NCBI RefSeq assembly: GCF_009729555.1
Contig: NZ_WODC01000002.1
Span: 62,001-126,000 of the forward strand
DNA from: Pseudodesulfovibrio alkaliphilus
Lineage (GTDB): Bacteria > Desulfobacterota > Desulfovibrionia > Desulfovibrionales > Desulfovibrionaceae
Direction: 5' to 3'
Length of the DNA: 64,000 nucleotides
The number at the start of each line of letters is the position of its first letter. The stretch's first letter is position 1. The notes beneath the pieces are model-generated. The model searched no databases. It saw only the letters and a program-made list of their open reading frames with translations, and was not told the DNA's origin. This document shows, piece after piece, positions 1 to 64,000 of the stretch. Made by a program: the position numbers and the translations under genes.

Positions 1-1
1 T

Positions 2-1864
2 CACGGTGACGTGGTCGTCGGTGGCGATACCCAGGGCCTTGGCCTTGTCGGTGTGAATCCACAGGGTGTTCTCCGGCATGCGCTCGAAGAGCAGGGCGTT
101 GTTGACCGTGTGCCCCTGCGTGTGCAGGGCGCAGCGGCCAAAGGTGATGCGGAAGCGGTCAGCGGGCGGCCGCTGGGGCGAGACGTAGGGCAGGAGCGAG
201 GGCATGCCGTCTCCCTCGAGCTTGGCGTCGATGATCTGGATCTTGCCGGACGGGGTCTTGAAGGTCCCTTCCTTGACGGGCTTGAGCAGAGGCTCCTTGG
301 CCAGAGAGACGATGCCGGTCTTGTCGAAGTCCTCTATGCTCACGCCAGTGCCGTCAAGCTGGAATTTCCAGATGTCCTCGATGTTGTCGTAGTCGAGTGC
401 CTCAAGGCCCATGCGTTTGGCCAGCCCTGCGTAGATCTCCCAGATGGCCTTGGTGTCGTAAATCGGTGCGATGGCCCGCTTGCGGATGATGAAGCTCGGC
501 TTGGCGCCATTTTTGGTCATGATGGTGTCCTCGCGCTCCAGATAGGGCGAGATGGGCAGCACCACGTCGGCGTACCAGGCCGTGTCGGACCAGGAGAAGG
601 TCACGGCCACCAGCAGGTCGAGGTTCTTCCACATGGAGACCACGTCGTCCTTGTCCGGGAAGGCCATGAGCGGGTCGTGCCGATGAGCTATGTATGCCTT
701 TATGGGATAGGGCTCGCCAGTGGCGATGGCGTCGTAGGCAAGGTTCACCAGCCCAGGTCCCTGATCGAAGTGCTTGCGTCCTTCCATCCATCCCACTCCG
801 TCGACGCGCTTGCCTTCGGGCTTGGGGTAGAGGTCCATGAAGCTCTTGAGTCCCTTGGCTCCGACATCGCCGGGCTTGACCATGAGCGGCATTCCGCCTT
901 TGGCCCCGATGCTTCCGAGCATGGCGTTGATGATGTAGATGGTCCGGGTCATGTAGAAGGAGTCGCTGTAGCGGGCCGTCATCCAGCCGGGATGCCAGAT
1001 GACCGAGGGCGCGGCCTCGGCGAGCTGGCGGGCCAGGTCGCGGATCGAGGCGGCGGGGATGCCGGTCTCGTCCTCGGCCCACTCGGGGGTGTATCCGGCC
1101 ACGAAGTCCTTGAGAACGTCGAAGTCGCTTATCCAGTCGGCCACGAACTGCTTGTCGTAGAGTTCCTCGTCGATGAGGGCGTTGATCACCGCCAGGTTGA
1201 AGGCGTAGTCCGTTCCGGGACGGATGAGGAAGAAGTTGTCCGCCTTGGTGGCTGGCACATTGGCCCGGATGTCGATGACCGAGAGCTTGCACCCGGCTTC
1301 CATGCCGTTGAGCAGGTTGTTGACCTCGGCCACATTGACGGCCTCGAAGATGTTGCGCTGCTGCAGGACGACATGCTTGGCGTTCTTGAGGTCATAAGCC
1401 ACATCCTTGCGGCCGAAGCCGAAGACCGAGAGGGCGGCGTTCTGGACGTTGCGGGCGCAGGCCGAGTCGTGGTTGTTGTAGTTGGGCGTACCGATGCCGC
1501 GCAGGAAGGCGCGGTAGAAATCGCGAAACGGGCCGCCCCGGTCGGAGAAGAGCACGGATTGCTTGCCGTATTCGGCCTGGATGGCCTTAAGCCTGTCAGC
1601 CACATAGTCCAACGCCTCGTCCCAGGACGCCTTGCGCCATTTGCCTTCGCCGCGTTCGCCCACGCGGATCATGGGATGCTGCGGGCGTTCTTTGTCGTAA
1701 GTCAGCGCGGTTCCCGCCGCGCCGCGAGGACACAGGGAGCCCTGAATGCCCGGGGCATGGGGGTTGCCCTGAATGTATTCGGCCCTGCCGTCCACCACCT
1801 CGACCTGAATGGGGCAGCGCACCGAGCACATACCACATATGCTGTAGACATATTCCTTAACCAT
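2..1864 (-). CDS. Molybdopterin oxidoreductase, catalytic subunit (3' end cut by window)
   Basis: The visible 621 residues form the N-terminal and central part of a DMSO-reductase-superfamily molybdoenzyme. An N-terminal [4Fe-4S] binding pattern is seen at Cys10, Cys13, Cys17 and Cys45, followed by MGD-binding domains; the segment NNHDSACARN supplies a plausible Mo-ligand cysteine, as in the thiosulfate/polysulfide/arsenate reductase branch. There is no Tat signal, so the enzyme is probably cytoplasmic. The start is set by AGGAGGAT just upstream of the ATG. It diverges from a four-cluster ferredoxin and a TauE/SafE permease, suggesting oxidation or reduction of a sulfur compound, but the substrate cannot be read from sequence. 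The reading frame runs off the left edge of the window. Confidence 0.88.
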   Translation of the reverse strand, partial: MVKEYVYSICGMCSVRCPIQVEVVDGRAEYIQGNPHAPGIQGSLCPRGAAGTALTYDKERPQHPMIRVGERGEGKWRKASWDEALDYVADRLKAIQAEYGKQSVLFSDRGGPFRDFYRAFLRGIGTPNYNNHDSACARNVQNAALSVFGFGRKDVAYDLKNAKHVVLQQRNIFEAVNVAEVNNLLNGMEAGCKLSVIDIRANVPATKADNFFLIRPGTDYAFNLAVINALIDEELYDKQFVADWISDFDVLKDFVAGYTPEWAEDETGIPAASIRDLARQLAEAAPSVIWHPGWMTARYSDSFYMTRTIYIINAMLGSIGAKGGMPLMVKPGDVGAKGLKSFMDLYPKPEGKRVDGVGWMEGRKHFDQGPGLVNLAYDAIATGEPYPIKAYIAHRHDPLMAFPDKDDVVSMWKNLDLLVAVTFSWSDTAWYADVVLPISPYLEREDTIMTKNGAKPSFIIRKRAIAPIYDTKAIWEIYAGLAKRMGLEALDYDNIEDIWKFQLDGTGVSIEDFDKTGIVSLAKEPLLKPVKEGTFKTPSGKIQIIDAKLEGDGMPSLLPYVSPQRPPADRFRITFGRCALHTQGHTVNNALLFERMPENTLWIHTDKAKALGIATDDHVTV

Positions 1865-1969
1865 GGTATCCTCCTGAGGCACGGAAAGGTGACAATGCTT
1901 TCAATAACCCTGCAACCGTATGGCGAAAGCTAGCAACGGTATTCGACTTTGAGCAACACTCTACCCCTA

Positions 1970-2007
1970 TGTGAAACATCGCACAAGCTATTGGCGAAAA
2001 ATATAAT
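1970..2007 (+). promoter_or_regulatory. CRP/FNR-family-like site plus -10 box for the ferredoxin operon
   Basis: TGTGA-N6-GCACA (1970-1985) is one base from the CRP-type consensus, and a perfect TATAAT follows at 2002-2007. The site is centred about 37 bases before the expected start of transcription, close to a class II activator position. No good -35 box is seen, as expected for an activated promoter. Which regulator (CRP, HcpR or another family member) binds is inference. Confidence 0.5.
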
Positions 2008-2143
2008 ACCACAACGATGTGAAAAGGGTTGAATTGAGAAAAAAATCACAACCCCAGGTCCCGTTGACCAGGGGCGATTTTATTCCCTAAGGGGAGTCTA
2101 TCGTCGAAATTGCGCGGATTAACGCTGATTCAGAGGTGAGGAT

Positions 2144-2593
2144 ATGGCAATTTACAGGATCAAGTTTGACAAGAAAAGGTGCATCGCCTGTGATGCCTGC
2201 CTGATTCACTGCAAGGTGAAGAACAAGGTGCCGACCGGGTTGAGTTTGAACAGGCTCTTTGTCGAAGGACCCATTGCTGACAAGGACGGCAAGCCCACGG
2301 CCAAGCTCAAGTACCAGCCCTGTATGCACTGCAAGAAGCCGGAGTGTGTGCCGGCCTGTCCCACCGGGGCCATGTACCAGCGCGAGGACGGGCTTGTGCT
2401 TGTCAATATGGACCTGTGTGACGGGTGTCAGTCGTGTATCGAGGCGTGTCCTTGGGATGTGCCGGTTTTCAATGGGCAGACCGGCAAGATCATGAAGTGC
2501 GACTACTGTGTGGATCGGGTCGATGCAGGGGGAACTCCCGCCTGCGTCACTGGTTGCACCGCATCGGCCTTAAGTTTCGTGCGGCCCGAATAG
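2144..2593 (+). CDS. Four-cluster [4Fe-4S] ferredoxin, electron-transfer subunit (DmsB/PsrB type)
   Basis: The 149-residue protein has sixteen cysteines in four groups: CIACDACLIHC, then CMHCKKPECVPACP, CDGCQSCIEACP and CDYC with a later CVTGC. This is the arrangement of the iron-sulfur subunits that serve molybdopterin oxidoreductases such as DmsB, PsrB and PhsB. There is no signal peptide, so it should act in the cytoplasm, matching the signal-less molybdoenzyme encoded divergently next door. A GAGGTGAGG ribosome site precedes the ATG. It probably carries electrons for that enzyme; the pairing is inferred from position. Confidence 0.9.
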   Translation: MAIYRIKFDKKRCIACDACLIHCKVKNKVPTGLSLNRLFVEGPIADKDGKPTAKLKYQPCMHCKKPECVPACPTGAMYQREDGLVLVNMDLCDGCQSCIEACPWDVPVFNGQTGKIMKCDYCVDRVDAGGTPACVTGCTASALSFVRPE

Positions 2594-2667
2594 TGTCGAG
2601 GATCAAACCCGCCGCCATCAGGCGACGGGGAAATTTTTGGGGTTCAACACATCATCAGGAGGTAACC

Positions 2668-3792
2668 GTGTTACGTTCCAACAAAACTCTCATGTTGCTG
2701 GCTGTGCTGGCCGTGTGCCTCATGGCCCAACCCGCATGGGCCGACGCCCTGGCCGACGCCATCGCCGAGGCGAACCCGCAGGGCGAGCCAGGGTATCTTG
2801 GCATTCCCGGCGGTCCGCAGATCAACTTGATCATTGCCCTGCTCTGGGCGATCTGGGTAGGCTGGATATTCTCCACCGTCGGTGCCTTCGGCGGGATCAT
2901 GGCCGGTGTCGGCCACATCACCATCTTTGGTTTGGGTGATTATGCCAGTTCCTTTGGCAAGGGTGCCAAGCTCAACAAGCTGGTCACCGACTCCATCCGC
3001 GTGTCCAACCAGTGGATGGTCGGTTGCTCGGCGGCTCTCTCTTCCTTCAACTATTGGAAGGCCGGTCGTTTGGTGCTGCCCCTGGCCATCGCCCTGGGCA
3101 TCGGTTCCATCGCCGGTTCCTGGCTGGTGCCCTGGCTCACCGCGGGCAAGATCAGCCTGAAGGCGTACCTTGGCTACTTCGGCCTCTTTGTCCTCTTCCT
3201 GGGCTGCTACCTCTTCTATGAGACCACCCCCAAGGGCCAGGCCAGCAAGCAGGCCGCCAAGAAGGCCGCCGACGCCTTCCAGAAAGCCGTCAAGGAGCAG
3301 TCTGCCGGTGGCAAGGTGGACATGGCCGAGATGGGCGTCAAGGTGCAGAAGTTCACCCCCTCTGCCTGCGAGTTCACCTTCTTCGGCGTGGAGTTCAAGT
3401 TCAACCCGCTCATCCCCCTGGTCGGCGGCTTCTTCATCGCCGCCCTGGCCTCGTTCCTGGGTGTTGGCGGCGGCTTCCTGCTCGTGCCGTTCCTGACCTC
3501 CGTGGCCGGGCTGCCCATGTATCTGGTGGCCGGAACCTCTGCCCTGGCCGTGTTCGTGGGCATGATCAACTCCATCGCCTCCTACATGTTCCTTGGCAAC
3601 ATCACCATTGAGTGGAGCCTCATCGGCGTCGAGCTGGTGGGCGTTGTCATCGGCTCCATTATCGGCCCCAAGACCTCCAAGTACATCCCGGATGTCTGGC
3701 TCAAGCGCATCTTCATCGTCCTGGCCTTCTACGTGGGTATCCGCTACACCTCTCAGGGGTTCCTGGGTTACAGCATCCTGCCTCCCTTCTAG
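2668..3792 (+). CDS. TauE/SafE family permease (sulfite exporter type)
   Basis: I place the start at a GTG preceded by AGGAGG, giving 374 residues that begin with a signal-like hydrophobic stretch ending in AQPAWADA. The rest is a polytopic membrane protein with the duplicated TauE/SafE pattern; the second repeat shows GVGGGFLLVPFL and GTSALAVF. A soluble loop of about 70 residues rich in Lys and Ala separates the two halves. Members export sulfite or organosulfonates or move other small anions. Its place after the ferredoxin and opposite a molybdoenzyme suggests removal of a sulfur product, which is inference. Confidence 0.85.
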   Translation: MLRSNKTLMLLAVLAVCLMAQPAWADALADAIAEANPQGEPGYLGIPGGPQINLIIALLWAIWVGWIFSTVGAFGGIMAGVGHITIFGLGDYASSFGKGAKLNKLVTDSIRVSNQWMVGCSAALSSFNYWKAGRLVLPLAIALGIGSIAGSWLVPWLTAGKISLKAYLGYFGLFVLFLGCYLFYETTPKGQASKQAAKKAADAFQKAVKEQSAGGKVDMAEMGVKVQKFTPSACEFTFFGVEFKFNPLIPLVGGFFIAALASFLGVGGGFLLVPFLTSVAGLPMYLVAGTSALAVFVGMINSIASYMFLGNITIEWSLIGVELVGVVIGSIIGPKTSKYIPDVWLKRIFIVLAFYVGIRYTSQGFLGYSILPPF

Positions 3793-3817
3793 GTCGGCTT
3801 GATGCTTTGACAAAGAC

Positions 3818-3843
3818 GGAGGCCGCCCCCGAGGGCGGCCTCC
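3818..3843 (+). other. Perfect 11-bp hairpin between TauE gene and next gene
   Basis: GGAGGCCGCCC (3818-3828), loop CCGA, GGGCGGCCTCC (3833-3843). There is no T-run after it, so it looks more like an mRNA-stabilising or attenuating structure inside the operon than a full terminator. Confidence 0.6.
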
Positions 3844-3860
3844 ACAAAGAAGGAAATGCA

Positions 3861-4472
3861 ATGACCGGGTTATCGGTGTATCAGTTTCTCGATCCGTGGC
3901 TCATCTGGGCCTTCCGCATCGGCGAAAACCCGTATCTGGGTTTCGCCGTGGGGCTTTTCTGGCTTTGCCTGCTGACCACCGTCATCGGTGAACTGTGCAT
4001 GGCCGGGGTGTATTTCCTCAATAAAAAGCATTTCGCGGCCATCAACCAGAATATGGTCCGTCACCACAATCTGTCGCTCCAGGCTCTGGGGGCCAAGGAC
4101 AAGGCCGCCTGGAAGGCGTGCAACTCCATCGCCAACGACGCTTTTGGCAAAAATTTCTTTTCGCGCATCGCCCTGTTTGCTTCGTCGCTTTGGGTGGTGC
4201 CGTTTGCCATCGGCTGGCTGTCGTTCCGGTTCGGCTCGGTGGCTTTCGTGGTCCCGTATCTGGGCGAGGTCGGCGTTTCCTTTCTCTTCATCCCGGCCTA
4301 TATCGTCGTCCGCGTCTTTTTTTGCCGCGCCAAGCCGGTGATGCCCGTGTTCAGGACCATCAGGCGTAAGGTTCTGGAAAACGAGGGCAGTGAGGTGCTC
4401 ATGTCCTACGGGGATCTGGTCAGAAAGGAGGATGAGTCCGCCGCTGGCGGGCCGGTGCCGGGAAATTCATAG
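3861..4472 (+). CDS. Membrane protein of unknown function
   Basis: The 203-residue protein starts at an ATG preceded by AAGGAA. Three or four hydrophobic segments are visible (about residues 28-50, 105-125 and 135-160) around a charged central region with several His, Asn and Lys residues (near NQNMVRHHN). The C-terminus is polar. I do not recognise a family with confidence; the layout of one membrane span, a basic loop and two spans loosely recalls small Oxa1/EMC3-like membrane proteins, but no diagnostic motif supports that. It is the last gene of the ferredoxin-TauE run and is followed by a strong terminator. Confidence 0.7.
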   Translation: MTGLSVYQFLDPWLIWAFRIGENPYLGFAVGLFWLCLLTTVIGELCMAGVYFLNKKHFAAINQNMVRHHNLSLQALGAKDKAAWKACNSIANDAFGKNFFSRIALFASSLWVVPFAIGWLSFRFGSVAFVVPYLGEVGVSFLFIPAYIVVRVFFCRAKPVMPVFRTIRRKVLENEGSEVLMSYGDLVRKEDESAAGGPVPGNS

Positions 4473-4500
4473 GGTGGCTGCCCAGGATTCGCTTGCAGGG

Positions 4501-4540
4501 CGGGCGGTCCCGCTCGGGACCGCCCGTCTTGTTTCATTTT
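4501..4540. terminator. Rho-independent terminator, probably bidirectional
   Basis: CGGGCGGTCCC (4501-4511), loop GCTC, GGGACCGCCCG (4516-4526), followed by a T-rich stretch. It lies between two convergent genes. Confidence 0.8.
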
Positions 4541-5043
4541 CTGGCCTGGGCCACGGCCCGGACCAGCGCATCAAGGTCAGTGGGGCCGAGCAGGTAATCG
4601 CGCTCCTCGGTGCGGACGCACAGGACAGTTGTCCGGTTGGCCACGATAACCGCCTCGCGGCCATTGGCGAGTTCGACCACACCGGAACGGTATCCGGCGA
4701 AGTGCATGAATTTCTTTGATTTGCCGATGGCGAATTCCGGGTCGAGGAGGTTGGCCTCCAAGGTCTCCCGTACCGAGGCCCAGGGGATCACCGCGCTGGC
4801 AAAGGGCGGTGCGGCCAGCAGAATGCCCTCTTCGGCCACGGTGACAGAGGCGCGCCGGGGGTTGACGTAGAGCATGTACCAATAGAGCAGGGCCAGCGGG
4901 GCGACAACCGCTATGAGGCAGATGGCCGTCCAGGTCAGGCCGGACCGAAAGCTCCAGGCCACGGCCGCGGCCACGGCCGCGACAAAGGCGAGCAGGCCCA
5001 GCGGGGCCAGCGGGGTGATGGGGATTTTGTGGATGCTGTGCAT
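4534..5043 (-). CDS. PH-like-domain membrane protein (YdbS/bacterial PH type), unknown role
   Basis: The 169-residue protein has two hydrophobic segments near the N-terminus (about residues 10-30 and 38-58), then a soluble beta-rich domain with the pattern of bacterial PH-like modules (SVTVAEEGILL, IPWASVRE, ending VRTEERDYLLGP). Such proteins are common and mostly unstudied; several sit in the inner membrane with the PH domain in the cytoplasm. It is encoded alone, convergent with the preceding operon and divergent from the PhnD-like gene. Family assignment is by pattern only. Confidence 0.65.
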   Translation of the reverse strand: MHSIHKIPITPLAPLGLLAFVAAVAAAVAWSFRSGLTWTAICLIAVVAPLALLYWYMLYVNPRRASVTVAEEGILLAAPPFASAVIPWASVRETLEANLLDPEFAIGKSKKFMHFAGYRSGVVELANGREAVIVANRTTVLCVRTEERDYLLGPTDLDALVRAVAQARK

Positions 5044-5207
5044 GATGTCTCCTTGGGGCTGGCGCGGATTTTGGGAATACTACGGATCAAGCGGCCTGTT
5101 GCCAAGGGGTAATGGCGATTGGACCTGGGAGTGATTTGTTGTAGGATGGGCAGGGACGGTGCACAGGGCCAGAGGCGCATGACCATGGAACAAGCGAGGC
5201 GGACGAG

Positions 5208-6125
5208 ATGATGACAAGGGCGGCCAAGGGTCTTTCGGCCTTTGTTCTGATGGCGGTCATGCTCATGCTCCCCGGATGCGGCGACAGCGAGCCGGCGGTG
5301 GAGGTCGATCTCACTCGGAGGGAGCGGCTCGTTGCCCCGCAGCGGCAGAAAACCATTACCTACGCCTACCTGCCCCAGTATTCGCGCACGGTCTCCTTTC
5401 AGCGCCATCGGGCCCTGCTTGAGTATCTGCGCGTGACCACCGGCCTGCCCCTGCATCAGGTGTTTCCCGATACCTTTGACGAGCATGTGAAAATGGTCCA
5501 GCGCGGCGAGATTGACATATCCTATTCCAATCCCTTCATTTACATCCAACTGGCCGAGATCGGGTCCACGGCCTTTGCCAAGATAGTCGAGCCCGGCGGC
5601 ACACCCGCCTTCAGCGGACAGATCATCTGCCGCAGCGACAACCCCACCATCAAGTCCATTGCTGATTGCCGGGGCAAGCGGCTCATCGCCGTGGACCCGG
5701 GGTCGGCCGGGGGATTTCTCTTTCCCCTCGGACTGTTCTACGATCATGGCATCCGGCTGGAGGATTTCTCCGAGGTGGAGTTTGCCCAGGGCAAACAGGA
5801 GAAGGTCATCCTGGCGGTGCTGGCCGGGGCCTACGATATCGGCACCATCCGCAAGGGATCGCTGGACGTGGTGGCGGGCATGATCGACCTGAGCGACATC
5901 CGCGTCCTTGCGGAGACCAGGAACTATCCGGGGTGGGTCTATTCCGCCCGCGACGGATTCGACCCCGCCGCAGTGGGGGCCATCGCCGAGGCCATGTTCT
6001 CTCTTGACCCGGCAATACCCGAGCATCGCGAGATCCTCGGCGTGGCCGGAATGAGCGGGATCATTCCGGCCCACGACGCGGATTACGGTCCCATCCGCGA
6101 GCTGGCCGACAAGGTCGGCAGGTAG
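5208..6125 (+). CDS. PhnD-like phosphate/phosphonate-type substrate-binding lipoprotein
   Basis: A lipoprotein signal peptide ends in LMLPGC (Cys24), so the mature protein should be anchored by lipid. The 305-residue body matches PhnD/PtxB-type periplasmic binding proteins, with YLPQYSRTV near the start of the mature domain, DISYSNPF and DPGSAGGFLFPLGL. No ABC permease or ATPase genes follow. Instead the histidine kinase gene begins 8 bases after the stop, so this protein is likely a ligand sensor that feeds the kinase rather than a transporter part. The ligand is unknown. Confidence 0.88.
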   Translation: MMTRAAKGLSAFVLMAVMLMLPGCGDSEPAVEVDLTRRERLVAPQRQKTITYAYLPQYSRTVSFQRHRALLEYLRVTTGLPLHQVFPDTFDEHVKMVQRGEIDISYSNPFIYIQLAEIGSTAFAKIVEPGGTPAFSGQIICRSDNPTIKSIADCRGKRLIAVDPGSAGGFLFPLGLFYDHGIRLEDFSEVEFAQGKQEKVILAVLAGAYDIGTIRKGSLDVVAGMIDLSDIRVLAETRNYPGWVYSARDGFDPAAVGAIAEAMFSLDPAIPEHREILGVAGMSGIIPAHDADYGPIRELADKVGR

Positions 6126-6133
6126 GCGGGCGC

Positions 6134-8221
6134 ATGCGTTTGTTTTCAAGGCTTAAGTTCCGCACCAAGCTCAATCTGGGCATCTCGGCCATACTCATCT
6201 CCATGGCCACGCTGCTTTTGCCTCTGGTGGGGAACATGACCGCCAAGATTCTGCTGGAGGAGAGCCGCAAGCGCGGTACGGCCCTGGTAGAAAGCCTCTC
6301 GGCCCGCGCCGTGGACCCCCTGCTTGCCCGGGACTTTCTGCGGCTGAAGAACATGGTGGTGGAGCAGGTGGCTGTGGGCGACATGCTTTACGCCTTTGTC
6401 CAGGACAATCACGGATTTGTGCTGGCTCACACCTTTGAGGGCGGGTTTCCGGTGGACCTGCTGCGGGCCAACGAAGTCCCGGACCTCGCCACGGTGCATA
6501 TCCAGCTTCTGGCCGACGGCATGACCCGTATCTACGATTTTGCCTCGGCCGTGACCGTGGGGGACGAGAGGCTGGGCACCGTGCGTCTCGGGCTGTCCAA
6601 GACGCGCATCAACGCCTCGGTCAACCGGCAGATCACCACCATGGCCGGACTCTTTGCCGGGGCGCTCCTGCTGGCCACCATCATGGGGTCCCTGTTCGCT
6701 TCCCGTGTGGCGGCCCGGCTCGGCGTGCTGCGCGAACATGCCGAGGCCATGCTCATGGGCAACCTCGACACCCAGTCGAACCCGGCCGATGGCTCCCACT
6801 GCTGGGAGATCCGCAATTGTGATCTTTCCTCGTGCCCGGCCTTTGGCGAGCGTCGCCGCCGCTGCTGGTACATTGCCGGAACCATGTGCCCGGACTGCAA
6901 AGACGGGAAAGAGCTCGCGGTCTCCCGAGAGTCCTGTCAGATGTGCAAGGTGTATCAGCAGGCCGCCGGGGACGAGCTGCAGGATCTGGCAGAGACCTTT
7001 GATGTCATGGCCCTTTCGCTCAAGACGCATATTGATGAATTGCGCGGTGCGGATCGCAACCTGCGCGAGCAGCAGCGGCTGATGCGCACGATCCTTGACG
7101 TGACCCCGGACCGCGTCTCGCTGGTGGATACCCGGATGCGCTACCAGGGAGGGAACCGCAGTTTCGCCGAGTCCGTGGGGCTCAAGCTGCACCAGATCGT
7201 GGGTAGGACGGATTTTGACATCTTTGACGAGCAGACGGCTGAAGCCAGGCACATGGCGGCCCGGGAAATCCTTCAGTCCGGCGAGCGGCTGGACACCCAG
7301 GTGGTGGTTGCGGAAGAGACAGGGGAGCGCTGGTTCCACGTGGTCTGCATCCCGGTGCACGACGAGGACGGCCGTATTACCGGCCTCTTGCGCACCGATC
7401 GTGACATCACCGACATCAAGGGCTACGAAAAGCAACTGATCCAGGCCCAGAAGATGGAATCCCTGGGGCTCATGGCCGGGGGCGTGGCCCATGAAATCAA
7501 CACTCCGCTGGGCATCATTCTGGGTTATGCCCAGCTGCTTCAGGAGGACGTGCCTTCGGGCTCGCAGGTCCACCAGGATCTGGGGGTGATCGAGAAGCAG
7601 GCCAAGGTATGCAAGAAGATCGTGGCCGATCTGCTTGGTTTTTCCCGGCAGACCCACTCCTCCAAGCGGGAGATGTGTTTCAACAACTCGGTCATGGAGG
7701 CCGTTACCCTGGTTCGCCATACCTTCGAGCTGGACCATGTGGACATCGTCACCCAGCTTGATGACCGTTTTCCCATCATTTACGGCGACCCGGAAAAACT
7801 CAAGCAGGTCTGGATCAATCTGCTCACCAACGCACGCGACGCCATGTCAGGCGGTGGGGTCATCGTCATCCGCACCCGGTTGGACACCCCGCGTGGCATA
7901 GTCTCCCTCTGGGTTGCCGATTGCGGCGAAGGCATCGCCGAGGATGTGATCAAAAAGATTTTCGACCCCTTTTACAGCACCAAGCCGGTGGGGCGCGGTA
8001 CCGGGCTCGGCCTGTCCGTGTCCTTTGGCATCATCGAGGACCATGACGGCGAGATCCAGGCCCAAAGCCCGTTGCCTGAGGTGTTTGACTTCCCCTGGCC
8101 GCAAGGGCGTCGAAGCGGGCCGGGCACGGTGTTTGAGGTCAATCTGCCCCTGGACCACGGCAAGGATGAGCCCGTCAAGGCGGATGGCCCTGACGCGGAG
8201 CAAGTCGGCCAGGACATATAA
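6134..8221 (+). CDS. Membrane sensor histidine kinase with PAS domain and cysteine-rich insert
   Basis: The 695-residue protein has membrane spans near residues 15-35 and 170-190 around a small extracytoplasmic domain. A HAMP-like region is interrupted at about residues 222-275 by a cysteine-rich segment that begins CWEIRNCDLSSCPAF and contains ten cysteines. A PAS domain follows (about 320-430), then HisKA with the phospho-accepting His in GGVAHEINTPLG (about residue 452), and an ATPase domain with N box NLLTNARDAM, G1 box DCGEGIAEDV and G2 box GTGLGLS. It is sandwiched between the PhnD-like lipoprotein and a receiver protein, which are its likely sensor and output partners. Confidence 0.9.
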   Translation: MRLFSRLKFRTKLNLGISAILISMATLLLPLVGNMTAKILLEESRKRGTALVESLSARAVDPLLARDFLRLKNMVVEQVAVGDMLYAFVQDNHGFVLAHTFEGGFPVDLLRANEVPDLATVHIQLLADGMTRIYDFASAVTVGDERLGTVRLGLSKTRINASVNRQITTMAGLFAGALLLATIMGSLFASRVAARLGVLREHAEAMLMGNLDTQSNPADGSHCWEIRNCDLSSCPAFGERRRRCWYIAGTMCPDCKDGKELAVSRESCQMCKVYQQAAGDELQDLAETFDVMALSLKTHIDELRGADRNLREQQRLMRTILDVTPDRVSLVDTRMRYQGGNRSFAESVGLKLHQIVGRTDFDIFDEQTAEARHMAAREILQSGERLDTQVVVAEETGERWFHVVCIPVHDEDGRITGLLRTDRDITDIKGYEKQLIQAQKMESLGLMAGGVAHEINTPLGIILGYAQLLQEDVPSGSQVHQDLGVIEKQAKVCKKIVADLLGFSRQTHSSKREMCFNNSVMEAVTLVRHTFELDHVDIVTQLDDRFPIIYGDPEKLKQVWINLLTNARDAMSGGGVIVIRTRLDTPRGIVSLWVADCGEGIAEDVIKKIFDPFYSTKPVGRGTGLGLSVSFGIIEDHDGEIQAQSPLPEVFDFPWPQGRRSGPGTVFEVNLPLDHGKDEPVKADGPDAEQVGQDI

Positions 8222-8241
8222 TAACATGAAGGAGATCAACC

Positions 8242-8601
8242 ATGGCTGAAATAATGGTTCTGGACGACGTTTCCGACGCCGGGATGCTGGTCAAGCGCAT
8301 CCTGGAGCGCAAGGGCCACAGCGTAAGCGTGTTTACCGAGGAGGAGGACGCCCTGCGTCATGCGGCGGCCAATGATGTGGAGCTTGCCATCCTCGACATC
8401 AAGCTGAAGAAGATGACGGGCGTTGAGGTGCTGGACGAACTCAAAAAGCTCAGGCCGAAGATGAAGGCGATCATGCTCACCGGCTATCCGACGTTGGAGA
8501 CCGCCCGCGAGGCGCTGCGGCTTGGGGCGCAGGAATACTGTGTCAAACCCATCAACAAGGACGAACTTGAAACCAAGGTGGCGGAAGTCATCGGGGAGTA
8601 G
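8242..8601 (+). CDS. Single-domain response regulator (receiver only)
   Basis: This 119-residue CheY-like receiver has the acidic pocket at Asp8-Asp9, phospho-accepting Asp52 (AILDIKLKK), the conserved Thr in MLTGYP and the Lys in CVKPIN. There is no output domain. It starts 20 bases after the kinase gene, with AAGGAG upstream, so it is the probable target of that kinase. Its action must be by protein contact, perhaps on the PEP-synthase-like protein encoded next. Confidence 0.92.
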   Translation: MAEIMVLDDVSDAGMLVKRILERKGHSVSVFTEEEDALRHAAANDVELAILDIKLKKMTGVEVLDELKKLRPKMKAIMLTGYPTLETAREALRLGAQEYCVKPINKDELETKVAEVIGE

Positions 8602-8608
8602 GAGCGCC

Positions 8609-11068
8609 ATGCAGGTCACACAGCTCTTCAAGCACTGGACGTATCAGGTCTTTGCGCCGGGCACTCTGCTTCGGCGCAAGTATGAGGCGTTCAAATCCCT
8701 GCTCAGGCATGATGCCAGGGCTCTCGAACTGGTGGCCGATCTCGAGGAGTTGTTTTACGGCAAGACGCTGGCCGACAGACAGCGTGCCAACTGGCTGGCC
8801 GCACGCCTTTCCGAATCGGTCAAGGTCATGACCGGCCAGCTTGTGGAGATGAACCCGACCCGCTACATGGATCTGCCGGAGTTTTTCCGCAAGATTGATT
8901 TTTATGTGCGTATGGCCCTGGAGTTGGAACAGCCGGAAGTGGGGCCGCCTTACATTCTCTCCCTTGAGGATGCGGCCGCGTTGCCGGGCCTGGCCGGGGG
9001 CAAGGCTGCCAATCTGGGCCGGGTCATGCGGGTGCCGGGCGTCCCAGTGCCCCCCGGCTTCGTGGTAACGGCCAATGCCTTCCACTATATCATCGAATTC
9101 AACGGGCTGCGCGACGACATCGAGAGCCGCCTTCGGGAGATGGTGGTGGGCGATCGGGATATGCTGGCCCGGCTTACTGCCGAGATGCAGGAGTTGATCC
9201 TGGCGGCCGAGATTCCCGAGGAAATAGCCCGGGGCATCCGTTTCGCCGTGTCCGAGATCATCTCCGGCGACGATCTCATCGCAGTGCGATCCAGCGCGTT
9301 GGCCGAAGACGGCGAGATATCCTTTGCCGGACAGTATGCCAGCGAACTGAATATCCAGCCAAACGACGTGCTTGAGGCCTACAAGCGGGTTCTGGCGGGC
9401 AAGTATTGCCCCAGAGCCGTGGCCTATCGTATTTCCCACGGTCTGACCGACGCCGAAACAGCCATGGCCGTGCTGGTCATTCCCATGGTGGAAGCCGAAA
9501 ACGCGGGCGTTGCCTACTCACTGGACCCGGATTGCCGCGGCCGCGACCAGATAGGCGTCTATGGCGTGCGCGGCCTGGGCGATGGGTTGGTTGACGGCAG
9601 TGTCTCGCCGAGCAAGGCGGTGCTCACCCGTGAGGAGACGCCACGCGTCAGCGGAGACTGCACGCCTGACGAGAGAGGGTTGCCCTCGACCGAAGCGCTG
9701 ACAGAGCTTGGGCGATTGATCATGCGTCTTGAGGATGCCTTTGGCTGCCCGCAGGACATTGAGTGGGCCGAGGATGTGACCGGGGCGATGTACATTCTTC
9801 AGGCACGACCCCTGCAACGCGAGCGTGAAGAGTTTGTGGCCGACCATCCGCCCCTGGCGGTCGAGCCGCTTGCAAAGGGGCTTGAGCGGGCGTCGTCCGG
9901 GGTTGGGAGCGGAGCCGTCTATTACGCGTCCTCAGGCGAGTCCATCGCCCGCATTCCCAAGGGCGCGGTGGTCATCACCCCGACCCTCAAACCCTCACTG
10001 CTGACCTTCATCAGCCATATGAGCGCGGTCATTGCCCAGACCGGCAGCCGGGCCAGCCATTTCGCCTCCGTGGCCCGCGAGACAGGAGTGCCCGTACTGG
10101 TGGGTTCCATGGACGTGACGCTCGAACCGGGGAGGGTGGTCACCGTGGATGGCACCACCGGGGCCGTTTACGATGGTCTTGTGGAGGATCTTGTGGCCCT
10201 GGGCGACAGGGACGCGGCCGTGTCCGAGCGCGTCACCCGGCAATATGCCAAAGTCATCCCCCTGACGGTCAAGCTCAACCTGACAGACCCCCAGGCCAGC
10301 GATTTTTCTCCAGAGGGCTGCCGCTCCATGCACGATATCATCCGCTTCTGCCACGAGAAGGCCGTGGGCGAGATGTTTTCGCTGGTGGACAAGAAGGGGC
10401 GTGGCATGGGCGCGGCCAGGCGGCTCAAAACCCATCTGCCCCTGGTCATGTATCTGCTCGACCTGGGTGGGGGGCTCTTTGCCAACGCGGCCCAGGGAGA
10501 GCTGGTCACGCCCCACGACATCAAGAGTCGGCCCATGTGGGCGCTATGGTACGGGCTGTCGGATTCGCGGGTGCAGTGGGCCCATACGCTTACCCACATG
10601 GACTGGGAGGAGTTCGACCGCATGTCGGCGGGAATATTCAGCTTCGACTCCAAGTTGCTGGCCAGTTACGGGCTCATCTCGGGCGACTACATGCACCTGA
10701 TGATCCGTTTTGGCTACCATTTCTCGGTGGTGGATTCTGTTTGCGGCAACGATCCCGGCGCAAACTACATCAACTTCCGCTTCAAGGGCGGCGGAGCCGG
10801 TTTCGACCAGCGCCTGCTGCGCCTTCGGTTCATTGAGCTGGTGTTGAGCCATTACGGGTTCGAGGTCAAGGCCAGGGGCGATATGCTCGACGCAGGGTGT
10901 GCCCGGCTCGACGAGAACGAAACGCGGCGGTTGCTGGCCCGGCTGGGGTTTCTTCTGGCCGTCACGCGGCTCATGGATATGAGTCTTGAGACCGAACAGG
11001 ATGTGGTTCGAGAGGTGCAGCGTTTCCTTGAGGATTCGGAGAGGCAGGATGACAAGTCACGGGCGTAA
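8609..11068 (+). CDS. PEP-synthase/PPDK-like phosphotransferase with atypical C-terminus
   Basis: I start at the ATG 7 bases after the receiver stop, giving 819 residues. About 120 N-terminal residues are of unknown type. The nucleotide-binding PPDK_N module follows (about 118-430; GGKAANLGRV, VPVPPGFVVTANAF, AVRSSALAEDGEISFAGQY). A swivelling phosphohistidine domain has SRASHFASVARE with His near residue 483, matching the catalytic His of PpsA. The last 250 residues do not show the usual PEP/pyruvate TIM barrel. The protein may therefore transfer phosphate from ATP to another acceptor. It overlaps the following phosphatase gene by 20 bases, implying translational coupling. Confidence 0.82.
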   Translation: MQVTQLFKHWTYQVFAPGTLLRRKYEAFKSLLRHDARALELVADLEELFYGKTLADRQRANWLAARLSESVKVMTGQLVEMNPTRYMDLPEFFRKIDFYVRMALELEQPEVGPPYILSLEDAAALPGLAGGKAANLGRVMRVPGVPVPPGFVVTANAFHYIIEFNGLRDDIESRLREMVVGDRDMLARLTAEMQELILAAEIPEEIARGIRFAVSEIISGDDLIAVRSSALAEDGEISFAGQYASELNIQPNDVLEAYKRVLAGKYCPRAVAYRISHGLTDAETAMAVLVIPMVEAENAGVAYSLDPDCRGRDQIGVYGVRGLGDGLVDGSVSPSKAVLTREETPRVSGDCTPDERGLPSTEALTELGRLIMRLEDAFGCPQDIEWAEDVTGAMYILQARPLQREREEFVADHPPLAVEPLAKGLERASSGVGSGAVYYASSGESIARIPKGAVVITPTLKPSLLTFISHMSAVIAQTGSRASHFASVARETGVPVLVGSMDVTLEPGRVVTVDGTTGAVYDGLVEDLVALGDRDAAVSERVTRQYAKVIPLTVKLNLTDPQASDFSPEGCRSMHDIIRFCHEKAVGEMFSLVDKKGRGMGAARRLKTHLPLVMYLLDLGGGLFANAAQGELVTPHDIKSRPMWALWYGLSDSRVQWAHTLTHMDWEEFDRMSAGIFSFDSKLLASYGLISGDYMHLMIRFGYHFSVVDSVCGNDPGANYINFRFKGGGAGFDQRLLRLRFIELVLSHYGFEVKARGDMLDAGCARLDENETRRLLARLGFLLAVTRLMDMSLETEQDVVREVQRFLEDSERQDDKSRA

Positions 11069-12128
11069 GCCTCTTTATCAGATCACCTGGGTCACGGACC
11101 ACCTCGGCGTGGGCAACGCGCCCATGAGTCACGCGCAGCTTGAATCCATCGCCAATCAGGGAGTGGACGCCATTCTCAATCTTTGCGGGGAATTCTGCGA
11201 TCTGCATGACATCGAGAAGGAGGCAGGTTTCGAGGTTCGCTATCTGCCGCTGGCCGACGAGGAGGCCCCGGACCTCCTTGAGCTTGAAAAGGCCCTGGCA
11301 TGGCTCGACGAGGCCATTTATCTCGGCAAAAAGGTGCTCATCCACTGCCGTCACGGCATCGGCCGCACCGGCACGGTGCTGAATGCCTATCTGCTCAGGC
11401 GGGGATTGGGACATCGGCTGGCATGGCTGGCTTTGAGGAAACTCAAGTCCAAGCCCGCCAATTTTGTGCAGTGGCGCACCGTGCGCCGCTACGGCAAGCA
11501 GAGCGGCCAGTTGACAGTGCGAGAACCGAGCCTTGAATTCAAGCGACTGGTGGATCTCTCACCCTTTTTCAACGACTACGACGAACTGGCGCGGAGGGTG
11601 GACGATCTGGCCGGGATCAGCCGGACGGGTCTGGCCTGCGGCCGCGACCATGACCAGTGTTGCCATACCCCGGTGCGGCTCAGTCTGGCCGAGGCCGTGC
11701 ATCTGAGTCACCGCATCAACCTTGAACTGTGCTGCGAGGACCGGCTGGAGGTCATCGAGCGGGCGGTGGAGACCGCTCGGGCCGAGCGGCTGGTGGCCGT
11801 TGATCTGGGGCGGGAGCAGGAGAGTCTCGAATACTGTCTTTCCGAGGCCGGAGCGGTGTGCCCCCTGCTCAAGGGGGGGCAATGTCTGCTCTTCGAGTAC
11901 CGGCCGCTTCAATGCCGCGCCTTTGGTCTTGACGAGAGCGAGGACGGCGAATTGTGGAACGAGACGCTGACGCCGAACCTGGACAAGATTTCGGGAGAGA
12001 TATGGTTCGCATACACCGGCACCATGGTGGAGGAAAGGTTGCCTCTGTTTTCCCTGCCCGACGTTGTTTCGGGCAAGTTCATGGAAACCATTTTCAAGCT
12101 GATGCTCAAGACGGGCCTCTCGCAATGA
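11049..12128 (+). CDS. Dual-specificity protein phosphatase fused to YkgJ-type cysteine cluster
   Basis: The 359-residue protein has two parts. Residues 1-150 form a cysteine-dependent phosphatase with the P-loop HCRHGIGRTG (Cys near residue 100, Arg near 106). Residues about 200-359 carry a YkgJ-family zinc- or iron-chelating pattern: CGRDHDQCC, then CPLLKGGQCLLFEYRPLQCR. The start ATG lies within the end of the preceding gene. A phosphatase coupled to a phosphotransferase and two-component proteins suggests an opposing enzyme in a phospho-signalling circuit; that link is inference. The fusion of these two domains is unusual in my experience. Confidence 0.85.
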   Translation: MTSHGRKPLYQITWVTDHLGVGNAPMSHAQLESIANQGVDAILNLCGEFCDLHDIEKEAGFEVRYLPLADEEAPDLLELEKALAWLDEAIYLGKKVLIHCRHGIGRTGTVLNAYLLRRGLGHRLAWLALRKLKSKPANFVQWRTVRRYGKQSGQLTVREPSLEFKRLVDLSPFFNDYDELARRVDDLAGISRTGLACGRDHDQCCHTPVRLSLAEAVHLSHRINLELCCEDRLEVIERAVETARAERLVAVDLGREQESLEYCLSEAGAVCPLLKGGQCLLFEYRPLQCRAFGLDESEDGELWNETLTPNLDKISGEIWFAYTGTMVEERLPLFSLPDVVSGKFMETIFKLMLKTGLSQ

Positions 12129-12195
12129 GTGGGGCGACTGGCACTGGTGCCGACCCTGCCGCTGTGTCCCGGCTCGGCGCAGGGCGCCTTGCAAG

Positions 12196-14649
12196 GTGAG
12201 CGGGGACCGTCCGCCTTCTTCCGCGCCGCTTCTGGGCGGACTTTTGCCCTGGCACACCTGTCTGCTTGCCTTGATCGCGGGCATCTTCGCCTCTCGAGCC
12301 CCCTTGGAGGGCGGGCTGGCCCTGGCCGCCGTGGCCGTGGCCGATGCCTTGCTGCGCGGGCGGGTGGGCAGGCTGCCGTTGCCGACGCTTTTCCTGTGCG
12401 CGGCTTTGGGGCTGGGGTACGCATTGGTACGAACTCCCGCGCAGCTGCCCGCGCCGGAGTGGATGGAGGCGAAGCAGCCAGTGCTTGTCCGGGGCGTGGT
12501 GGATCGGGCCGAGCCCCGTGAGGGCCGCAGACTGCGGATCATTCTGCGTGAGATGACCGTCCTCACCGACCGGGGGGAGACGGCGTTCCCCGGGCGGCTT
12601 GTCTGGAACTGGCGCAATCCGTCGTACCGGCCTGTTCCGGGCCAGCGGGTTGAAACCGTGCTGCGCGTGGTCCCGACGCGGGGATTCGGAAATCCGGGCG
12701 GTTGGGATTATGAGTGGTATTGGTTGCGCCAGGGGGTTCACTGGCGTGGCTGGGTCAGCGGCAAGTCGGCCCCGGTCTGGAGCGGACGGCCGGACGGCAC
12801 GGCCGGGACAGTCAAGGCCGCCTTGCGTGGATTGGTGGCGGAGCGGCTGCCGGATTCGCCGGGCGGGGGCGTGGTCCTGGCGCTTGTCACCGGGGACCGC
12901 TCGCGCATCGACGAGCCTACTGCCCGGTCCGTCCGGGCCGCCGGACTGGCCCATACCCTTGCCCTGTCCGGGCTGCATGTGGGCTTTGTGGCCGCGCTGG
13001 GTCTCGGGCTGGCCTGGCTTGCCGGGCGAGTGCGGCCATCCCTGCTGTTGCACATCCCCCGTCCGAAGCTGGCCGTGCTTCTGGCCGCCCCCCTGGTGCT
13101 CGGCTACGCCTGGCTCGGCCAGCCGTCGTCGTCTCTGATCCGTGCGGCCACCATGTATGCCTTCTGGGGGGCCTTGTTGCTCCAGGGCCGCGGACGAGTG
13201 CTCATGGACGGCCTGTTCTTCGCCCTGGCGGCCATTGTCGCGGTCACACCCCTTGCCGTGTTCGATCTCGGGTTGCAGATGTCGGCCCTGGCCGTGGCCG
13301 GGATAGGGCTCATGTATCCGCGATTCGGACCGCGTCTGAAAAACCTGATCGCTGGCGGTGCGGGAAGCCGGAGTCAGGGAACATGGAGGGCCAAGGCCCG
13401 GACCCTTGGGGGATTTGCCCTGGGTATTCTGGCCGTCAGTCTGTGCGCCACCATCAGCCTGCTGCCTGCCGTGTCCTGGTACTTCGGCACACTGTCTCCC
13501 AATATACTGCTCAATGTGATCTGGATACCTGTGCTGGGATTTGCAGTCATGCCCCTTGGCATCCTGGGAATGCTCCTGGCCGCCGCGCCGCCGCTTGCCT
13601 CCCTGGGAGGACTTCTGCTTGGCGGGGCCGCCCAGATTACGGATCTGCTGCTCTTCCTGCTCGACGCCACGGCCGGGGCAGGGCTGACGCCAGTGTACGC
13701 CGTGTTGCGTCCCCTGTGGCCGGAAACGGTCGGGTTCGGCCTGCTCATGGTGGTTGCGCTGAGGGTCGCGGCCGCCAGTCGTGTTGTTCCAGCCCTGACA
13801 TGGTTGGCAGGGCTGGGGTTTCTGCTGCTTGTGGGTCCCCATGCGGCGATCATGGCCGAGGATGCCCGCCCTGTGGTCCGCCTCGAACTCATTGATGTGG
13901 GCCTGGGGCAGGCGGCCCTCGTCACCACTCCGGGCGGACATCGCTGGCTGACGGACGGCGGGGGCGGTTCGAGCTCTTTCGACATGGGCGAGGCCGTGGT
14001 GGCCCCGTATCTGACCCTTGGCCGGCCTCCCCGACTCGACGGTGTGATCATGAGCCACCCTGACAACGACCACAGCCGGGGTCTTTCCTTCATTCTTTCC
14101 CGGTTCGAGGTGGGCGTGTTCCATACCAACGGTATGCTCCCGGGTGGTGAATCGGGCCGGGAGATGCGTGCTGCCTTGGCTGTCGGCGGGCTGACCCCGC
14201 TTGCCCTTGAGGCCGGGCAGGAGGTGGACCTGGGCGGCGGGACACGCTTCGAGGTGCTGCATCCGGCCCGGGGATTCCGGCCCAGGGGAAGCAACGAGCG
14301 GTCCCTGGTCCTGCGCCTCGTGGCAGAGGGGCAGGGACTGGCCATCCTGCCAGGCGACATGGAACGTGCGGGCACGGCGGCAGTCCTCAATTCCGGTTTT
14401 GATCTCTCGGCGCAGGTGCTTGTCCTGCCGCACCACGGCAGCCGCTCGAGCTTAAGCCCGGCCTTTTATCAGGCAGTGGATGCCCGCGTCGCCCTGTGCT
14501 CCGACGGGTTCATGAACCGTTTTGATTTTCCGCACCCCGAGGTGGTGGAGGCCCTTGGCGTTCCTGTGTACGCCACCTCGAGTCACGGGTTGGTGCGGGC
14601 CATGTGGGCGTCCGATGGCTCCCTCTTTGTCCATTCCCATTATCCCTGA
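12196..14649 (+). CDS. comEC: ComEC/Rec2 DNA-uptake channel protein
   Basis: The 817-residue protein begins at GTG and has the order typical of ComEC: an N-terminal DUF4131/OB-like region, a polytopic competence domain (ALSGLHVGFVAALG), then a C-terminal metallo-beta-lactamase domain with HPDNDHSRG (about residue 620) and PHHGSRSS. Family members form the inner-membrane channel for single-stranded DNA in natural transformation and degrade the other strand. It is encoded directly after the phosphatase gene with no clear separate promoter. Other competence genes are not in the window. Ribosome-site support for the GTG is weak. Confidence 0.93.
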   Translation: MSGDRPPSSAPLLGGLLPWHTCLLALIAGIFASRAPLEGGLALAAVAVADALLRGRVGRLPLPTLFLCAALGLGYALVRTPAQLPAPEWMEAKQPVLVRGVVDRAEPREGRRLRIILREMTVLTDRGETAFPGRLVWNWRNPSYRPVPGQRVETVLRVVPTRGFGNPGGWDYEWYWLRQGVHWRGWVSGKSAPVWSGRPDGTAGTVKAALRGLVAERLPDSPGGGVVLALVTGDRSRIDEPTARSVRAAGLAHTLALSGLHVGFVAALGLGLAWLAGRVRPSLLLHIPRPKLAVLLAAPLVLGYAWLGQPSSSLIRAATMYAFWGALLLQGRGRVLMDGLFFALAAIVAVTPLAVFDLGLQMSALAVAGIGLMYPRFGPRLKNLIAGGAGSRSQGTWRAKARTLGGFALGILAVSLCATISLLPAVSWYFGTLSPNILLNVIWIPVLGFAVMPLGILGMLLAAAPPLASLGGLLLGGAAQITDLLLFLLDATAGAGLTPVYAVLRPLWPETVGFGLLMVVALRVAAASRVVPALTWLAGLGFLLLVGPHAAIMAEDARPVVRLELIDVGLGQAALVTTPGGHRWLTDGGGGSSSFDMGEAVVAPYLTLGRPPRLDGVIMSHPDNDHSRGLSFILSRFEVGVFHTNGMLPGGESGREMRAALAVGGLTPLALEAGQEVDLGGGTRFEVLHPARGFRPRGSNERSLVLRLVAEGQGLAILPGDMERAGTAAVLNSGFDLSAQVLVLPHHGSRSSLSPAFYQAVDARVALCSDGFMNRFDFPHPEVVEALGVPVYATSSHGLVRAMWASDGSLFVHSHYP

Positions 14650-14815
14650 TGCCTTGATCGTTGGTTTTTGAATTATTCCAATGCGTTTGACTGTCCAGCC
14701 CGGACTGCGGCGGGACTTGCCAAAATCGGTCAATCCTGCGATATGACGTGAGTCCCGCGCCGTGCGGCGAATCGCTTCCGGGCACGGCGTGACACCAGCA
14801 ATCATCGTGGGACAC

Positions 14816-15676
14816 ATGCCGAATCTTCGTACCAATGTCGTGGACGCCGTGGAGAGGATGCCCGCCTTTCCCAAGAGCGTGCATCAGGTGCTCAAGCTCG
14901 CCTCGGACATCAACTGTTCGCAGAAATGTCTGGTGGAGGTCATCAAAAAGGACCCGGTCTTCACCCTGAAGATACTGCGATTGGTCAACTCCGCCTATTT
15001 CGGCCTCTCGCGTGAGGTCACGTCCATCAATCACGCCAGTGTCTACCTCGGCCTGAATACCCTCAAGAACGTGGCCCTCGGGCTGGCCGCGGTGGGGGCC
15101 ATCCCCAGGAATGGGGCGGCCGGGCTGGACATGGACGCCTTCTGGCTCCATTCCTTGTCCGTGGCCACGGTCACGCGGATGCTCGGGACCATGCTCGGCG
15201 TCCCATCCGACGAAGTGGCCGATTACTTTGCGGCCGGCTTGCTGCATGACATCGGCAAGGTGGTCCTGGCCCTTTACATGGCCGGGGAGTTCAAGGACGC
15301 GGGAATCCTGGCGGCCCGTGAGGGAATGCCCCTGTATCGTGCCGAGGAGGCCGTGCTGGGAGCCACCCACGCCGATGTGGGGGCCATGCTTGCTGCGCGG
15401 TGGAATCTGCCTGCGGAACTGACCGACGCCATCTCCCGGCACCACACGCCCGGGCAAGGCCCGCCTTCCCAACTGGTTGACTGCGTTTTTGCCGCGGACC
15501 AGATCGTCAAGCGGCTTGATTTCGGATATGCCGGAGACCGTATTGTCGAGCCGTTGCCCGGAGCCGTCCGGGCTCGACTGGGGTTTGACCTCGACGGCCT
15601 CATCGCCGGTTTGCCTACCCTTGAAGGGGAAGTGGAGGAGGCGAGAGTGTTCATCCGGCTAGGGGAGGAGGACTGA
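14816..15676 (+). CDS. HDOD-domain signalling protein
   Basis: The protein (286 residues from the ATG chosen) is a stand-alone HDOD domain: MPAFPKSVHQVLKLASD at the start, VKKDPVFTLKILRLVNSAYFG-like packing, and the degenerate HD core LLHDIGKVVLALYM with SRHH further on. An upstream in-frame GTG at 14762 would add 18 residues but has no ribosome site. HDOD proteins act in bacterial signal transduction, often tied to chemotaxis or second messengers. Its stop overlaps the start of the next gene, so the two are translationally coupled. Confidence 0.88.
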   Translation: MPNLRTNVVDAVERMPAFPKSVHQVLKLASDINCSQKCLVEVIKKDPVFTLKILRLVNSAYFGLSREVTSINHASVYLGLNTLKNVALGLAAVGAIPRNGAAGLDMDAFWLHSLSVATVTRMLGTMLGVPSDEVADYFAAGLLHDIGKVVLALYMAGEFKDAGILAAREGMPLYRAEEAVLGATHADVGAMLAARWNLPAELTDAISRHHTPGQGPPSQLVDCVFAADQIVKRLDFGYAGDRIVEPLPGAVRARLGFDLDGLIAGLPTLEGEVEEARVFIRLGEED

Positions 15677-16557
15677 TGCGCCTTCGCTTTCGCGGTACCA
15701 GGGGGTCGGTGCCCGCGCCGGGGCCGGATACCGTCCGTTACGGCGGCAACACGACCTGCATCGAGGTCCGTTCCGACGCCGACGATCTGATCGTCCTTGA
15801 TGCAGGCACCGGCATCAGGACGCTGGGGCTTGAACTGATGGGGCAAGGGGCTGCCTCCTATCACATTTTCATCAGCCACACCCATTGGGACCACATTCAC
15901 GGGTTGCCCTTTTTCCTGCCCCTGTTTGTCGAGGGCAATGCCATTACCCTGTACGGCCCGCCCGATCCGCTGGCCATGTCCGGCATTGAGGCAGCGCTTG
16001 TCAAACAGATGGAATATCCGCATTTCCCGGTGCGTGTGGCCGAGCTGCGGGCGGAGATCGAGTACCGGACCCTGGCGGACCGCCAGACCGTGGACCTCGG
16101 GTTCGCCTCCGTCTCCACCCTGCTCATGAACCATCCGGCCATAGACTTCGGCTGCAAGGTGCGCTGCGATGGGAAGACCATGTTTTTTACCGGCGACCAT
16201 GAACCCTTTGGCAATATATACGCGCCGGGAGACCCTGACTATGAGGACTACGGCCGCATAGTGGCCGAGCGCAACGCCGCGCTTCTCGACTTTTTGCGCG
16301 GCGTGGACGTGCTGGTGGCCGATGCGCAATACACCGAGGACGAGTACCGGCATCGGCGCGGCTGGGGGCACTCAACCTTTGAGCGGACCCTGGCCCTGGC
16401 CAGGGACGCGGGCATCGGCCGGGTCTGTCTGACCCATCATGAAACCACCCGGAGCGACGATGAACTGGACACCATTCTGGAAAGGCTGCGCGGATGCGGC
16501 GAGTGGGGTGGACTTGCCTTTGACATGGCGCGGGAAGGGGAGGATGTCATTGTTTGA
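15676..16557 (+). CDS. Metallo-beta-lactamase-fold hydrolase (PhnP/phosphodiesterase-like)
   Basis: The 293-residue protein opens with RFRGTRGSVPAPG, typical of the MBL subgroup that includes cAMP phosphodiesterase-like and PhnP-like enzymes. The metal-binding signature SHTHWDHIHG is at about residue 67, with further ligands in MNHPAIDFGC, FTGDHEP and LTHHE. The ATG overlaps the HDOD stop codon (TGATG), so it is co-translated. Proteins of this group are often encoded beside HDOD and receiver genes in sulfate reducers, hinting at a role in nucleotide signalling; the substrate is unknown. Confidence 0.88.
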   Translation: MRLRFRGTRGSVPAPGPDTVRYGGNTTCIEVRSDADDLIVLDAGTGIRTLGLELMGQGAASYHIFISHTHWDHIHGLPFFLPLFVEGNAITLYGPPDPLAMSGIEAALVKQMEYPHFPVRVAELRAEIEYRTLADRQTVDLGFASVSTLLMNHPAIDFGCKVRCDGKTMFFTGDHEPFGNIYAPGDPDYEDYGRIVAERNAALLDFLRGVDVLVADAQYTEDEYRHRRGWGHSTFERTLALARDAGIGRVCLTHHETTRSDDELDTILERLRGCGEWGGLAFDMAREGEDVIV

Positions 16558-16667
16558 ACATTCCGGTGTCCCAAGGACAATGGCTCGGAATGGTTGCTTT
16601 TTAAGCGAAACAATGCGATGGGTGTTCGTGGTTGCCGGTTGTCAATATAGATAAGCAGGAGGAGACG

Positions 16668-17063
16668 ATGAGAGCGCTGATCGTGGATGATGACTTTTAC
16701 AGCAGGAACATGATTCACGAAATCCTTCGTCCCGTAGCCCGCTGCGACATCGCGGTGAACGGCGAAGAGGCCATTGAGGCGTTCCGGCGTGGACTCATGG
16801 CCGGGGAGCCTTACGATCTCATTTGTCTTGATCTGCTTATGCCCGAATTGGATGGGCAGCAGGCCCTGCGCGAAATCCGCGCCATTGAGCAGGAGTGTGG
16901 CGTGGCTCCGCGCAACGAGGCCAAAGTCATCGTCACCACCATGCTTGATGACGAGAAGGAGACTCACGACGCCTTCTTTCTTGGCGGTGCCACCGCCTAT
17001 CTGGTCAAGCCCATTGATGAGGATAAGCTCATGACCGAGGTTCAGAGCCTCGGGTTGCTGTAG
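16668..17063 (+). CDS. CheY-like single-domain response regulator
   Basis: The 131-residue receiver domain has an acidic pocket at Asp7-Asp8-Asp9, phosphorylation site Asp55 (LICLDLLMPELDG), Thr in VTTMLD and Lys in YLVKPID. A strong AGGAGGAG ribosome site fixes the start. There is no output domain. It sits 110 bases after the metallo-hydrolase and is followed by a terminator, so it ends this group. An upstream kinase is not evident nearby. Confidence 0.92.
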   Translation: MRALIVDDDFYSRNMIHEILRPVARCDIAVNGEEAIEAFRRGLMAGEPYDLICLDLLMPELDGQQALREIRAIEQECGVAPRNEAKVIVTTMLDDEKETHDAFFLGGATAYLVKPIDEDKLMTEVQSLGLL

Positions 17064-17107
17064 CATTCCTTGTGTTCTCGCTTTCGTTTGCGCCGTGCGG
17101 GGCACCT

Positions 17108-17150
17108 GAAGCCGGACATCTCCTGTCCGGCTTCCGGGGCGTTTGTGTGT
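17108..17150 (+). terminator. Rho-independent terminator after CheY-like gene
   Basis: GAAGCCGGACA (17108-17118), loop TCTCC, TGTCCGGCTTC (17124-17134), followed by a GT-rich rather than pure-T tail. Confidence 0.65.
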
Positions 17151-17244
17151 TTGAAGTCGGCGGCGTTTTGCTCTATGCTGTTCTCTTTGCGCGACTCTTT
17201 CTCCCCGGCATGGCCGGGTCCATCATACTGCAGGACAGTGACAC

Positions 17245-18420
17245 ATGAGCCAGATACTTGGTGTGAAATTCAATGACTACGGGCAGGTGTACTACTTCGG
17301 GTCCGGGCCTTTCGTGGTCCGTGAGGGGCAATACGTCATTGTCAAGACCGATCAGGGCATGGGCCTTGGCAAGGTCATCCTCACCCGGCAGGCTCCCAGG
17401 GACAACGAGACCCCGGACGGCGAGACGCTCAAGGCCATCTATCGACTGGCCAACGACAAGGATTTGGAAGCTGTGGCCGAGAACGAGGTTCTGGCCCGGG
17501 ATGCCTATCAGTACTGCCGCAAAAGCGTTGCCCGGCTCAAGCTGGGCATGAAGCTGGTGGATGTGGAGGTCTTTTTTGACCGCAGCAAGATGGTCTATTA
17601 TTTCACGGCTCCCGGGCGTATCGATTTTCGCGAGCTGATCAAGGATCTGGTGCGGGAATACAGAACCCGCATCGAGTTGCGTCAGATCGGAGTGCGCCAC
17701 GAAACCCAGATGCTGGGGGCCATCGGCAACTGCGGCCAGATGTGTTGTTGCCGCCGGTTCATGCGCAAATTCGTGCCCGTGACCATCAAGATGGCCAAGG
17801 AGCAGAATCTGTTCCTCAATCCCACCAAGATTTCGGGCATCTGCGGCCGTCTGCTGTGCTGCCTGAGCTTTGAGCAGAAGGGGTATGAGGAGTTTCATCG
17901 CATGTGCCCGAGGGTGGGCAAGAAGTTCACCACGGCCATTGGTTCCGTCAAGGTGCTTCGTTCAAATTTCTTTAAGAAATCCGTGACGTTACTCACGGAA
18001 AGTTTTGACGAACGGGAAGTTTCCATTGACGAATGGAATGAAATAGTTAACAAGCCGCCCAGCGAAGAGGCCATGGCCGAAATCCGCGCCCAGGCCGCAC
18101 AGGGCCGACGTGGTGGCCGACGGCCGATTCGGTCCGATGCGGACCAAGCGGGCGGGCCCGGCGGGGCTGGGGCTGGACAGGCGCCTGACGGCTTGGCTGG
18201 CGGTGATCCTGCTGCCGGGAGCCGCGAAGGCGACGACAATACGCTGCCCGAGATTCCAGTCCTGGAAGACCATGATCCAGAGCAGAGCAGCGTACGGCCG
18301 GGACGAGGGCCGAGGCCGACGCAGCCGTCCAGGCCCGTGGTGGCCGCCGGGGACGACGCCGAAGGCGGGACAAGGGTCCGCAGACCCAGGCGGCGCAAAC
18401 GAAAGCCCCCCAGAAAATAG
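17245..18420 (+). CDS. ricT: PSP1-domain protein, RicT (YaaT) homologue
   Basis: The 391-residue protein has the PSP1 core with conserved cysteine clusters NCGQMCCCRRFM (about residue 161) and ISGICGRLLCCLSFEQ (about 195), which match RicT of Bacillus subtilis, where the Ric complex binds iron-sulfur clusters and affects RNase Y-dependent RNA processing and development. The last 110 residues are low-complexity, rich in Gly, Pro and Arg, ending in a basic tail (RRPRRRKRKPPRK). metG follows after 43 bases. In several genomes ricT homologues lie near tRNA or replication genes; the role in this organism is inferred. Confidence 0.88.
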   Translation: MSQILGVKFNDYGQVYYFGSGPFVVREGQYVIVKTDQGMGLGKVILTRQAPRDNETPDGETLKAIYRLANDKDLEAVAENEVLARDAYQYCRKSVARLKLGMKLVDVEVFFDRSKMVYYFTAPGRIDFRELIKDLVREYRTRIELRQIGVRHETQMLGAIGNCGQMCCCRRFMRKFVPVTIKMAKEQNLFLNPTKISGICGRLLCCLSFEQKGYEEFHRMCPRVGKKFTTAIGSVKVLRSNFFKKSVTLLTESFDEREVSIDEWNEIVNKPPSEEAMAEIRAQAAQGRRGGRRPIRSDADQAGGPGGAGAGQAPDGLAGGDPAAGSREGDDNTLPEIPVLEDHDPEQSSVRPGRGPRPTQPSRPVVAAGDDAEGGTRVRRPRRRKRKPPRK

Positions 18421-18463
18421 TCACTCCCGAGGGCAACGCATTTTCGGGACAAGGAGATTCGGT

Positions 18464-20407
18464 TTGGAACGTTTCTATATCACCACGCCCATCTATTATG
18501 TGAACGCGAAGCCCCATCTGGGGCACGCCTACACCACCACGGTGGCGGACGCCCTCAGCCGCTTCCACCAATTGATGGGCGCGGAGACGTACTTTCTCAC
18601 CGGCACCGACGAGCACGGCGACAAGATCGTGCAGGCGGCCGAAGCCAACGGCCTTTCCCCCATGGAATACGTGGACACAATCAGCGGCCAGTTCAAGGCC
18701 CTGTGGCCCGACATGAACATCGCCAATGACGACTTCATCCGCACCACCGAGCCGCGACACATCAAGGTTGTGCAGGACATTCTCCAGAAGGTCCACGATT
18801 CAGGGGATATCTATTTCGGCGAGTACGGCGGCCACTACTGCTTCGGATGCGAGCGCTTCTATACCGAGAAGGAGCTGGTTGACGGCCTGTGCCCTGACCA
18901 TCAGACCAAACCCGAATACATTGCCGAAAAGAATTATTTCTTCCGCATGTCCAAGTACCAGGGGTGGCTTCGGGAGCACATCCTCAATAACCCCGATTTC
19001 ATCAGGCCCGAGCAATACCGCAACGAGGTTCTGAGTCTGCTTGAGGGCGGAGACCTTGAGGATTTGTGTATTTCCCGGCCCAAGAGCCGACTGACCTGGG
19101 GCATCGAGCTACCTTTTGACAAGGATTTCGTTACCTACGTCTGGTTTGACGCCCTGATCAACTACGTGTCCGCCCTCGGTTATCCCGACGGAGACAAGTT
19201 CAAGAAGTTCTGGCCTGCTGCCAACCACCTGGTGGCCAAGGACATCCTCAAACCCCACGCCGTGTTCTGGCCGACCATGCTCAAGGCTGCGGGCATTGAG
19301 CCGTATCAGTCCCTCAATGTCCACGGCTATTGGCTGGTCAGGGACACCAAGATGTCCAAATCCATCGGGAACGTCATTGCGCCGCTGTCCATGAAAGACA
19401 AGTACGGCCTTGACCCTTTCCGCTATTTCCTTCTGCGCGAGATGTCCTTTGGCGGCGATTCCAGCTTTTCCGAAGAAGCTCTGGTGGGGCGTCTTAACGC
19501 GGATCTGGCCAATGACCTGGGCAATCTCTTCAACCGCACCCTGTCCATGACCCACAAGTATTTCGGCGGCACGATCCCTGTCCCGGTCATTGAAGACGTG
19601 GTGGATGCGGAGATCAAGAAGCTCGGGCAGGACGCCATGCGGGCGTATCAGGCGCACTTTGGCGAGCTGCGTTTTTCACGCGGGCTGGAATCCCTCTGGG
19701 AGCTGGTGCGCGGTCTCAACAAGTATATCGACGCCACCGCACCATGGACCCTGTTCAAGGCGGGCAATACGGACAGGCTTTCAACGGTTATCTACGTGCT
19801 CCTCGAAAATATGCGCAAGATAGCTGTCCATTTGTGGCCGGTCATGCCCGAGTCGGCCCAGGCCATGCTTGGACAGCTTGGCATCACCTTTGTCCGGGAC
19901 AAGTTCAATCTGCCCAAGGAACTGGAAGTATGGGGCGTTCTCGAATCCGGTTCCACCGTGGCCGAAGCGTCGAATCTCTTTCCGCGCATTGATCTGCCCG
20001 AGGTTCAGGCACCCGCAGCGGGCAAGGCCACTGGCGGCTCGGGCGGCAAAAGAACTCCAGCCGTGGGCTGCCAGAGCAACGGCACCATCGAGTTCGAGGA
20101 TTTTCAGAAGCTTGACTTGCGCGTGGGCACCGTGGTCGGCGTCGAGCCGCACCCGGACGCGGACCGGCTGCTACTGGTGCAGGTCGATACCGGCGAGGAC
20201 GCGCCGCGTCAGGTGGTGGCAGGCATCGCCGAGTTTTTCACGCCTGACGAACTGGTGGGCAGACAGGTGGTCGTGGTGGCCAACCTCAAGCCGCGCAAGC
20301 TCCGCAAGCAGCTCTCCCAGGGCATGATCCTGGCTGTCAAGTCCGGGGACTCCCTGAAACTGTTGACGCCTTCGGGCGAGGTCGCTCCGGGCAGCCGGGT
20401 CAGTTAG
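18464..20407 (+). CDS. metG: Methionyl-tRNA synthetase
   Basis: A class I synthetase of 647 residues that charges tRNA-Met. The HIGH-type motif is PHLGHAY (about residue 17) and the KMSKS motif is intact (about 296). A zinc-type Cys pair and later Cys are seen at CFGCERFY and CPDH. The C-terminal 100 residues form the Trbp111-like tRNA-binding domain (DLRVGTVVGVEPHPDADRL). I place the start at TTG, seven bases after AAGGAG, because homology begins with ERFYITTPIYY directly after it. The TTG start is unusual for an essential gene. Confidence 0.96.
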   Translation: MERFYITTPIYYVNAKPHLGHAYTTTVADALSRFHQLMGAETYFLTGTDEHGDKIVQAAEANGLSPMEYVDTISGQFKALWPDMNIANDDFIRTTEPRHIKVVQDILQKVHDSGDIYFGEYGGHYCFGCERFYTEKELVDGLCPDHQTKPEYIAEKNYFFRMSKYQGWLREHILNNPDFIRPEQYRNEVLSLLEGGDLEDLCISRPKSRLTWGIELPFDKDFVTYVWFDALINYVSALGYPDGDKFKKFWPAANHLVAKDILKPHAVFWPTMLKAAGIEPYQSLNVHGYWLVRDTKMSKSIGNVIAPLSMKDKYGLDPFRYFLLREMSFGGDSSFSEEALVGRLNADLANDLGNLFNRTLSMTHKYFGGTIPVPVIEDVVDAEIKKLGQDAMRAYQAHFGELRFSRGLESLWELVRGLNKYIDATAPWTLFKAGNTDRLSTVIYVLLENMRKIAVHLWPVMPESAQAMLGQLGITFVRDKFNLPKELEVWGVLESGSTVAEASNLFPRIDLPEVQAPAAGKATGGSGGKRTPAVGCQSNGTIEFEDFQKLDLRVGTVVGVEPHPDADRLLLVQVDTGEDAPRQVVAGIAEFFTPDELVGRQVVVVANLKPRKLRKQLSQGMILAVKSGDSLKLLTPSGEVAPGSRVS

Positions 20408-20432
20408 CTCTTTGCCGAATTCGTGTCTTGAC

Positions 20433-20462
20433 AGGCCGTCCCCTGCGGGGCGGCCTTTTTTC
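20433..20462 (+). terminator. Rho-independent terminator after metG
   Basis: AGGCCGTCCCC, loop TGC, GGGGCGGCCT, then seven T residues (20455-20461). One G-T pair in the stem. Confidence 0.9.
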
Positions 20463-20548
20463 ATGGGGCTGCGTTTCTGGCTGAGTTTTTGCAGCGCACT
20501 CTGCGGATACGTCGGGCCGCTGACAATCCGACGGTCAGGGGGTGAATC

Positions 20549-21322
20549 ATGATTGAGGAACATAGACGCTCCGAGACACAGGGCAGCGCCAGCCGGGGCC
20601 GATGCACATGGCGGGGCGTGGTCAGGCTGGGGGAGGGCGGAGATGTTGCCGCACTTGCCCAAAGGATTCTTCGCCAACGTCTGCGCTGGATTGATTTTGA
20701 TGACGAGCCGCTGTTCGCCGATGCGAAACGGGCCGTGGCCCTGTGCCGGGAGATACGTCGGCGCGGGATAAATGTCCTGTGGAGTGCGCGGGTCGGGGAA
20801 ATGCCCGGCCGGAACCTGTTGCGTGTGATGCGTTTGGCCGGATGCCAGGAGATTGTGGCCCGTCCAGTGGTGGAAGAGACATCGAACCTGGACCGGGCGC
20901 GGGAGTTCGGCTTTGACATCCGGTTGTGGGGTGATGCCGGGCAAGCTGGCATTGGTGTGCCGACCGGATATACCGTGGCCGAGCGCGAGGCCGTGGCCGA
21001 ACTGTTGCCCGGCCACCACGCCGCCCAATTCGATCTGGCCGTGGCGTATTACCGGGCCCGTCGTTTTTCCGAGGTCATGCGCCCCTTGGGCAAAGCCATG
21101 ATCCTGGGCTTTCCCATAAACGAACTGTGTCTCAATCTGCTGGCCTGCCTGAGCGCCGCCCGACATTACCCGGATGTGGCCGCCGGTCTGCTCGACCAGG
21201 CCGGGTATGGTTGCCCGCATCCGGTGGTGTTTCGCAACCGGAGGTTGTTGCGGTCGTGGATGGAGAGCGGCGGGGACCTGCGGGGGGTGCGTCTGGACCT
21301 TGATCCAGCCGGGAACCCGTGA
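20549..21322 (+). CDS. Radical-SAM-derived protein lacking the cluster motif, unknown role
   Basis: The 257-residue protein starts at ATG after CAGGGGGTGA. Residues about 45-110 (IDFDDEPLFADAKRAVALC, then LLRVMRLAGCQEIVARP) closely follow the second half of the TIM barrel of B12-binding-type radical SAM enzymes. The N-terminal CxxxCxxC loop is absent, and only stray cysteines remain. The C-terminal half (about 160-240) is helical and TPR-like. It is either a degenerated enzyme or a domain reused as a scaffold. The start and the lack of disruption suggest an intact gene rather than a truncated one. Confidence 0.6.
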   Translation: MIEEHRRSETQGSASRGRCTWRGVVRLGEGGDVAALAQRILRQRLRWIDFDDEPLFADAKRAVALCREIRRRGINVLWSARVGEMPGRNLLRVMRLAGCQEIVARPVVEETSNLDRAREFGFDIRLWGDAGQAGIGVPTGYTVAEREAVAELLPGHHAAQFDLAVAYYRARRFSEVMRPLGKAMILGFPINELCLNLLACLSAARHYPDVAAGLLDQAGYGCPHPVVFRNRRLLRSWMESGGDLRGVRLDLDPAGNP

Positions 21323-21393
21323 TTCGCCAGCTTGTGTCATGCTGGGCTTCCAGCCATGGCCTCAAGCCGGGAGAGGTCGACGCTGCCGTGGCG

Positions 21394-22344
21394 TCAGACA
21401 TGATTGAGCAGTTTGAGTTCCGCCGGATCGGGGTTGAGGTAGAACTGCTGGGCAAGGTACGGCTTGTCGAATTTTCGTGCGTAATGGTTGAGCAGGGTCA
21501 CGGGGATGATCAGGGGGATGCGCCCCGCCTTGTATTCGGCAATCTTGTCGAGCACTTCCTGCTTGTCTCGGCTGTCGAGATCCCTTTTGAAAAAGCCCAT
21601 GGCGTGCATGAGCACATCCGCGTTTTTGTTGGGCGTGGCCTTGAGCGACAGGGATCGAAAGAGCAGTGCCCCGTAGGCGGCGAAAACCTCGGCGGTGTTG
21701 AATACTGAACTTTCGCCCAGCAGATGGCCAAGTTCGCGGTAGCCGCGCAGGTCGTGGGCGCGGATAAGCATCTTGTGCCGGGTGTGGAAGTCCACCAGAT
21801 GGCCGATCTGCATGCCCCTGGCCAGGAGGTCGCGCCAGCGTTTGAGCACAAAGACCCGTCTGATGAAGTTTTCCCGCAGCAAGGGGGTCTGGAGCCGTTC
21901 CTCAGTCTCGATGGGCAGCAGGGGGTGGCGCTCCAGGAGCCGGGCCGTGAAGAAACCGGCACCGCGTCGAACCGGACCTCCGGTGGTGGAAAATATCTTG
22001 CCCTGCATCAGGGCGCAGGAAGGTGAGGCGTTCCTGACCACGAAGCCGCACAGGCCGTCCTGCTCCAGTTCGTTCAGCAAGCGTCCGGCCCAGGCGTTCA
22101 TGCGGTCGGTCCAGTCTTCTCCCGATTCATGGCCGATGAGCCGGATGTCTCCTGCGCAATCCACCTGCCGCACTTTTTCACGCGGGATGCCCATCCCGCA
22201 GGCGACCTCGGGACACAAGGGGATGAATTCCACATGCTTGGCGAGGGTGTCTGTGATGAAGGCGTCACGGGCATGGCTTCCGTCAAAGCGGACCTTCTCG
22301 CCCAGAACACAGGCGCTGACGCCTATTCGGATCATGTCTCTCAT
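21394..22344 (-). CDS. DUF523 and DUF1722 two-domain protein (YbgA-like)
   Basis: The 316-residue protein joins an N-terminal DUF523 domain (GVSACVLGEKVRFDG, CPEVACGMGIPR, VRNASPSCAL) with a C-terminal DUF1722/YbgA domain (FHTRHKMLIRAHD, YRELGHLLG). Recent work links DUF523-family proteins to sulfur chemistry of tRNA, but I cannot tell whether this applies here. The conserved cysteines of DUF523 are present. GGAGG lies about ten bases upstream of the ATG. It is encoded alone, convergent with the preceding gene. Confidence 0.9.
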   Translation of the reverse strand: MRDMIRIGVSACVLGEKVRFDGSHARDAFITDTLAKHVEFIPLCPEVACGMGIPREKVRQVDCAGDIRLIGHESGEDWTDRMNAWAGRLLNELEQDGLCGFVVRNASPSCALMQGKIFSTTGGPVRRGAGFFTARLLERHPLLPIETEERLQTPLLRENFIRRVFVLKRWRDLLARGMQIGHLVDFHTRHKMLIRAHDLRGYRELGHLLGESSVFNTAEVFAAYGALLFRSLSLKATPNKNADVLMHAMGFFKRDLDSRDKQEVLDKIAEYKAGRIPLIIPVTLLNHYARKFDKPYLAQQFYLNPDPAELKLLNHV

Positions 22345-22403
22345 GCTTGGCTGACCTCCGGGGAATAGGCCATGGATAGCACCCGGTGCGCCTCATGCAC
22401 AAG

Positions 22404-22434
22404 AAAAAATCAACCCGAATGACAGGTTGATTGA
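22404..22434 (-). terminator. Terminator for feoA
   Basis: Read on the minus strand, AATCAACC and GGTTGATT form a stem around a short loop, followed by six T residues (the A-run at 22404-22409 on the plus strand). Confidence 0.7.
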
Positions 22435-22472
22435 AATGCGGGGAAAGGGAGGGAATGTCCCTGGCAGGAAGA

Positions 22473-22754
22473 TTAAGACATCCTGGCCCGGGAGCTGAGG
22501 CAGCAGCCGCAGGGAACCACATCGGCGGAGTCCATCTCGGCGGCCATGATCTTTCCAGCCAGACCGCAGCACAGGACCACCTCGGCACCGCGCACACGAA
22601 GGCGGCATCCGGCCGCTCCACCGGCAAGGACTTCCACCGGGCAGCCGGGGGTCAGCCCAAGGGCCAGCATGCGCGAGCGTGCGCGTCTGCCACCGTCTAT
22701 GTCAGCCACCCGGACAACCGTTCCGGCGGGGTATTCGGTCAGGGGTCTGACCAT
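22473..22754 (-). CDS. feoA: FeoA-type SH3-like iron transport accessory protein
   Basis: The 93-residue protein is a FeoA domain (TEYPAGTVVRVADIDGG, SRMLALGLTPGCPVEVL, RVRGAEVVL). FeoA helps the FeoB GTPase import ferrous iron. No feoB is in the window, so this is a stand-alone copy. The C-terminus adds a short tail with CGCC, more cysteines than usual for FeoA. AAGGAG precedes the ATG by seven bases. A Fur-box-like palindrome overlaps its promoter, supporting iron control. Confidence 0.9.
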   Translation of the reverse strand: MVRPLTEYPAGTVVRVADIDGGRRARSRMLALGLTPGCPVEVLAGGAAGCRLRVRGAEVVLCCGLAGKIMAAEMDSADVVPCGCCLSSRARMS

Positions 22755-22782
22755 GCCGTCTCCTTGGAAAAAGCGTTGAGGG

Positions 22783-22813
22783 TGAGAATAAGTATCACCG
22801 TGTGTCGTGTCAA
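22783..22813 (-). promoter_or_regulatory. feoA promoter with overlapping Fur-box-like operator
   Basis: On the minus strand TTGACA (22808-22813), 17-base spacer, TATTCT (22785-22790). Overlapping the -10 is TGAGAATAAGTATCA (22783-22797), a 7-1-7 palindrome that differs from TGATAAT-N-ATTATCA at two positions. Confidence 0.65.
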
Positions 22814-23056
22814 TGGGAATCGGTCGGAAACGAAAATGTCGGCGGCAAGTGGGCCGGTGCGCCGAATCGGTTCCCCTGTCTTTCCCGGTCCGGGTTTCGT
22901 CCCTTGCCGCCCGTATAAAACCATTGCCTTTCAAGGTCCAAGGCTGTAAGTAAATGAGCTTGTCCGGCGGGTGACGGCGTCGCCCTGCCGACATTCCACG
23001 CGAAGTGTCTTCTCTGCTAGGAAAAGATGCCGTAACCTCAACTACTTCCACAAAGA

Positions 23057-26293
<3,237 letters not shown>

Positions 26294-26313
26294 CCGCCGT
26301 CCAGAGAAGGCAC

Positions 26314-27729
26314 ATGAAAAAAGAGTATTGCGGGCTTTTCGGAGTATACGGCCACAAGGAGGCCGCCAGGATGACCTACTTCGGCCTGTATGCCTTGCAG
26401 CATCGCGGGCAGGAGTCGGCAGGCATCGTCACCTGGGACGGCGAAAAGATCCGCGAGCAGAAGGGCATGGGGCTGGTGGCCGAGGTCTTCAACGAGCGGC
26501 ACCTGGGCAAGGAGCTCAAGGGCGACATCGCCATGGGGCATATCCGCTATTCCACCACCGGGGCCTCGCTGATCCGTAACGCCCAGCCCTTCATTGTCCG
26601 CCATGGCGACCTGCGTCTGGCCGTGGCCCACAACGGCAACTTGGTCAACACCTATGAGCTGCGCACTGAGCTTGAGCGTAACGGGTCCATTTTTCAGACC
26701 ACCATGGATACCGAGGTCTTCGCGCACCTGATCATCAAGTATCTGCGCGAGACCGACACCATTGAGCAGGCCATCGTCATGGCCTGCGCCAGGGTGCGCG
26801 GCGCATACTCCATGCTCATCCTGGCCAACGACAAGCTCATCGCCCTCAAGGACCCCAACGGCGTCCGGCCCCTCGGTCTGGGCCGGGTGGGTGATCGCTA
26901 CGTCATTGCGACAGAGACCTGCGCCTTTGACCTGATCGAGGCCGAGTACCTGCGCCCCATCGAACCGGGCGAAATGGTGACCATTCACAAGAACAAGCTG
27001 ACCTCCTGCCGCTTCAACGACACCGAGCCCAGGCGTCAGTGCATCTTCGAGCTGATCTATTTTGCCCGGCCCGATTCCCACATCTTCGGCGATGTGGTCT
27101 ACGAGCGGCGCAAGGCCATGGGGGTGATGCTGGCCAGAGAGGCCCCGGTGGACGCGGACTTTGTCATGCCGTTCCCTGATTCGGGCAACTACGCGGCCGT
27201 GGGCTATTCCCAGGAGTCGGGTCTGCCGTTGGAACTGGCCATGATCCGCAACCATTATGTGGGGCGCACCTTCATCCAGCCCTCGCAGGACATGCGCGAT
27301 TTCTCGGTGCGGGTGAAGCTCAACCCGGTCAAGAGCATGGTCCAGGGCAAGCGGATCATCATCATTGAGGATTCCATCGTCCGCGGGACCACCATCCGGG
27401 CCAGAGTCCGCAAGCTGCGCGAACTGGGCGCCCGCGAGATTCATCTGCGTGTGAGCTGCCCGGCCATCCGGTTTCCCTGTTTCTACGGCATCGACTTTTC
27501 GTCCAAGGGCGAACTGATCGCGGCCAACCATTCGGTGGAGGACATCGCCCGGTTCATGGGGCTCGACTCCCTGCACTACCTGACGATTCCGGGCCTGCTC
27601 GATTCGGTGACAGATGACGACGCATGGTGTTTGGCCTGTTTTGACGGCAACTATCCCATTCCCCTGTCCGATATGATGGGCAAGGGCTGCCTGGAGGCAA
27701 TCCCGGGCATCGTCAAGGAATTTTGCTGA
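26314..27729 (+). CDS. purF: Amidophosphoribosyltransferase
   Basis: The 471-residue protein catalyses the first step of purine synthesis, making phosphoribosylamine from PRPP and glutamine. The N-terminal Ntn glutaminase domain (ALQHRGQESAGI, GHIRYSTTG) has the nucleophile in MKKEYCGLFG, so a five-residue propeptide would be removed. The C-terminal PRTase domain shows IIIIEDSIVRGTT. Terminal cysteines (CLACFDG) fit the iron-sulfur-containing type of PurF. It lies between carB and kdsD with short gaps. Confidence 0.97.
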   Translation: MKKEYCGLFGVYGHKEAARMTYFGLYALQHRGQESAGIVTWDGEKIREQKGMGLVAEVFNERHLGKELKGDIAMGHIRYSTTGASLIRNAQPFIVRHGDLRLAVAHNGNLVNTYELRTELERNGSIFQTTMDTEVFAHLIIKYLRETDTIEQAIVMACARVRGAYSMLILANDKLIALKDPNGVRPLGLGRVGDRYVIATETCAFDLIEAEYLRPIEPGEMVTIHKNKLTSCRFNDTEPRRQCIFELIYFARPDSHIFGDVVYERRKAMGVMLAREAPVDADFVMPFPDSGNYAAVGYSQESGLPLELAMIRNHYVGRTFIQPSQDMRDFSVRVKLNPVKSMVQGKRIIIIEDSIVRGTTIRARVRKLRELGAREIHLRVSCPAIRFPCFYGIDFSSKGELIAANHSVEDIARFMGLDSLHYLTIPGLLDSVTDDDAWCLACFDGNYPIPLSDMMGKGCLEAIPGIVKEFC

Positions 27730-27743
27730 AACGGAGTGCGATC

Positions 27744-28772
27744 ATGACCGCAAGATCCGACGGAACCGATTGGCTTGCGCTGGCCCGCGAGGTGCTCGAC
27801 ATCGAGATCGAGGGGTTGCGAGCCGTTTCCGGGCAGCTGGGTGGGGGATTCGTGCGCGCCCTGACGGCCATGGCCGAGTGCCGGGGCCGTGTGGTCATCA
27901 CCGGCATAGGCAAGTCCGGGTTGGTGGGGCGCAAGATTGCCGCCACCCTGTCGAGTACGGGAACTCCCGCCTTTTTCCTGCATCCGGTGGAGGGAGCCCA
28001 TGGCGACATGGGCATGATCAGGGAGGAGGATGTGGTCCTTGCCCTGTCCAACTCCGGCGGCAGCGACGAGGTCAACGCCATCATTCCCACCTTGCGCACC
28101 CTGGGGGCCACGGTCATCGCCATGACCGGGAACACCGCCTCGGCCATGGCCCAGCTGGCGGACATCACCATTGAAGTCCATGTGCCGAGAGAGGCGTGTC
28201 GCATGGGGCTTGCCCCCACATCAAGCACCACGGCGCACCTTGCCGTGGGCGATGCCCTGGCCGTCTGCCTCATGGAGTGGAAGTCCTTTGGCAAGGAGGA
28301 TTTCCGAAAGTATCATCCGGGCGGTTCCTTGGGGCAACGGCTGGCCATGTGCGTGGACCAGCTCATGCACACCGACTCCCTTCCCGTGGTGGACGATGGA
28401 GCGACAGTGGGGCGGGCCGTGGATGTGCTCAATTCGGGCGGTCTCGGCCTCGTGGCCATCATTGACGGCGGCGAAAGGCTGCTGGGCGTGTTCACTGACG
28501 GCGATGTGCGTCGGCTGGTCTGCGCGGGCGGCCTGGACATGGACCGGCCCGTGGCCCGTGTCATGACCGCCTCGCCGCGCCGGGCAGTGGCGGGCGAGTC
28601 TTCGGCCCATGTCCTTGATGTCATGGAGCAGCACCAGATTACCGTGCTCCCTGTGGTCAGCGAGGACGGTCGGCTGGCGGGCATGGTCCACCTTCACGAT
28701 CTGCTGGGCAAAGGGGCGCTGCGGTTCTCGGGAACGGCCGGTCGCATTGCGGAGCCTGCGGGAAGGTCATGA
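27744..28772 (+). CDS. kdsD: KpsF/GutQ-type D-arabinose-5-phosphate isomerase
   Basis: The 342-residue protein has an N-terminal SIS domain (VVITGIGKSGLVGRKIAATL, STGTPAFFLHPVEGAHGD) and two C-terminal CBS domains (about 215-330). It converts ribulose 5-phosphate to arabinose 5-phosphate, the precursor of Kdo in lipopolysaccharide. The start ATG has GGAG nine bases upstream. The end overlaps the next gene by four bases (ATGA). Confidence 0.92.
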   Translation: MTARSDGTDWLALAREVLDIEIEGLRAVSGQLGGGFVRALTAMAECRGRVVITGIGKSGLVGRKIAATLSSTGTPAFFLHPVEGAHGDMGMIREEDVVLALSNSGGSDEVNAIIPTLRTLGATVIAMTGNTASAMAQLADITIEVHVPREACRMGLAPTSSTTAHLAVGDALAVCLMEWKSFGKEDFRKYHPGGSLGQRLAMCVDQLMHTDSLPVVDDGATVGRAVDVLNSGGLGLVAIIDGGERLLGVFTDGDVRRLVCAGGLDMDRPVARVMTASPRRAVAGESSAHVLDVMEQHQITVLPVVSEDGRLAGMVHLHDLLGKGALRFSGTAGRIAEPAGRS

Positions 28773-29332
28773 CCCGAATACGGTCCGACGCTTCCGATAC
28801 CTGCCGCCGCTGTTCGCTGCAAGGCCCCACATGTTGCCGTATGACGGCGGGCCAGGAGGAGTTCTGTTTCCCGGTTTCCCAGATGGAGAAAGACCGGGTC
28901 CGCGACCATGCGCCCTTTACCGGAGGCTTTGTTCTCGCCCCGAATTCGGCGGCCTTCATCGACAATGTCCGCCGACTGTTTCCGGGGGAGGACGCCTTGA
29001 TCCTGGCACTCTTTCCGCCTGCAGGAGAGCACTATCGCCTGACGGTGGACACCATGGGCGCTTGCCGCTTTCTGGGTCCCGAAGGGTGCGAGATCCCCTA
29101 TGAGGCCCGGCCATACTACTGCCGCCTGTATCCTTTTTGGGTGGTGGGGCGCGAAGTGACCTTCTTCGACTCCGCCACCTGCCTCGCACGGCGAGAGGAG
29201 CGGACGCTGTCGCGAATGCTCAAATGCTTTGATACCAACAAGGCTTCGGTCACGGACCTTTACGGAAGGCTTCGTCTGGCCTGGGGCCTGCCGCCTGCGC
29301 GTGGTGCACACAAGGTCAACAAAGGTTTTTGA
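28769..29332 (+). CDS. YkgJ-family cysteine-cluster protein
   Basis: The 187-residue protein shows the YkgJ (CxxCxxx-CC) pattern: TCRRCSLQGPTCC at the N-terminus, CRFLGPEGCEIPYEARPYYCR in the middle and a later Cys in SATCLARRE. Such proteins are presumed to bind zinc or iron; function is unknown. It is translationally coupled to the isomerase upstream (ATGA overlap) and ends six bases before the PBP1A start, so it belongs to an envelope-related operon. The phosphatase fusion at 11 kb carries a second copy of this domain. Confidence 0.85.
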   Translation: MTRIRSDASDTCRRCSLQGPTCCRMTAGQEEFCFPVSQMEKDRVRDHAPFTGGFVLAPNSAAFIDNVRRLFPGEDALILALFPPAGEHYRLTVDTMGACRFLGPEGCEIPYEARPYYCRLYPFWVVGREVTFFDSATCLARREERTLSRMLKCFDTNKASVTDLYGRLRLAWGLPPARGAHKVNKGF

Positions 29333-29337
29333 TACCC

Positions 29338-31683
29338 ATGAAAGTGCTCAAGATTTTTCTCGTATTTCTTTTGGTCTGCCTGCTCGCCGGGGTGGGAGCT
29401 GCCTTTGGCCTGTACCACTGGGCGTCCAGGGATTTGCCCGGCTTCAGGAACATCGCCGACTACAAACCGCCGCTGGTGACCACGGTTTACGGCGCTAACG
29501 ACGAGGTTCTCGGGTATTTCTATAGGGAGAAGCGGTTCCTGATAACCCTGGACCAGATGACTCCGTGGCTGCCCAAGGCGTTTCTGGCCGCCGAGGATTC
29601 GAGCTTCTATCAGCACGACGGCGTGGACATGACGGCCATCCTGCGGGCTTTCCTGGCCAACGTCAAGGCGGGGCGCACCAAGCAGGGCGGCTCCACCATC
29701 ACCCAGCAGATCATTAAACGGCTGCTCCTGACCCCGGAGCGAAGCTACACGCGCAAGCTCAAGGAGGCGATCCTTGCCTTCCGGCTGGAAAACTACCTGA
29801 CCAAGGAAGAGATACTGACCATTTATCTCAACCAGATATTTCTCGGAGCCAATTCCTACGGCGTTGAGGCCGCCTCGCGCACCTATTTCGCCCGTCACGC
29901 CACGGACCTGACCCTGGCCCAGGCAGCCATGCTGGCCGGCCTGCCCCAGGCTCCGAGTCGTTACAACCCCTATCAGAACTTCGAGCTGGCCAAGCAGCGC
30001 CAGCGCTACGTCCTTGATCAGCTCCTCTCGCTTCGCTGGATCACCCGCGAGCAGTTCGACGAGGCCATGGCCGAGGAAATCGAGCTGGTCAGCATGGATG
30101 ATCCGTCCTGGCGGGTCGGGGCGTACTATCTTGAGGAGGTGCGTCGCTGGCTGGTGGACCGCTACGGTGAAGACGAGACCTACACCGCTGGTCTGACCGT
30201 AACCACCCCCTGCAATCTCAAGCATCAGGCCGCTGCCGAAAAGGCGCTACGGCGGGGGCTGCTGGATTCGGCTCAGCGGCGCGGATGGACAGGGCCTGTC
30301 GAGACCATCAGCCCGGGCGATGTGGGCCGGGTGCTTGACGAAGGGCCGCAGACGGTGGACCCCATCGGGGACAAGTCCTCGCCCTTCAAGGCCTGGGTGG
30401 CCCAGGTGGACAAGGACAGGGCTTCTGTTCGCTTCGGCAGATTCCATGGCGTTATTCCGCTCAAGGCCATGTGGTGGGTGCGCGAGCCCGACGTGCGCAA
30501 GAGCCATGAGGACGTACCCGCCCCGAGCGATGCCCGCCGGGTGCTCAAGGAGGGCGACGTGGTCTGGGTCACCGTGGCCAAGGCGCCCGAATCGCCCCAG
30601 GGCGTGTGGACACTTGACCTGGAGCGCGAACCCGTTGTGGAGGGCGCCCTGGTCTCCATGACGCCTGAGAGCGGCGAGGTGCTGGCCCTGGTGGGTGGTT
30701 ATTCCTTTGGCCGCAGCCAGTTCAACCGCGCCACCCAGGCCAGACGCCAGCCCGGCTCGGCCTTTAAGCCCGTCGTTTATTCGGCGGCCATGGACGCCGG
30801 GTTCACACCCGCTTCCATGGTCCTCGACGCCCCTATCGTCTATGCCGACGATGCCCTGGGCAAGCTGTGGCGGCCCGAAAACTTCGAGGGCACCTACGAG
30901 GGGCCGACCCTGTTGCGTACCGCCCTGGTCAAGTCCAAGAACCTAGTCACCATTCGCGTGGCCCAGCGTATCGGCCTCCGGGCCATCATTGAGCGGGCGC
31001 GGGCCATGGGCCTTGAGAGCGACTTCCCCCCGGACCTCTCGGTGTCGTTGGGTTCGTCCGTGGTCACGTTGATGAATCTGTGCGAGGCGTACAGCGCCTT
31101 TGCTCGAGGCGGCTCGTACGTCAAGCCGCGCACCGTGCTCTCGGTCCGTTCGGCCTGGGGCGAGGAATTGTTCACTTCGGTGCCCGAGGTAGTGGATGCC
31201 ATCAGCCCGCAAACAGCCTACATCATGACCAGCCTGATGAAGGAAGTCGTGCGCGACGGTACAGGCTGGCGGGCACGAGTGCTCAACCGTCCCGTGGCGG
31301 CCAAGACCGGCACCTCCAACGACGAAAACGACGCCTGGTTCATGGGCTTCACTCCCTATTTGCTCACGGGCGTGTACGTCGGCTTTGACGAGATGCGTCC
31401 CATGGGCAAGTGGGAGACGGGAGCGCGGGCGGCCAGTCCCCTGTGGGTGGACTATCGCAAACAGGTGGAGGAGGATTATCCCTATCAGGACTTCCCGGAA
31501 CCGCCGGGAGTTGTTATGGTCCGGGTGGACGGGGCCACTGGGCGGCTTGCCTCATCCGGCTCGGGAACGCAGTATTTCCTGCCGTTCAAGGTGGGCACCG
31601 AGCCAACCCAGGCCGCCGCGTCCGGCGGAGCGGCCGAGGACGCGGGCGGCTCGGCCGACGATCTCTTCAAGCAGATGTTCTGA
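29338..31683 (+). CDS. mrcA: Penicillin-binding protein 1A (bifunctional)
   Basis: The 781-residue class A PBP makes and cross-links peptidoglycan. A single N-terminal membrane anchor is present (residues 4-24). The GT51 transglycosylase domain has AAEDSSFYQHDGVD (catalytic Glu near 84) and GGSTITQQIIKRLLL. An OB-like domain is inserted at about 330-440. The transpeptidase shows the Ser nucleophile in PGSAFKP (about 474), SKN and KTGTSN (about 655). The tail is low-complexity. I use the ATG at 29338 rather than an upstream TTG. Confidence 0.96.
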   Translation: MKVLKIFLVFLLVCLLAGVGAAFGLYHWASRDLPGFRNIADYKPPLVTTVYGANDEVLGYFYREKRFLITLDQMTPWLPKAFLAAEDSSFYQHDGVDMTAILRAFLANVKAGRTKQGGSTITQQIIKRLLLTPERSYTRKLKEAILAFRLENYLTKEEILTIYLNQIFLGANSYGVEAASRTYFARHATDLTLAQAAMLAGLPQAPSRYNPYQNFELAKQRQRYVLDQLLSLRWITREQFDEAMAEEIELVSMDDPSWRVGAYYLEEVRRWLVDRYGEDETYTAGLTVTTPCNLKHQAAAEKALRRGLLDSAQRRGWTGPVETISPGDVGRVLDEGPQTVDPIGDKSSPFKAWVAQVDKDRASVRFGRFHGVIPLKAMWWVREPDVRKSHEDVPAPSDARRVLKEGDVVWVTVAKAPESPQGVWTLDLEREPVVEGALVSMTPESGEVLALVGGYSFGRSQFNRATQARRQPGSAFKPVVYSAAMDAGFTPASMVLDAPIVYADDALGKLWRPENFEGTYEGPTLLRTALVKSKNLVTIRVAQRIGLRAIIERARAMGLESDFPPDLSVSLGSSVVTLMNLCEAYSAFARGGSYVKPRTVLSVRSAWGEELFTSVPEVVDAISPQTAYIMTSLMKEVVRDGTGWRARVLNRPVAAKTGTSNDENDAWFMGFTPYLLTGVYVGFDEMRPMGKWETGARAASPLWVDYRKQVEEDYPYQDFPEPPGVVMVRVDGATGRLASSGSGTQYFLPFKVGTEPTQAAASGGAAEDAGGSADDLFKQMF

Positions 31684-31696
31684 CAAGGATGGCACC

Positions 31697-32479
31697 ATGG
31701 AACTCGATATCTATCAGGTGGACGCCTTTGCCGAAGAGGTCTTCAGCGGCAATCCGGCGGCGGTGGTGCCGCTCTTCGAGTGGCTGAGCGATGGGTTGAT
31801 GCAGAAGATCGCCCAGGAATGCGGCCAGTCCGAGACCGCCTTCTTCGTGCGCCGGGGCGAATACTTCGAGCTTCGCTGGTTCACCCCGGAATATGAAATA
31901 GACCTGTGCGGCCACGCCACCCTGGCCAGCGCCCATGTGCTTTACGAGTTCCTTGACTACGCCGATCCGGTGGTGGTTTTCGAGACCAAGAGCGGACGGC
32001 TTTTTGTGGACCGGGAGGCGGGTCTGTATTCCATGGATTTCCCGGCCTGGAGCGTCCGGCCCATTCAGGTGACAGAGAGGGTCGCCAAGGCCCTGGGTGC
32101 CCGTCCCGCCGAGCTCTTCATGGGCGAGCGCGACATGATGGCCGTGTTCGAGTCCGAGGAGGAGATACGTGCCCTTGAGCCGGACTTCCGCCTTGTCTCC
32201 AAGCTGGACGGCCTGTGCATGATCTGCACCGCGCCCGGCCTGGACTACGATTTCGTTTCCCGCACCTTTGTTCCGCTCACCGGGGTGCCTGAAGATCCAG
32301 TTACCGGCTCGGCCCACTGCACCCTGGTGCCTTTCTGGGCCAAGCGGTTGGGTCGCTCGTCCCTGCGAGCCCGGCAGGTGTCCGCTCGCGGCGGAGTGCT
32401 CGTCTGCGAGGACATGGGGGACCGCGTCAAGATCGCGGGCCACGCCGTGACCTTCATGCGCGGGACCATCATACTCTGA
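31697..32479 (+). CDS. PhzF-family isomerase-like protein
   Basis: The 260-residue protein matches the PhzF/YddE fold: QVDAFAEEVFSGNPAAVV at the start, the catalytic-Glu-bearing QSETAFFVR, RWFTPEYEIDLCGHATLA, and a C-terminal half with GVPEDPVTGSAHC. PhzF acts in phenazine synthesis, but most homologues are unlinked to phenazines and have unknown substrates; no other phenazine genes are present. It starts 13 bases after the PBP1A stop and is followed by a terminator. Confidence 0.9.
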   Translation: MELDIYQVDAFAEEVFSGNPAAVVPLFEWLSDGLMQKIAQECGQSETAFFVRRGEYFELRWFTPEYEIDLCGHATLASAHVLYEFLDYADPVVVFETKSGRLFVDREAGLYSMDFPAWSVRPIQVTERVAKALGARPAELFMGERDMMAVFESEEEIRALEPDFRLVSKLDGLCMICTAPGLDYDFVSRTFVPLTGVPEDPVTGSAHCTLVPFWAKRLGRSSLRARQVSARGGVLVCEDMGDRVKIAGHAVTFMRGTIIL

Positions 32480-32507
32480 TTTTCCGGTATTTGATGCCGA
32501 GCAGGAG

Positions 32508-32542
32508 AGAGGCCGGGGAGAGATTACCCGGCCTCTTGTCTT
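32508..32542 (+). terminator. Terminator after PhzF gene
   Basis: AGAGGCCGGG (32508-32517), 9-base loop, CCCGGCCTCT (32527-32536), then TGTCTTG. It lies between convergent genes. Confidence 0.65.
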
Positions 32543-32554
32543 GCGCATGAACCG

Positions 32555-34537
32555 TTACAGCAGTTGCAGTTTCCAGTTGAAGGTGCTGGTGCGTCGCGGT
32601 TTGGGGACATCCTTGGGCCAGTCCTCAAGCATGGTGACGAAGGTCTTGAAGCCCGCCCTGTCCAGGGTGCGGTATTCATCGCCCAGGTCCAGCTCCCAGG
32701 CCGGGAAGAGCCAGTTGGTCTGCCCGTATTTGCGTACGAAGAGCACTTCGTGCATGGGGCTTTTGACGGGCGAATCGAACCGGACCGAATTGGCCAGGAA
32801 ACGCGACAGGCCAAAGGGCCACATGCCCCTGATGACCGCGCCCAGGGGGAGCGGAGTGTTCCGCGCCAGTTCGAGCATGTCCTCGCCCGAGAGTTCCGGG
32901 CTGACTATGGCCGAGGAGCAGCCCAAGTCCTTGAGGGTCTGGAGGGCGAAGCGGTTGGCTGCGTTGCAGAAGGGACCGGCCACCAGGGCGACTCTCTTGC
33001 GGTCCGTGAAGTAGGCAGCCTGCCAGGGCGCGTTGATGACGAACTCGCGGGCACCGTTCTTGACCGCTTCCTTGATCAGGGCACGGTATTTCTTGTCCTC
33101 GTCGGGCCAGATGACCGGAGGCAGCCACCACTGGACGCGGCCGGTCAGGCCTCGGGCCACCTTGCCCAGAGAGGCGCGCTCGAGCCAGTAGGCTGCCCGG
33201 CCGTTGATGCGGCTTCGAGGAGGCAGCCGATAGAGGGAGACGTTCTCCGGCTTGACCTTGGCCCGCACTGCGTTTTTCGGCCACTTGGGCACAAACTTCG
33301 GCTCGCTGGTCTCAGGGGCTGGGAACAGGGCCAATTCGGCCTCCAGCCCCTTGATCAGTTTGACCAGCTCCGGTTCGCGCCGATCCACCAGGAAGACCTT
33401 GGTGCCGGATGGCAGGGGTGGTCCCTGGTGCTTGGCCGAGGTCGGGATGTCCATGCGGCCGCGTTTGGGCACGCGGCGGCGGATGGACAGGGTCCGGTGT
33501 CCGGGCTGGTCCTCATAGCCCACGCGCAGGAGATCGCCGGGATGCAGGTCCTCTCGGGGCTGGAAATAGAGCTTTTTCTGGTCGCGCTTGACCTCGCCCA
33601 CGAGCCTGCCCGAGCTGGTCTCCCCGCCGGGCTGGATGGGCATGAAGGGACGCTGGGGCAGGAAGGTGGAGTGGCTGGTGGGTCGGCCCAGGGCCTGGTC
33701 GAGCAGGTCCGCGGCCGCCTTCTTGGCCTGGGCATCTCCCGGATTGTCGCGCAGCATCTGGTAGGCGCGCACCGTGTAGTAGACGTAGTGGGGGCCTTTC
33801 TTGCGGCCCTCGATCTTCCATGCCGTCACCCTGGGCATGTCCAGCAGCGGCTTGGTCAGCACGTCAAGGGAGAGATCGGTGCAGGAGAAGAGGCGCTCGG
33901 CGTCCTGCTTGCCTTGCTTGTAGAGGCGGCGGCAGGGCTGGACGCAACGGCCGCGCAGGCCGGACTTGCCGCCAAGGTAGCTGCTCCAGTAGCAGCGGCC
34001 GGAAACGCAGTGGCACAATGCGCCGTGGACGAAGATTTCAAGGTCCAGGCCCTTGGGACACGCCTCGGCCATGAGCTTGACCTCGTCGAGGTTCAGCTCT
34101 CGGGGAACCACCACGCGGTTGACGCCGAGCTTTTTCGCCACTTCGAGCCCGGCCGGATGGCTCAGGTTCGCCAGGGTCGAGAGGTGCAGCTCGCCCGAGA
34201 ATCCGGCCTGGCGGGCCAGGGTGATCATGCCCAGATCCTGGACGATGAGGGCGTAGGGCTTGACGTATTTCTCAAGCCGCTCCACGAGCCTTCCTGCAGC
34301 CTCGGGATCGCCGGGCTTGACCAGGGTGTTCATGGCGACGTATGTGCGGGTTCCGCGGTCGCGGCCCAGGCTTGCCAGTTGCGCCAGCTCGCTGATAGAG
34401 AAGTTGGTGGCCTGCATGCGGGCCGAAAAGTGCTTGAGCCCCACGTACACGGCGTCCGCCCCGGCCGCCACCGCAGCGAGGAAGGACGGCGCATCCCCAG
34501 CGGGCGCCATGATTTCAGGTAAATGTTTCATACTCAT
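32555..34537 (-). CDS. U32-family peptidase / RlhA-type hydroxylase-like protein
   Basis: The 660-residue protein has the U32 hallmarks: PEIMAPAGDAPSFLAAVAAG at the N-terminus, the FVHGALCHCVSGRCY motif and further cysteines GRCVQPCR that could hold an iron-sulfur cluster. Related E. coli proteins (RlhA, TrhP, UbiU) hydroxylate RNA or ubiquinone rather than cleave peptides, so the peptidase label may mislead. A long C-terminal extension is present. Two in-frame ATGs begin the protein (34537 and 34531). The start lies only 11 bases from the divergent pyrK start. Confidence 0.9.
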   Translation of the reverse strand: MSMKHLPEIMAPAGDAPSFLAAVAAGADAVYVGLKHFSARMQATNFSISELAQLASLGRDRGTRTYVAMNTLVKPGDPEAAGRLVERLEKYVKPYALIVQDLGMITLARQAGFSGELHLSTLANLSHPAGLEVAKKLGVNRVVVPRELNLDEVKLMAEACPKGLDLEIFVHGALCHCVSGRCYWSSYLGGKSGLRGRCVQPCRRLYKQGKQDAERLFSCTDLSLDVLTKPLLDMPRVTAWKIEGRKKGPHYVYYTVRAYQMLRDNPGDAQAKKAAADLLDQALGRPTSHSTFLPQRPFMPIQPGGETSSGRLVGEVKRDQKKLYFQPREDLHPGDLLRVGYEDQPGHRTLSIRRRVPKRGRMDIPTSAKHQGPPLPSGTKVFLVDRREPELVKLIKGLEAELALFPAPETSEPKFVPKWPKNAVRAKVKPENVSLYRLPPRSRINGRAAYWLERASLGKVARGLTGRVQWWLPPVIWPDEDKKYRALIKEAVKNGAREFVINAPWQAAYFTDRKRVALVAGPFCNAANRFALQTLKDLGCSSAIVSPELSGEDMLELARNTPLPLGAVIRGMWPFGLSRFLANSVRFDSPVKSPMHEVLFVRKYGQTNWLFPAWELDLGDEYRTLDRAGFKTFVTMLEDWPKDVPKPRRTSTFNWKLQLL

Positions 34538-34548
34538 AAGGGTGTCGC

Positions 34549-35334
34549 ATGTCCTTGAGGGTCTGCCGGAATGTTACGGTATTGGAAGTGTCCCCGGTCG
34601 GTCAACGGAAAAGGCCCGACGAATTTTACGAGATACGCCTCTCCCTGCCAGACTGGGATGGGTGGAAGCCCGGCCAGTTCGTCATGGTCCGGCCCGCTTC
34701 CTGGGAGCTGGATATGCTCTGGGCGCGGCCCTTTTCCATCTCTTCGGCGGATGCGGACGGCCTGACCCTCTTCGTTCAGAAGGTGGGGCGCGGCACGGCC
34801 CGCATGGCTCGCCTCGCGCCGGGCGATCAGGTAGCCCTGTGGGGGCCGCTTGGCAACTCGTTCGCCGTGGAGCCCGACACGCCGACCCTGCTGCTTGCCG
34901 GGGGCATCGGCATCGCACCTTTTCGCGGTTATGTCGAGCGTCATCCGCACCCGGAGAACCTGCGGCTTTTCCTGGCCCATCGGCTGCCCCTGGAATGCTA
35001 CCCCTATGACCTGCTCTCGAACCGGGTGGACTGCCGCTGCCTGCTCGAAGCCTGTCCCGCCGACCTCGACCTGATCATCGCCGCCCTGCGCGAGCAGATC
35101 GCCGAATACGCGGCCAAGGACGGCCTGATCCTCGCCTGCGGCCCGACCCCGTTCATGCGTACGGTCCAGACGTTTGCCGCCGAGCTGGGGGCGCGAGCCC
35201 AGGTTTCGCTGGAAAACCGCATGGCCTGCGGGGTGGGCGCCTGCCTGGGCTGCGTCGCGCCCGACGCCGAGGGGCATCATGTCCAGGTCTGTACACGCGG
35301 GCCGATCTTCTGGGCCGACAAGGTTCGTCTGTAG
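34549..35334 (+). CDS. pyrK: Dihydroorotate dehydrogenase electron-transfer subunit
   Basis: The 261-residue protein has an FAD-binding domain (RPFSIS), an NAD-binding domain (LLAGGIGIAPF, LACGPTPFM) and a C-terminal [2Fe-2S] motif CGVGACLGC with a fourth Cys in VQVCTRGP. PyrK passes electrons from PyrD to NAD. pyrD follows after 22 bases, forming the class 1B heterotetramer. The ATG is 11 bases from the start of the U32 gene on the other strand. Confidence 0.95.
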   Translation: MSLRVCRNVTVLEVSPVGQRKRPDEFYEIRLSLPDWDGWKPGQFVMVRPASWELDMLWARPFSISSADADGLTLFVQKVGRGTARMARLAPGDQVALWGPLGNSFAVEPDTPTLLLAGGIGIAPFRGYVERHPHPENLRLFLAHRLPLECYPYDLLSNRVDCRCLLEACPADLDLIIAALREQIAEYAAKDGLILACGPTPFMRTVQTFAAELGARAQVSLENRMACGVGACLGCVAPDAEGHHVQVCTRGPIFWADKVRL

Positions 35335-35356
35335 TCATTTCGAGGGGGTTTCATCC

Positions 35357-36274
35357 ATGGATATGCACGTGAGCTTCGGAGGCTTAAGCCTCAAGAATCC
35401 GGTCATGACCGCCTCGGGCACCTTTGGCTCCGGGCTCGAATTCGCGCCCTACGGCGATCTCAGGCGGTTGGGAGGCATTGTGGCCAAGGGCATCTCCCTT
35501 GCTCCTCGCGAGGGCAACCCCATGCCGCGCATCGCCGAGACGCCGTGCGGCATGCTCAACGCCATCGGCATCCAGAATCCCGGGGTGGAGGATTTCGTCA
35601 GGCGGACACTGCCCTCGCTGCCCTGGCGCGACGTGGCCATCGTCGCCAATCTCTATGCCTGCGACGCCGCCGAGTTCGGCGAGCTGGCCGGGGTGCTGGC
35701 GGCCGAGGAGGGCATCGCGGCCCTTGAGGTCAACGTCTCCTGCCCCAACGTCCGCGAGGGCGGCATCGCCTTTGGCCAGGACCCGGCCCAGATAGCCCGC
35801 GTGACCGAGGCGGTCCGCAAGCGGGCCGGGGGCAAGCCGGTTATGGTCAAGCTCTCGCCCAATGTCACGGACATCGCGGTCTGCGCCAGAGCCGCGGCCG
35901 ACGGCGGGGCGCACATCCTTTCGCTCATCAACACCCTCGCGGGCATGGCGGTGGACATCCGCAACCGGCGGCCGCGAGTCGCCAACGTGGTGGCCGGCCT
36001 GTCCGGCCCGGCCATCAAGCCCGTGGCCCTGCGCTGCGTGCATCAGGCGGTGCGGGCCGTGGACATTCCTGTGGTGGGCATCGGCGGCATTGCCAGCGCC
36101 GAGGACGCCCTGGAGTTCATTCTGGTGGGTGCCCACGCGGTGCAGGTGGGCACGGCCAATTTCCTGCGCCCGGACTTCGCCTTTGGCCTGGCAGACGAGA
36201 TGGAGGCCCTGCTGGCCGGGATAGGCGCATCGAGCCTCGACGAGTTCCGCGGCAGCCTGCGCCTGCCCCTGTGA
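35357..36274 (+). CDS. pyrD: Dihydroorotate dehydrogenase, class 1B catalytic subunit
   Basis: The 305-residue FMN enzyme oxidises dihydroorotate to orotate in pyrimidine synthesis. Visible features are NPVMTASGTFG, the catalytic cysteine in VNVSCPNVREGG (about residue 132, the class 1 base), and the FMN phosphate loop GIGGIASAEDALEF. It pairs with PyrK encoded immediately upstream. The ATG chosen begins the conserved MHVSFGGLSLKNPV block. Confidence 0.96.
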   Translation: MDMHVSFGGLSLKNPVMTASGTFGSGLEFAPYGDLRRLGGIVAKGISLAPREGNPMPRIAETPCGMLNAIGIQNPGVEDFVRRTLPSLPWRDVAIVANLYACDAAEFGELAGVLAAEEGIAALEVNVSCPNVREGGIAFGQDPAQIARVTEAVRKRAGGKPVMVKLSPNVTDIAVCARAAADGGAHILSLINTLAGMAVDIRNRRPRVANVVAGLSGPAIKPVALRCVHQAVRAVDIPVVGIGGIASAEDALEFILVGAHAVQVGTANFLRPDFAFGLADEMEALLAGIGASSLDEFRGSLRLPL

Positions 36275-36328
36275 TCCGCCCGGCCAGCCGAGGCAAAACC
36301 CGCGCCGTGCCCCTGGGGAATTTTTCCC

Positions 36329-36357
36329 TTGCCATGCCGCGCCATTTTGGTTAGTTA
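36329..36357 (+). promoter_or_regulatory. tRNA-Ser promoter
   Basis: TTGCCA (36329-36334), 17-base spacer, TAGTTA (36352-36357), about 15 bases before the tRNA. Confidence 0.5.
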
Positions 36358-36372
36358 CAGCCTCTCAAACGC

Positions 36373-36464
36373 GGAGAGGTGTCCGAGTCCGGCTTAAGGA
36401 GCACGCCTGGAAAGCGTGTTTGGGGGGAACTCCAACGGAGGTTCAAATCCTCTCCTCTCCGCCA
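36373..36464 (+). tRNA. tRNA-Ser (anticodon GGA)
   Basis: The acceptor stem GGAGAGG pairs with CCTCTCC. The anticodon loop CTGGAAA sits on stem CACGC/GCGTG and gives anticodon GGA. There is a long variable arm (TTGGGGGGAACTCCAA), typical of class II serine tRNAs, the T arm contains GTTCAAATC, and CCA is encoded. It borders the AT-rich reverse-transcriptase insert. Confidence 0.96.
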
Positions 36465-36475
36465 CTTGATAATAG

Positions 36476-36520
36476 AACCTTGAATCTTGGCAATGAGCTG
36501 AGATTCAAGGTTTTATTCAT
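36476..36520 (+). terminator. Terminator after tRNA-Ser
   Basis: AACCTTGAATCT (36476-36487), a 13-base loop, AGATTCAAGGTT (36501-36512), then TTATTCATTTC. The 12-bp stem is perfect and AT-richer than other terminators here. Confidence 0.75.
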
Positions 36521-36577
36521 TTCTTTTCAAATGGTTTGCTATGCTTGGTGAAGCCTGTAATATCTTCCTGCAAGGAA

Positions 36578-37489
36578 TTATCGGCGTTGGACTAGCCTTA
36601 TGTATTGCTCTTTTCCGTCTATGCGGCTTTCTTCTTTCGATTTTTCACTATCTGTCATGTAGTCCTTAAAAAGTCCAAATTGGTGCTTTTGTGCCCTGAC
36701 TGACTTTTTATAATATCTAGATACACGCACTTTATTGGTGTTTACATTTATCCCTGTAACAAGTTTACCTTTATATGGGGTAAAAAGTTCTTCTTTTTCG
36801 TCGTTGAGGAGAAGTCCGAAGGAAGTGATAATTTCTTTGGTCTTCCTTATAAAGCCTTCTGGAATTCTCCGCCCCGAAAAAGTCAGGTCATCGATGAAGC
36901 GTGTGTATGTAAGACCATAGTCACATGCAAGGCTGTTAAGTCTATTATCCAAGGGAAAGCACAAAATATTAGTTAGAACGGGGCTTGTTGGAGAGCCTGT
37001 GGGGAGTTTGTATTTGTATGTTGTTAATTTGGTTAAAATGTTAGAGACTGGAGGGGAGCAGCCTAATTGTTCTGCAAGCAATTTGTATATTCTGTTTGAG
37101 GAGATCGACGGGAAGAATGAACTGAAATCTAAGCAGTAAACATAGGGAGCGGCTGCATGACGCTTAGCGTTATCGATGTGGCATCGCCTTTGGACTGCGC
37201 CGTAAGCAGCAGGATGCAAAGGGTGTTTTTGAAGCTGTCTAAGGATTGCAGTTTGGACTTTTCTGAGAGCACCTGAAGGTACTGATAGTACACGAACTGC
37301 ACCGTTTTTTTTTGTGATTTCTTTCTTGTGATAGTTAGATTCGATGTTGCCGCACAGTTCTTCAAGTTGACTAAGAGGGTAGCCAAGGATTCTGGCTAGA
37401 GATTTTGGACTCTTTATTCCAACAATGGGACACAAGGGATCAGGCGGCGTCACAAGAGATGGTGTCCATTTCGTAAGTGATGATGGCAA
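36578..37489 (-). CDS. Retron-type reverse transcriptase
   Basis: Up to 303 residues with the reverse-transcriptase motifs in order: CLDFSSFFPSI (first catalytic Asp), LPTGSPTSPVLTN, then YTRFIDDLTFSG, which holds the catalytic Asp-Asp near residue 198. The later KGKLVTGINVN matches the VTG motif of retron enzymes. The YxDD box reads FIDD. The N-terminal KSPKSLARILGYP and NGAVRVLSVPSGALRKVQ also fit retron RTs. The ATG overlaps the HTH gene by 50 bases; internal GTG or TTG starts are possible. Base composition is visibly AT-richer than the flanking genes. Confidence 0.9.
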   Translation of the reverse strand: MPSSLTKWTPSLVTPPDPLCPIVGIKSPKSLARILGYPLSQLEELCGNIESNYHKKEITKKNGAVRVLSVPSGALRKVQTAILRQLQKHPLHPAAYGAVQRRCHIDNAKRHAAAPYVYCLDFSSFFPSISSNRIYKLLAEQLGCSPPVSNILTKLTTYKYKLPTGSPTSPVLTNILCFPLDNRLNSLACDYGLTYTRFIDDLTFSGRRIPEGFIRKTKEIITSFGLLLNDEKEELFTPYKGKLVTGINVNTNKVRVSRYYKKSVRAQKHQFGLFKDYMTDSEKSKEESRIDGKEQYIRLVQRR

Positions 37490-37751
37490 AGAGATTTTTT
37501 TGTAGTTTGATAAAGTCTTCTCTGTCGCTGCCTATGAGTTCGGAAGGGACCTCGCTTGCAACCAAGTAGAGTAGCTCTTTAGAAACTCCTAATCGATCAG
37601 CAAGCGTCTCAACAAGTTTAACACTCATTGTTTTCTTACCACTTTCAACAAGAGATAAATAATTTTGAGAAATGCCTAAGCACTGAGCCATGTCGCCCTG
37701 CGAAAGGCCTTGGCTTGCTCGTATTGTTCTAATCAGTTTTCCAATGGTCAT
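37440..37751 (-). CDS. XRE-family helix-turn-helix protein
   Basis: The 103-residue protein has a Cro/CI-type HTH in residues 4-60 (IRASQGLSQGDMAQCLGIS, then LSLVESGKKTMS). The last 40 residues (from about 65) are acidic and helical without a known domain. It lies directly upstream of the reverse transcriptase on the same strand and overlaps its start. It may repress the locus or act as effector or antitoxin. AT-rich like its neighbours. Confidence 0.88.
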   Translation of the reverse strand: MTIGKLIRTIRASQGLSQGDMAQCLGISQNYLSLVESGKKTMSVKLVETLADRLGVSKELLYLVASEVPSELIGSDREDFIKLQKNLFAIITYEMDTISCDAA

Positions 37752-37813
37752 TATATAATCCTATTTGGTTGATTTCAGGGCTTGGCAGTCTTTCATCATC
37801 TGACTCTTGTTTC

Positions 37814-38083
37814 TTAGAGCATCAGGCCAACAAGCTCTTGGATTCTTTCCAAGAGACGAGGCCACCAACGTAGCACATACATGGACCAAAATAATGCTGC
37901 TTTCGCACGCATCGTCTTCCTTTTTAGGTCAGATAAGGCCCGTTGCGTAACTACGTCAGATGAAACGAGTTCATCCGTAATCTTAAGTTTGAATCTTCGC
38001 TTTTTCACAAGTCCATATAGCAACTCGTGAGACTCCTCAATCAATTCGAGGTGTCGCTTTTGTTCATGAATTGGTTTTCTCAT
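37814..38083 (-). CDS. Small protein of unknown function in retron-like locus
   Basis: The 89-residue protein is highly basic (VKKRRFKLKITDEL, LKRKTMRAKAAL) with an aromatic, hydrophobic segment near the C-terminus (LFWSMYVLRWWPRLL). It starts at an ATG preceded by AAAGGAAT. No family is recognised. It is the first gene of the three-gene minus-strand set and directly follows the structured non-coding region. A membrane-active or nucleic-acid-binding role is possible, but nothing in the sequence decides. Confidence 0.7.
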   Translation of the reverse strand: MRKPIHEQKRHLELIEESHELLYGLVKKRRFKLKITDELVSSDVVTQRALSDLKRKTMRAKAALFWSMYVLRWWPRLLERIQELVGLML

Positions 38084-38149
38084 ATACTACTTATTCCTTT
38101 CCACGAGTAATTCTCGCAGGGTTATGGCAGTTGTACTGCCCGTTAACAT

Positions 38150-38398
38150 TTACTCTTTGCTCTAAGACTGCTGCCACCATGAAGTGTAGACGCCTAGCGT
38201 CAATGAACCTACACGCCTTCGCAGTTATTGCGAGTTGTGTTGATATCACTGTTCGCTCGGGGGCGACAGTTCCACCTGAAAACAGGTGGCGACCGTTTGG
38301 TCACAAACCTAACCGGAGTTAGGGCGGCCATAAAAGCCGGAACGGGGCTTACGTACAATGGAAAACCAATGTCACTTAAGACGGATTTCAAAGAGCAA
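38150..38398 (-). ncRNA. Candidate retron msr-msd RNA (stem-loop array)
   Basis: On the minus strand TTGCTCTTTG (38389-38398) can pair with CAAAGAGTAA (38150-38159), forming ten pairs with one G-T, as expected for the a1/a2 arms of a retron RNA. Between them are six stem-loops in a row: 38308-38323, 38291-38302, 38272-38289 (perfect 7-bp stem, four-base loop), 38248-38270, 38219-38233 and 38184-38214 (nested stems). No coding frame fits. It lies upstream of the small protein, HTH and RT genes on the same strand. The usual branching guanosine next to a1 is not obvious, so limits are provisional. Confidence 0.55.
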
Positions 38399-38546
38399 TT
38401 GACTGGCAGAAGCGCCAGCTGTTCTTTTGTCAATTACATGGTTTGTTCCAATGGTCAATGCTTTTCAATCTTTTTTTTATAAAAAAGTTACTTCTAGTCA
38501 ATTCGTGGCTGTGCCAGATAACTTTGATGAGTTGTTAGACAGCCCC

Positions 38547-38574
38547 AAAAAAAAGCGCGTTCTTGAGAACGCGC
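38547..38574 (-). terminator. Terminator of the SRP RNA gene
   Basis: On the minus strand GCGCGTTCT and AGAACGCGC form a perfect 9-bp stem (38555-38574), followed by eight T residues (A-run 38547-38554). Confidence 0.9.
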
Positions 38575-38581
38575 CTTTGAG

Positions 38582-38668
38582 TGGAAGCCGGACACCCGGT
38601 GGCAATCGATACCGCTGCTTCCTTTCGGACCTGACGGGGTTTTCAACACCGCCGCCGCCCGGCTTCCC
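38582..38668 (-). ncRNA. ffs: 4.5S signal recognition particle RNA
   Basis: On the minus strand the apical SRP core CAGGTCCGAAAGGAAGCAGC (38614-38633) is present, with a GAAA tetraloop and the asymmetric loop that binds Ffh. The ends GGAAGCCGG and CCGGCTTCC pair to close a single long hairpin, the small bacterial type of about 87 bases. A promoter lies upstream and a terminator directly downstream. Ends are approximate. Confidence 0.95.
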
Positions 38669-38685
38669 TCTGATCGGGAAAGGAC

Positions 38686-38714
38686 TTCCTACAGGGTCGG
38701 GCCGGGTTCGTCAA
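38686..38714 (-). promoter_or_regulatory. ffs promoter
   Basis: On the minus strand TTGACG (38709-38714), 17-base spacer, TAGGAA (38686-38691), about 18 bases before the RNA's paired 5' end. Confidence 0.6.
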
Positions 38715-38844
38715 CCATCGCGTGTGGGGAAGCGGGGAAGGCAGGCGCAACAAGAATCGTGAAATGAGACAATCTGTTTTCCTTCAAGGCCGTTGCCGTG
38801 CAATCGATGGGTTTGATGAAAAGAGTTTCGCCCCTTCGGGCCGA

Positions 38845-38876
38845 GGTACTTTTTGGCTGGCGCCCCAAAAAGTACC
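38845..38876. repeat. 12-bp perfect inverted repeat
   Basis: GGTACTTTTTGG (38845-38856), 8-base centre, CCAAAAAGTACC (38865-38876). A truncated copy of the right arm, CCAAAAAGTGC, follows at once. It resembles the palindrome at 39313-39348. Confidence 0.75.
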
Positions 38877-39176
38877 CAAAAAGTGCGCTTTTACGCTGTG
38901 ATCGGGTCTCCCGCGCCGCGCTCCAGTAACGTCGGCCCGCTGGCGAAACAGTTGTCGGCGTCGAAGACTCCGCCTCCGCCGGGTTTCGCCCGAGACGCGG
39001 GCCGACGAACTGGCGCTGCGACGCTCCGCCCATTGTCTATCTGTCGTAAGTGAAGTCGAAAATGATGTGACCAGCGTGGATAGGAAGAGATTTCGAGATC
39101 ACAGTTCCTTCCCGCCTCCCGCTACCGCAGTTTTCCCGCCTCTCGAACGCCCCAGCCCTTAAGCCTCCTAAGGCTT

Positions 39177-39267
39177 AGAAGCTGACAAATCGCAGGCTGC
39201 GGCTCTTTCGAATCACGGAGCCGCTTCGGCGACTTGATTCGGGAGCAGCGCGATTTGATCAGCTTCT
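39177..39267. repeat. Compound inverted repeat (91 bases)
   Basis: AGAAGCTGACAAATCGC (39177-39193) is complementary to GCGATTTGATCAGCTTCT (39250-39267) apart from one extra base. Inside the arms a second hairpin forms from GCGGCTC and GAGCCGC. Confidence 0.7.
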
Positions 39268-39312
39268 TGGCCGTGGAGTGCAGGCGGCCAAGCTCCTAAG
39301 CCGAGCTTTTTT

Positions 39313-39348
39313 GGTTCTTTTTTGGGGCGGCCCAGCCAAAAAAGAACC
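39313..39348. repeat. 13-bp perfect inverted repeat
   Basis: GGTTCTTTTTTGG (39313-39325), 10-base centre, CCAAAAAAGAACC (39336-39348). It shares the plan and core TTTTTGG/CCAAAAA with the element at 38845 and could act as a terminator in both directions. Confidence 0.75.
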
Positions 39349-39485
39349 CCGCCGGGAGGGCAATTCCAAACTTGGAGGAGCGGCAGCGACGGCTCTTTCT
39401 TCCTTACTTGCTCCCAAAGCAACACGCAGGAATCAGTTTTACGCAGCGCGTTGACAAACAGCGAAATTTCATCCACCCATCCCGC

Positions 39486-40412
39486 ATGAAACCGGAAGCC
39501 ATTCCCGCCTTCATCGAGCGCTTCTTCATCCCCATCACCGCCACGCTCTGCGCCGTGGCTCTCATCCATCCGCCATCCTTCACCTGGATCAAGCCGCATA
39601 TCCCGCTCTTTCTCGGCGTGATCATGTTCGGCATGGGCCTGACCCTGGAGTTCGGCGATTTTCGTGCCATACTTGGCAAGTGGCGGCTGGTGGGGTTTGG
39701 GGTGGGCATGCAGTATGCGGTCATGCCCGTGCTGGCCGTAATCATTTCCCGCGTTCTCGGGCTCTCGCCCGAAGCCACGGTGGGCATGGTCCTGGTCGGA
39801 TCGTGTCCGGGCGGCACAGCCTCCAACGTGGTGGCCTATCTGGCCCGCGCCAATGTACCGCTCTCGGTGACTCTGACCCTGGCCTCCACCTGTCTGGCCC
39901 CGATCCTGACCCCGGCCATCGTCTATCTTATCCTGGAGCAGCGGGTGGAGATGGATTTCTGGGGCATGGTCGGCTCCGTGTTCTGGATCGTGGTCTTTCC
40001 GCTGCTGGACGGCCTGATCCTGCGCCGCATCTTTCGCAAGCGGCTGGAGCCGTGGCTGCGCTATTTTCCCTCCCTGTCCATCGTGGTCATCGCCATGCTC
40101 ATCGCCTGCATCATGGGGCTCAACCAGGCGACACTGCTGGCTCTGCCGCTCCTTGTCTTCCTGGCCGTGGTCCTGCACAACGGCATGGGACTGGCCGCCG
40201 GATACTCCCTGGCCCGGCTGGCCCGCTGCTCCCGGCGCGACGCCCGGACCCTGGCCATTGAGGTGGGCATGCAGAACTCCGGCCTGGGCGTGGCCCTGGC
40301 TGTGGCCCACTTCACGCCGCTCAGTGCGCTGCCGGGGGCGCTCTTCTCCCTGTGGCACAATGTCAGCGGCGTGTTCATGGCCAAACGGTGGCGCACCTCC
40401 GACCTTTCCTGA
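39486..40412 (+). CDS. Bile acid:sodium symporter family (SBF/BASS) transporter
   Basis: The 308-residue inner-membrane protein has about ten hydrophobic segments and the SBF pattern: FLGVIMFGMGLTL, VGMVLVGSCPGGTASNVV and IEVGMQNSGLGVALA, which correspond to the substrate/sodium-binding crossover region. Bacterial members import organic anions such as bile acids, pyruvate or pantoate-like compounds with sodium; the substrate here is unknown. It is a single gene with no clear operon partner. I use the ATG at 39486, which begins MKPEAIPAFIERFF. Confidence 0.92.
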   Translation: MKPEAIPAFIERFFIPITATLCAVALIHPPSFTWIKPHIPLFLGVIMFGMGLTLEFGDFRAILGKWRLVGFGVGMQYAVMPVLAVIISRVLGLSPEATVGMVLVGSCPGGTASNVVAYLARANVPLSVTLTLASTCLAPILTPAIVYLILEQRVEMDFWGMVGSVFWIVVFPLLDGLILRRIFRKRLEPWLRYFPSLSIVVIAMLIACIMGLNQATLLALPLLVFLAVVLHNGMGLAAGYSLARLARCSRRDARTLAIEVGMQNSGLGVALAVAHFTPLSALPGALFSLWHNVSGVFMAKRWRTSDLS

Positions 40413-40444
40413 CCTTTGGCAAAGGCATGGAATCTCTCTACGGC

Positions 40445-40517
40445 TTGACTTGTGTTACTTTTTTGCTATTAGTGCATGGAGTGTGTTCTTGAGACACAAT
40501 CTCATGTCCTGTAACAC
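40445..40517 (+). promoter_or_regulatory. Promoter with GTGTTAC/GTAACAC half-sites
   Basis: TTGACT (40445-40450), 16-base spacer, TATTAG (40467-40472). GTGTTAC (40452-40458) lies in the spacer and its complement GTAACAC at 40511-40517, with weaker copies GTGTTCT (40483) and GAGACAC (40491) between. The half-site resembles what I recall of NikR sites in deltaproteobacteria, but the 52-base gap is much longer. Confidence 0.45.
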
Positions 40518-40533
40518 GATGGAGGTCCGACCA

Positions 40534-41280
40534 ATGAAGACACGGCTGATTCTTGCTGCTACGACTCTTATTGTATTCATGGCCAGCGCGGCTTTTGCCC
40601 ATTTCGGGATGCTCATTCCCGATAGCGACGAGGTGAACCAGGAGAAGAAAACGGTCAACCTGACCCTGTCCTTCTCCCATCCCTTCGAGATGGAGGGCAT
40701 GGAGCTTGAGAAGCCCGCAGCCTTCTTCGTGGTGGCCAACGGCGAGGAGAAGACCGATCTGCTCGGCACCCTCAAGCCAGCCAAGGTCATGGGCCACTCG
40801 GCCTGGACCGCGTCCTACACCCCGCGTGAGCCGGGGCTGTACGCCTTTGTCTTTGATCCGCTCCCCTACAAGGAGGACGCGGAGAACAACTACATCCGCC
40901 ATATCACCAAGGTGGTTATCGATGCCTACGGCGAGGGCGAGGACTGGCACATGCCCCTGGGCCTGAAGACCGAGATCGTGCCCCTGACCCGGCCCTTTGG
41001 CAACTACGCGGGCAACGTCTTCCAGGGCGTGGTCATGCTTGATGGCGAGCCCGCGCCCTACACCCGCGTGGAGGTTGAATACTTCAACGCCGACGGCAAG
41101 CGCACCGCGCCGAGCGAGCGGATGATCACCCAGGAAGTGATTGCCGACGGCAACGGTGTGTTCACCTTTGTCTGCCCCTGGAAGGGGTGGTGGGGATTTG
41201 CCGGGCTCAATGATGACGCCGAGCCTTACAAGGGCCGCGACCTGGAGCTTGGGGCGGTCATCTGGGTGCTGATGCAGTAA
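40534..41280 (+). CDS. DUF4198 exported protein (NikK-like, nickel/cobalt uptake type)
   Basis: The 248-residue protein has a Sec signal peptide cleaved after SAAFA, leaving a mature N-terminus beginning HFGML, a His-first terminus that could bind metal as in copper- or nickel-linked periplasmic proteins. The body matches the DUF4198 pattern (LSFSHPFEMEGMEL, SYTPREPGLYAFVFDP, NGVFTFVCPWKGWWGFA). In sulfate reducers DUF4198 proteins are encoded with nickel ECF transporters (NikK). No permease is adjacent; an ECF ATPase/T pair lies 2.2 kb downstream. GGAGG precedes the ATG. Confidence 0.82.
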   Translation: MKTRLILAATTLIVFMASAAFAHFGMLIPDSDEVNQEKKTVNLTLSFSHPFEMEGMELEKPAAFFVVANGEEKTDLLGTLKPAKVMGHSAWTASYTPREPGLYAFVFDPLPYKEDAENNYIRHITKVVIDAYGEGEDWHMPLGLKTEIVPLTRPFGNYAGNVFQGVVMLDGEPAPYTRVEVEYFNADGKRTAPSERMITQEVIADGNGVFTFVCPWKGWWGFAGLNDDAEPYKGRDLELGAVIWVLMQ

Positions 41281-41325
41281 GCGTTGTTTTTGATATGGTG
41301 TAAGGAATCACCGCTTATGTGCAGA

Positions 41326-41360
41326 GCCCCGGCTACCAAAATTGCCGGGGCCTTTCATTG
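41326..41360. terminator. Terminator between convergent genes
   Basis: GCCCCGGC (41326-41333), 10-base loop, GCCGGGGC (41344-41351), then CTTTCATT. Confidence 0.75.
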
Positions 41361-41798
41361 TCCGGGAGCTGGACGGGATGTGCTTTCGCGTTTGTGCATC
41401 AACTCGAGGATGGGGGTGATGAATTCGTCGGGAAAGGCGCCCAGTGCGGCTCCGAGGCTGGCCCCGGCCATGGACCCGAGCACGAGATTCGCCCCGCCTG
41501 CGCTGTTGATCATCTGAAACAGCGTTCCGAAAAAAGCGCCCATGAATGCGCCCATGACCCAGCCGTCGTTGTTGATTCCGCGATAAGGGGGCAGACCGCG
41601 AAGGCTGCGTACGAAGTCCTTGAGCACAAAGCCGCAGACGCCGCCGAAGAGGGCGGCCGCCAGGGTCAGGGCCATGCCCGGAAATCCGGTATGCAGGGTG
41701 AACCCGTAGCGCAGCGACCCTTCGCCGATACCCGCCAGGGCGCCCATGGCCAGCAGGCCGTGGAAGTTCTTTTCCTTGATGTCCAGCTTCGGGAGCAT
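41355..41798 (-). CDS. Small membrane protein of unknown function
   Basis: The 147-residue protein has three glycine- and alanine-rich hydrophobic segments (about 14-28, 40-60 and 80-120, with GAFMGAFFGTLF and GSMAGASLGAALGAF). The loop FVRSLRGLPPYRGINND is polar. AGGAGG lies before the ATG. No family is recognised; the glycine-zipper-like spacing suggests packed helices. It is encoded alone between the DUF4198 gene and the FadL promoter. Confidence 0.72.
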   Translation of the reverse strand: MLPKLDIKEKNFHGLLAMGALAGIGEGSLRYGFTLHTGFPGMALTLAAALFGGVCGFVLKDFVRSLRGLPPYRGINNDGWVMGAFMGAFFGTLFQMINSAGGANLVLGSMAGASLGAALGAFPDEFITPILELMHKRESTSRPAPGQ

Positions 41799-41952
41799 GA
41801 GGCCTCCTGATCATGTCGGCAGTATTTTCCCCTTGGCGTTCTCTGCCAGAATCATGCCCGAAAGTCGCGACAGGGCTTTGTTTGTCCGGCCTGAATGGCT
41901 GTCGCGGTGAGCGGCGATTCTTCAAGCAAATCATGGCAGAGCACACTTTTTG

Positions 41953-41981
41953 TTGTCTTTGCGTGACGCTTTGGTTATAAA
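41953..41981 (+). promoter_or_regulatory. Promoter of the FadL-like gene
   Basis: TTGTCT (41953-41958), 17-base spacer, TATAAA (41976-41981). The leader to the ATG would be about 120 bases and contains stems GTCGG/CCGAC around GCGGGGTTACCCGC, and CCGCCgttcatGGCGG. I could not match it to a known riboswitch. Confidence 0.6.
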
Positions 41982-42109
41982 ACTTCGGTTTGTGCAAATA
42001 CTAACAGTCCAAGGTCAGTCGGGGCGGGGTTACCCGCCGCATCTGGGAGGGTGCCGACTTTCCGGCGACAGACAGCCGCCGTTCATGGCGGTCAAGCCAA
42101 GGGGGAAGG

Positions 42110-43303
42110 ATGAAACGTGCAGTCGTTGCTGTCTGCTGTAATCTCGTGTTGTGTCTTTTGGCCACCAGCGTTCATGCCGGTGGTTTTGCCTTGTACGAGT
42201 GGAGCAACCGGGGCGTGGCCATGGGCACCACCGGGTACGCCATCGCCGGGGATGCCTCGGTCATCGCCACCAACCCGGCGCTGATGACCAAGCTTGAGGG
42301 CTCCCACGCATTGGCCGGTGCGGTGCTCATCTCGCCCCAGTCCACCGTGATGGTGGACGGCCAGAAGAACAAGACCAAGGCCAATATCTACACCGTTCCC
42401 CATGCCTATTACACTCGCCAGTCGGAATCCAACGAGAGAGTCTGGCTCGGGGTCGGCATGTTCACCCGTTTCGGGCTGGGCACTCACTATAAGAGCAACT
42501 GGTCCGGCAAGGACACGCTTCAATATGTGGACCTTGAGTCCGTATCGCTCAACCCCACCGTTGCCTTCAAGTTTACTGACCAGCTTTCCGTCGCTGGCGG
42601 CATCGAGATCCTCAGGGGCGGCATCAAGCAGAAAAGCGAACCCGGGGCCAGCGTCGTTAGCGCCGACACCATCGGTTATGCGATAGGCGGCAACCTCGGC
42701 GTCCACTATCAGGTGGACGACCAGTGGTCCGTGGGGCTTGCCTGGCGTTCGTCCATGGATATGCAGACCGAGGGAAAAGGGGAGCACCCGCTTGGGGGGA
42801 CGACTTCCACAGGGCAGAGCATCTGGGCCAATCTCCCCGCCAGTTATGTGGTTGGCATCGGCTATCAGCCCGCGGAGAACTGGTCCTGGGAGTTCGACAT
42901 TGTCCACACCCGCTGGGAGGCTTTTGACACCATGAGCTACAGCGCCCCCATCAATACGGTGAAGACCTACGACTACAAGAATACCTGGCGGTTCCAGCTC
43001 GGTACCGAATACTGGGCCACCGACTGGCTGGCCGTTCGGTTCGGCTATGTGTACGATCAGACGCCGACCCGGTCGGGCTATTCGTCCTTCATGCTGCCGT
43101 GCAACGACCGCCAGCTCTACTCCACGGGTCTCGGCTTCAGGCACGACGCGTGGACCGTGGACTGGGCCTTCATGTATGTGAAAGCCAAGGAGCGCAAGAA
43201 TCTCAGGATTGCGAATGCAGCTGTCCCAGGTACTTACTACAATGTCGATTTCAAGGACGGCAAGACCTGGATCACCGGCCTTTCCGTGGGCTACGCCTTT
43301 TAG
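42110..43303 (+). CDS. OmpP1/FadL/TodX family outer-membrane transport protein
   Basis: The 397-residue protein has a signal peptide ending in ATSVHAGGFALYE, after which the mature N-terminus matches the FadL hatch domain (NRGVAMGTTGYAIAGDASV, ATNPALMTKL). Alternating beta-strand patterns run to the end and the last residue is Phe (GLSVGYAF), as needed for barrel assembly. Members take up hydrophobic compounds such as fatty acids or aromatic hydrocarbons across the outer membrane. It has its own promoter and terminator. Confidence 0.92.
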   Translation: MKRAVVAVCCNLVLCLLATSVHAGGFALYEWSNRGVAMGTTGYAIAGDASVIATNPALMTKLEGSHALAGAVLISPQSTVMVDGQKNKTKANIYTVPHAYYTRQSESNERVWLGVGMFTRFGLGTHYKSNWSGKDTLQYVDLESVSLNPTVAFKFTDQLSVAGGIEILRGGIKQKSEPGASVVSADTIGYAIGGNLGVHYQVDDQWSVGLAWRSSMDMQTEGKGEHPLGGTTSTGQSIWANLPASYVVGIGYQPAENWSWEFDIVHTRWEAFDTMSYSAPINTVKTYDYKNTWRFQLGTEYWATDWLAVRFGYVYDQTPTRSGYSSFMLPCNDRQLYSTGLGFRHDAWTVDWAFMYVKAKERKNLRIANAAVPGTYYNVDFKDGKTWITGLSVGYAF

Positions 43304-43325
43304 CTTGCCCCGACGTTTTCCATCG

Positions 43326-43354
43326 AAAGCCCCCGCAGGTCGGGGGCTTTTTTT
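43326..43354 (+). terminator. Terminator after FadL-like gene
   Basis: AGCCCCCG (43328-43335), loop CAGGT, CGGGGGCT (43341-43348), then a run of seven T residues. Confidence 0.9.
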
Positions 43355-43479
43355 ATGCTGCCCCGGATGGTCGGGATGCGTCTGTCCCTGTGGGGCAACG
43401 GTTGACAGGGGGTTTCCGGTGGTGAAGTGTGATTTTGGCTGTATGCAGGACATGATCGATTCCATTTCCAGGAGCTGCG

Positions 43480-44220
43480 ATGATAACCGTGACCGATCTC
43501 GATTATGCCTATCCGGGAGGGCAGGAGGCGCTTCGCGGTGTGTCCCTGTCCATTGCCCCGGGGATGCTGGTCGGCCTTGTGGGTGCCAACGGCAGCGGCA
43601 AGTCCACTCTGATGGCGCTCATGGCCGGACTGTACTCTCCTGTCTCGGGATCGGTGACGGTGGACGGCTGTTCGAGTCCGGGCCAGGGGCGGGCAGTGCG
43701 GGCCAAGTGCCGTCTGGTCATGCAGGATGCGGATTTGCAGATGCTCGGCGCCACGGTGGAGGAAGACCTGCTGCTCGGCCGGGGGCGCACGGAGGCGACA
43801 GTTGCGCGGGCCAGGGAGCTTGCTCGGCGCTTCTCACTGCTGACAGCCTGGGAGCGGCCGGTGCAGACACTCTCCTGGGGCATGAAGCGCAAGGTCTGCC
43901 TGGCTGCGGCCTTGCTGGACGATCCGCTGGTTTTGCTCCTTGACGAACCTTTCAGCGGGCTCGACTACCCGGGCATGCGCGAGATGCGCGGCCTGCTTCG
44001 CGAGAACCGTGCGGCGGGCCTGACACAGGTGGTGTCGTCCCATGATCTCGAATGTTTCATAGATCTCGTGGATCAGCTGGTGGTTCTTGACGCGGGCAGA
44101 CTGGCCCTGGATGGCCCGCCGGTCGCGGTGCTTGATCGGGTAAGCGGCCATGGGGTGCGGCCGCCCTGCTCGTGGAGCGCGGGGCTGGGGGTGCGGTGCT
44201 GGGACGGAGAATCCTCGTGA
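43480..44220 (+). CDS. ECF-type ABC transporter ATP-binding protein
   Basis: The 246-residue ATPase has Walker A GANGSGKST (about residue 35), a Q loop in VMQDADLQML, a signature reading LSWGMKRK in place of LSGGQ, Walker B VLLLDEPFSGLD and the switch His in SSHD. The layout fits CbiO/EcfA proteins of energy-coupling-factor transporters. The membrane T component follows with a 4-base overlap. AGGAG lies before the ATG. The substrate-binding S component is not adjacent, so the cargo (metal or vitamin) is unknown. Confidence 0.92.
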   Translation: MITVTDLDYAYPGGQEALRGVSLSIAPGMLVGLVGANGSGKSTLMALMAGLYSPVSGSVTVDGCSSPGQGRAVRAKCRLVMQDADLQMLGATVEEDLLLGRGRTEATVARARELARRFSLLTAWERPVQTLSWGMKRKVCLAAALLDDPLVLLLDEPFSGLDYPGMREMRGLLRENRAAGLTQVVSSHDLECFIDLVDQLVVLDAGRLALDGPPVAVLDRVSGHGVRPPCSWSAGLGVRCWDGESS

Positions 44221-44942
44221 TCCGCTTTGCCATCCTGCTGCGCGGGCTTGATCCGAGGCTCAAGCTGGGTACGGCCCTGGTTCTCGGTCCTGCCATTTGG
44301 TTGATGGGAGCGGCGCAGGCCGGAGTGTGCGCCGTGGTTTTGCTTTGCATCGTGGCGGCACTTGCTTCAGGACAGACCCTGGGTGCGCGGATGGTGCGCG
44401 GCCTGCTGCTTTTTGTGTTTTTTTGGGTGGCGGCCAAGGCCGGGCTTGACGCCGTGTCAGGGGTGCCGTGGCCCGAGGTGGCTACCGGCGCGGTCGATCT
44501 CGCCGTGAGGCTGGCCGCGTTGCTGCTGCTTGGCTTGAGTCTTGCCTTGTCGGCCTCGGCCCGTGCCCTGGGATTGGCCGTGGCCTGGGCGGTGCGGCCC
44601 GTTGTGGGCCGCGAGTACGCCTGGAAGCTGGCCCTGTCCCTGGCGTTGATGGTTCATTTCCTGCCCATGTGCCTGGTCACGGTGTCTGAAGTCAGACAGA
44701 CCGTGGCCCGTCGCTGTCCCGGCTGCGGATTTTTTCAGCGCATGATCGTCATTCCCCAGGCCGTTATCCGCGCCCTGGGCCAGAAGACATGGAATCAAAC
44801 CCTGGCCGTGGCTGGCCGCGGCCTGGACTGCCCCCATGCCTGGGAGCCTGATTTTTCCTGGTCGGGCCGGGACACGTGTTGCGCCCTGCTGGCGGGTTGC
44901 GCTGTACTCTGGGTCGGTTGCTCCATATTTTATCCTTCCTGA
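44217..44942 (+). CDS. ECF-type transporter transmembrane (T) protein, CbiQ-like
   Basis: The 241-residue protein starts at a GTG that overlaps the stop of the ATPase gene, so the two are coupled. It has about five hydrophobic segments and opens with LLRGLDPRLKLG, typical of CbiQ/EcfT proteins. The coupling-helix motif appears as VRQTVARRCPG; a second Ala-Arg motif is weaker. It links the ATPase to a substrate-binding S protein, which must be encoded elsewhere. Confidence 0.88.
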   Translation: MIRFAILLRGLDPRLKLGTALVLGPAIWLMGAAQAGVCAVVLLCIVAALASGQTLGARMVRGLLLFVFFWVAAKAGLDAVSGVPWPEVATGAVDLAVRLAALLLLGLSLALSASARALGLAVAWAVRPVVGREYAWKLALSLALMVHFLPMCLVTVSEVRQTVARRCPGCGFFQRMIVIPQAVIRALGQKTWNQTLAVAGRGLDCPHAWEPDFSWSGRDTCCALLAGCAVLWVGCSIFYPS

Positions 44943-45045
44943 TTCGCCCGACCTCGGCGCGATTGACGGCGGATCGTCTTGTGCCTTACACTTTTCCAGC
45001 CGAATAAGGGTTTTGACCCGCTCGACATCCACCACCGGGGGAGCC

Positions 45046-45882
45046 ATGACCAGAGCCATGAAGCTGATGAGTGTTGACGAGGCCAGGACGTTTACCGAGA
45101 GCCGCCCGCCTGATGCCTACACCCTGCTTGATGTCCGGCAGGCCTGGGAATACGGGGAATTCCATTTGCCCGGTGCGCTGCATATCCCTCTTTCCGAGCT
45201 CCTCGACAGGTTGGGGGAACTTGATCGCGACAAGCCTGTCATCACCTACTGTCTGGCCGGTGGCCGGAGCGCCGCAGCGGCTTCGCTTCTGGATGGCGAG
45301 GGATTTGCCGAGGTGTTTTCCATGCACGGAGGGGTCATGGCCTGGCGCGGGGATACGGCGTTTGGTCCTGTGGAGTTCGGAGTGATCGAGTTTTCGGGGC
45401 GGGAAACCCCGCAGGAGGTGGTTCTCAAGGCATATGCCATGGAGCACAGGCTCCAGGAATTCTATTTATTGCGCGCCGATCTGGCCGAGACCCTGGAGCG
45501 CATCGAGCTGTTCATGGAACTGGCCGGATTCGAGGATCAGCATATGGATGTCCTGTTTGGCCACTATCGGGAGATCATGGGCGAACCCATGGATCGCCGC
45601 CTGTTTGAGGAGGTGGCCCTGGCCGATCCTGGCGGCGTCAGCGAAGGCGGCGTCTCCATCCAGCATTACCTTGACGCCCTGGGCGACACCTTTGACGAGG
45701 ACCAGGGAGTGCTCCAGTTCGCCTCCATGGTTGAGGCCCAGGCGCTGGACTACTACCTGCGTTGTTCCAGGCGGGCCGAAAACCCAGAGGCCAGGGAGGT
45801 TTTCGGAACCCTGGCACGGGAGGAGCGGGCGCACCTCAAGTTGCTGGCCCGGTTCATGGACATCCGGGCCCAAGAGGGTTAG
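45046..45882 (+). CDS. Rhodanese domain fused to ferritin-like domain
   Basis: The 278-residue protein has an N-terminal rhodanese (residues about 5-105; LLDVRQAWEYGEFHLPGALH, active-site Cys in ITYCLAGGRSA) and a C-terminal four-helix ferritin-like domain (about 125-275) with metal-ligand residues in YAMEHRLQEFY and REERAHLKLL. The first would handle sulfane sulfur, the second a di-iron centre. The combination suggests oxidative- or sulfide-stress protection in an anaerobe, which is inference. The ATG has GGGGGAG upstream. Its end overlaps the convergent EamA gene by four bases. Confidence 0.88.
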   Translation: MTRAMKLMSVDEARTFTESRPPDAYTLLDVRQAWEYGEFHLPGALHIPLSELLDRLGELDRDKPVITYCLAGGRSAAAASLLDGEGFAEVFSMHGGVMAWRGDTAFGPVEFGVIEFSGRETPQEVVLKAYAMEHRLQEFYLLRADLAETLERIELFMELAGFEDQHMDVLFGHYREIMGEPMDRRLFEEVALADPGGVSEGGVSIQHYLDALGDTFDEDQGVLQFASMVEAQALDYYLRCSRRAENPEAREVFGTLAREERAHLKLLARFMDIRAQEG

Positions 45883-46775
45883 GGGCGTCTCGCCGGAGCA
45901 TTGACCTGTCGCCGAAGCGCCAGTGCCCGCAGATTGGGGATGACCACGCCCGCGATGATCAGGACCGTGCCGCCGATCTGGAGCAGGACCACGTTCTCGT
46001 CGAGCAGGAGTGCGGCTCCGGCCAGAGTGACCACTGGTTCGATGGATGAGAAGATCGAGGCGTAGGCGCTGCCCACCTTTTCCACTGCCATGTAGAGGAA
46101 AGCCACGGCCACCACGCCGGGCACCACGCCCAGGGAAAGGCCAAAGGCCATCCGTTCCCAGGTGGGTGTGAGCCATGCTCCGGGATCGCCCGACAGAGTG
46201 AAGGAAACCCCGGCAAACAGCATGACGTAAAAGGTCGCCGTGAGGGGTTTGATATTGCGCAGCGCCCGCTGCACCACCATGAGATAGCAGGTGAAAAAAC
46301 ACATGGCCCCCACGGCGTAGAGCAGTCCGGTGGGGTCCGCTTCCTTGAGGAAGGCGTCGTAAAAGACAAGGCAGCATCCGGCAACCACCAGAGCCAGGGA
46401 GCCAAACACCACCCGGGCGAGTTTTGTTCGGAAAATCAGGGCCGAGAGGAGGGTTACGGTCACCGGGTAGAAGTAGAGGATCAGGGCTGCGGTGGAGGCG
46501 GGAATGGTCTCCAGCGCCCGGACAAAGCAGGATGTCTGGAGCCAGTAGATGACCATGCCGATCAGGGCGCACCAGGCCAGCCCGGTCCGGGAGATGGCCA
46601 GCAGCGACCTGTCGCGCACAAGCAGGATCAGACCCAGAATGAGGGCGGCGATGGTGAAGCGGTACTGCATCATCTCGGCGCCTGAAAGGCCTGCGTCGTA
46701 GCCGAGCTTGACCAGCACTGCCAGTGAACCGAAGGCGGCGGCCGAGATGACCGCATAGATGAGCCCCTGGAGCAT
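45879..46775 (-). CDS. EamA/DMT-family transporter
   Basis: The 298-residue protein has ten predicted membrane helices in two EamA repeats; the first begins with AAFGSLAVLVKLGYDAGLS and the second contains GVVPGVVAVAFLYMAVEKVGS and SIEPVVTLAGAALLL, both typical. Members export or import metabolites, including amino acids and nucleotides. No specificity can be inferred. It is the last gene of a minus-strand run beginning with threonine synthase, with a 59-base gap after tlyA. Confidence 0.9.
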   Translation of the reverse strand: MLQGLIYAVISAAAFGSLAVLVKLGYDAGLSGAEMMQYRFTIAALILGLILLVRDRSLLAISRTGLAWCALIGMVIYWLQTSCFVRALETIPASTAALILYFYPVTVTLLSALIFRTKLARVVFGSLALVVAGCCLVFYDAFLKEADPTGLLYAVGAMCFFTCYLMVVQRALRNIKPLTATFYVMLFAGVSFTLSGDPGAWLTPTWERMAFGLSLGVVPGVVAVAFLYMAVEKVGSAYASIFSSIEPVVTLAGAALLLDENVVLLQIGGTVLIIAGVVIPNLRALALRRQVNAPARRP

Positions 46776-46834
46776 TGTCTTCCCCGATGGATTGAAAGAG
46801 TAGGGACAGGTGAGGTTTACGCCGGGTAAAAAGG

Positions 46835-47584
46835 TCAGGCAAGCCTTTTCAGGTAGGCGAGGTACTCCTGGTTGCCCTTGGGGCCGAGGAGGCGCGACGG
46901 GGTGACGCCGATCAGCTCAAGCTCCAGTTCGTCGCGGCAGAATCCGGTGACCATGTCCACGGTCTGCTGCCGGAGCGACTGGTCGCGCACCACGCCCTTG
47001 TCGGTCTGGCCCGGCCCTACCTCGAACTGGGGCTTGATCAGCGCCACCACTTCGCCGCCTGTCCGCAGAAACTGCATACACGCGGGCAGTACCTTGGTCA
47101 GAGATATGAAGGAGACATCGGCCACCACCACATCCACTGGCTCCGGGATCAGGTCAGGCCCTGCGTGGCGCAGGTTCGTTCGTTCCAGGTTGATCACCCG
47201 TTCGTCCCGGCGCAGCTTTTCGTGAAGCTGGCCGTAGCCCACGTCGGCCGCATATACCCGTGTCGCTCCGTGCTGCAACATGCAGTCGGTAAAGCCGCCA
47301 GTGGAAGCACCCGCGTCCAGGGCCACCTTGCCCGTGAAGTCGATGGCAAACGCCTCAATGGCCGAGAGCAGCTTGTGCGCTCCTCGGGATACAAAACGCT
47401 CGTCGCCGGGCACCACAAATTCCGCGTCTTCGTGGAATTGCTGGCCGGGCTTGGTTACGGGCACCTTCTGCCCACGATCCAGATGGTGGACCGAACCAGC
47501 CATGATCAACCGCTTGGCCTTCTCGCGGCTTTCCACCAGCCCCGACGCAGCCAGCAGATGATCGGCGCGGAATTTCTTGGGCAT
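46835..47584 (-). CDS. tlyA: TlyA-family rRNA (cytidine-2'-O)-methyltransferase
   Basis: The 249-residue protein has an N-terminal S4 RNA-binding domain (RADHLLAASGLVESREKAKR) and an FtsJ-like methyltransferase domain with the SAM-binding loop LDAGASTGGFTDC and catalytic VVADVSFIS. Family members methylate rRNA; some are called hemolysins for historical reasons. It starts eight bases after the threonine synthase stop. Length is usual for the family. Confidence 0.93.
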   Translation of the reverse strand: MPKKFRADHLLAASGLVESREKAKRLIMAGSVHHLDRGQKVPVTKPGQQFHEDAEFVVPGDERFVSRGAHKLLSAIEAFAIDFTGKVALDAGASTGGFTDCMLQHGATRVYAADVGYGQLHEKLRRDERVINLERTNLRHAGPDLIPEPVDVVVADVSFISLTKVLPACMQFLRTGGEVVALIKPQFEVGPGQTDKGVVRDQSLRQQTVDMVTGFCRDELELELIGVTPSRLLGPKGNQEYLAYLKRLA

Positions 47585-47592
47585 GACCGGGC

Positions 47593-49041
47593 CTATTTCT
47601 TTTCCAACCCCAGGCGTTTGACAATGGCGTCTGCCGTGGTCCGGGTGAAATCCTCGGGAGAGAGCCGGGCCTTGTCCTCGGGCGAGGCGACCAGCGCTGG
47701 GCGGTTGGACAGGGTTGTGTCTGGCGTTACCCCGAACTCGGCAGGGAAGGTGTTTTCAAAATACATGTTCTGGAAATCCACGAACTTGAGTTGGTGGGCC
47801 GTGGAGTCGAGTATGCACAACTCGTCGGGCGAGACCAGCCCCAGCTCAAGGGCGCGCTTGGCTCCGGCCAGACATTCGCCGCCCTGGGTGCAGGCGATGT
47901 GTCCGTTGCGGTTGGCCTGGATCATGGAGTCCATGATTTGCTGTTCGGTCACCTGGATGACCTGGAAGGCATCCTTGCCGCCGGAAGCTTCGAATTTTTC
48001 CGCAAAATGCCTGACCCGGGGGAAGGAGACCGGATTGCCGATCATGGCCGCCTGGGCCACGGACGGGGTCACGGTCACTGGCGTGAACTGCCGTTTGGCG
48101 GGATCGTCAACGGCGTAATAGCGATAGACCGGGTCCGCGTGGTGCGATTGGACACCAAAGATGCGCGGCAGGGTGTCGATGACGCCAAGTTCCAGGAGTT
48201 TGAGGAAACCGGCCATGATGGCCGTAATATTGCCCGCATTGCCGATGGGCACGAAGACGCACTTGCCGCGCAGGTCCCAGTCGAACCATTGGGCAAGCTC
48301 GAAGGCGTAGGACTCCTGGCCCAGGATGCGCCAGGCGTTTTTGGAGTTGAGCAGGGCAACTCGGTAGTTGTCGGCCAGATGCTCGACCACCTTCATGCAG
48401 TCGTCGAAGACTCCGGGCACCTCCAGCACCACCGCGCCGGAGCCCAACGGCTGGGCCAGTTGGGCCGCAGTGACCTTGCCCTGGGGCAGGATGACCACCG
48501 AGGTGATGGCCCCACCAACGTAGGAAGCATAGAGAGCCGCCGCCGCCGAGGTGTCGCCCGTGGAGGCGCAAACCGTGAGGATGGAATCCCAGCCATGCTT
48601 GCGCACCAGGGAGCGCAGGTAGGAAAAACCGCAGGCCATGCCCCGGTCCTTGAAGGATGCCGAGGGGTTCTGGCCATCGTTCTTGTAGGCTGTACGCAGT
48701 CCGGTGGCTGCGTTGAGGGCCGGAGACGACTCGACCACTGGGGTGTTGCCCTCGCCCAGATAGACAACGTCCTCCTCGTCCAGCACCGGGGCCATCAACT
48801 CGTAGAAGCGGAACACGCCGCGAAGCGCCGTGCGCTTGGACGCGGCCCGAGCGTCGAATATTTTGCGCCACTCTTTGCCCGAGGTCTTCTTCAACTCGGC
48901 GAAGTCGAGGTTGTCGAGCAGGAAGACGCCCCCGCACCGGGGACAGGTGTAGTACAGCTCGTCGGCAGGATACCGCTTGCCGCAGCCGAGGCAGAAGTAC
49001 TCCATGCGGCCGCGATAGGTGGGGAAAAGGTCGGCGTTCAT
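47593..49041 (-). CDS. thrC: Threonine synthase
   Basis: The 482-residue PLP enzyme converts O-phosphohomoserine to threonine. The N-terminus carries a zinc-ribbon-like CLGCGKRYPADELYYTCPRC. The PLP lysine lies in NPSASFKDRGMACG, and the glycine loop in PIGNAGNITAIMAG. The chosen ATG is 21 codons into the open frame, where homology starts. The early four-cysteine motif is seen in a subset of threonine synthases. tlyA and an EamA permease follow on the same strand. Confidence 0.93.
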   Translation of the reverse strand: MNADLFPTYRGRMEYFCLGCGKRYPADELYYTCPRCGGVFLLDNLDFAELKKTSGKEWRKIFDARAASKRTALRGVFRFYELMAPVLDEEDVVYLGEGNTPVVESSPALNAATGLRTAYKNDGQNPSASFKDRGMACGFSYLRSLVRKHGWDSILTVCASTGDTSAAAALYASYVGGAITSVVILPQGKVTAAQLAQPLGSGAVVLEVPGVFDDCMKVVEHLADNYRVALLNSKNAWRILGQESYAFELAQWFDWDLRGKCVFVPIGNAGNITAIMAGFLKLLELGVIDTLPRIFGVQSHHADPVYRYYAVDDPAKRQFTPVTVTPSVAQAAMIGNPVSFPRVRHFAEKFEASGGKDAFQVIQVTEQQIMDSMIQANRNGHIACTQGGECLAGAKRALELGLVSPDELCILDSTAHQLKFVDFQNMYFENTFPAEFGVTPDTTLSNRPALVASPEDKARLSPEDFTRTTADAIVKRLGLEKK

Positions 49042-49217
49042 TGCGTCACCCGGTTGGGCTTGAGGTTCATGGATAGCATGAGAACGGCCCACAAGGTCGC
49101 CCAAAAGGGGACGTGGCGCAAGTCAAAAATGATTTCAGGCAAGGCGCGGCGGGCATGACTTGACGGGCAGGGGCCGAGAGCGAATACTGGCCCGGCGTCA
49201 GCAAAGGAGAAGAACAC

Positions 49218-50093
49218 ATGACGAAGAAGACCACGGTTTCGCTGGTCCTTGGCAGTGGCGGTGCCAGGGGGTTGGCCCACATCGGCGTCATACGCTGGCT
49301 CCAAGCCAACGGTTGCGATATCCGGTCCATCTCCGGCAGCTCCATGGGGGCCCTGGTGGGCGGCATCCATGCCATCGGCAAACTCGACGAGTATGAGGTC
49401 TGGGCGCGAAAGATCACCAAGGCGTCCATGCTTTCCCTGCTTGACTTTTCCATGGGCACGGCCGGGCTTTTTAAGGGGGCCAAGCTCATTGAGACGCTGA
49501 AGTCCTTGGTGGGCAACGTCCGCATCGAGCAGTTGTCCGTCTCCTATACCGCCGTGGCCTCCAACATCTCCCAGGCCAAGGAAGTGTGGTTCCGCAAGGG
49601 GCCCATTTTTGACGCCATCCGGGCGTCCATCTCCCTGCCGCTCATCTTCACCCCTTTTCGGCATGAAGGCGCGGATCTGATCGACGGCGGCATCCTCAAC
49701 CCGGTACCCATCGCCCCCACCTTCAGCGACAATACGGACGTGACCATTGCGGTCAACCTCTGCGGCAGGCCGGTCAAGGGAGCGCGGCTGCCAGACCGGG
49801 ACGACGACAGGCATTCTCTGCTCCCCGGCATGGTTTCCGATCTGGTTGACAAGTTCAGGAACGGCGTTGGGGGCGGCATCAACATAGGTGCCTACGACGT
49901 GCTCTCCCAGTCCTTTGACGCCATGCAGGGAACCATTGCCCGCCAGAAAATCGCGGTCTATCCGCCTGACCATCTTATTGAAATCCCCAGAAATCTTTGC
50001 CGGCTGATCGATTTTGACCGGGCCGAAGAACTCATCAATCACGGCTATGAAGCGGCACGGCAGCGGCTGTCGGGCGTCCTGCCGCTGCGTTGA
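49218..50093 (+). CDS. Patatin-like phospholipase family protein
   Basis: The 291-residue protein has all patatin landmarks: the oxyanion loop GSGGARG (about residues 12-18), the nucleophile elbow GSSMG (about 40-44) and the catalytic Asp in DGGILNPVP (about 156). It is the RssA/YchK type of soluble patatin. No signal peptide is seen. AAGGAGA precedes the ATG. It diverges from threonine synthase and converges with a DUF456 gene. Confidence 0.93.
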   Translation: MTKKTTVSLVLGSGGARGLAHIGVIRWLQANGCDIRSISGSSMGALVGGIHAIGKLDEYEVWARKITKASMLSLLDFSMGTAGLFKGAKLIETLKSLVGNVRIEQLSVSYTAVASNISQAKEVWFRKGPIFDAIRASISLPLIFTPFRHEGADLIDGGILNPVPIAPTFSDNTDVTIAVNLCGRPVKGARLPDRDDDRHSLLPGMVSDLVDKFRNGVGGGINIGAYDVLSQSFDAMQGTIARQKIAVYPPDHLIEIPRNLCRLIDFDRAEELINHGYEAARQRLSGVLPLR

Positions 50094-50115
50094 GAGAAAG
50101 GGGTGAGAGAGGCCG

Positions 50116-50613
50116 TCAGGGCCAGATGCGGGGGATGGACAGGACCACGATGACTGCGCCCACAGCGGTCTTGGCCGTAAAGCCGAGGGCCTTTCCCACA
50201 AAGGCGCCCTTTGCAGCGTGCATGGCCTCCTGGCGGCTGCGGCCGGGCATTTCCATGACCAGACAGCCGAGATAGGCGCCACCCAGAGCGCCGGCCAGTG
50301 CGCCCAGACCAAGGAGGAAGGGGGCCCCCAGGATCGCCCCGGCCACGGCTCCGACGATGCCGCCGAGGTTGCCGCGTCCTGTGGCGCCGTAGCGACCCGC
50401 TCCCCATGCCTGGAGGCCGAATTCCAGCACCTCGGCCAGGGCGGCGGCCAAGGCCAGGGCAATGACGAAGCTCCAGTCCATGGAAGCGGGGTAGACCCAT
50501 TTCCACAGTGCCACCAATCCCAGCGCCACCCAGTTGGCGGGCATGCTGAAGAGTTGCAGTATCTGGGAAAGCAGAAGCAGGAGGATGGTCAGCGTGGCCC
50601 AGAGGTATGCCAA
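50116..50613 (-). CDS. DUF456 family membrane protein
   Basis: I start at TTG, five bases after AAGGAG, giving 165 residues; an upstream ATG would add a basic non-homologous stretch overlapping paaK. The protein has several glycine-rich hydrophobic segments typical of DUF456 (LGGIVGAVAGAILG, GALAGALGGAYLG) and a C-terminal span. Function is unknown. It follows paaK by two bases, so the two are probably co-translated. Confidence 0.85.
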   Translation of the reverse strand: MAYLWATLTILLLLLSQILQLFSMPANWVALGLVALWKWVYPASMDWSFVIALALAAALAEVLEFGLQAWGAGRYGATGRGNLGGIVGAVAGAILGAPFLLGLGALAGALGGAYLGCLVMEMPGRSRQEAMHAAKGAFVGKALGFTAKTAVGAVIVVLSIPRIWP

Positions 50614-50615
50614 GG

Positions 50616-51905
50616 TTACTCCTTGCTGCGGTTGTCCACCACTCGCACGGCCTTGCCTTCGGTCTTGGGAATGGAGTCGTGCTGCACCAGCTCCACACGC
50701 GGGGTGAGCAGGATTTCGTTGCACAGATTCTTGGCGATGCGTTTTTGCAGGGCCTGCAGGGAGCGCATGTCTTCCACGAAGAATTCGTCCTTGATCTCCA
50801 CCTTGACCTTCATCTGGTCGGACACGCCTTCGGTCACCAGCTCAATGAGGTAGTTCTGGCCCACTTCGGGCATGGCCATCAGGCAGTGCTCGATCTGCAT
50901 GGGATAGATATTGACGCCCTTGAGGATGATCATGTCGTCGGCCCGGCCCGCAATGCGGTCGATGCGGCGATGGGTGCGCCCGCAGGCGCACTGGCCGGGG
51001 AGGAAACGGGTCAGGTCGCGGGTGCGGTAGCGGATGATGGGCATGCCCTCGCGGGTCAGGGTGGTCATGACCAACTCGCCCACCTCGCCCTCGGCAACGT
51101 GCTCGCCGGTCTCGGGGTTGATGATTTCGGCGATGTAAGCGTCTTCCCACAGGTGCATGCCCGTCTGGTGTTCGCACTCGAAAGCCACGCCAGGGCCGTT
51201 CATCTCTGACAGGCCGTAGGAGTTGTAGGCCTTGATGTGCATCATCTCCTCGATTTTGCGCCGGGCCTCCTCGGTATGGGGCTCGGCCCCGATGAGCGCG
51301 ATGCGCCAGGGCATGTCCGCCGTATCGAAACCTTCCTCGCGGACCTTCTGGGCGAAGTAGAGGGCGAAGGAGGGGATGATGTGCATGACCGTGACCTTGA
51401 AGTCGCGGATGAGCTTGATCTGCCGTTTGGTGTTGCCCGCACCCGCGGGGATGGTCAGCATTCCCAGGCGCTCGGAACCGTAGTGAATACCAAGGCCTCC
51501 GGTGAACAGACCGTAGCCGGACATGTTCTGGAGCACATCTGTCTTGCGGCAGCCGCAGGCGTACATGGAGCGGGCCATGAGGTCTGCCCAGGCATCTAGA
51601 TCGCCTTGGGTGTAGAAGATGGCGGTGGGGGTGCCGGTTGTGCCGGACGAGGCGTGCAGCCGGACGAACTCCTCCTGCGGGCGGGTGAGCATGCCATAGG
51701 GATACTGGCTGCGCAGGTCGTCCTTGGTGGTGAAGGGGAGCGAGGTGATGTCGTCCGGGGTCCTGATGTCGTCGATGTTCAGCCCTGCCAGGCGCTCTCC
51801 ATAGAAAGGGGACCGGGCGGCGATTGCCAGGGTCCGGCGCAGACGTTCGGTCTGAAGGCGTTCCAAAGCGGGGCGGTCGAGGGCTTCAACGGGATCGAAA
51901 TACAT
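50616..51905 (-). CDS. paaK: Phenylacetate-CoA ligase family protein
   Basis: The 429-residue adenylate-forming enzyme has the P-loop SSGTTGTPT, the A-loop region NSYGLSEMNGPG and the PaaK C-terminal domain (ILKGVNIYPMQIEHCLM). PaaK makes phenylacetyl-CoA; in sulfate reducers close homologues may activate other aryl acids, such as indoleacetate in 2-oxoacid metabolism. No phenylacetate pathway or indolepyruvate oxidoreductase genes are adjacent. The DUF456 gene follows after two bases. Confidence 0.92.
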   Translation of the reverse strand: MYFDPVEALDRPALERLQTERLRRTLAIAARSPFYGERLAGLNIDDIRTPDDITSLPFTTKDDLRSQYPYGMLTRPQEEFVRLHASSGTTGTPTAIFYTQGDLDAWADLMARSMYACGCRKTDVLQNMSGYGLFTGGLGIHYGSERLGMLTIPAGAGNTKRQIKLIRDFKVTVMHIIPSFALYFAQKVREEGFDTADMPWRIALIGAEPHTEEARRKIEEMMHIKAYNSYGLSEMNGPGVAFECEHQTGMHLWEDAYIAEIINPETGEHVAEGEVGELVMTTLTREGMPIIRYRTRDLTRFLPGQCACGRTHRRIDRIAGRADDMIILKGVNIYPMQIEHCLMAMPEVGQNYLIELVTEGVSDQMKVKVEIKDEFFVEDMRSLQALQKRIAKNLCNEILLTPRVELVQHDSIPKTEGKAVRVVDNRSKE

Positions 51906-51926
51906 GCGCGTTCAGTTGGGTTGGAG

Positions 51927-53372
51927 TTAGATCCCTTCCGGGAGTTCCGAGGGGTACGGAGTGGCGTCCATGTTCTCGAACAGGGTGAACTCCTTTTGGA
52001 AGAAGAGTTCGCATTTGCCCACCGGGCCGTTGCGCTGCTTGGCGATGATGATTTCCGCGTGGTTTTTCAGCGGGTTGTCTTCGCTCTTGTTGTAGGCTGC
52101 ATCGCGGTAGAGGAAGACGATGATGTCCGCGTCCTGCTCAATGGCGCCGGATTCGCGCAGGTCGGCCATCATGGGCCGCTTGTCCGTGCGTTCCTCCACC
52201 TTGCGGTTGAGCTGGGAAAGCGCGATGACCGGCAGGTTCAGCTCCTTGGCCAGGGCCTTCATGCTCCGCGAGATCTCGGAGATTTCCTGCTCGCGTGAGT
52301 CGGTCCGGTTGCTGGCCCGCATGAGCTGGAGGTAGTCCACGATAACCAGCCCCAGGTTGTGCTCGGCCTTGAGGCGGCGGCAACGGGCCTGAAGCTCAAG
52401 GGTCGAGAGGGCGGGCGTGTCGTCAATGAAGATGGGCGCCTGGGAGAGGATGTCGGCTGCGGCGTAGAGTTTCTGCCAGTCCTGGTCGTCAAGATAGCCG
52501 GTGCGCAGGTTTTGGAGCCCCACCTTGGCCTGGACGGCCAGTAGGCGGGTCATGAGCTGCTCCATACTCATTTCAAGGGAAAAGATGACGGTGGGGGTCT
52601 CGGAACGGGCCGCGGCGCGCAGGGCCACGTTGAGGGCAAAGGCGGTCTTGCCCATGGAGGGCCGTCCGGCCATGATGATCAGGTCCGACTTCTGGAGCCC
52701 GGCAGTCATGGCGTCAAAAGTGTGGTAATGGGTGGCGATGCCCGTGATGGCCGACTTGTTCTCGTATTTCCGGGTCAGATCCTCAAAGACGCGGTCAAGC
52801 AGACGCTTGCTGTCAATCTGGTTGGCGTTGGCCTTGGCCTGGGCGATGTGGAAGATGCGCTTTTCGGATTCGCCCAGCAGTTCGTCCACGTCGCCTGCCT
52901 CGTAGCAGTCGGTGATGATGGAGCTTGAGGCGTCGATGAGGCGGCGCAGGATCGCCTTGTCCCGGACAATCTTGGCGTGGTGCAGGGCATTGGCAGCGCT
53001 GAACACCGAGTCCGCCAGTTCGAAAAGATAGACCGGGCCGCCCACGGTGTCGAGGTGGCCTGAGGACTCCAGCTGGTCCTTGACCGTGACCAGATCAATG
53101 GGCTTTTGCCGGTTGTACAGCTCGATGAAGCTCTGGAAGATGGTCCGGTGCGCCGGGGAGTAGAAGTCGTCGGCGTCGATAATATCCACCAGTTCGTGGA
53201 ACATGGTGTTGGACTGGAACACGCCGCCGATAACGGCCTGTTCAGCTTCGAGGTTCTGCGGGGGGAGTTTGCGTAGGAGATCGGAAGAGGCCCTTGAAAG
53301 GGCCTCTTCCGAATGAGTGTCGTGCTGGCCCGATTTAGGCCTCTGCTGTTTCGACGTCTTCGGCGACGGCAT
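51927..53372 (-). CDS. dnaB: Replicative DNA helicase
   Basis: The 481-residue hexameric helicase has the N-terminal DnaB domain ([14 protein letters not shown]) and a RecA-like C-terminal domain with Walker [11 protein letters not shown] (about residue 236), Walker [11 protein letters not shown] and [12 protein letters not shown]. The only plausible start overlaps the end of rplI by 38 bases and gives a 37-residue tail before the conserved region. Part of this tail is encoded by a perfect 15-bp palindrome. Linkage to rplI and rpsR is common in bacteria. Confidence 0.96.
53281..53312. repeat. Perfect 15-bp palindrome inside the start of dnaB
   Basis: TCGGAAGAGGCCCTT (53281-53295) and AAGGGCCTCTTCCGA (53298-53312) are exact complements, two bases apart. 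It lies 23 bases beyond the rplI stop and within the dnaB frame. There is no T-run. Confidence 0.85.
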
Positions 53373-53874
53373 CGGGTTCCTGGGCCGCCTCTACAGGGGC
53401 GGTCTCTTCCAGTTCATCGACGAAGGATGCGCCGTGACGGACCACGGAGAGCTTCAGTTCGCCGCGCACGTCAGGGTGGAGCTTGATCTCGACCTCGTAT
53501 TCTCCCAGGGAGCGGATGGGCTCGGGCAGGATGATCTTGCGGCGGTCGATGTCGATGCCCGCGGCCTCCATGGCGTCGCCGATATTGGCCGAGGTGACGG
53601 AGCCGTAAAGCTTGTCGCCCTCACCCACACGCACCTCGATGGAGATGGGGGTGGCTGCGATGCGATCGGCCAGACCCTGGGCCTGGGCCCGGAGGGAGTC
53701 GGCGTTTTCCTGAAGTTTGCGGCGCTCAAGCTCGAAAGCCTTGAGGTTGGCGGGGGTGGCGGGCTTGGCAAGTCCCTGCGGAATCAGGTAGTTGCGGCCA
53801 TAGCCGTCCTTGACGGTAACAATTTCTCCGAGCCGACCCAGGGTGTCGACATCAGCGCGTAAAATGAGTTTCAT
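53335..53874 (-). CDS. rplI: 50S ribosomal protein L9
   Basis: The 179-residue protein has the L9 N-terminal signature ([13 protein letters not shown]) after [13 protein letters not shown], a long connecting helix and the C-terminal domain. An acidic extension of about 30 residues ([19 protein letters not shown]) goes beyond the usual 150. It is third in rpsF-rpsR-rplI-dnaB, 11 bases after rpsR, with AGGAGGA before the ATG. Confidence 0.97.
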
Positions 53875-53885
53875 CAGTCCTCCTC

Positions 53886-54149
53886 CTACAGGGAGCTCCG
53901 CTTCTTCACATCGGAGCTGTGAACCGTGGTGTAGAACAGAAGGGCCATCTGACGGGCGCGCTTGATTTCGTTGGTCAACCGGCGCTGGTGTTTGGCGCAG
54001 GTGCCTGTGATGCGGCGGGCAATGATCTTGCCGCGTTCGGTCACGAAATCACGAAGAATGTCGGGGCGCTTGTAGTCCAGAGGCAGCTCCTGATCCGCGC
54101 AGAAGCGGCAGAACTTCTTCCTCGGAGTGAATTTCTTGCGAAATGACAT
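53886..54149 (-). CDS. rpsR: 30S ribosomal protein S18
   Basis: The 87-residue protein shows the S18 core (FITERG-like [20 protein letters not shown], then [13 protein letters not shown]) with two N-terminal cysteines (CRFCADQ) as in zinc-ribbon-type S18. It binds S6 in the 30S platform. It lies 11 bases after rpsF. Confidence 0.97.
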
Positions 54150-54160
54150 GGTGAAGCCTC

Positions 54161-54451
54161 CTAGGCAGCCAGTTTGACGGTCATGAACTTGAAGATGCCG
54201 TCGGTGATGCGGATGTTGCGTTCCAGTTCCGCCACCAGGTTGCCGGAAGCGTCGTAGACCAGACGCACGTAATAACCGCGAGTCTGTTTCTGGACCGGAT
54301 AGGCAAGGGTGCGCAGACCCCAGTCGTCGGTTTCGACCATGGTGCCGCCTTCGCGCTCCACGACGGTGGTGAGGAGGTCCAGGATTTCCTTCCTGTTTTC
54401 CTCGGCCAACTCGGGAGAGAGAAGCACGAGCGTCTCGTAGTTGGTAGCCAT
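54161..54451 (-). CDS. rpsF: 30S ribosomal protein S6
   Basis: The 96-residue protein matches S6 ([38 protein letters not shown]). The start is fixed by AAGGAG eight bases upstream; the longer open frame is not used. It heads the operon and is preceded by a strong promoter and a leader hairpin of the S6:S18-binding type, so its synthesis is probably self-limited. Confidence 0.97.
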
Positions 54452-54477
54452 TGTGTTACTCCTTTTGGTCGTTGGCC

Positions 54478-54495
54478 CTCCCCAACGGCGGGGAG
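54478..54495 (-). promoter_or_regulatory. S6:S18 leader hairpin of rpsF operon
   Basis: On the minus strand CTCCCC, loop GCCGTT, GGGGAG lies 27 bases before the rpsF start. The loop carries CCG, the element recognised by the S6:S18 complex in characterised rpsF leaders. Confidence 0.6.
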
Positions 54496-54512
54496 AGCAA
54501 GGCAAGAGGGGA

Positions 54513-54541
54513 TGTATAGTTGCATTCACGGGCGCTGTCAA
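54513..54541 (-). promoter_or_regulatory. rpsF operon promoter
   Basis: On the minus strand TTGACA (54536-54541), 17-base spacer, TATACA (54513-54518). A near-consensus vegetative promoter. Confidence 0.85.
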
Positions 54542-54639
54542 GCTTGGCGCCCCGGCTATCACTTCCTGGCGTCGGGGTCATCCGTGTCAGACTTGGCGTC
54601 CTTGGCAGGCGGCTTCCAGCCGCAGCTTGTGCCGGGGCC

Positions 54640-54726
54640 TCAGCCGCCGCCGAACTTTCCGCGCAGGAAGCGTCCCAGGGCCAGGCCGACGATGACCAGA
54701 CCGACGAGTTGGAGCCATTCGGGCAT
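54640..54726 (-). CDS. Small single-span membrane peptide (28 residues)
   Basis: A 28-residue frame starts at ATG after TAGGAGACGACC, ten bases beyond the purC stop. It has one hydrophobic helix (LVGLVIVGLALGRFL) followed by a basic, glycine-rich end (RGKFGGG). Position and ribosome site suggest it is translated with purC. No family is recognised; it is too short for a homology judgement by eye. Confidence 0.45.
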   Translation of the reverse strand: MPEWLQLVGLVIVGLALGRFLRGKFGGG

Positions 54727-54735
54727 GGTCGTCTC

Positions 54736-55632
54736 CTAGAGTTCGAGTCTGCCGCCAGTGAGCAGGGCATAGGCTTCCATGTATTTCTCCCGGGTGCGCG
54801 ACGCGATGAGAGGCGGCACGGAGGGGGCTGGCGGCTGTTTGTTGAAGCCGATTTCCTCCAGCCAGTCGCGAAAATACTGCTTGTCGAAACTGGGCTGGGA
54901 GCGGCCCGGCGCATAGCCCTCCATCGGCCAGAACCGCGACGAGTCCGGGGTCAGCACCTCGTCGATGAGAATGAGCTGATCATCGACCATGCCAAATTCG
55001 AACTTGGTGTCCGCGATGAGGATGCCGCGCTGGCGTGCGTAGTCGCGGGCCCGGGAATAGATGGCGATGGCCAGCCCCTCGACCTTGCGCATCATTTCTT
55101 CGCCGATGAGCCCTGCGGCCTGTTCAAGGGTGATGTTCTCGTCGTGGTCGCCCAGTTCCGCCTTGGTGGACGGAGTAAAGAGCGGGGTTTCGAGCATCTC
55201 GGATTCCTTGAGCCCGGCGGGCAGGGCGTGGCCGCAAACCTGTCCGGTCTTCTGGTAGTCCTTCCAGCCCGAGCCGGTGATGAAGCCGCGCACGATGCAC
55301 TCAATGGGCAGGGGTTTGGCCCGGCGGGCCAGCACGCTGCGGCCGCGCAGGGCCTCTGCATGGGCGAGCAGGGGCTCGGGAAATTCCTTCACGTCCGTGG
55401 CAATGATGTGGTTTGGCATCAGGTCGCGCATCATGTCCATCCAGAACAGGGTGATCTGGTTGAGCACCTTGCCCTTGTCCTCGATGGGGTCGGGCATGAC
55501 CACGTCGAAGGCCGAGATGCGGTCCGTGGTCACGATGAGCAGGGTCTTTTCGTCGATTTCGTAGATGTCACGGACCTTGCCCCGGGAGATGCACGGAAAT
55601 TCCTTGAAGTCTGTTTTCATAACGGCGGGCAT
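54736..55632 (-). CDS. purC: SAICAR synthetase
   Basis: The 298-residue enzyme joins CAIR and aspartate in purine synthesis. It has ISRGKVRDIYEID at the N-terminus, VRGFITGSGWKDYQ and LIDEVLTPDSSRFWP, all typical. GGAGGAG precedes the first ATG; a second in-frame ATG lies four codons later. It is preceded by hisD (27-base gap) on the same strand and followed by a 28-residue peptide. The length fits the longer, yeast-type subgroup of SAICAR synthetases. Confidence 0.96.
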   Translation of the reverse strand: MPAVMKTDFKEFPCISRGKVRDIYEIDEKTLLIVTTDRISAFDVVMPDPIEDKGKVLNQITLFWMDMMRDLMPNHIIATDVKEFPEPLLAHAEALRGRSVLARRAKPLPIECIVRGFITGSGWKDYQKTGQVCGHALPAGLKESEMLETPLFTPSTKAELGDHDENITLEQAAGLIGEEMMRKVEGLAIAIYSRARDYARQRGILIADTKFEFGMVDDQLILIDEVLTPDSSRFWPMEGYAPGRSQPSFDKQYFRDWLEEIGFNKQPPAPSVPPLIASRTREKYMEAYALLTGGRLEL

Positions 55633-55659
55633 GGCTCCTCCCTCTCTTAAATGTAATGA

Positions 55660-56964
55660 CTACTTGGTGCGGCATTCCACGCTGCGTGCGTGGGCTTCGA
55701 GCCCTTCCAGGCGGGCCAGCCGGGCAATCTTGTGCCCGTGTTCGGCCACATAACCCGGAGTGGTGGCGATGATGCTCGATTTTTTGCAGAAGTTCTGCAC
55801 GGACAGGGCTGAGGAAAAGCGCACGGTGCGCAGGGTGGGCAGGACGTGGTTTGGCCCGGCAAAGTAGTCGCCCACCGGCTCGGGCGAGGTGTGGCCCATG
55901 AAGATGGCTCCGGCGTGTCGGATGGCGCCGAGCACGGCCCAGGGATCGGCCAGGGCCAGCTCCAGGTGTTCGGCCGCCAGCCTGTTGACCAGATCAATGC
56001 CGGTGTCGAGGTCAGGCACGGTGATCACTGCGCCCCAGGCTTCCAGGGACTTGGCCGCGATGTCGCCGCGTGGCAGGTCGGCGCACTGGGTTACAAGCTC
56101 CCGGCCCACCGCCGCGGCCAGAGCCGTGTCCTGCGTGACCAGGATGGAGGCGGCCAGGGGGTCGTGTTCGGCCTGGGAGAGCATGTCGGCCGCCAGCCAT
56201 GCGGGGTTGGCGGTGGCATCGGCCAGGATGACGATCTCGCTGGGGCCGGCCACCATGTCGATGCCCACCTGTCCAATGAGCTGGGATTTGGCCGTGGCCA
56301 CGAAGATGTTGCCCGGCCCGGCCAGCACGTCGCACGGGGCGATGGTCCGGGTTCCGTATGCCAGGGCCCCGATGGCCCAGGCCGAACCGGCCAGATGGAT
56401 TTCATCAATGCCCAGCAGGGCGGCGGTGCCCAGAATGTAGGGATTGAGCGTGGCGTCGGCGCGGGGCGGAGAGGTCACGGCGATGGATGCCACCCCGGCC
56501 ACCTGGGCCGGGACCGCGTTCATGATCAGGCTGGAGATGAGCGGGGTTTCGCCGCCCTGGCCGCCGGGCACATAGAGGCCCACCCGGTCCACCGGGCGCA
56601 CCATCTGGCCCAGCACCGTGCCGTCCGGGCTGGCGGTCCACCAGGATTTTTCCTTCTGGTTGGCGTGGAAGTCGCGCACCCGGGCGATGGATTCCTTCAG
56701 GATGGCCACATCGCTTTCGGGCAGCCGATCCAGGGCCGCGGTAATGGCTTCTGGCGGGACGCGCAGGCGGGAGGGGGCGAAATCCGGGCAGTCGAACTTG
56801 CGGGTGAAGTCAACCAGGGCGTCGTCACCCCGCTTCTTCACCTCAGCGAGGATGTCCCGGACAAGGGTGTCCACTTTCGTGTCCGGGTCCTTGCGCCGGT
56901 CGAGCCAGTCGGCGATGTCGGCCCAGTCCTGCGGGCTGGCGTATTCAATGGTTCTGCACGGCAT
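55660..56964 (-). CDS. hisD: Histidinol dehydrogenase
   Basis: The 434-residue zinc enzyme performs the last two steps of histidine synthesis. Recognisable blocks are GLYVPGGQGGETPLISSL, LAGPGNIFVATAK, AGPSEIVILAD, SQAEHDPLA (zinc ligands) and AAEHLEL. The start is the ATG after GAGGTCTTC; upstream in-frame sequence is not conserved. It is unlinked to other his genes here and is followed by purC, a purine gene that shares precursor supply with histidine synthesis. Confidence 0.96.
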   Translation of the reverse strand: MPCRTIEYASPQDWADIADWLDRRKDPDTKVDTLVRDILAEVKKRGDDALVDFTRKFDCPDFAPSRLRVPPEAITAALDRLPESDVAILKESIARVRDFHANQKEKSWWTASPDGTVLGQMVRPVDRVGLYVPGGQGGETPLISSLIMNAVPAQVAGVASIAVTSPPRADATLNPYILGTAALLGIDEIHLAGSAWAIGALAYGTRTIAPCDVLAGPGNIFVATAKSQLIGQVGIDMVAGPSEIVILADATANPAWLAADMLSQAEHDPLAASILVTQDTALAAAVGRELVTQCADLPRGDIAAKSLEAWGAVITVPDLDTGIDLVNRLAAEHLELALADPWAVLGAIRHAGAIFMGHTSPEPVGDYFAGPNHVLPTLRTVRFSSALSVQNFCKKSSIIATTPGYVAEHGHKIARLARLEGLEAHARSVECRTK

Positions 56965-57112
56965 GAAGACCTCATGTGATGGCTTTGGGCAGCGGCCCGC
57001 ACCGGGGGCGGCTTTGTCTGTCAAGGGACAAGGATATAGCCGACCGGGCCTGAAAAGTCGAGCGCAAGAAGTCAGGGGAGGGGCGCACTGATGGCGACGG
57101 AAGCCGGGCAAC

Positions 57113-57146
57113 AAAAAAGGGGCCGGGGTTTGCACTCCCCGGCCCC
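57113..57146 (-). terminator. Terminator of the porin gene
   Basis: On the minus strand GGGGCCGGGG, 8-base loop, CCCCGGCCCC (57119-57146), followed by six T residues. Confidence 0.92.
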
Positions 57147-57190
57147 AGGTGTCACTTGGGTTGGTTTGGCGTTATGCCAAGCGCTTCAGA

Positions 57191-58615
57191 CTAGAAGCTG
57201 TAGAGGATGCCGGTGCTGATCTTCCAGGCATCGCCGCCCTTGTAGCCCGCGGTGTTATTAAAGCGGCTTTCCTTGGTGCTCAGGTTGAGGTAACCGAGAT
57301 CCAGGGACAGGGTCAGCTCGTCGTACAGCTTGTAGGCGGTGTTGAAGTCCACTTCGAACAGGGAGTCCTTATCGGTCAGGGTGCGACCGTAGGTGTAATA
57401 GTCGTAGCCAGTCCTGTTGGTACCCTTGGCGTAGATGATGTGCGCGTCGTGGGTCAGACCCTCGGCAAAGGACTGGATGTCCTTCAGGGAGAGGCCCAGG
57501 GCCCAGAAGCCCAGGTAGTTGTTCCTTTCCTCGATGGAACCGGCCAGGAGACGGTCGCCGCCGAAGAAGAAGGAGCCGATGGCCCAGTTGGAGGCGGCCA
57601 GCATGGGCATGCGGTTGGACTTGCCAGCTTCGGAAGCGTTGCCGTTCCTCTTGTCACCAGAGGTGTAGACGAAGAACAGTTCGGGGGTCATGAAGTCAAA
57701 ACCCTTGTATTCCAGGGCGGCGTCGAACAGCCAACCGGAACGCCTGTTCTGCTCTTCCTTGGAGGAAACCTTACCATAGTTCACGTCGGCCTTCAGGACG
57801 AAGGGATCGAACAGGTCCATGGTGAAGGCAGCGCCGAGCCAGTAAGCGTTGTCAAAGTCCTTGCCAGCTTGGTTTGTTGCGTTCCGCCCGCTGAGGCCAG
57901 CGTGGTTCAGACCGCCGGTCGCAGTCGCTGCAGTGACGCCTTTTCCGATCGGGGCGTACACGCCGAAGGGAGCGAAGGAGAAGCCTTCGAAGCTCAGCGG
58001 CAGGGCGGCGACGTAGGCGTCGATGTAATTCTTGGTGTCGTTGTTAACAGCAGGAGCAGCAACGCCGTTGAAGTCATAACCGTCAGCAGCACGGGCGTAA
58101 CCGACCAGGTAGCCGACGTTGTCGGTGAAGGCGCCGGAGACGACGACAGCGCCGATCTCTTCGTCCAGGATCATGGAGCCGCCGCCAAAGGCCGCGGGCA
58201 TGGACACGCCGTGGTAACCGGCGCGGACATGCACGGTGGTGTCGGGCCAGTTGAAGTCGATGTAGGCCTGACGCACGGTGATGCGGTTGCTGGTCGCGCT
58301 GTTGGAGCGGGAATCGCCAGCGCCAACGGCAAAGCTTCTGGCGCCCCAGTTCTGGGTGCCGTAACGGGTCTGGAGGACACCCTTCAGGTTCTCGTTGGCG
58401 ATGAACTGGAAGGTGTTGGTGAGGCGCTGGTGGACACCGAAGGCGGATTTTTCGCGGTCTTCGCTGTTAGCGCCGCTTTTGGTCTTGAAGTCCCAGTTGG
58501 AATTCCAGTTGGCCTCAACGACCCAGGCGCCGGACGCCTTGATGTCGGCGGCGGAGGCCACGGCAGCGCTGAGCACGAAGGCGCACAGCACGGCGAGGAT
58601 GATAAGACGTTTCAT
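57191..58615 (-). CDS. Desulfovibrio-type outer-membrane porin
   Basis: The 474-residue protein has a signal peptide cleaved after AAVASA and a mature start ADIKASGAWVVEANWN typical of the homotrimeric porins of Desulfovibrio. The body is a beta barrel (VRQAYIDFNWPDTTVHVRAG; KISTGILYSF at the C-terminus ending in Phe). It should form a general diffusion channel in the outer membrane. Its own promoter region, strong terminator and GC3-biased codon use suggest high expression. Confidence 0.93.
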   Translation of the reverse strand: MKRLIILAVLCAFVLSAAVASAADIKASGAWVVEANWNSNWDFKTKSGANSEDREKSAFGVHQRLTNTFQFIANENLKGVLQTRYGTQNWGARSFAVGAGDSRSNSATSNRITVRQAYIDFNWPDTTVHVRAGYHGVSMPAAFGGGSMILDEEIGAVVVSGAFTDNVGYLVGYARAADGYDFNGVAAPAVNNDTKNYIDAYVAALPLSFEGFSFAPFGVYAPIGKGVTAATATGGLNHAGLSGRNATNQAGKDFDNAYWLGAAFTMDLFDPFVLKADVNYGKVSSKEEQNRRSGWLFDAALEYKGFDFMTPELFFVYTSGDKRNGNASEAGKSNRMPMLAASNWAIGSFFFGGDRLLAGSIEERNNYLGFWALGLSLKDIQSFAEGLTHDAHIIYAKGTNRTGYDYYTYGRTLTDKDSLFEVDFNTAYKLYDELTLSLDLGYLNLSTKESRFNNTAGYKGGDAWKISTGILYSF

Positions 58616-58639
58616 TGTTTTCTTCCTTTTTTGCGGTTA

Positions 58640-58742
58640 ACCCAAGTGAACACCGTAACTGGCACTCCTTCTAGCGCATCCGGGAGGGTTTTGGCAAGGG
58701 GTTTCGAGCAAAAAACACCACTTGGGTAAAAATTTTTTTACC
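58640..58742. repeat. Inverted repeats upstream of porin
   Basis: ACCCAAGTG (58640-58648) and CACTTGGGT (58719-58727) are exact complements. Right after the second arm is the AT-rich palindrome GGTAAAAATTTTTTTACC (58725-58742). A further CACTTGGGT lies just past the porin gene end, near 57153. Confidence 0.55.
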
Positions 58743-58890
58743 TGCTGTTCCGACGGACTTTGTTGTTGTTTCCTTTTTGTCGCAAGTATTTGTTGTTGTT
58801 AGCTTATTTAGATTTCACAAATTGTGCTGACCTGTGGGGTTGCCTGGGGTAAGGTGGCCAAAAGTTCAATGGGAGTCGAAAAAAAACCAC

Positions 58891-60708
58891 ATGTCCGAGT
58901 CTGAAGGGTTCAAATTTTTTGCCGCCGACTATCCTGATTCGCCGGGCGTGTATCTGATGAAGAACGCGGGCGGCCGGATCATATATGTGGGCAAGGCCAA
59001 GCGGCTCAGGCGCAGGCTGGCCTCGTATTTTCAGAAAAGCACCGGGTTGACGCCCAAGACCCGGGCGCTGTTGGGCCGGGTGCGCTCAGTGGACGTGCTG
59101 CTGACGGGAACGGAGAAGGAGGCGCTTCTGCTGGAAGAGGGGCTGATCAAGAAGCACCGGCCTCGTTACAACGTGGTCCTCAAGGACGACAAGCAGTATG
59201 TCCTCTTCCGCCTCGACAGGCGGTCCGAGTATCCCCGGCTGGCCATCACCCGCAAGGTGGTGCGAGACGGCTCGGTCTATTTTGGTCCGTTCACCTCGGG
59301 CGCGGCGGCAAAGGCCACCTGGAAGCTGCTGGGCAAGGTTTTCCCCCTGCGCAAGTGTTCTGACCATGTCTTCCGCAACCGGGTCAGGCCGTGTCTGTAT
59401 CATCATCTGCATCAGTGTCTTGGGCCGTGTGTCCTTGACGTGGACCGGGATGTCTATATGGACATGGTCCGCCGGGTGGAGATGCTGCTTTCGGGCAAGT
59501 CGGGAGAATTGATCGTCTCCCTGGAGCGGCGCATGGCCGAGGCCGCCACGGCCATGGAGTATGAGCGGGCGGCCCGACTGCGCGACCAGATCAGGGCGGT
59601 GCGCCAGACCGTGGAAGGGCAGGTGGCCGTGTGCCAGGACAATCGTGACCGCGACGTGCTCGGTCTGGCCGAAGTGGAGGGAGGGCTCGGGCTCGGGCTG
59701 CTTTTCGTGCGGCAGGGCCGGCTTCTGGACGAGAAGCATTTCCATTGGCCCGGATTGACCCTGGACGAGGGGGACGAGGTGGTCCGCAGTTTTCTGACGC
59801 AGTTTTACGGCGCGATGCGGTTCATCCCGCCGTTGATCGTCCTGCCCCGCGAGCTGGACGACGCACTGGTGGCCGAGGTGCTGGCCGAGCGGCGGGGCGG
59901 TGCGGTGCGACTGGCCGCGCCAAGGACGATCCAGGAGAAGAGGCTGGTCGAGCTGGCCCGCGATGTTGCCCGTCAGGCCCGGGCGCGGCGCGACACCATC
60001 TCGGCACGGCTGGCCCGGGTGCTCAACCTGCCAACCGAGCCGGAGCGCATCGAATGTGTGGATGCCTCGCACCTGGGCGGGCGCGACATGCGCGTGGGGC
60101 AGGTGGTCTTCGAGTCGGGCCAGCGGAACCGGGACGCCTCGCGTCTCTATGCCTTCCCTGAGCTGGACGGTTCCGGTGACGACTATGCGGCCCTGGCCGC
60201 CTGGACGCGCAGGCGGGTGGAGTCCGGCCCGCCGTGGCCAGACCTGGTGCTTATCGACGGCGGCCGGGGGCAGCTGGCGGCCGTGGAACGCGCCTTGGGC
60301 GAGTGCGTGGAGGACGTGTGTTGGCAGCTGGCGGCCATTGCCAAGGGGCCGTCGCGTCGGGCAGGGGAGCTGGAGGATGTGGTCTTCCGGCCGGGTCGGA
60401 AAAACCCCATGCCCCTTGCCCCGGGCAGCGTCGAGCTGCTTTTCCTGCAAAAAGTGCGGGACACGGCCCACCGTTTCGTACTGGGCAGACAGCGCCGGGC
60501 GCGTAAGAAGGCGGTGCTTGAGAGCGAGTTGACCTCGCTGCCGGGTATCGGACCCAGGACGGCGCGGATTCTCTGGGACCGATTCGAGTCGCTGGAAGCC
60601 ATGCTGGCCGCGGACCCGCAGGAGATCCGCTCGCTGCCGGGCATTGGGGGGAAAAAGGCGGCGCTTATCCATGCGGCCCTGCAAAAGATGGCCGTATCGC
60701 GCCGGTAG
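58891..60708 (+). CDS. uvrC: UvrABC nuclease subunit C
   Basis: The 605-residue protein makes both incisions in nucleotide excision repair. The N-terminal GIY-YIG nuclease is seen as PGVYLMKNAGGRIIYVGKA, a UVR domain lies at about 200-235, the RNase H-like domain has the metal-binding ECVDASHLGG and DLVLIDGGRGQL, and a C-terminal double helix-hairpin-helix (LTSLPGIGPRTAR, IRSLPGIGGKKAALIH) is intact. The start ATG lacks a close ribosome site (GGGAG is 14 or more bases upstream). Confidence 0.96.
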   Translation: MSESEGFKFFAADYPDSPGVYLMKNAGGRIIYVGKAKRLRRRLASYFQKSTGLTPKTRALLGRVRSVDVLLTGTEKEALLLEEGLIKKHRPRYNVVLKDDKQYVLFRLDRRSEYPRLAITRKVVRDGSVYFGPFTSGAAAKATWKLLGKVFPLRKCSDHVFRNRVRPCLYHHLHQCLGPCVLDVDRDVYMDMVRRVEMLLSGKSGELIVSLERRMAEAATAMEYERAARLRDQIRAVRQTVEGQVAVCQDNRDRDVLGLAEVEGGLGLGLLFVRQGRLLDEKHFHWPGLTLDEGDEVVRSFLTQFYGAMRFIPPLIVLPRELDDALVAEVLAERRGGAVRLAAPRTIQEKRLVELARDVARQARARRDTISARLARVLNLPTEPERIECVDASHLGGRDMRVGQVVFESGQRNRDASRLYAFPELDGSGDDYAALAAWTRRRVESGPPWPDLVLIDGGRGQLAAVERALGECVEDVCWQLAAIAKGPSRRAGELEDVVFRPGRKNPMPLAPGSVELLFLQKVRDTAHRFVLGRQRRARKKAVLESELTSLPGIGPRTARILWDRFESLEAMLAADPQEIRSLPGIGGKKAALIHAALQKMAVSRR

Positions 60709-60737
60709 GCCGGGCAGCGGCCGGGGCGTTTGCCGCC

Positions 60738-61415
60738 TCAAATCTCGGTGGGCGTGCCTATCTCAAGCTCCACAAGCCGGGTCTCGGGCGAGAGCAGCAT
60801 GAGTTGCTCGGCCAGGGCCGTGGTGTTCTGGGCCAGGATGGGCCAGGTGCCCCAGTGCTGGGGGATGACCCGGCGGCAGCGGAGCAGGGAACAGGCGTAG
60901 GCCGCCTGGGTTGCGTCCATGGTGAAGCGCCCGCCCACGGGCAGCATGGCTATGTCGATGTCGTGGAGCTTGCCGAACAACTCCATGTCGCCGAAGAGGC
61001 CGGTATCGCCCGAGTTGTAGAGGCAGGTGGAGTCGGGCAGGGTGATGATGAATCCAGCGGCCGCCCCGTGGCTGGACGAGTGCATGGCCTGGACCATCTT
61101 TATGGACCACCCGAGCCGGCTGACGGTGCCGCCGATGTTCATGCCCACCCCGAGGTGCTCGGGCAGTCCCTGGGCAATGAGGCTCTGGATCACGTCGAAG
61201 ATGGCCACCACCTCGGCATCGTGGCGCACGGCCAGTTCCAGGGTCTGTCCCACATGATCGTTATGGTCGTGGGTGACGAGAATGAGGTCGCAGCGTTCGA
61301 TGTCCTTGTAGGTGGCGGGCGAGGCCGGATTTCCCACGAAGAACGGATCGATCAGGGCCGTGGCGTCTTTGGTCCTGATCCTGAAATTCGCATGGCCGAA
61401 CCAGGTGATCTCCAT
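60738..61415 (-). CDS. UPF0173 metal-dependent hydrolase (MBL fold)
   Basis: The 225-residue protein has ITWFGHANFRI at the start and the ligand motif VTHDHNDHVG, the family form of HxHxDH, plus YNSGDTGLFGDM and IPQHWGTWP. These define the UPF0173/UlaG-like metallo-hydrolases. Substrate unknown. GAGGAGGG lies before the ATG. ubiX lies upstream on the same strand; uvrC converges from the other side. Confidence 0.92.
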   Translation of the reverse strand: MEITWFGHANFRIRTKDATALIDPFFVGNPASPATYKDIERCDLILVTHDHNDHVGQTLELAVRHDAEVVAIFDVIQSLIAQGLPEHLGVGMNIGGTVSRLGWSIKMVQAMHSSSHGAAAGFIITLPDSTCLYNSGDTGLFGDMELFGKLHDIDIAMLPVGGRFTMDATQAAYACSLLRCRRVIPQHWGTWPILAQNTTALAEQLMLLSPETRLVELEIGTPTEI

Positions 61416-61519
61416 ACTTTCCCTCCTCGGGGCCGACCGGGCAGTCGCGGGCGGGCGCATACGCGCGGCGTCCGTCATTGGCGGCTGCGTATCGGCCTGT
61501 GGTTGCTCTTTGCCCCCGC

Positions 61520-62095
61520 TCATTCGCCCCAGCGGGCATGGAGCGCATGGGGAATGTCCAATTGATCAAGCACCCGGCCAGCCAGATGGGCGGTCAGATC
61601 CTTGATGGTTTGCGGTCGGTGGTAGAATCCCGGACTGGCGGGCATGACCACGGCTCCGGCCCGGTCTGCGGCGAGCATGTTTTGCAGGTGGATGGCGCTC
61701 AGGGGCGTCTCGCGGGTGACGAGTACGAGCCTGCGGCGTTCCTTGAGGGTGACATCCGCCGCCCGGTGGATGAGTGAGTCGCCCACCCCGGTGGCCACAG
61801 CGGCCAGGGTGGCCATGGAGCAGGGGCAGATGATCATGCCCTGGTGCCTCCACGAGCCGCTGGCCGGGGGGGCTGCTATGTCATCCGGGTGATGCACGGC
61901 GTGGGCCATGGCTTCGAGGGTCCCGGGAGCATCGTCGGACTCAAGGGCCATGACCCGTCGGGCGGCCGCGGAGATGACGAGGTGCAGCTCAATGTCGTCA
62001 CGGTGGCCGAGCTCGCCTGCCAGTTCGGCGGCGTAGGGAGCGCCGCTGGCGCCGGTCACGGCGAGGATGATTCGTTTTTTATCCATTGTTTCCAT
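61520..62095 (-). CDS. ubiX: Flavin prenyltransferase UbiX
   Basis: The protein (191 residues, or 188 if the second ATG at 62086 is used) prenylates FMN to make the cofactor of UbiD-type decarboxylases. It shows ILAVTGASGAPYA at the N-terminus, VISAAAR, ICPCSMATLAAVATGVGD and the C-terminal MPASPGFYHRPQTI. No ubiD is adjacent. Ribosome-site support is weak for either start. Confidence 0.94.
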   Translation of the reverse strand: METMDKKRIILAVTGASGAPYAAELAGELGHRDDIELHLVISAAARRVMALESDDAPGTLEAMAHAVHHPDDIAAPPASGSWRHQGMIICPCSMATLAAVATGVGDSLIHRAADVTLKERRRLVLVTRETPLSAIHLQNMLAADRAGAVVMPASPGFYHRPQTIKDLTAHLAGRVLDQLDIPHALHARWGE

Positions 62096-62306
62096 AGGTG
62101 CATTTGTTGGAAGCATTCCTGTCGCTGCCCGTTGTGCTCCGCTTGTATCCAAGGGCGCTCCAAAGGACAGGCGGGCGCAATCCCGTCATCATTTCACTCC
62201 ATATAGACTTTTTTTAGACATTTGCGCAAGGGGAAAGGCGATAGCAGTGATGCCACGCTTCTCTCCGCCAGTTGGCAGCCGGTTTGCGCGGCGTCGACAA
62301 GTGTTC

Positions 62307-62335
62307 TTGACAAAGGACGGCGCGGGGTATAGCTA
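62307..62335 (+). promoter_or_regulatory. tRNA-Arg promoter
   Basis: TTGACA (62307-62312), 17-base spacer, TAGCTA (62330-62335), 12 bases before the tRNA. Confidence 0.7.
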
Positions 62336-62347
62336 CTTCGTTCCCGT

Positions 62348-62424
62348 GGGCTATTAGCTCAGATGGATAGAGTGCTTGCCTCCGGAGCAAGAGGTCGCAG
62401 GTTCGAATCCTGCATAGCCCACCA
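62348..62424 (+). tRNA. tRNA-Arg (anticodon CCG)
   Basis: The acceptor stem GGGCTAT pairs with ATAGCCC. The D arm GCTCAGATGGATAGAGT, anticodon loop CTCCGGA on stem CTTGC/GCAAG and T loop GGTTCGAATCC are all canonical, and CCA is encoded. The anticodon reads CGG codons. Confidence 0.97.
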
Positions 62425-62435
62425 CCGCGATGTTC

Positions 62436-62470
62436 AGGCCCGGAATGAAAGTTCCGGGCCTTTCGTGTTT
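62436..62470 (+). terminator. Terminator after tRNA-Arg
   Basis: AGGCCCGGAA (62436-62445), loop TGAAAG, TTCCGGGCCT (62452-62461), then TTCGTGTTT. Confidence 0.85.
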
Positions 62471-62551
62471 GGCGGCCTTTACAGTGGTGTCCGGTTCGTG
62501 CATATGGTTGAGGATGTCATCAACCCCCCCCCATTATCCTGCGAGGTGCAT

Positions 62552-63043
62552 ATGCGTCGGACATTGACGGTAACAATTCTTGCAATCCTGCTGGCCGCGA
62601 CAGCGGTTCCGGCGCGGGCGGACATGGGTGCGAAATTCGCGGCCATCCGCATTCTCGACGACATTACGGTTCTGGTGGACGTGGCCGGCGGAGGCCTGGA
62701 GCCTGCGGAACTGCGTTCCTACGCCGTCAATGCCTTTGTCAGAAACATGCGTGGCATGGTGGTGAACGACGGAGCCGTGGTGGAAAACTATCCGGCTGCG
62801 GGATATGAGCCAGCCAACGTCGGCTATATCATCATGAAAATAATGAGCATGCACACCGAGAGCGGGCTCAATGTCTATCATCTGGATTTCGAGTTTGGCA
62901 TCCCGCCGCGTCAGGTTTACTGGGACACGGCGACCATGGGTGTTGCCCCCACCCATCTGGATCTGCGCAAGGAGGTTCTGGAAGATATCGACGAGGTCAT
63001 GGAGACCTTTGCCGCAGCCTTCTATACCGCCAGGGGGGAATGA
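62552..63043 (+). CDS. Small exported protein of unknown function
   Basis: The 163-residue protein has a Sec signal peptide (hydrophobic LTVTILAILLAATAVP, cleavage near ARA/D). The mature part is mixed alpha/beta without cysteines, with two conserved-looking blocks: RILDDITVLVDVAGGG and YHLDFEFGIPPRQVYWDTA. No family is recognised. GAGGTG lies before the ATG. It follows a tRNA with terminator and so has its own promoter. Confidence 0.75.
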   Translation: MRRTLTVTILAILLAATAVPARADMGAKFAAIRILDDITVLVDVAGGGLEPAELRSYAVNAFVRNMRGMVVNDGAVVENYPAAGYEPANVGYIIMKIMSMHTESGLNVYHLDFEFGIPPRQVYWDTATMGVAPTHLDLRKEVLEDIDEVMETFAAAFYTARGE

Positions 63044-63077
63044 CTCCACGCCGCGACAGGCTTGATGTGACGCTCCC

Positions 63078-63467
63078 TCACCGGCCACGGGCATGGGGGG
63101 CGTAGCGCATGTCCTCTTCCATGATGTGCGCCGCGAGCCAACGGCTCAGGAAAACGAATATCCTGGTCAGGTCGGTCCGGCTCTTCACTGAGCGTCGAAA
63201 GTCGTCCACCGTGCTCCTGAATCTGGCGTGGTGGAATTTGTGCTCTTCAAGGTCGGCAAACCCGCTCTCTCGCATGAACCGCTCCTCGGATGCGAAGTGG
63301 GTTTCGCCGTAGGCGGCCATCTTCTCCACCAGCCGGGGCAGTTGGCTTTCGTCCTGGCGCTCGATGGCTTCGTATGTCTGGTTGATAAGGTCAATGAGTG
63401 TTTTGTGCTGGGCGTCGAGTTCCTCGACCCCTACGGACATGGCCTCGTCCCACTGCATCAGCGCCAT
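63078..63467 (-). CDS. Bacteriohemerythrin
   Basis: The 129-residue four-helix protein has the di-iron ligand set of hemerythrins: DAQHKTLIDLIN, HFASEERFM, EEHKFHHARF and HIMEEDMRYA. It binds oxygen reversibly and may sense or scavenge oxygen in this anaerobe. The start ATG has GGGAGGA upstream; N-terminal sequence before it is not conserved. It is encoded singly. Confidence 0.95.
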   Translation of the reverse strand: MALMQWDEAMSVGVEELDAQHKTLIDLINQTYEAIERQDESQLPRLVEKMAAYGETHFASEERFMRESGFADLEEHKFHHARFRSTVDDFRRSVKSRTDLTRIFVFLSRWLAAHIMEEDMRYAPHARGR

Positions 63468-63630
63468 GGCGTTCCTCCCGCGCAGGTTTCCAGCCGGGTA
63501 GCACATTCTTGTCCGGGGGGAAAGCGCACCAAGGCACTGCACGATGGCCGGCAGTGGAATTATAATACCCCCGCGCCTGTCCCTGTGTTTGTATCCTAAG
63601 CTGAGCCATCAGCTTGTTCGGAGGGTCGAG

Positions 63631-63921
63631 ATGCGTACATTGTCAACCATGTCAAACAATTGTCCGAATTGTGTCTTCTACAGAAAAGGGTGTGTGCTTG
63701 GGCATCGGCGGCCCTGGAACGCGCAGACCTGCGACGACTATCGCCCCTACTGCCTCGTATGCGGCTACCCTCGCGTATTTTGCAACACCTGCCGCAACCT
63801 TGCGTCCAAGGGGATGAAGCCCCACGAGTTGGACCTGCGGAGCGCCTATGCCCGGCATGGCGCCATCCGGTTCGACTGCGTCTGGCGTTCGCCGGGCCGG
63901 TCCGCAGGGGCAGGGCACTGA
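63631..63921 (+). CDS. Cysteine-rich small protein of unknown function
   Basis: The 96-residue protein starts at ATG after GGAGGG. Nine cysteines fall in the first 60 residues in CxxC-like groups (NNCPNCVFYRKGC, then CLVCGYPRVFCNTC), as in zinc ribbons or small iron-sulfur proteins. The C-terminal third is basic. No family is recognised. Nothing further is visible between its end and the window edge. Confidence 0.72.
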   Translation: MRTLSTMSNNCPNCVFYRKGCVLGHRRPWNAQTCDDYRPYCLVCGYPRVFCNTCRNLASKGMKPHELDLRSAYARHGAIRFDCVWRSPGRSAGAGH

Positions 63922-64000
63922 AGTCCAGGCGTTCCGGCCTGCTGTCGATTCCCGCTTAACTTTTTCGCCCTTTCCGATTAGATTGTGCCCCCGGCAGCAA

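Follow-up and report, generated by a model that had tools for sequence, protein, structure and literature searches.

Gene content and class of the cassette

The window, by which we mean the whole 64,000-nucleotide stretch of the Pseudodesulfovibrio alkaliphilus genome that was analysed, carries a compact cassette on its minus strand. In order of transcription, it contains a structured non-coding RNA, the gene for an 89-aa basic protein, the gene for an XRE-type HTH protein, and the gene for a retron reverse transcriptase (RT). The cassette and its immediate neighbours are laid out as follows:

36373–36464, plus strand: tRNA-Ser(GGA), bordering the cassette on the left, behind pyrD and conserved across the genus
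36472–36516, plus strand: hairpin resembling a terminator, separating tRNA-Ser from the convergent RT gene
36578–37489, minus strand: retron reverse transcriptase, 303 aa, with NAxxH, FIDD, and VTG motifs intact (PADLOC models and solved retron RTs)
37440–37751, minus strand: XRE-type HTH protein, the type VI partner, 103 aa (PADLOC HTH_VI)
37814–38083, minus strand: small basic protein, proposed effector, 89 aa, net charge +8, with an amphipathic C-terminal helix
About 38150–38420, minus strand: conserved non-coding block (sequence conservation and folding)
38431–38458, minus strand: probable promoter TTGACC-16-TAATTG, read from alignments (a TTGAC-like box is kept in L019 and L020)
38577–38670, minus strand: SRP RNA gene (ffs), right neighbour, outside the retron (Rfam RF00169, 4.6e-12)

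The RT open reading frame (ORF) starts with TTG and overlaps the 3′ end of the HTH ORF by 50 bases, and the GC content across the cassette is 0.43–0.52, compared with about 0.62 in the surrounding DNA. An earlier note on this DNA had described RT, HTH, and 89-residue ORFs on one AT-rich strand, and all of these are present. The promoter candidate at 38431–38458 falls below threshold in a consensus scan. A further promoter-like sequence, CTGAAA-17-TATAAT, lies directly before the HTH start (37750–37778, minus strand) and could be a second promoter.

The RT reads as a retron enzyme throughout, with the motifs NAKRH (an instance of NAxxH), LPTGSPTSP, FIDD, and LVTGINVN, and its structural relatives are the solved retron RTs Ec86, Ec67, Kva2, Ec83, and Ec78. 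Its best PADLOC model is RT_VI (226 bits, 1.4e-67), in a near tie with RT_III-A (225 bits, 2.7e-67), and we assign it to type VI despite that tie because the HTH partner and the RT tree settle the matter: the best model for the HTH protein is HTH_VI (66 bits, 5.7e-19), and in the tree the RT groups with the HTH-bearing RTs of L019–L022 and L024 (branch supports 87–99). No type III-A phosphoribosyltransferase effector adjoins the RT, the neighbours being the HTH and small-protein genes and then tRNA-Ser and the SRP RNA. The earlier note's proposal of a retron of an HTH-containing class is thus borne out by both best models and by the phylogeny that it had suggested. The grouping with group II intron or Abi RTs that it had named as fatal to the idea is not seen, as a group II maturase model (9.7e-14) and Drt models (2.6e-10 or weaker) match the RT far under their cut-offs. 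Its description of the host also fits a sulfate (sulfite) reducer, in that the genome has a dsrA scoring over the curated cut-off.

Retrons combine an RT, a structured RNA, and partner proteins into a bacterial cassette with a probable role in defence against viruses. Taken together, these assignments support a retron that looks complete and belongs to the catalogued type VI (PADLOC RT_VI/HTH_VI; Mestre et al. 2020), with the same order of parts as other members: non-coding RNA, small protein, HTH protein, and RT. It differs from the class at large in that its RT lies near the class edge, with RT_III-A scoring almost equally, and in that its RNA and small protein are recognisable by sequence only in two relatives from the same family.

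A structured RNA with covarying stems

Retron RTs prime on the msr portion of a structured RNA and copy the msd portion into msDNA. The conserved non-coding block upstream of the small ORF contains the following elements:

38150–38398, minus strand: msr-msd RNA between the outer pairing segments (conservation, folding, and covariation)
38389–38398, minus strand: a1 segment UUGCUCUUUG, partner of a2 (93% of cells are paired across the three sequences)
38150–38159, minus strand: a2 segment CAAAGAGUAA, pairing with a1
38325–38339, minus strand: msr stem-loop CGGCUUUUAUGGCCG, with one compensatory pair change
38308–38323, minus strand: msr stem-loop CCUAAC-UCCG-GUUAGG, with three compensatory pair changes and all cells paired
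38291–38302, minus strand: stem-loop GACC-AAAC-GGUC (folding; all cells paired in two of three aligned sequences)
38272–38289, minus strand: stem-loop CCACCUG-UUUU-CAGGUGG (three-sequence stem pairing count)
38184–38214, minus strand: probable msd hairpin GUGUAG...CUACAC, read from alignments
38402–38420, minus strand: invariant 5′ hairpin opening the conserved block (alignment and stem pairing count)

The RNA from 38115 to 38435 is more stable than its dinucleotide shuffles (z = −3.9, 0/100); among the relatives, the corresponding value is −3.3 in L004 and a weak −1.1 in L003. The block is 77–79% identical at the DNA level in two relatives, and its outer helix, a long-range pairing of a1 with a2 over 10 bp, keeps eight pairs invariant in all three sequences. 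For the remainder we rely on local stems only, because the RNAalifold global fold differs from the single-sequence fold. In the three-sequence alignment, 92% of cells in the chosen local stems are paired and five pairs are changed on both sides, compared with 43% or less paired and at most one double change when the partner is slid by one to three columns. The best-covarying stem reads CCUAAC/GUUAGG, CCUGGC/GUCAGG, and CUCAAC/GUUGAG in the three sequences. The probable msd hairpin has a different stem in relatives (AAGUAU/AUACUU in L004) and was left out of the formal pair count, since MAFFT misregisters its arms.

A search of the RNA against Rfam returned no retron family. Covariation over three sequences gives good support to the stems, and to nothing beyond them. 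The homologous stem-loop region upstream of related RTs that the earlier note had called for is found in both relatives. Its interval of 38100–38550 for the upstream region stops at the edge of the SRP RNA terminator: the retron's own part of it is the structured block, reaching to about 38420, plus the promoter, and the SRP RNA terminator and gene take over from about 38551.

Relatives and genomic setting

Across 297 genomes of the order, a close RT is found in only two, one in the same genus (L003/L019, 69% identity) and one in the same family (L004/L020, 64%); both carry all four parts, with HTH proteins about 79–81% and small proteins 53% identical to those of the window. A DNA search with the RNA through 348 genomes of the class matched the same two and no others. 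Beyond these, Collinsella was the only match in a scan of genome contigs; neither the window RT nor the RNA core matched anything in viral sequences, and the RNA had no match in plasmids.

The chromosomal slot from tRNA-Ser to the SRP RNA gene is variable, as can be seen by comparison across the genus. Of 36 genomes of the genus, 35 share the arrangement in which tRNA-Ser follows pyrD. In G120 and G196 the SRP RNA gene follows about 100–200 bases past tRNA-Ser, and then the same transporter gene, without a retron; the SRP RNA gene is also inverted in these two genomes. In G087 (L047) the slot is filled by other cargo, about 1 kb with a solute-binding-protein-like ORF. This cargo lies between two similar terminator hairpins, at 1876–1910 and 2840–2875 of L047 (GCTTACGG..GAAAATCGTAAGCC), as if one had been duplicated on insertion. 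The retrons of the two close relatives sit elsewhere, in tyrosine-integrase islands by tRNA-Pro and tRNA-Arg, the latter also with a P4-like primase. From the variable slot (36464–38577) and the integrase islands of the relatives, we conclude that the cassette is mobile cargo. A search for an attachment repeat found none, with no copy of the tRNA-Ser 3′ end at the right border, and we accordingly claim no attachment site.

The small protein of the window

The small ORF, which starts just behind the a2 segment, encodes a real protein, as judged from dN/dS values of 0.27–0.36 among the three relatives and an excess of changes at third positions; it evolves faster than the HTH gene. Searches of PADLOC, Pfam, NCBIfam, PHROGs, and the PDB gave no family or structure match. 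AlphaFold2 predicts one long helix with moderate local (pLDDT 76) and poor global (pTM 0.31) confidence. The protein is amphipathic (p 0.018), and its hydrophobic residues are no more clustered than expected by chance (p 0.68).

The DNA of two stretches is nearly invariant among the three relatives: GATGAACTCGTTTCATCTGA within the small ORF (37995–38075 region), where conservation goes beyond coding need, and GATGATGGAAGACTGCCAAGCCCTGA between the small ORF and the HTH gene (37760–37830 region). Either could possibly be an operator or an RNA element.

A small, mostly basic protein is a constant part of type VI loci

To place this protein in context, we compared about forty related cassettes whose RTs have RT_VI affinity, drawn from the phylum, the family, phages, and viral contigs. 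All ten of the HTH proteins examined scored best with HTH_VI, and nine of ten RTs did so with RT_VI, the exception being the L033 enzyme, which prefers RT_other. Wherever the upstream DNA of a type VI locus is intact, a small ORF immediately precedes the HTH or RT gene; these loci span several phyla and include P2-like and Mu-like prophages. The encoded proteins are 31–113 aa long; 24 of 26 are net positive, and in 24 of 26 the most hydrophobic 18-mer lies in the second half, preceded in most by a charge of +4 to +15. The ORF also shows protein-like dN/dS values in most other pairs, two near-identical HTH-less pairs (L147/L149 and L135/L136) being uninformative.

These properties can be written as a fixed feature: an ORF of 44–112 aa whose stop lies at most 90 nt from the next gene, with a hydrophobic 18-mer in its C-terminal half and a charge that is not negative. 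Of 27 type VI upstream regions, 23 have this feature, compared with 2 of the 23 regions upstream of other retron RTs and 5.5% of shuffled regions. Since the definition was drawn up with the proteins already in view, more weight belongs on the contrast between these groups than on any exact rate. L139, L025, L019, and L135 fail the test, and have a small ORF nonetheless. What is shared is a property and not a family, given the null family and structure searches and the failure of hhalign to match the small proteins of subgroups A3 and A4. A candidate homology across subgroups, ITDELVSSD with VTVSDSHVS (L021/L022), was likewise unsupported by hhalign.

The same gene order as in the window is seen in P2-like and Mu-like prophages. 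Klebsiella phage ST147-VIM1phi7.1, Peduovirus P2_2H1, Burkholderia phage KS5, and Shewanella phage MuM16-1 carry a 48–67-aa basic protein before the HTH gene. These elements differ from the window locus in being prophage-borne and in that their proteins lack detectable similarity to the 89-aa protein. Among 5426 complete E. coli genomes, 99 carry a cassette matching that of P2_2H1 (L069), in each case on a chromosome.

The earlier note had called the small protein undescribed and a possible effector, and as a kind of partner it is not undescribed: PMC8541194 (2021), citing Mestre et al., already names small auxiliary proteins as a feature of type VI, calls the MuM16-1 retroelement type VI-like, and reports a TMpred transmembrane segment in its small protein. 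As for what these proteins do, we found no report of the function of the type VI small protein, or of the type VI mechanism, in the open-access literature.

Helices that are both basic and amphipathic are a usual feature of RNA-binding adaptors as well, which counts against reading the small protein as an effector. It could instead be a scaffold that binds the RNA or msDNA and has no toxic activity, with the HTH protein, a host-encoded protein, or the RT complex acting as effector. The strongly basic N-terminal parts, like those of nucleic-acid-binding adaptors, and the single long helix predicted for the window protein would suit such a role. We nevertheless consider it fairly improbable, as the frankly hydrophobic stretches of several members (L135 LTCIIVALISFALVASIC, L139, and L132) are more like those of membrane peptides, a likeness to which the predicted transmembrane segment of the MuM16-1 member adds.

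The HTH gene is absent from several lineages

The HTH gene, after which type VI is named, is absent from a number of otherwise type VI-like loci: L011/L097 and L017/L098 (from the genus of the window), L099, the prophages L043/L147–L150, and L135/L136. An HTH model search of the 14-kb stretches L097–L099 found no HTH gene. We left L026/L100 out of this count, as its contig ends at the HTH position. All of the HTH-less loci keep a small ORF, encoding a hydrophobic or amphipathic helix, just before the RT, as well as a structured upstream region, and they include lineages with strong RT_VI scores (286–290 bits). The pair L097/L098 is 79% identical over 296 bases spanning the region upstream of the small ORF, and the small ORF itself has a dN/dS of 0.36.

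On a 62-row RT tree, a single change (support 88) separates the HTH-bearing and small-only rows from all others. Parsimony assigns four changes to the small-only state, at least two of them forced by well-supported branches. At least two to three RT lineages thus appear to have lost the HTH gene, a number that is uncertain given that several branches of the tree are weak.

This pattern bears on two further accounts of the HTH protein. It might itself act as effector, or provide the DNA-binding half of a toxin–antitoxin pair, with the small protein as its antitoxin or adaptor; most loci retain both genes, closely packed into an operon where the HTH and RT ORFs overlap, and low-scoring antitoxin-type HTH models also match the HTH protein. 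An antitoxin that has lost its toxin should itself be lost, however, and the strongly scoring HTH-less lineages keep the small protein, so that this account seems distinctly improbable to us. Alternatively, the HTH protein might repress the operon, such that loss of msDNA leads to derepression and the small protein is made only then. The XRE fold does resemble phage repressors and antitoxins, and the position of the small ORF just behind a2 means that RNA folding could also affect its translation. With no operator identified, and with HTH-less lineages ruling out a general switch of this kind, we regard a repressor-based trigger as highly unlikely.

A model in which the small protein is the effector

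Because the small protein persists when the HTH gene is lost, it is the better candidate for the effector of the two, and we lean, with some caution, toward a model in which it would be a membrane-active effector held in check by the RT–msDNA complex, with the HTH protein as an accessory. Its small size, basic charge, and hydrophobic or amphipathic helix would suit a membrane-active toxin. We propose such restraint for the window locus by analogy with other retrons, in which the RT–msDNA complex holds the effector until a phage disturbs the complex (PMC12548924 and PMC12948488).

Under this model, a promoter at about 38440 would give one transcript, carrying first the msr-msd RNA and then the small protein, HTH, and RT genes. 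The RT would start synthesis from the msr and use the msd as its template for msDNA. The small protein, in which a basic segment leads into a helix that is amphipathic or inserts into membranes, would in its free form disturb the inner membrane and stop the infected cell. The RT–msDNA complex, alone or together with the HTH protein, would keep it inactive by binding or by limiting its expression, until phage damage to the msDNA or to the complex released it. The HTH protein could then serve as a dispensable operon regulator or msDNA reader. The production of msDNA, the toxicity and its membrane target, the neutralisation, and the trigger are what we infer for this locus.

The proposed effector would resemble the small membrane toxins of type I toxin–antitoxin systems, which are also short, basic, and amphipathic or membrane-spanning. 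In those systems the antitoxin is an antisense RNA, whereas here it would be the RT–msDNA complex, and we found no homology between the two.

Implications for type VI retrons

The window locus is a further type VI retron with a partner already known as such, and its HTH-less relatives would be a variant of the class. A bolder reading, which we find plausible without quite backing it, is that type VI has been defined by the wrong partner: its constant part would be a family-less basic membrane peptide toxin, the smallest retron effector known, with the HTH protein optional and the HTH-less relatives forming an RNA–peptide–RT variant. If this is true, HTH-based annotation overlooks that three-part variant. 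If the small peptide is indeed the effector, databases that demand an HTH gene would miss part of the group, and the question of how the HTH class functions would become testable with a gene of 150–270 bases.
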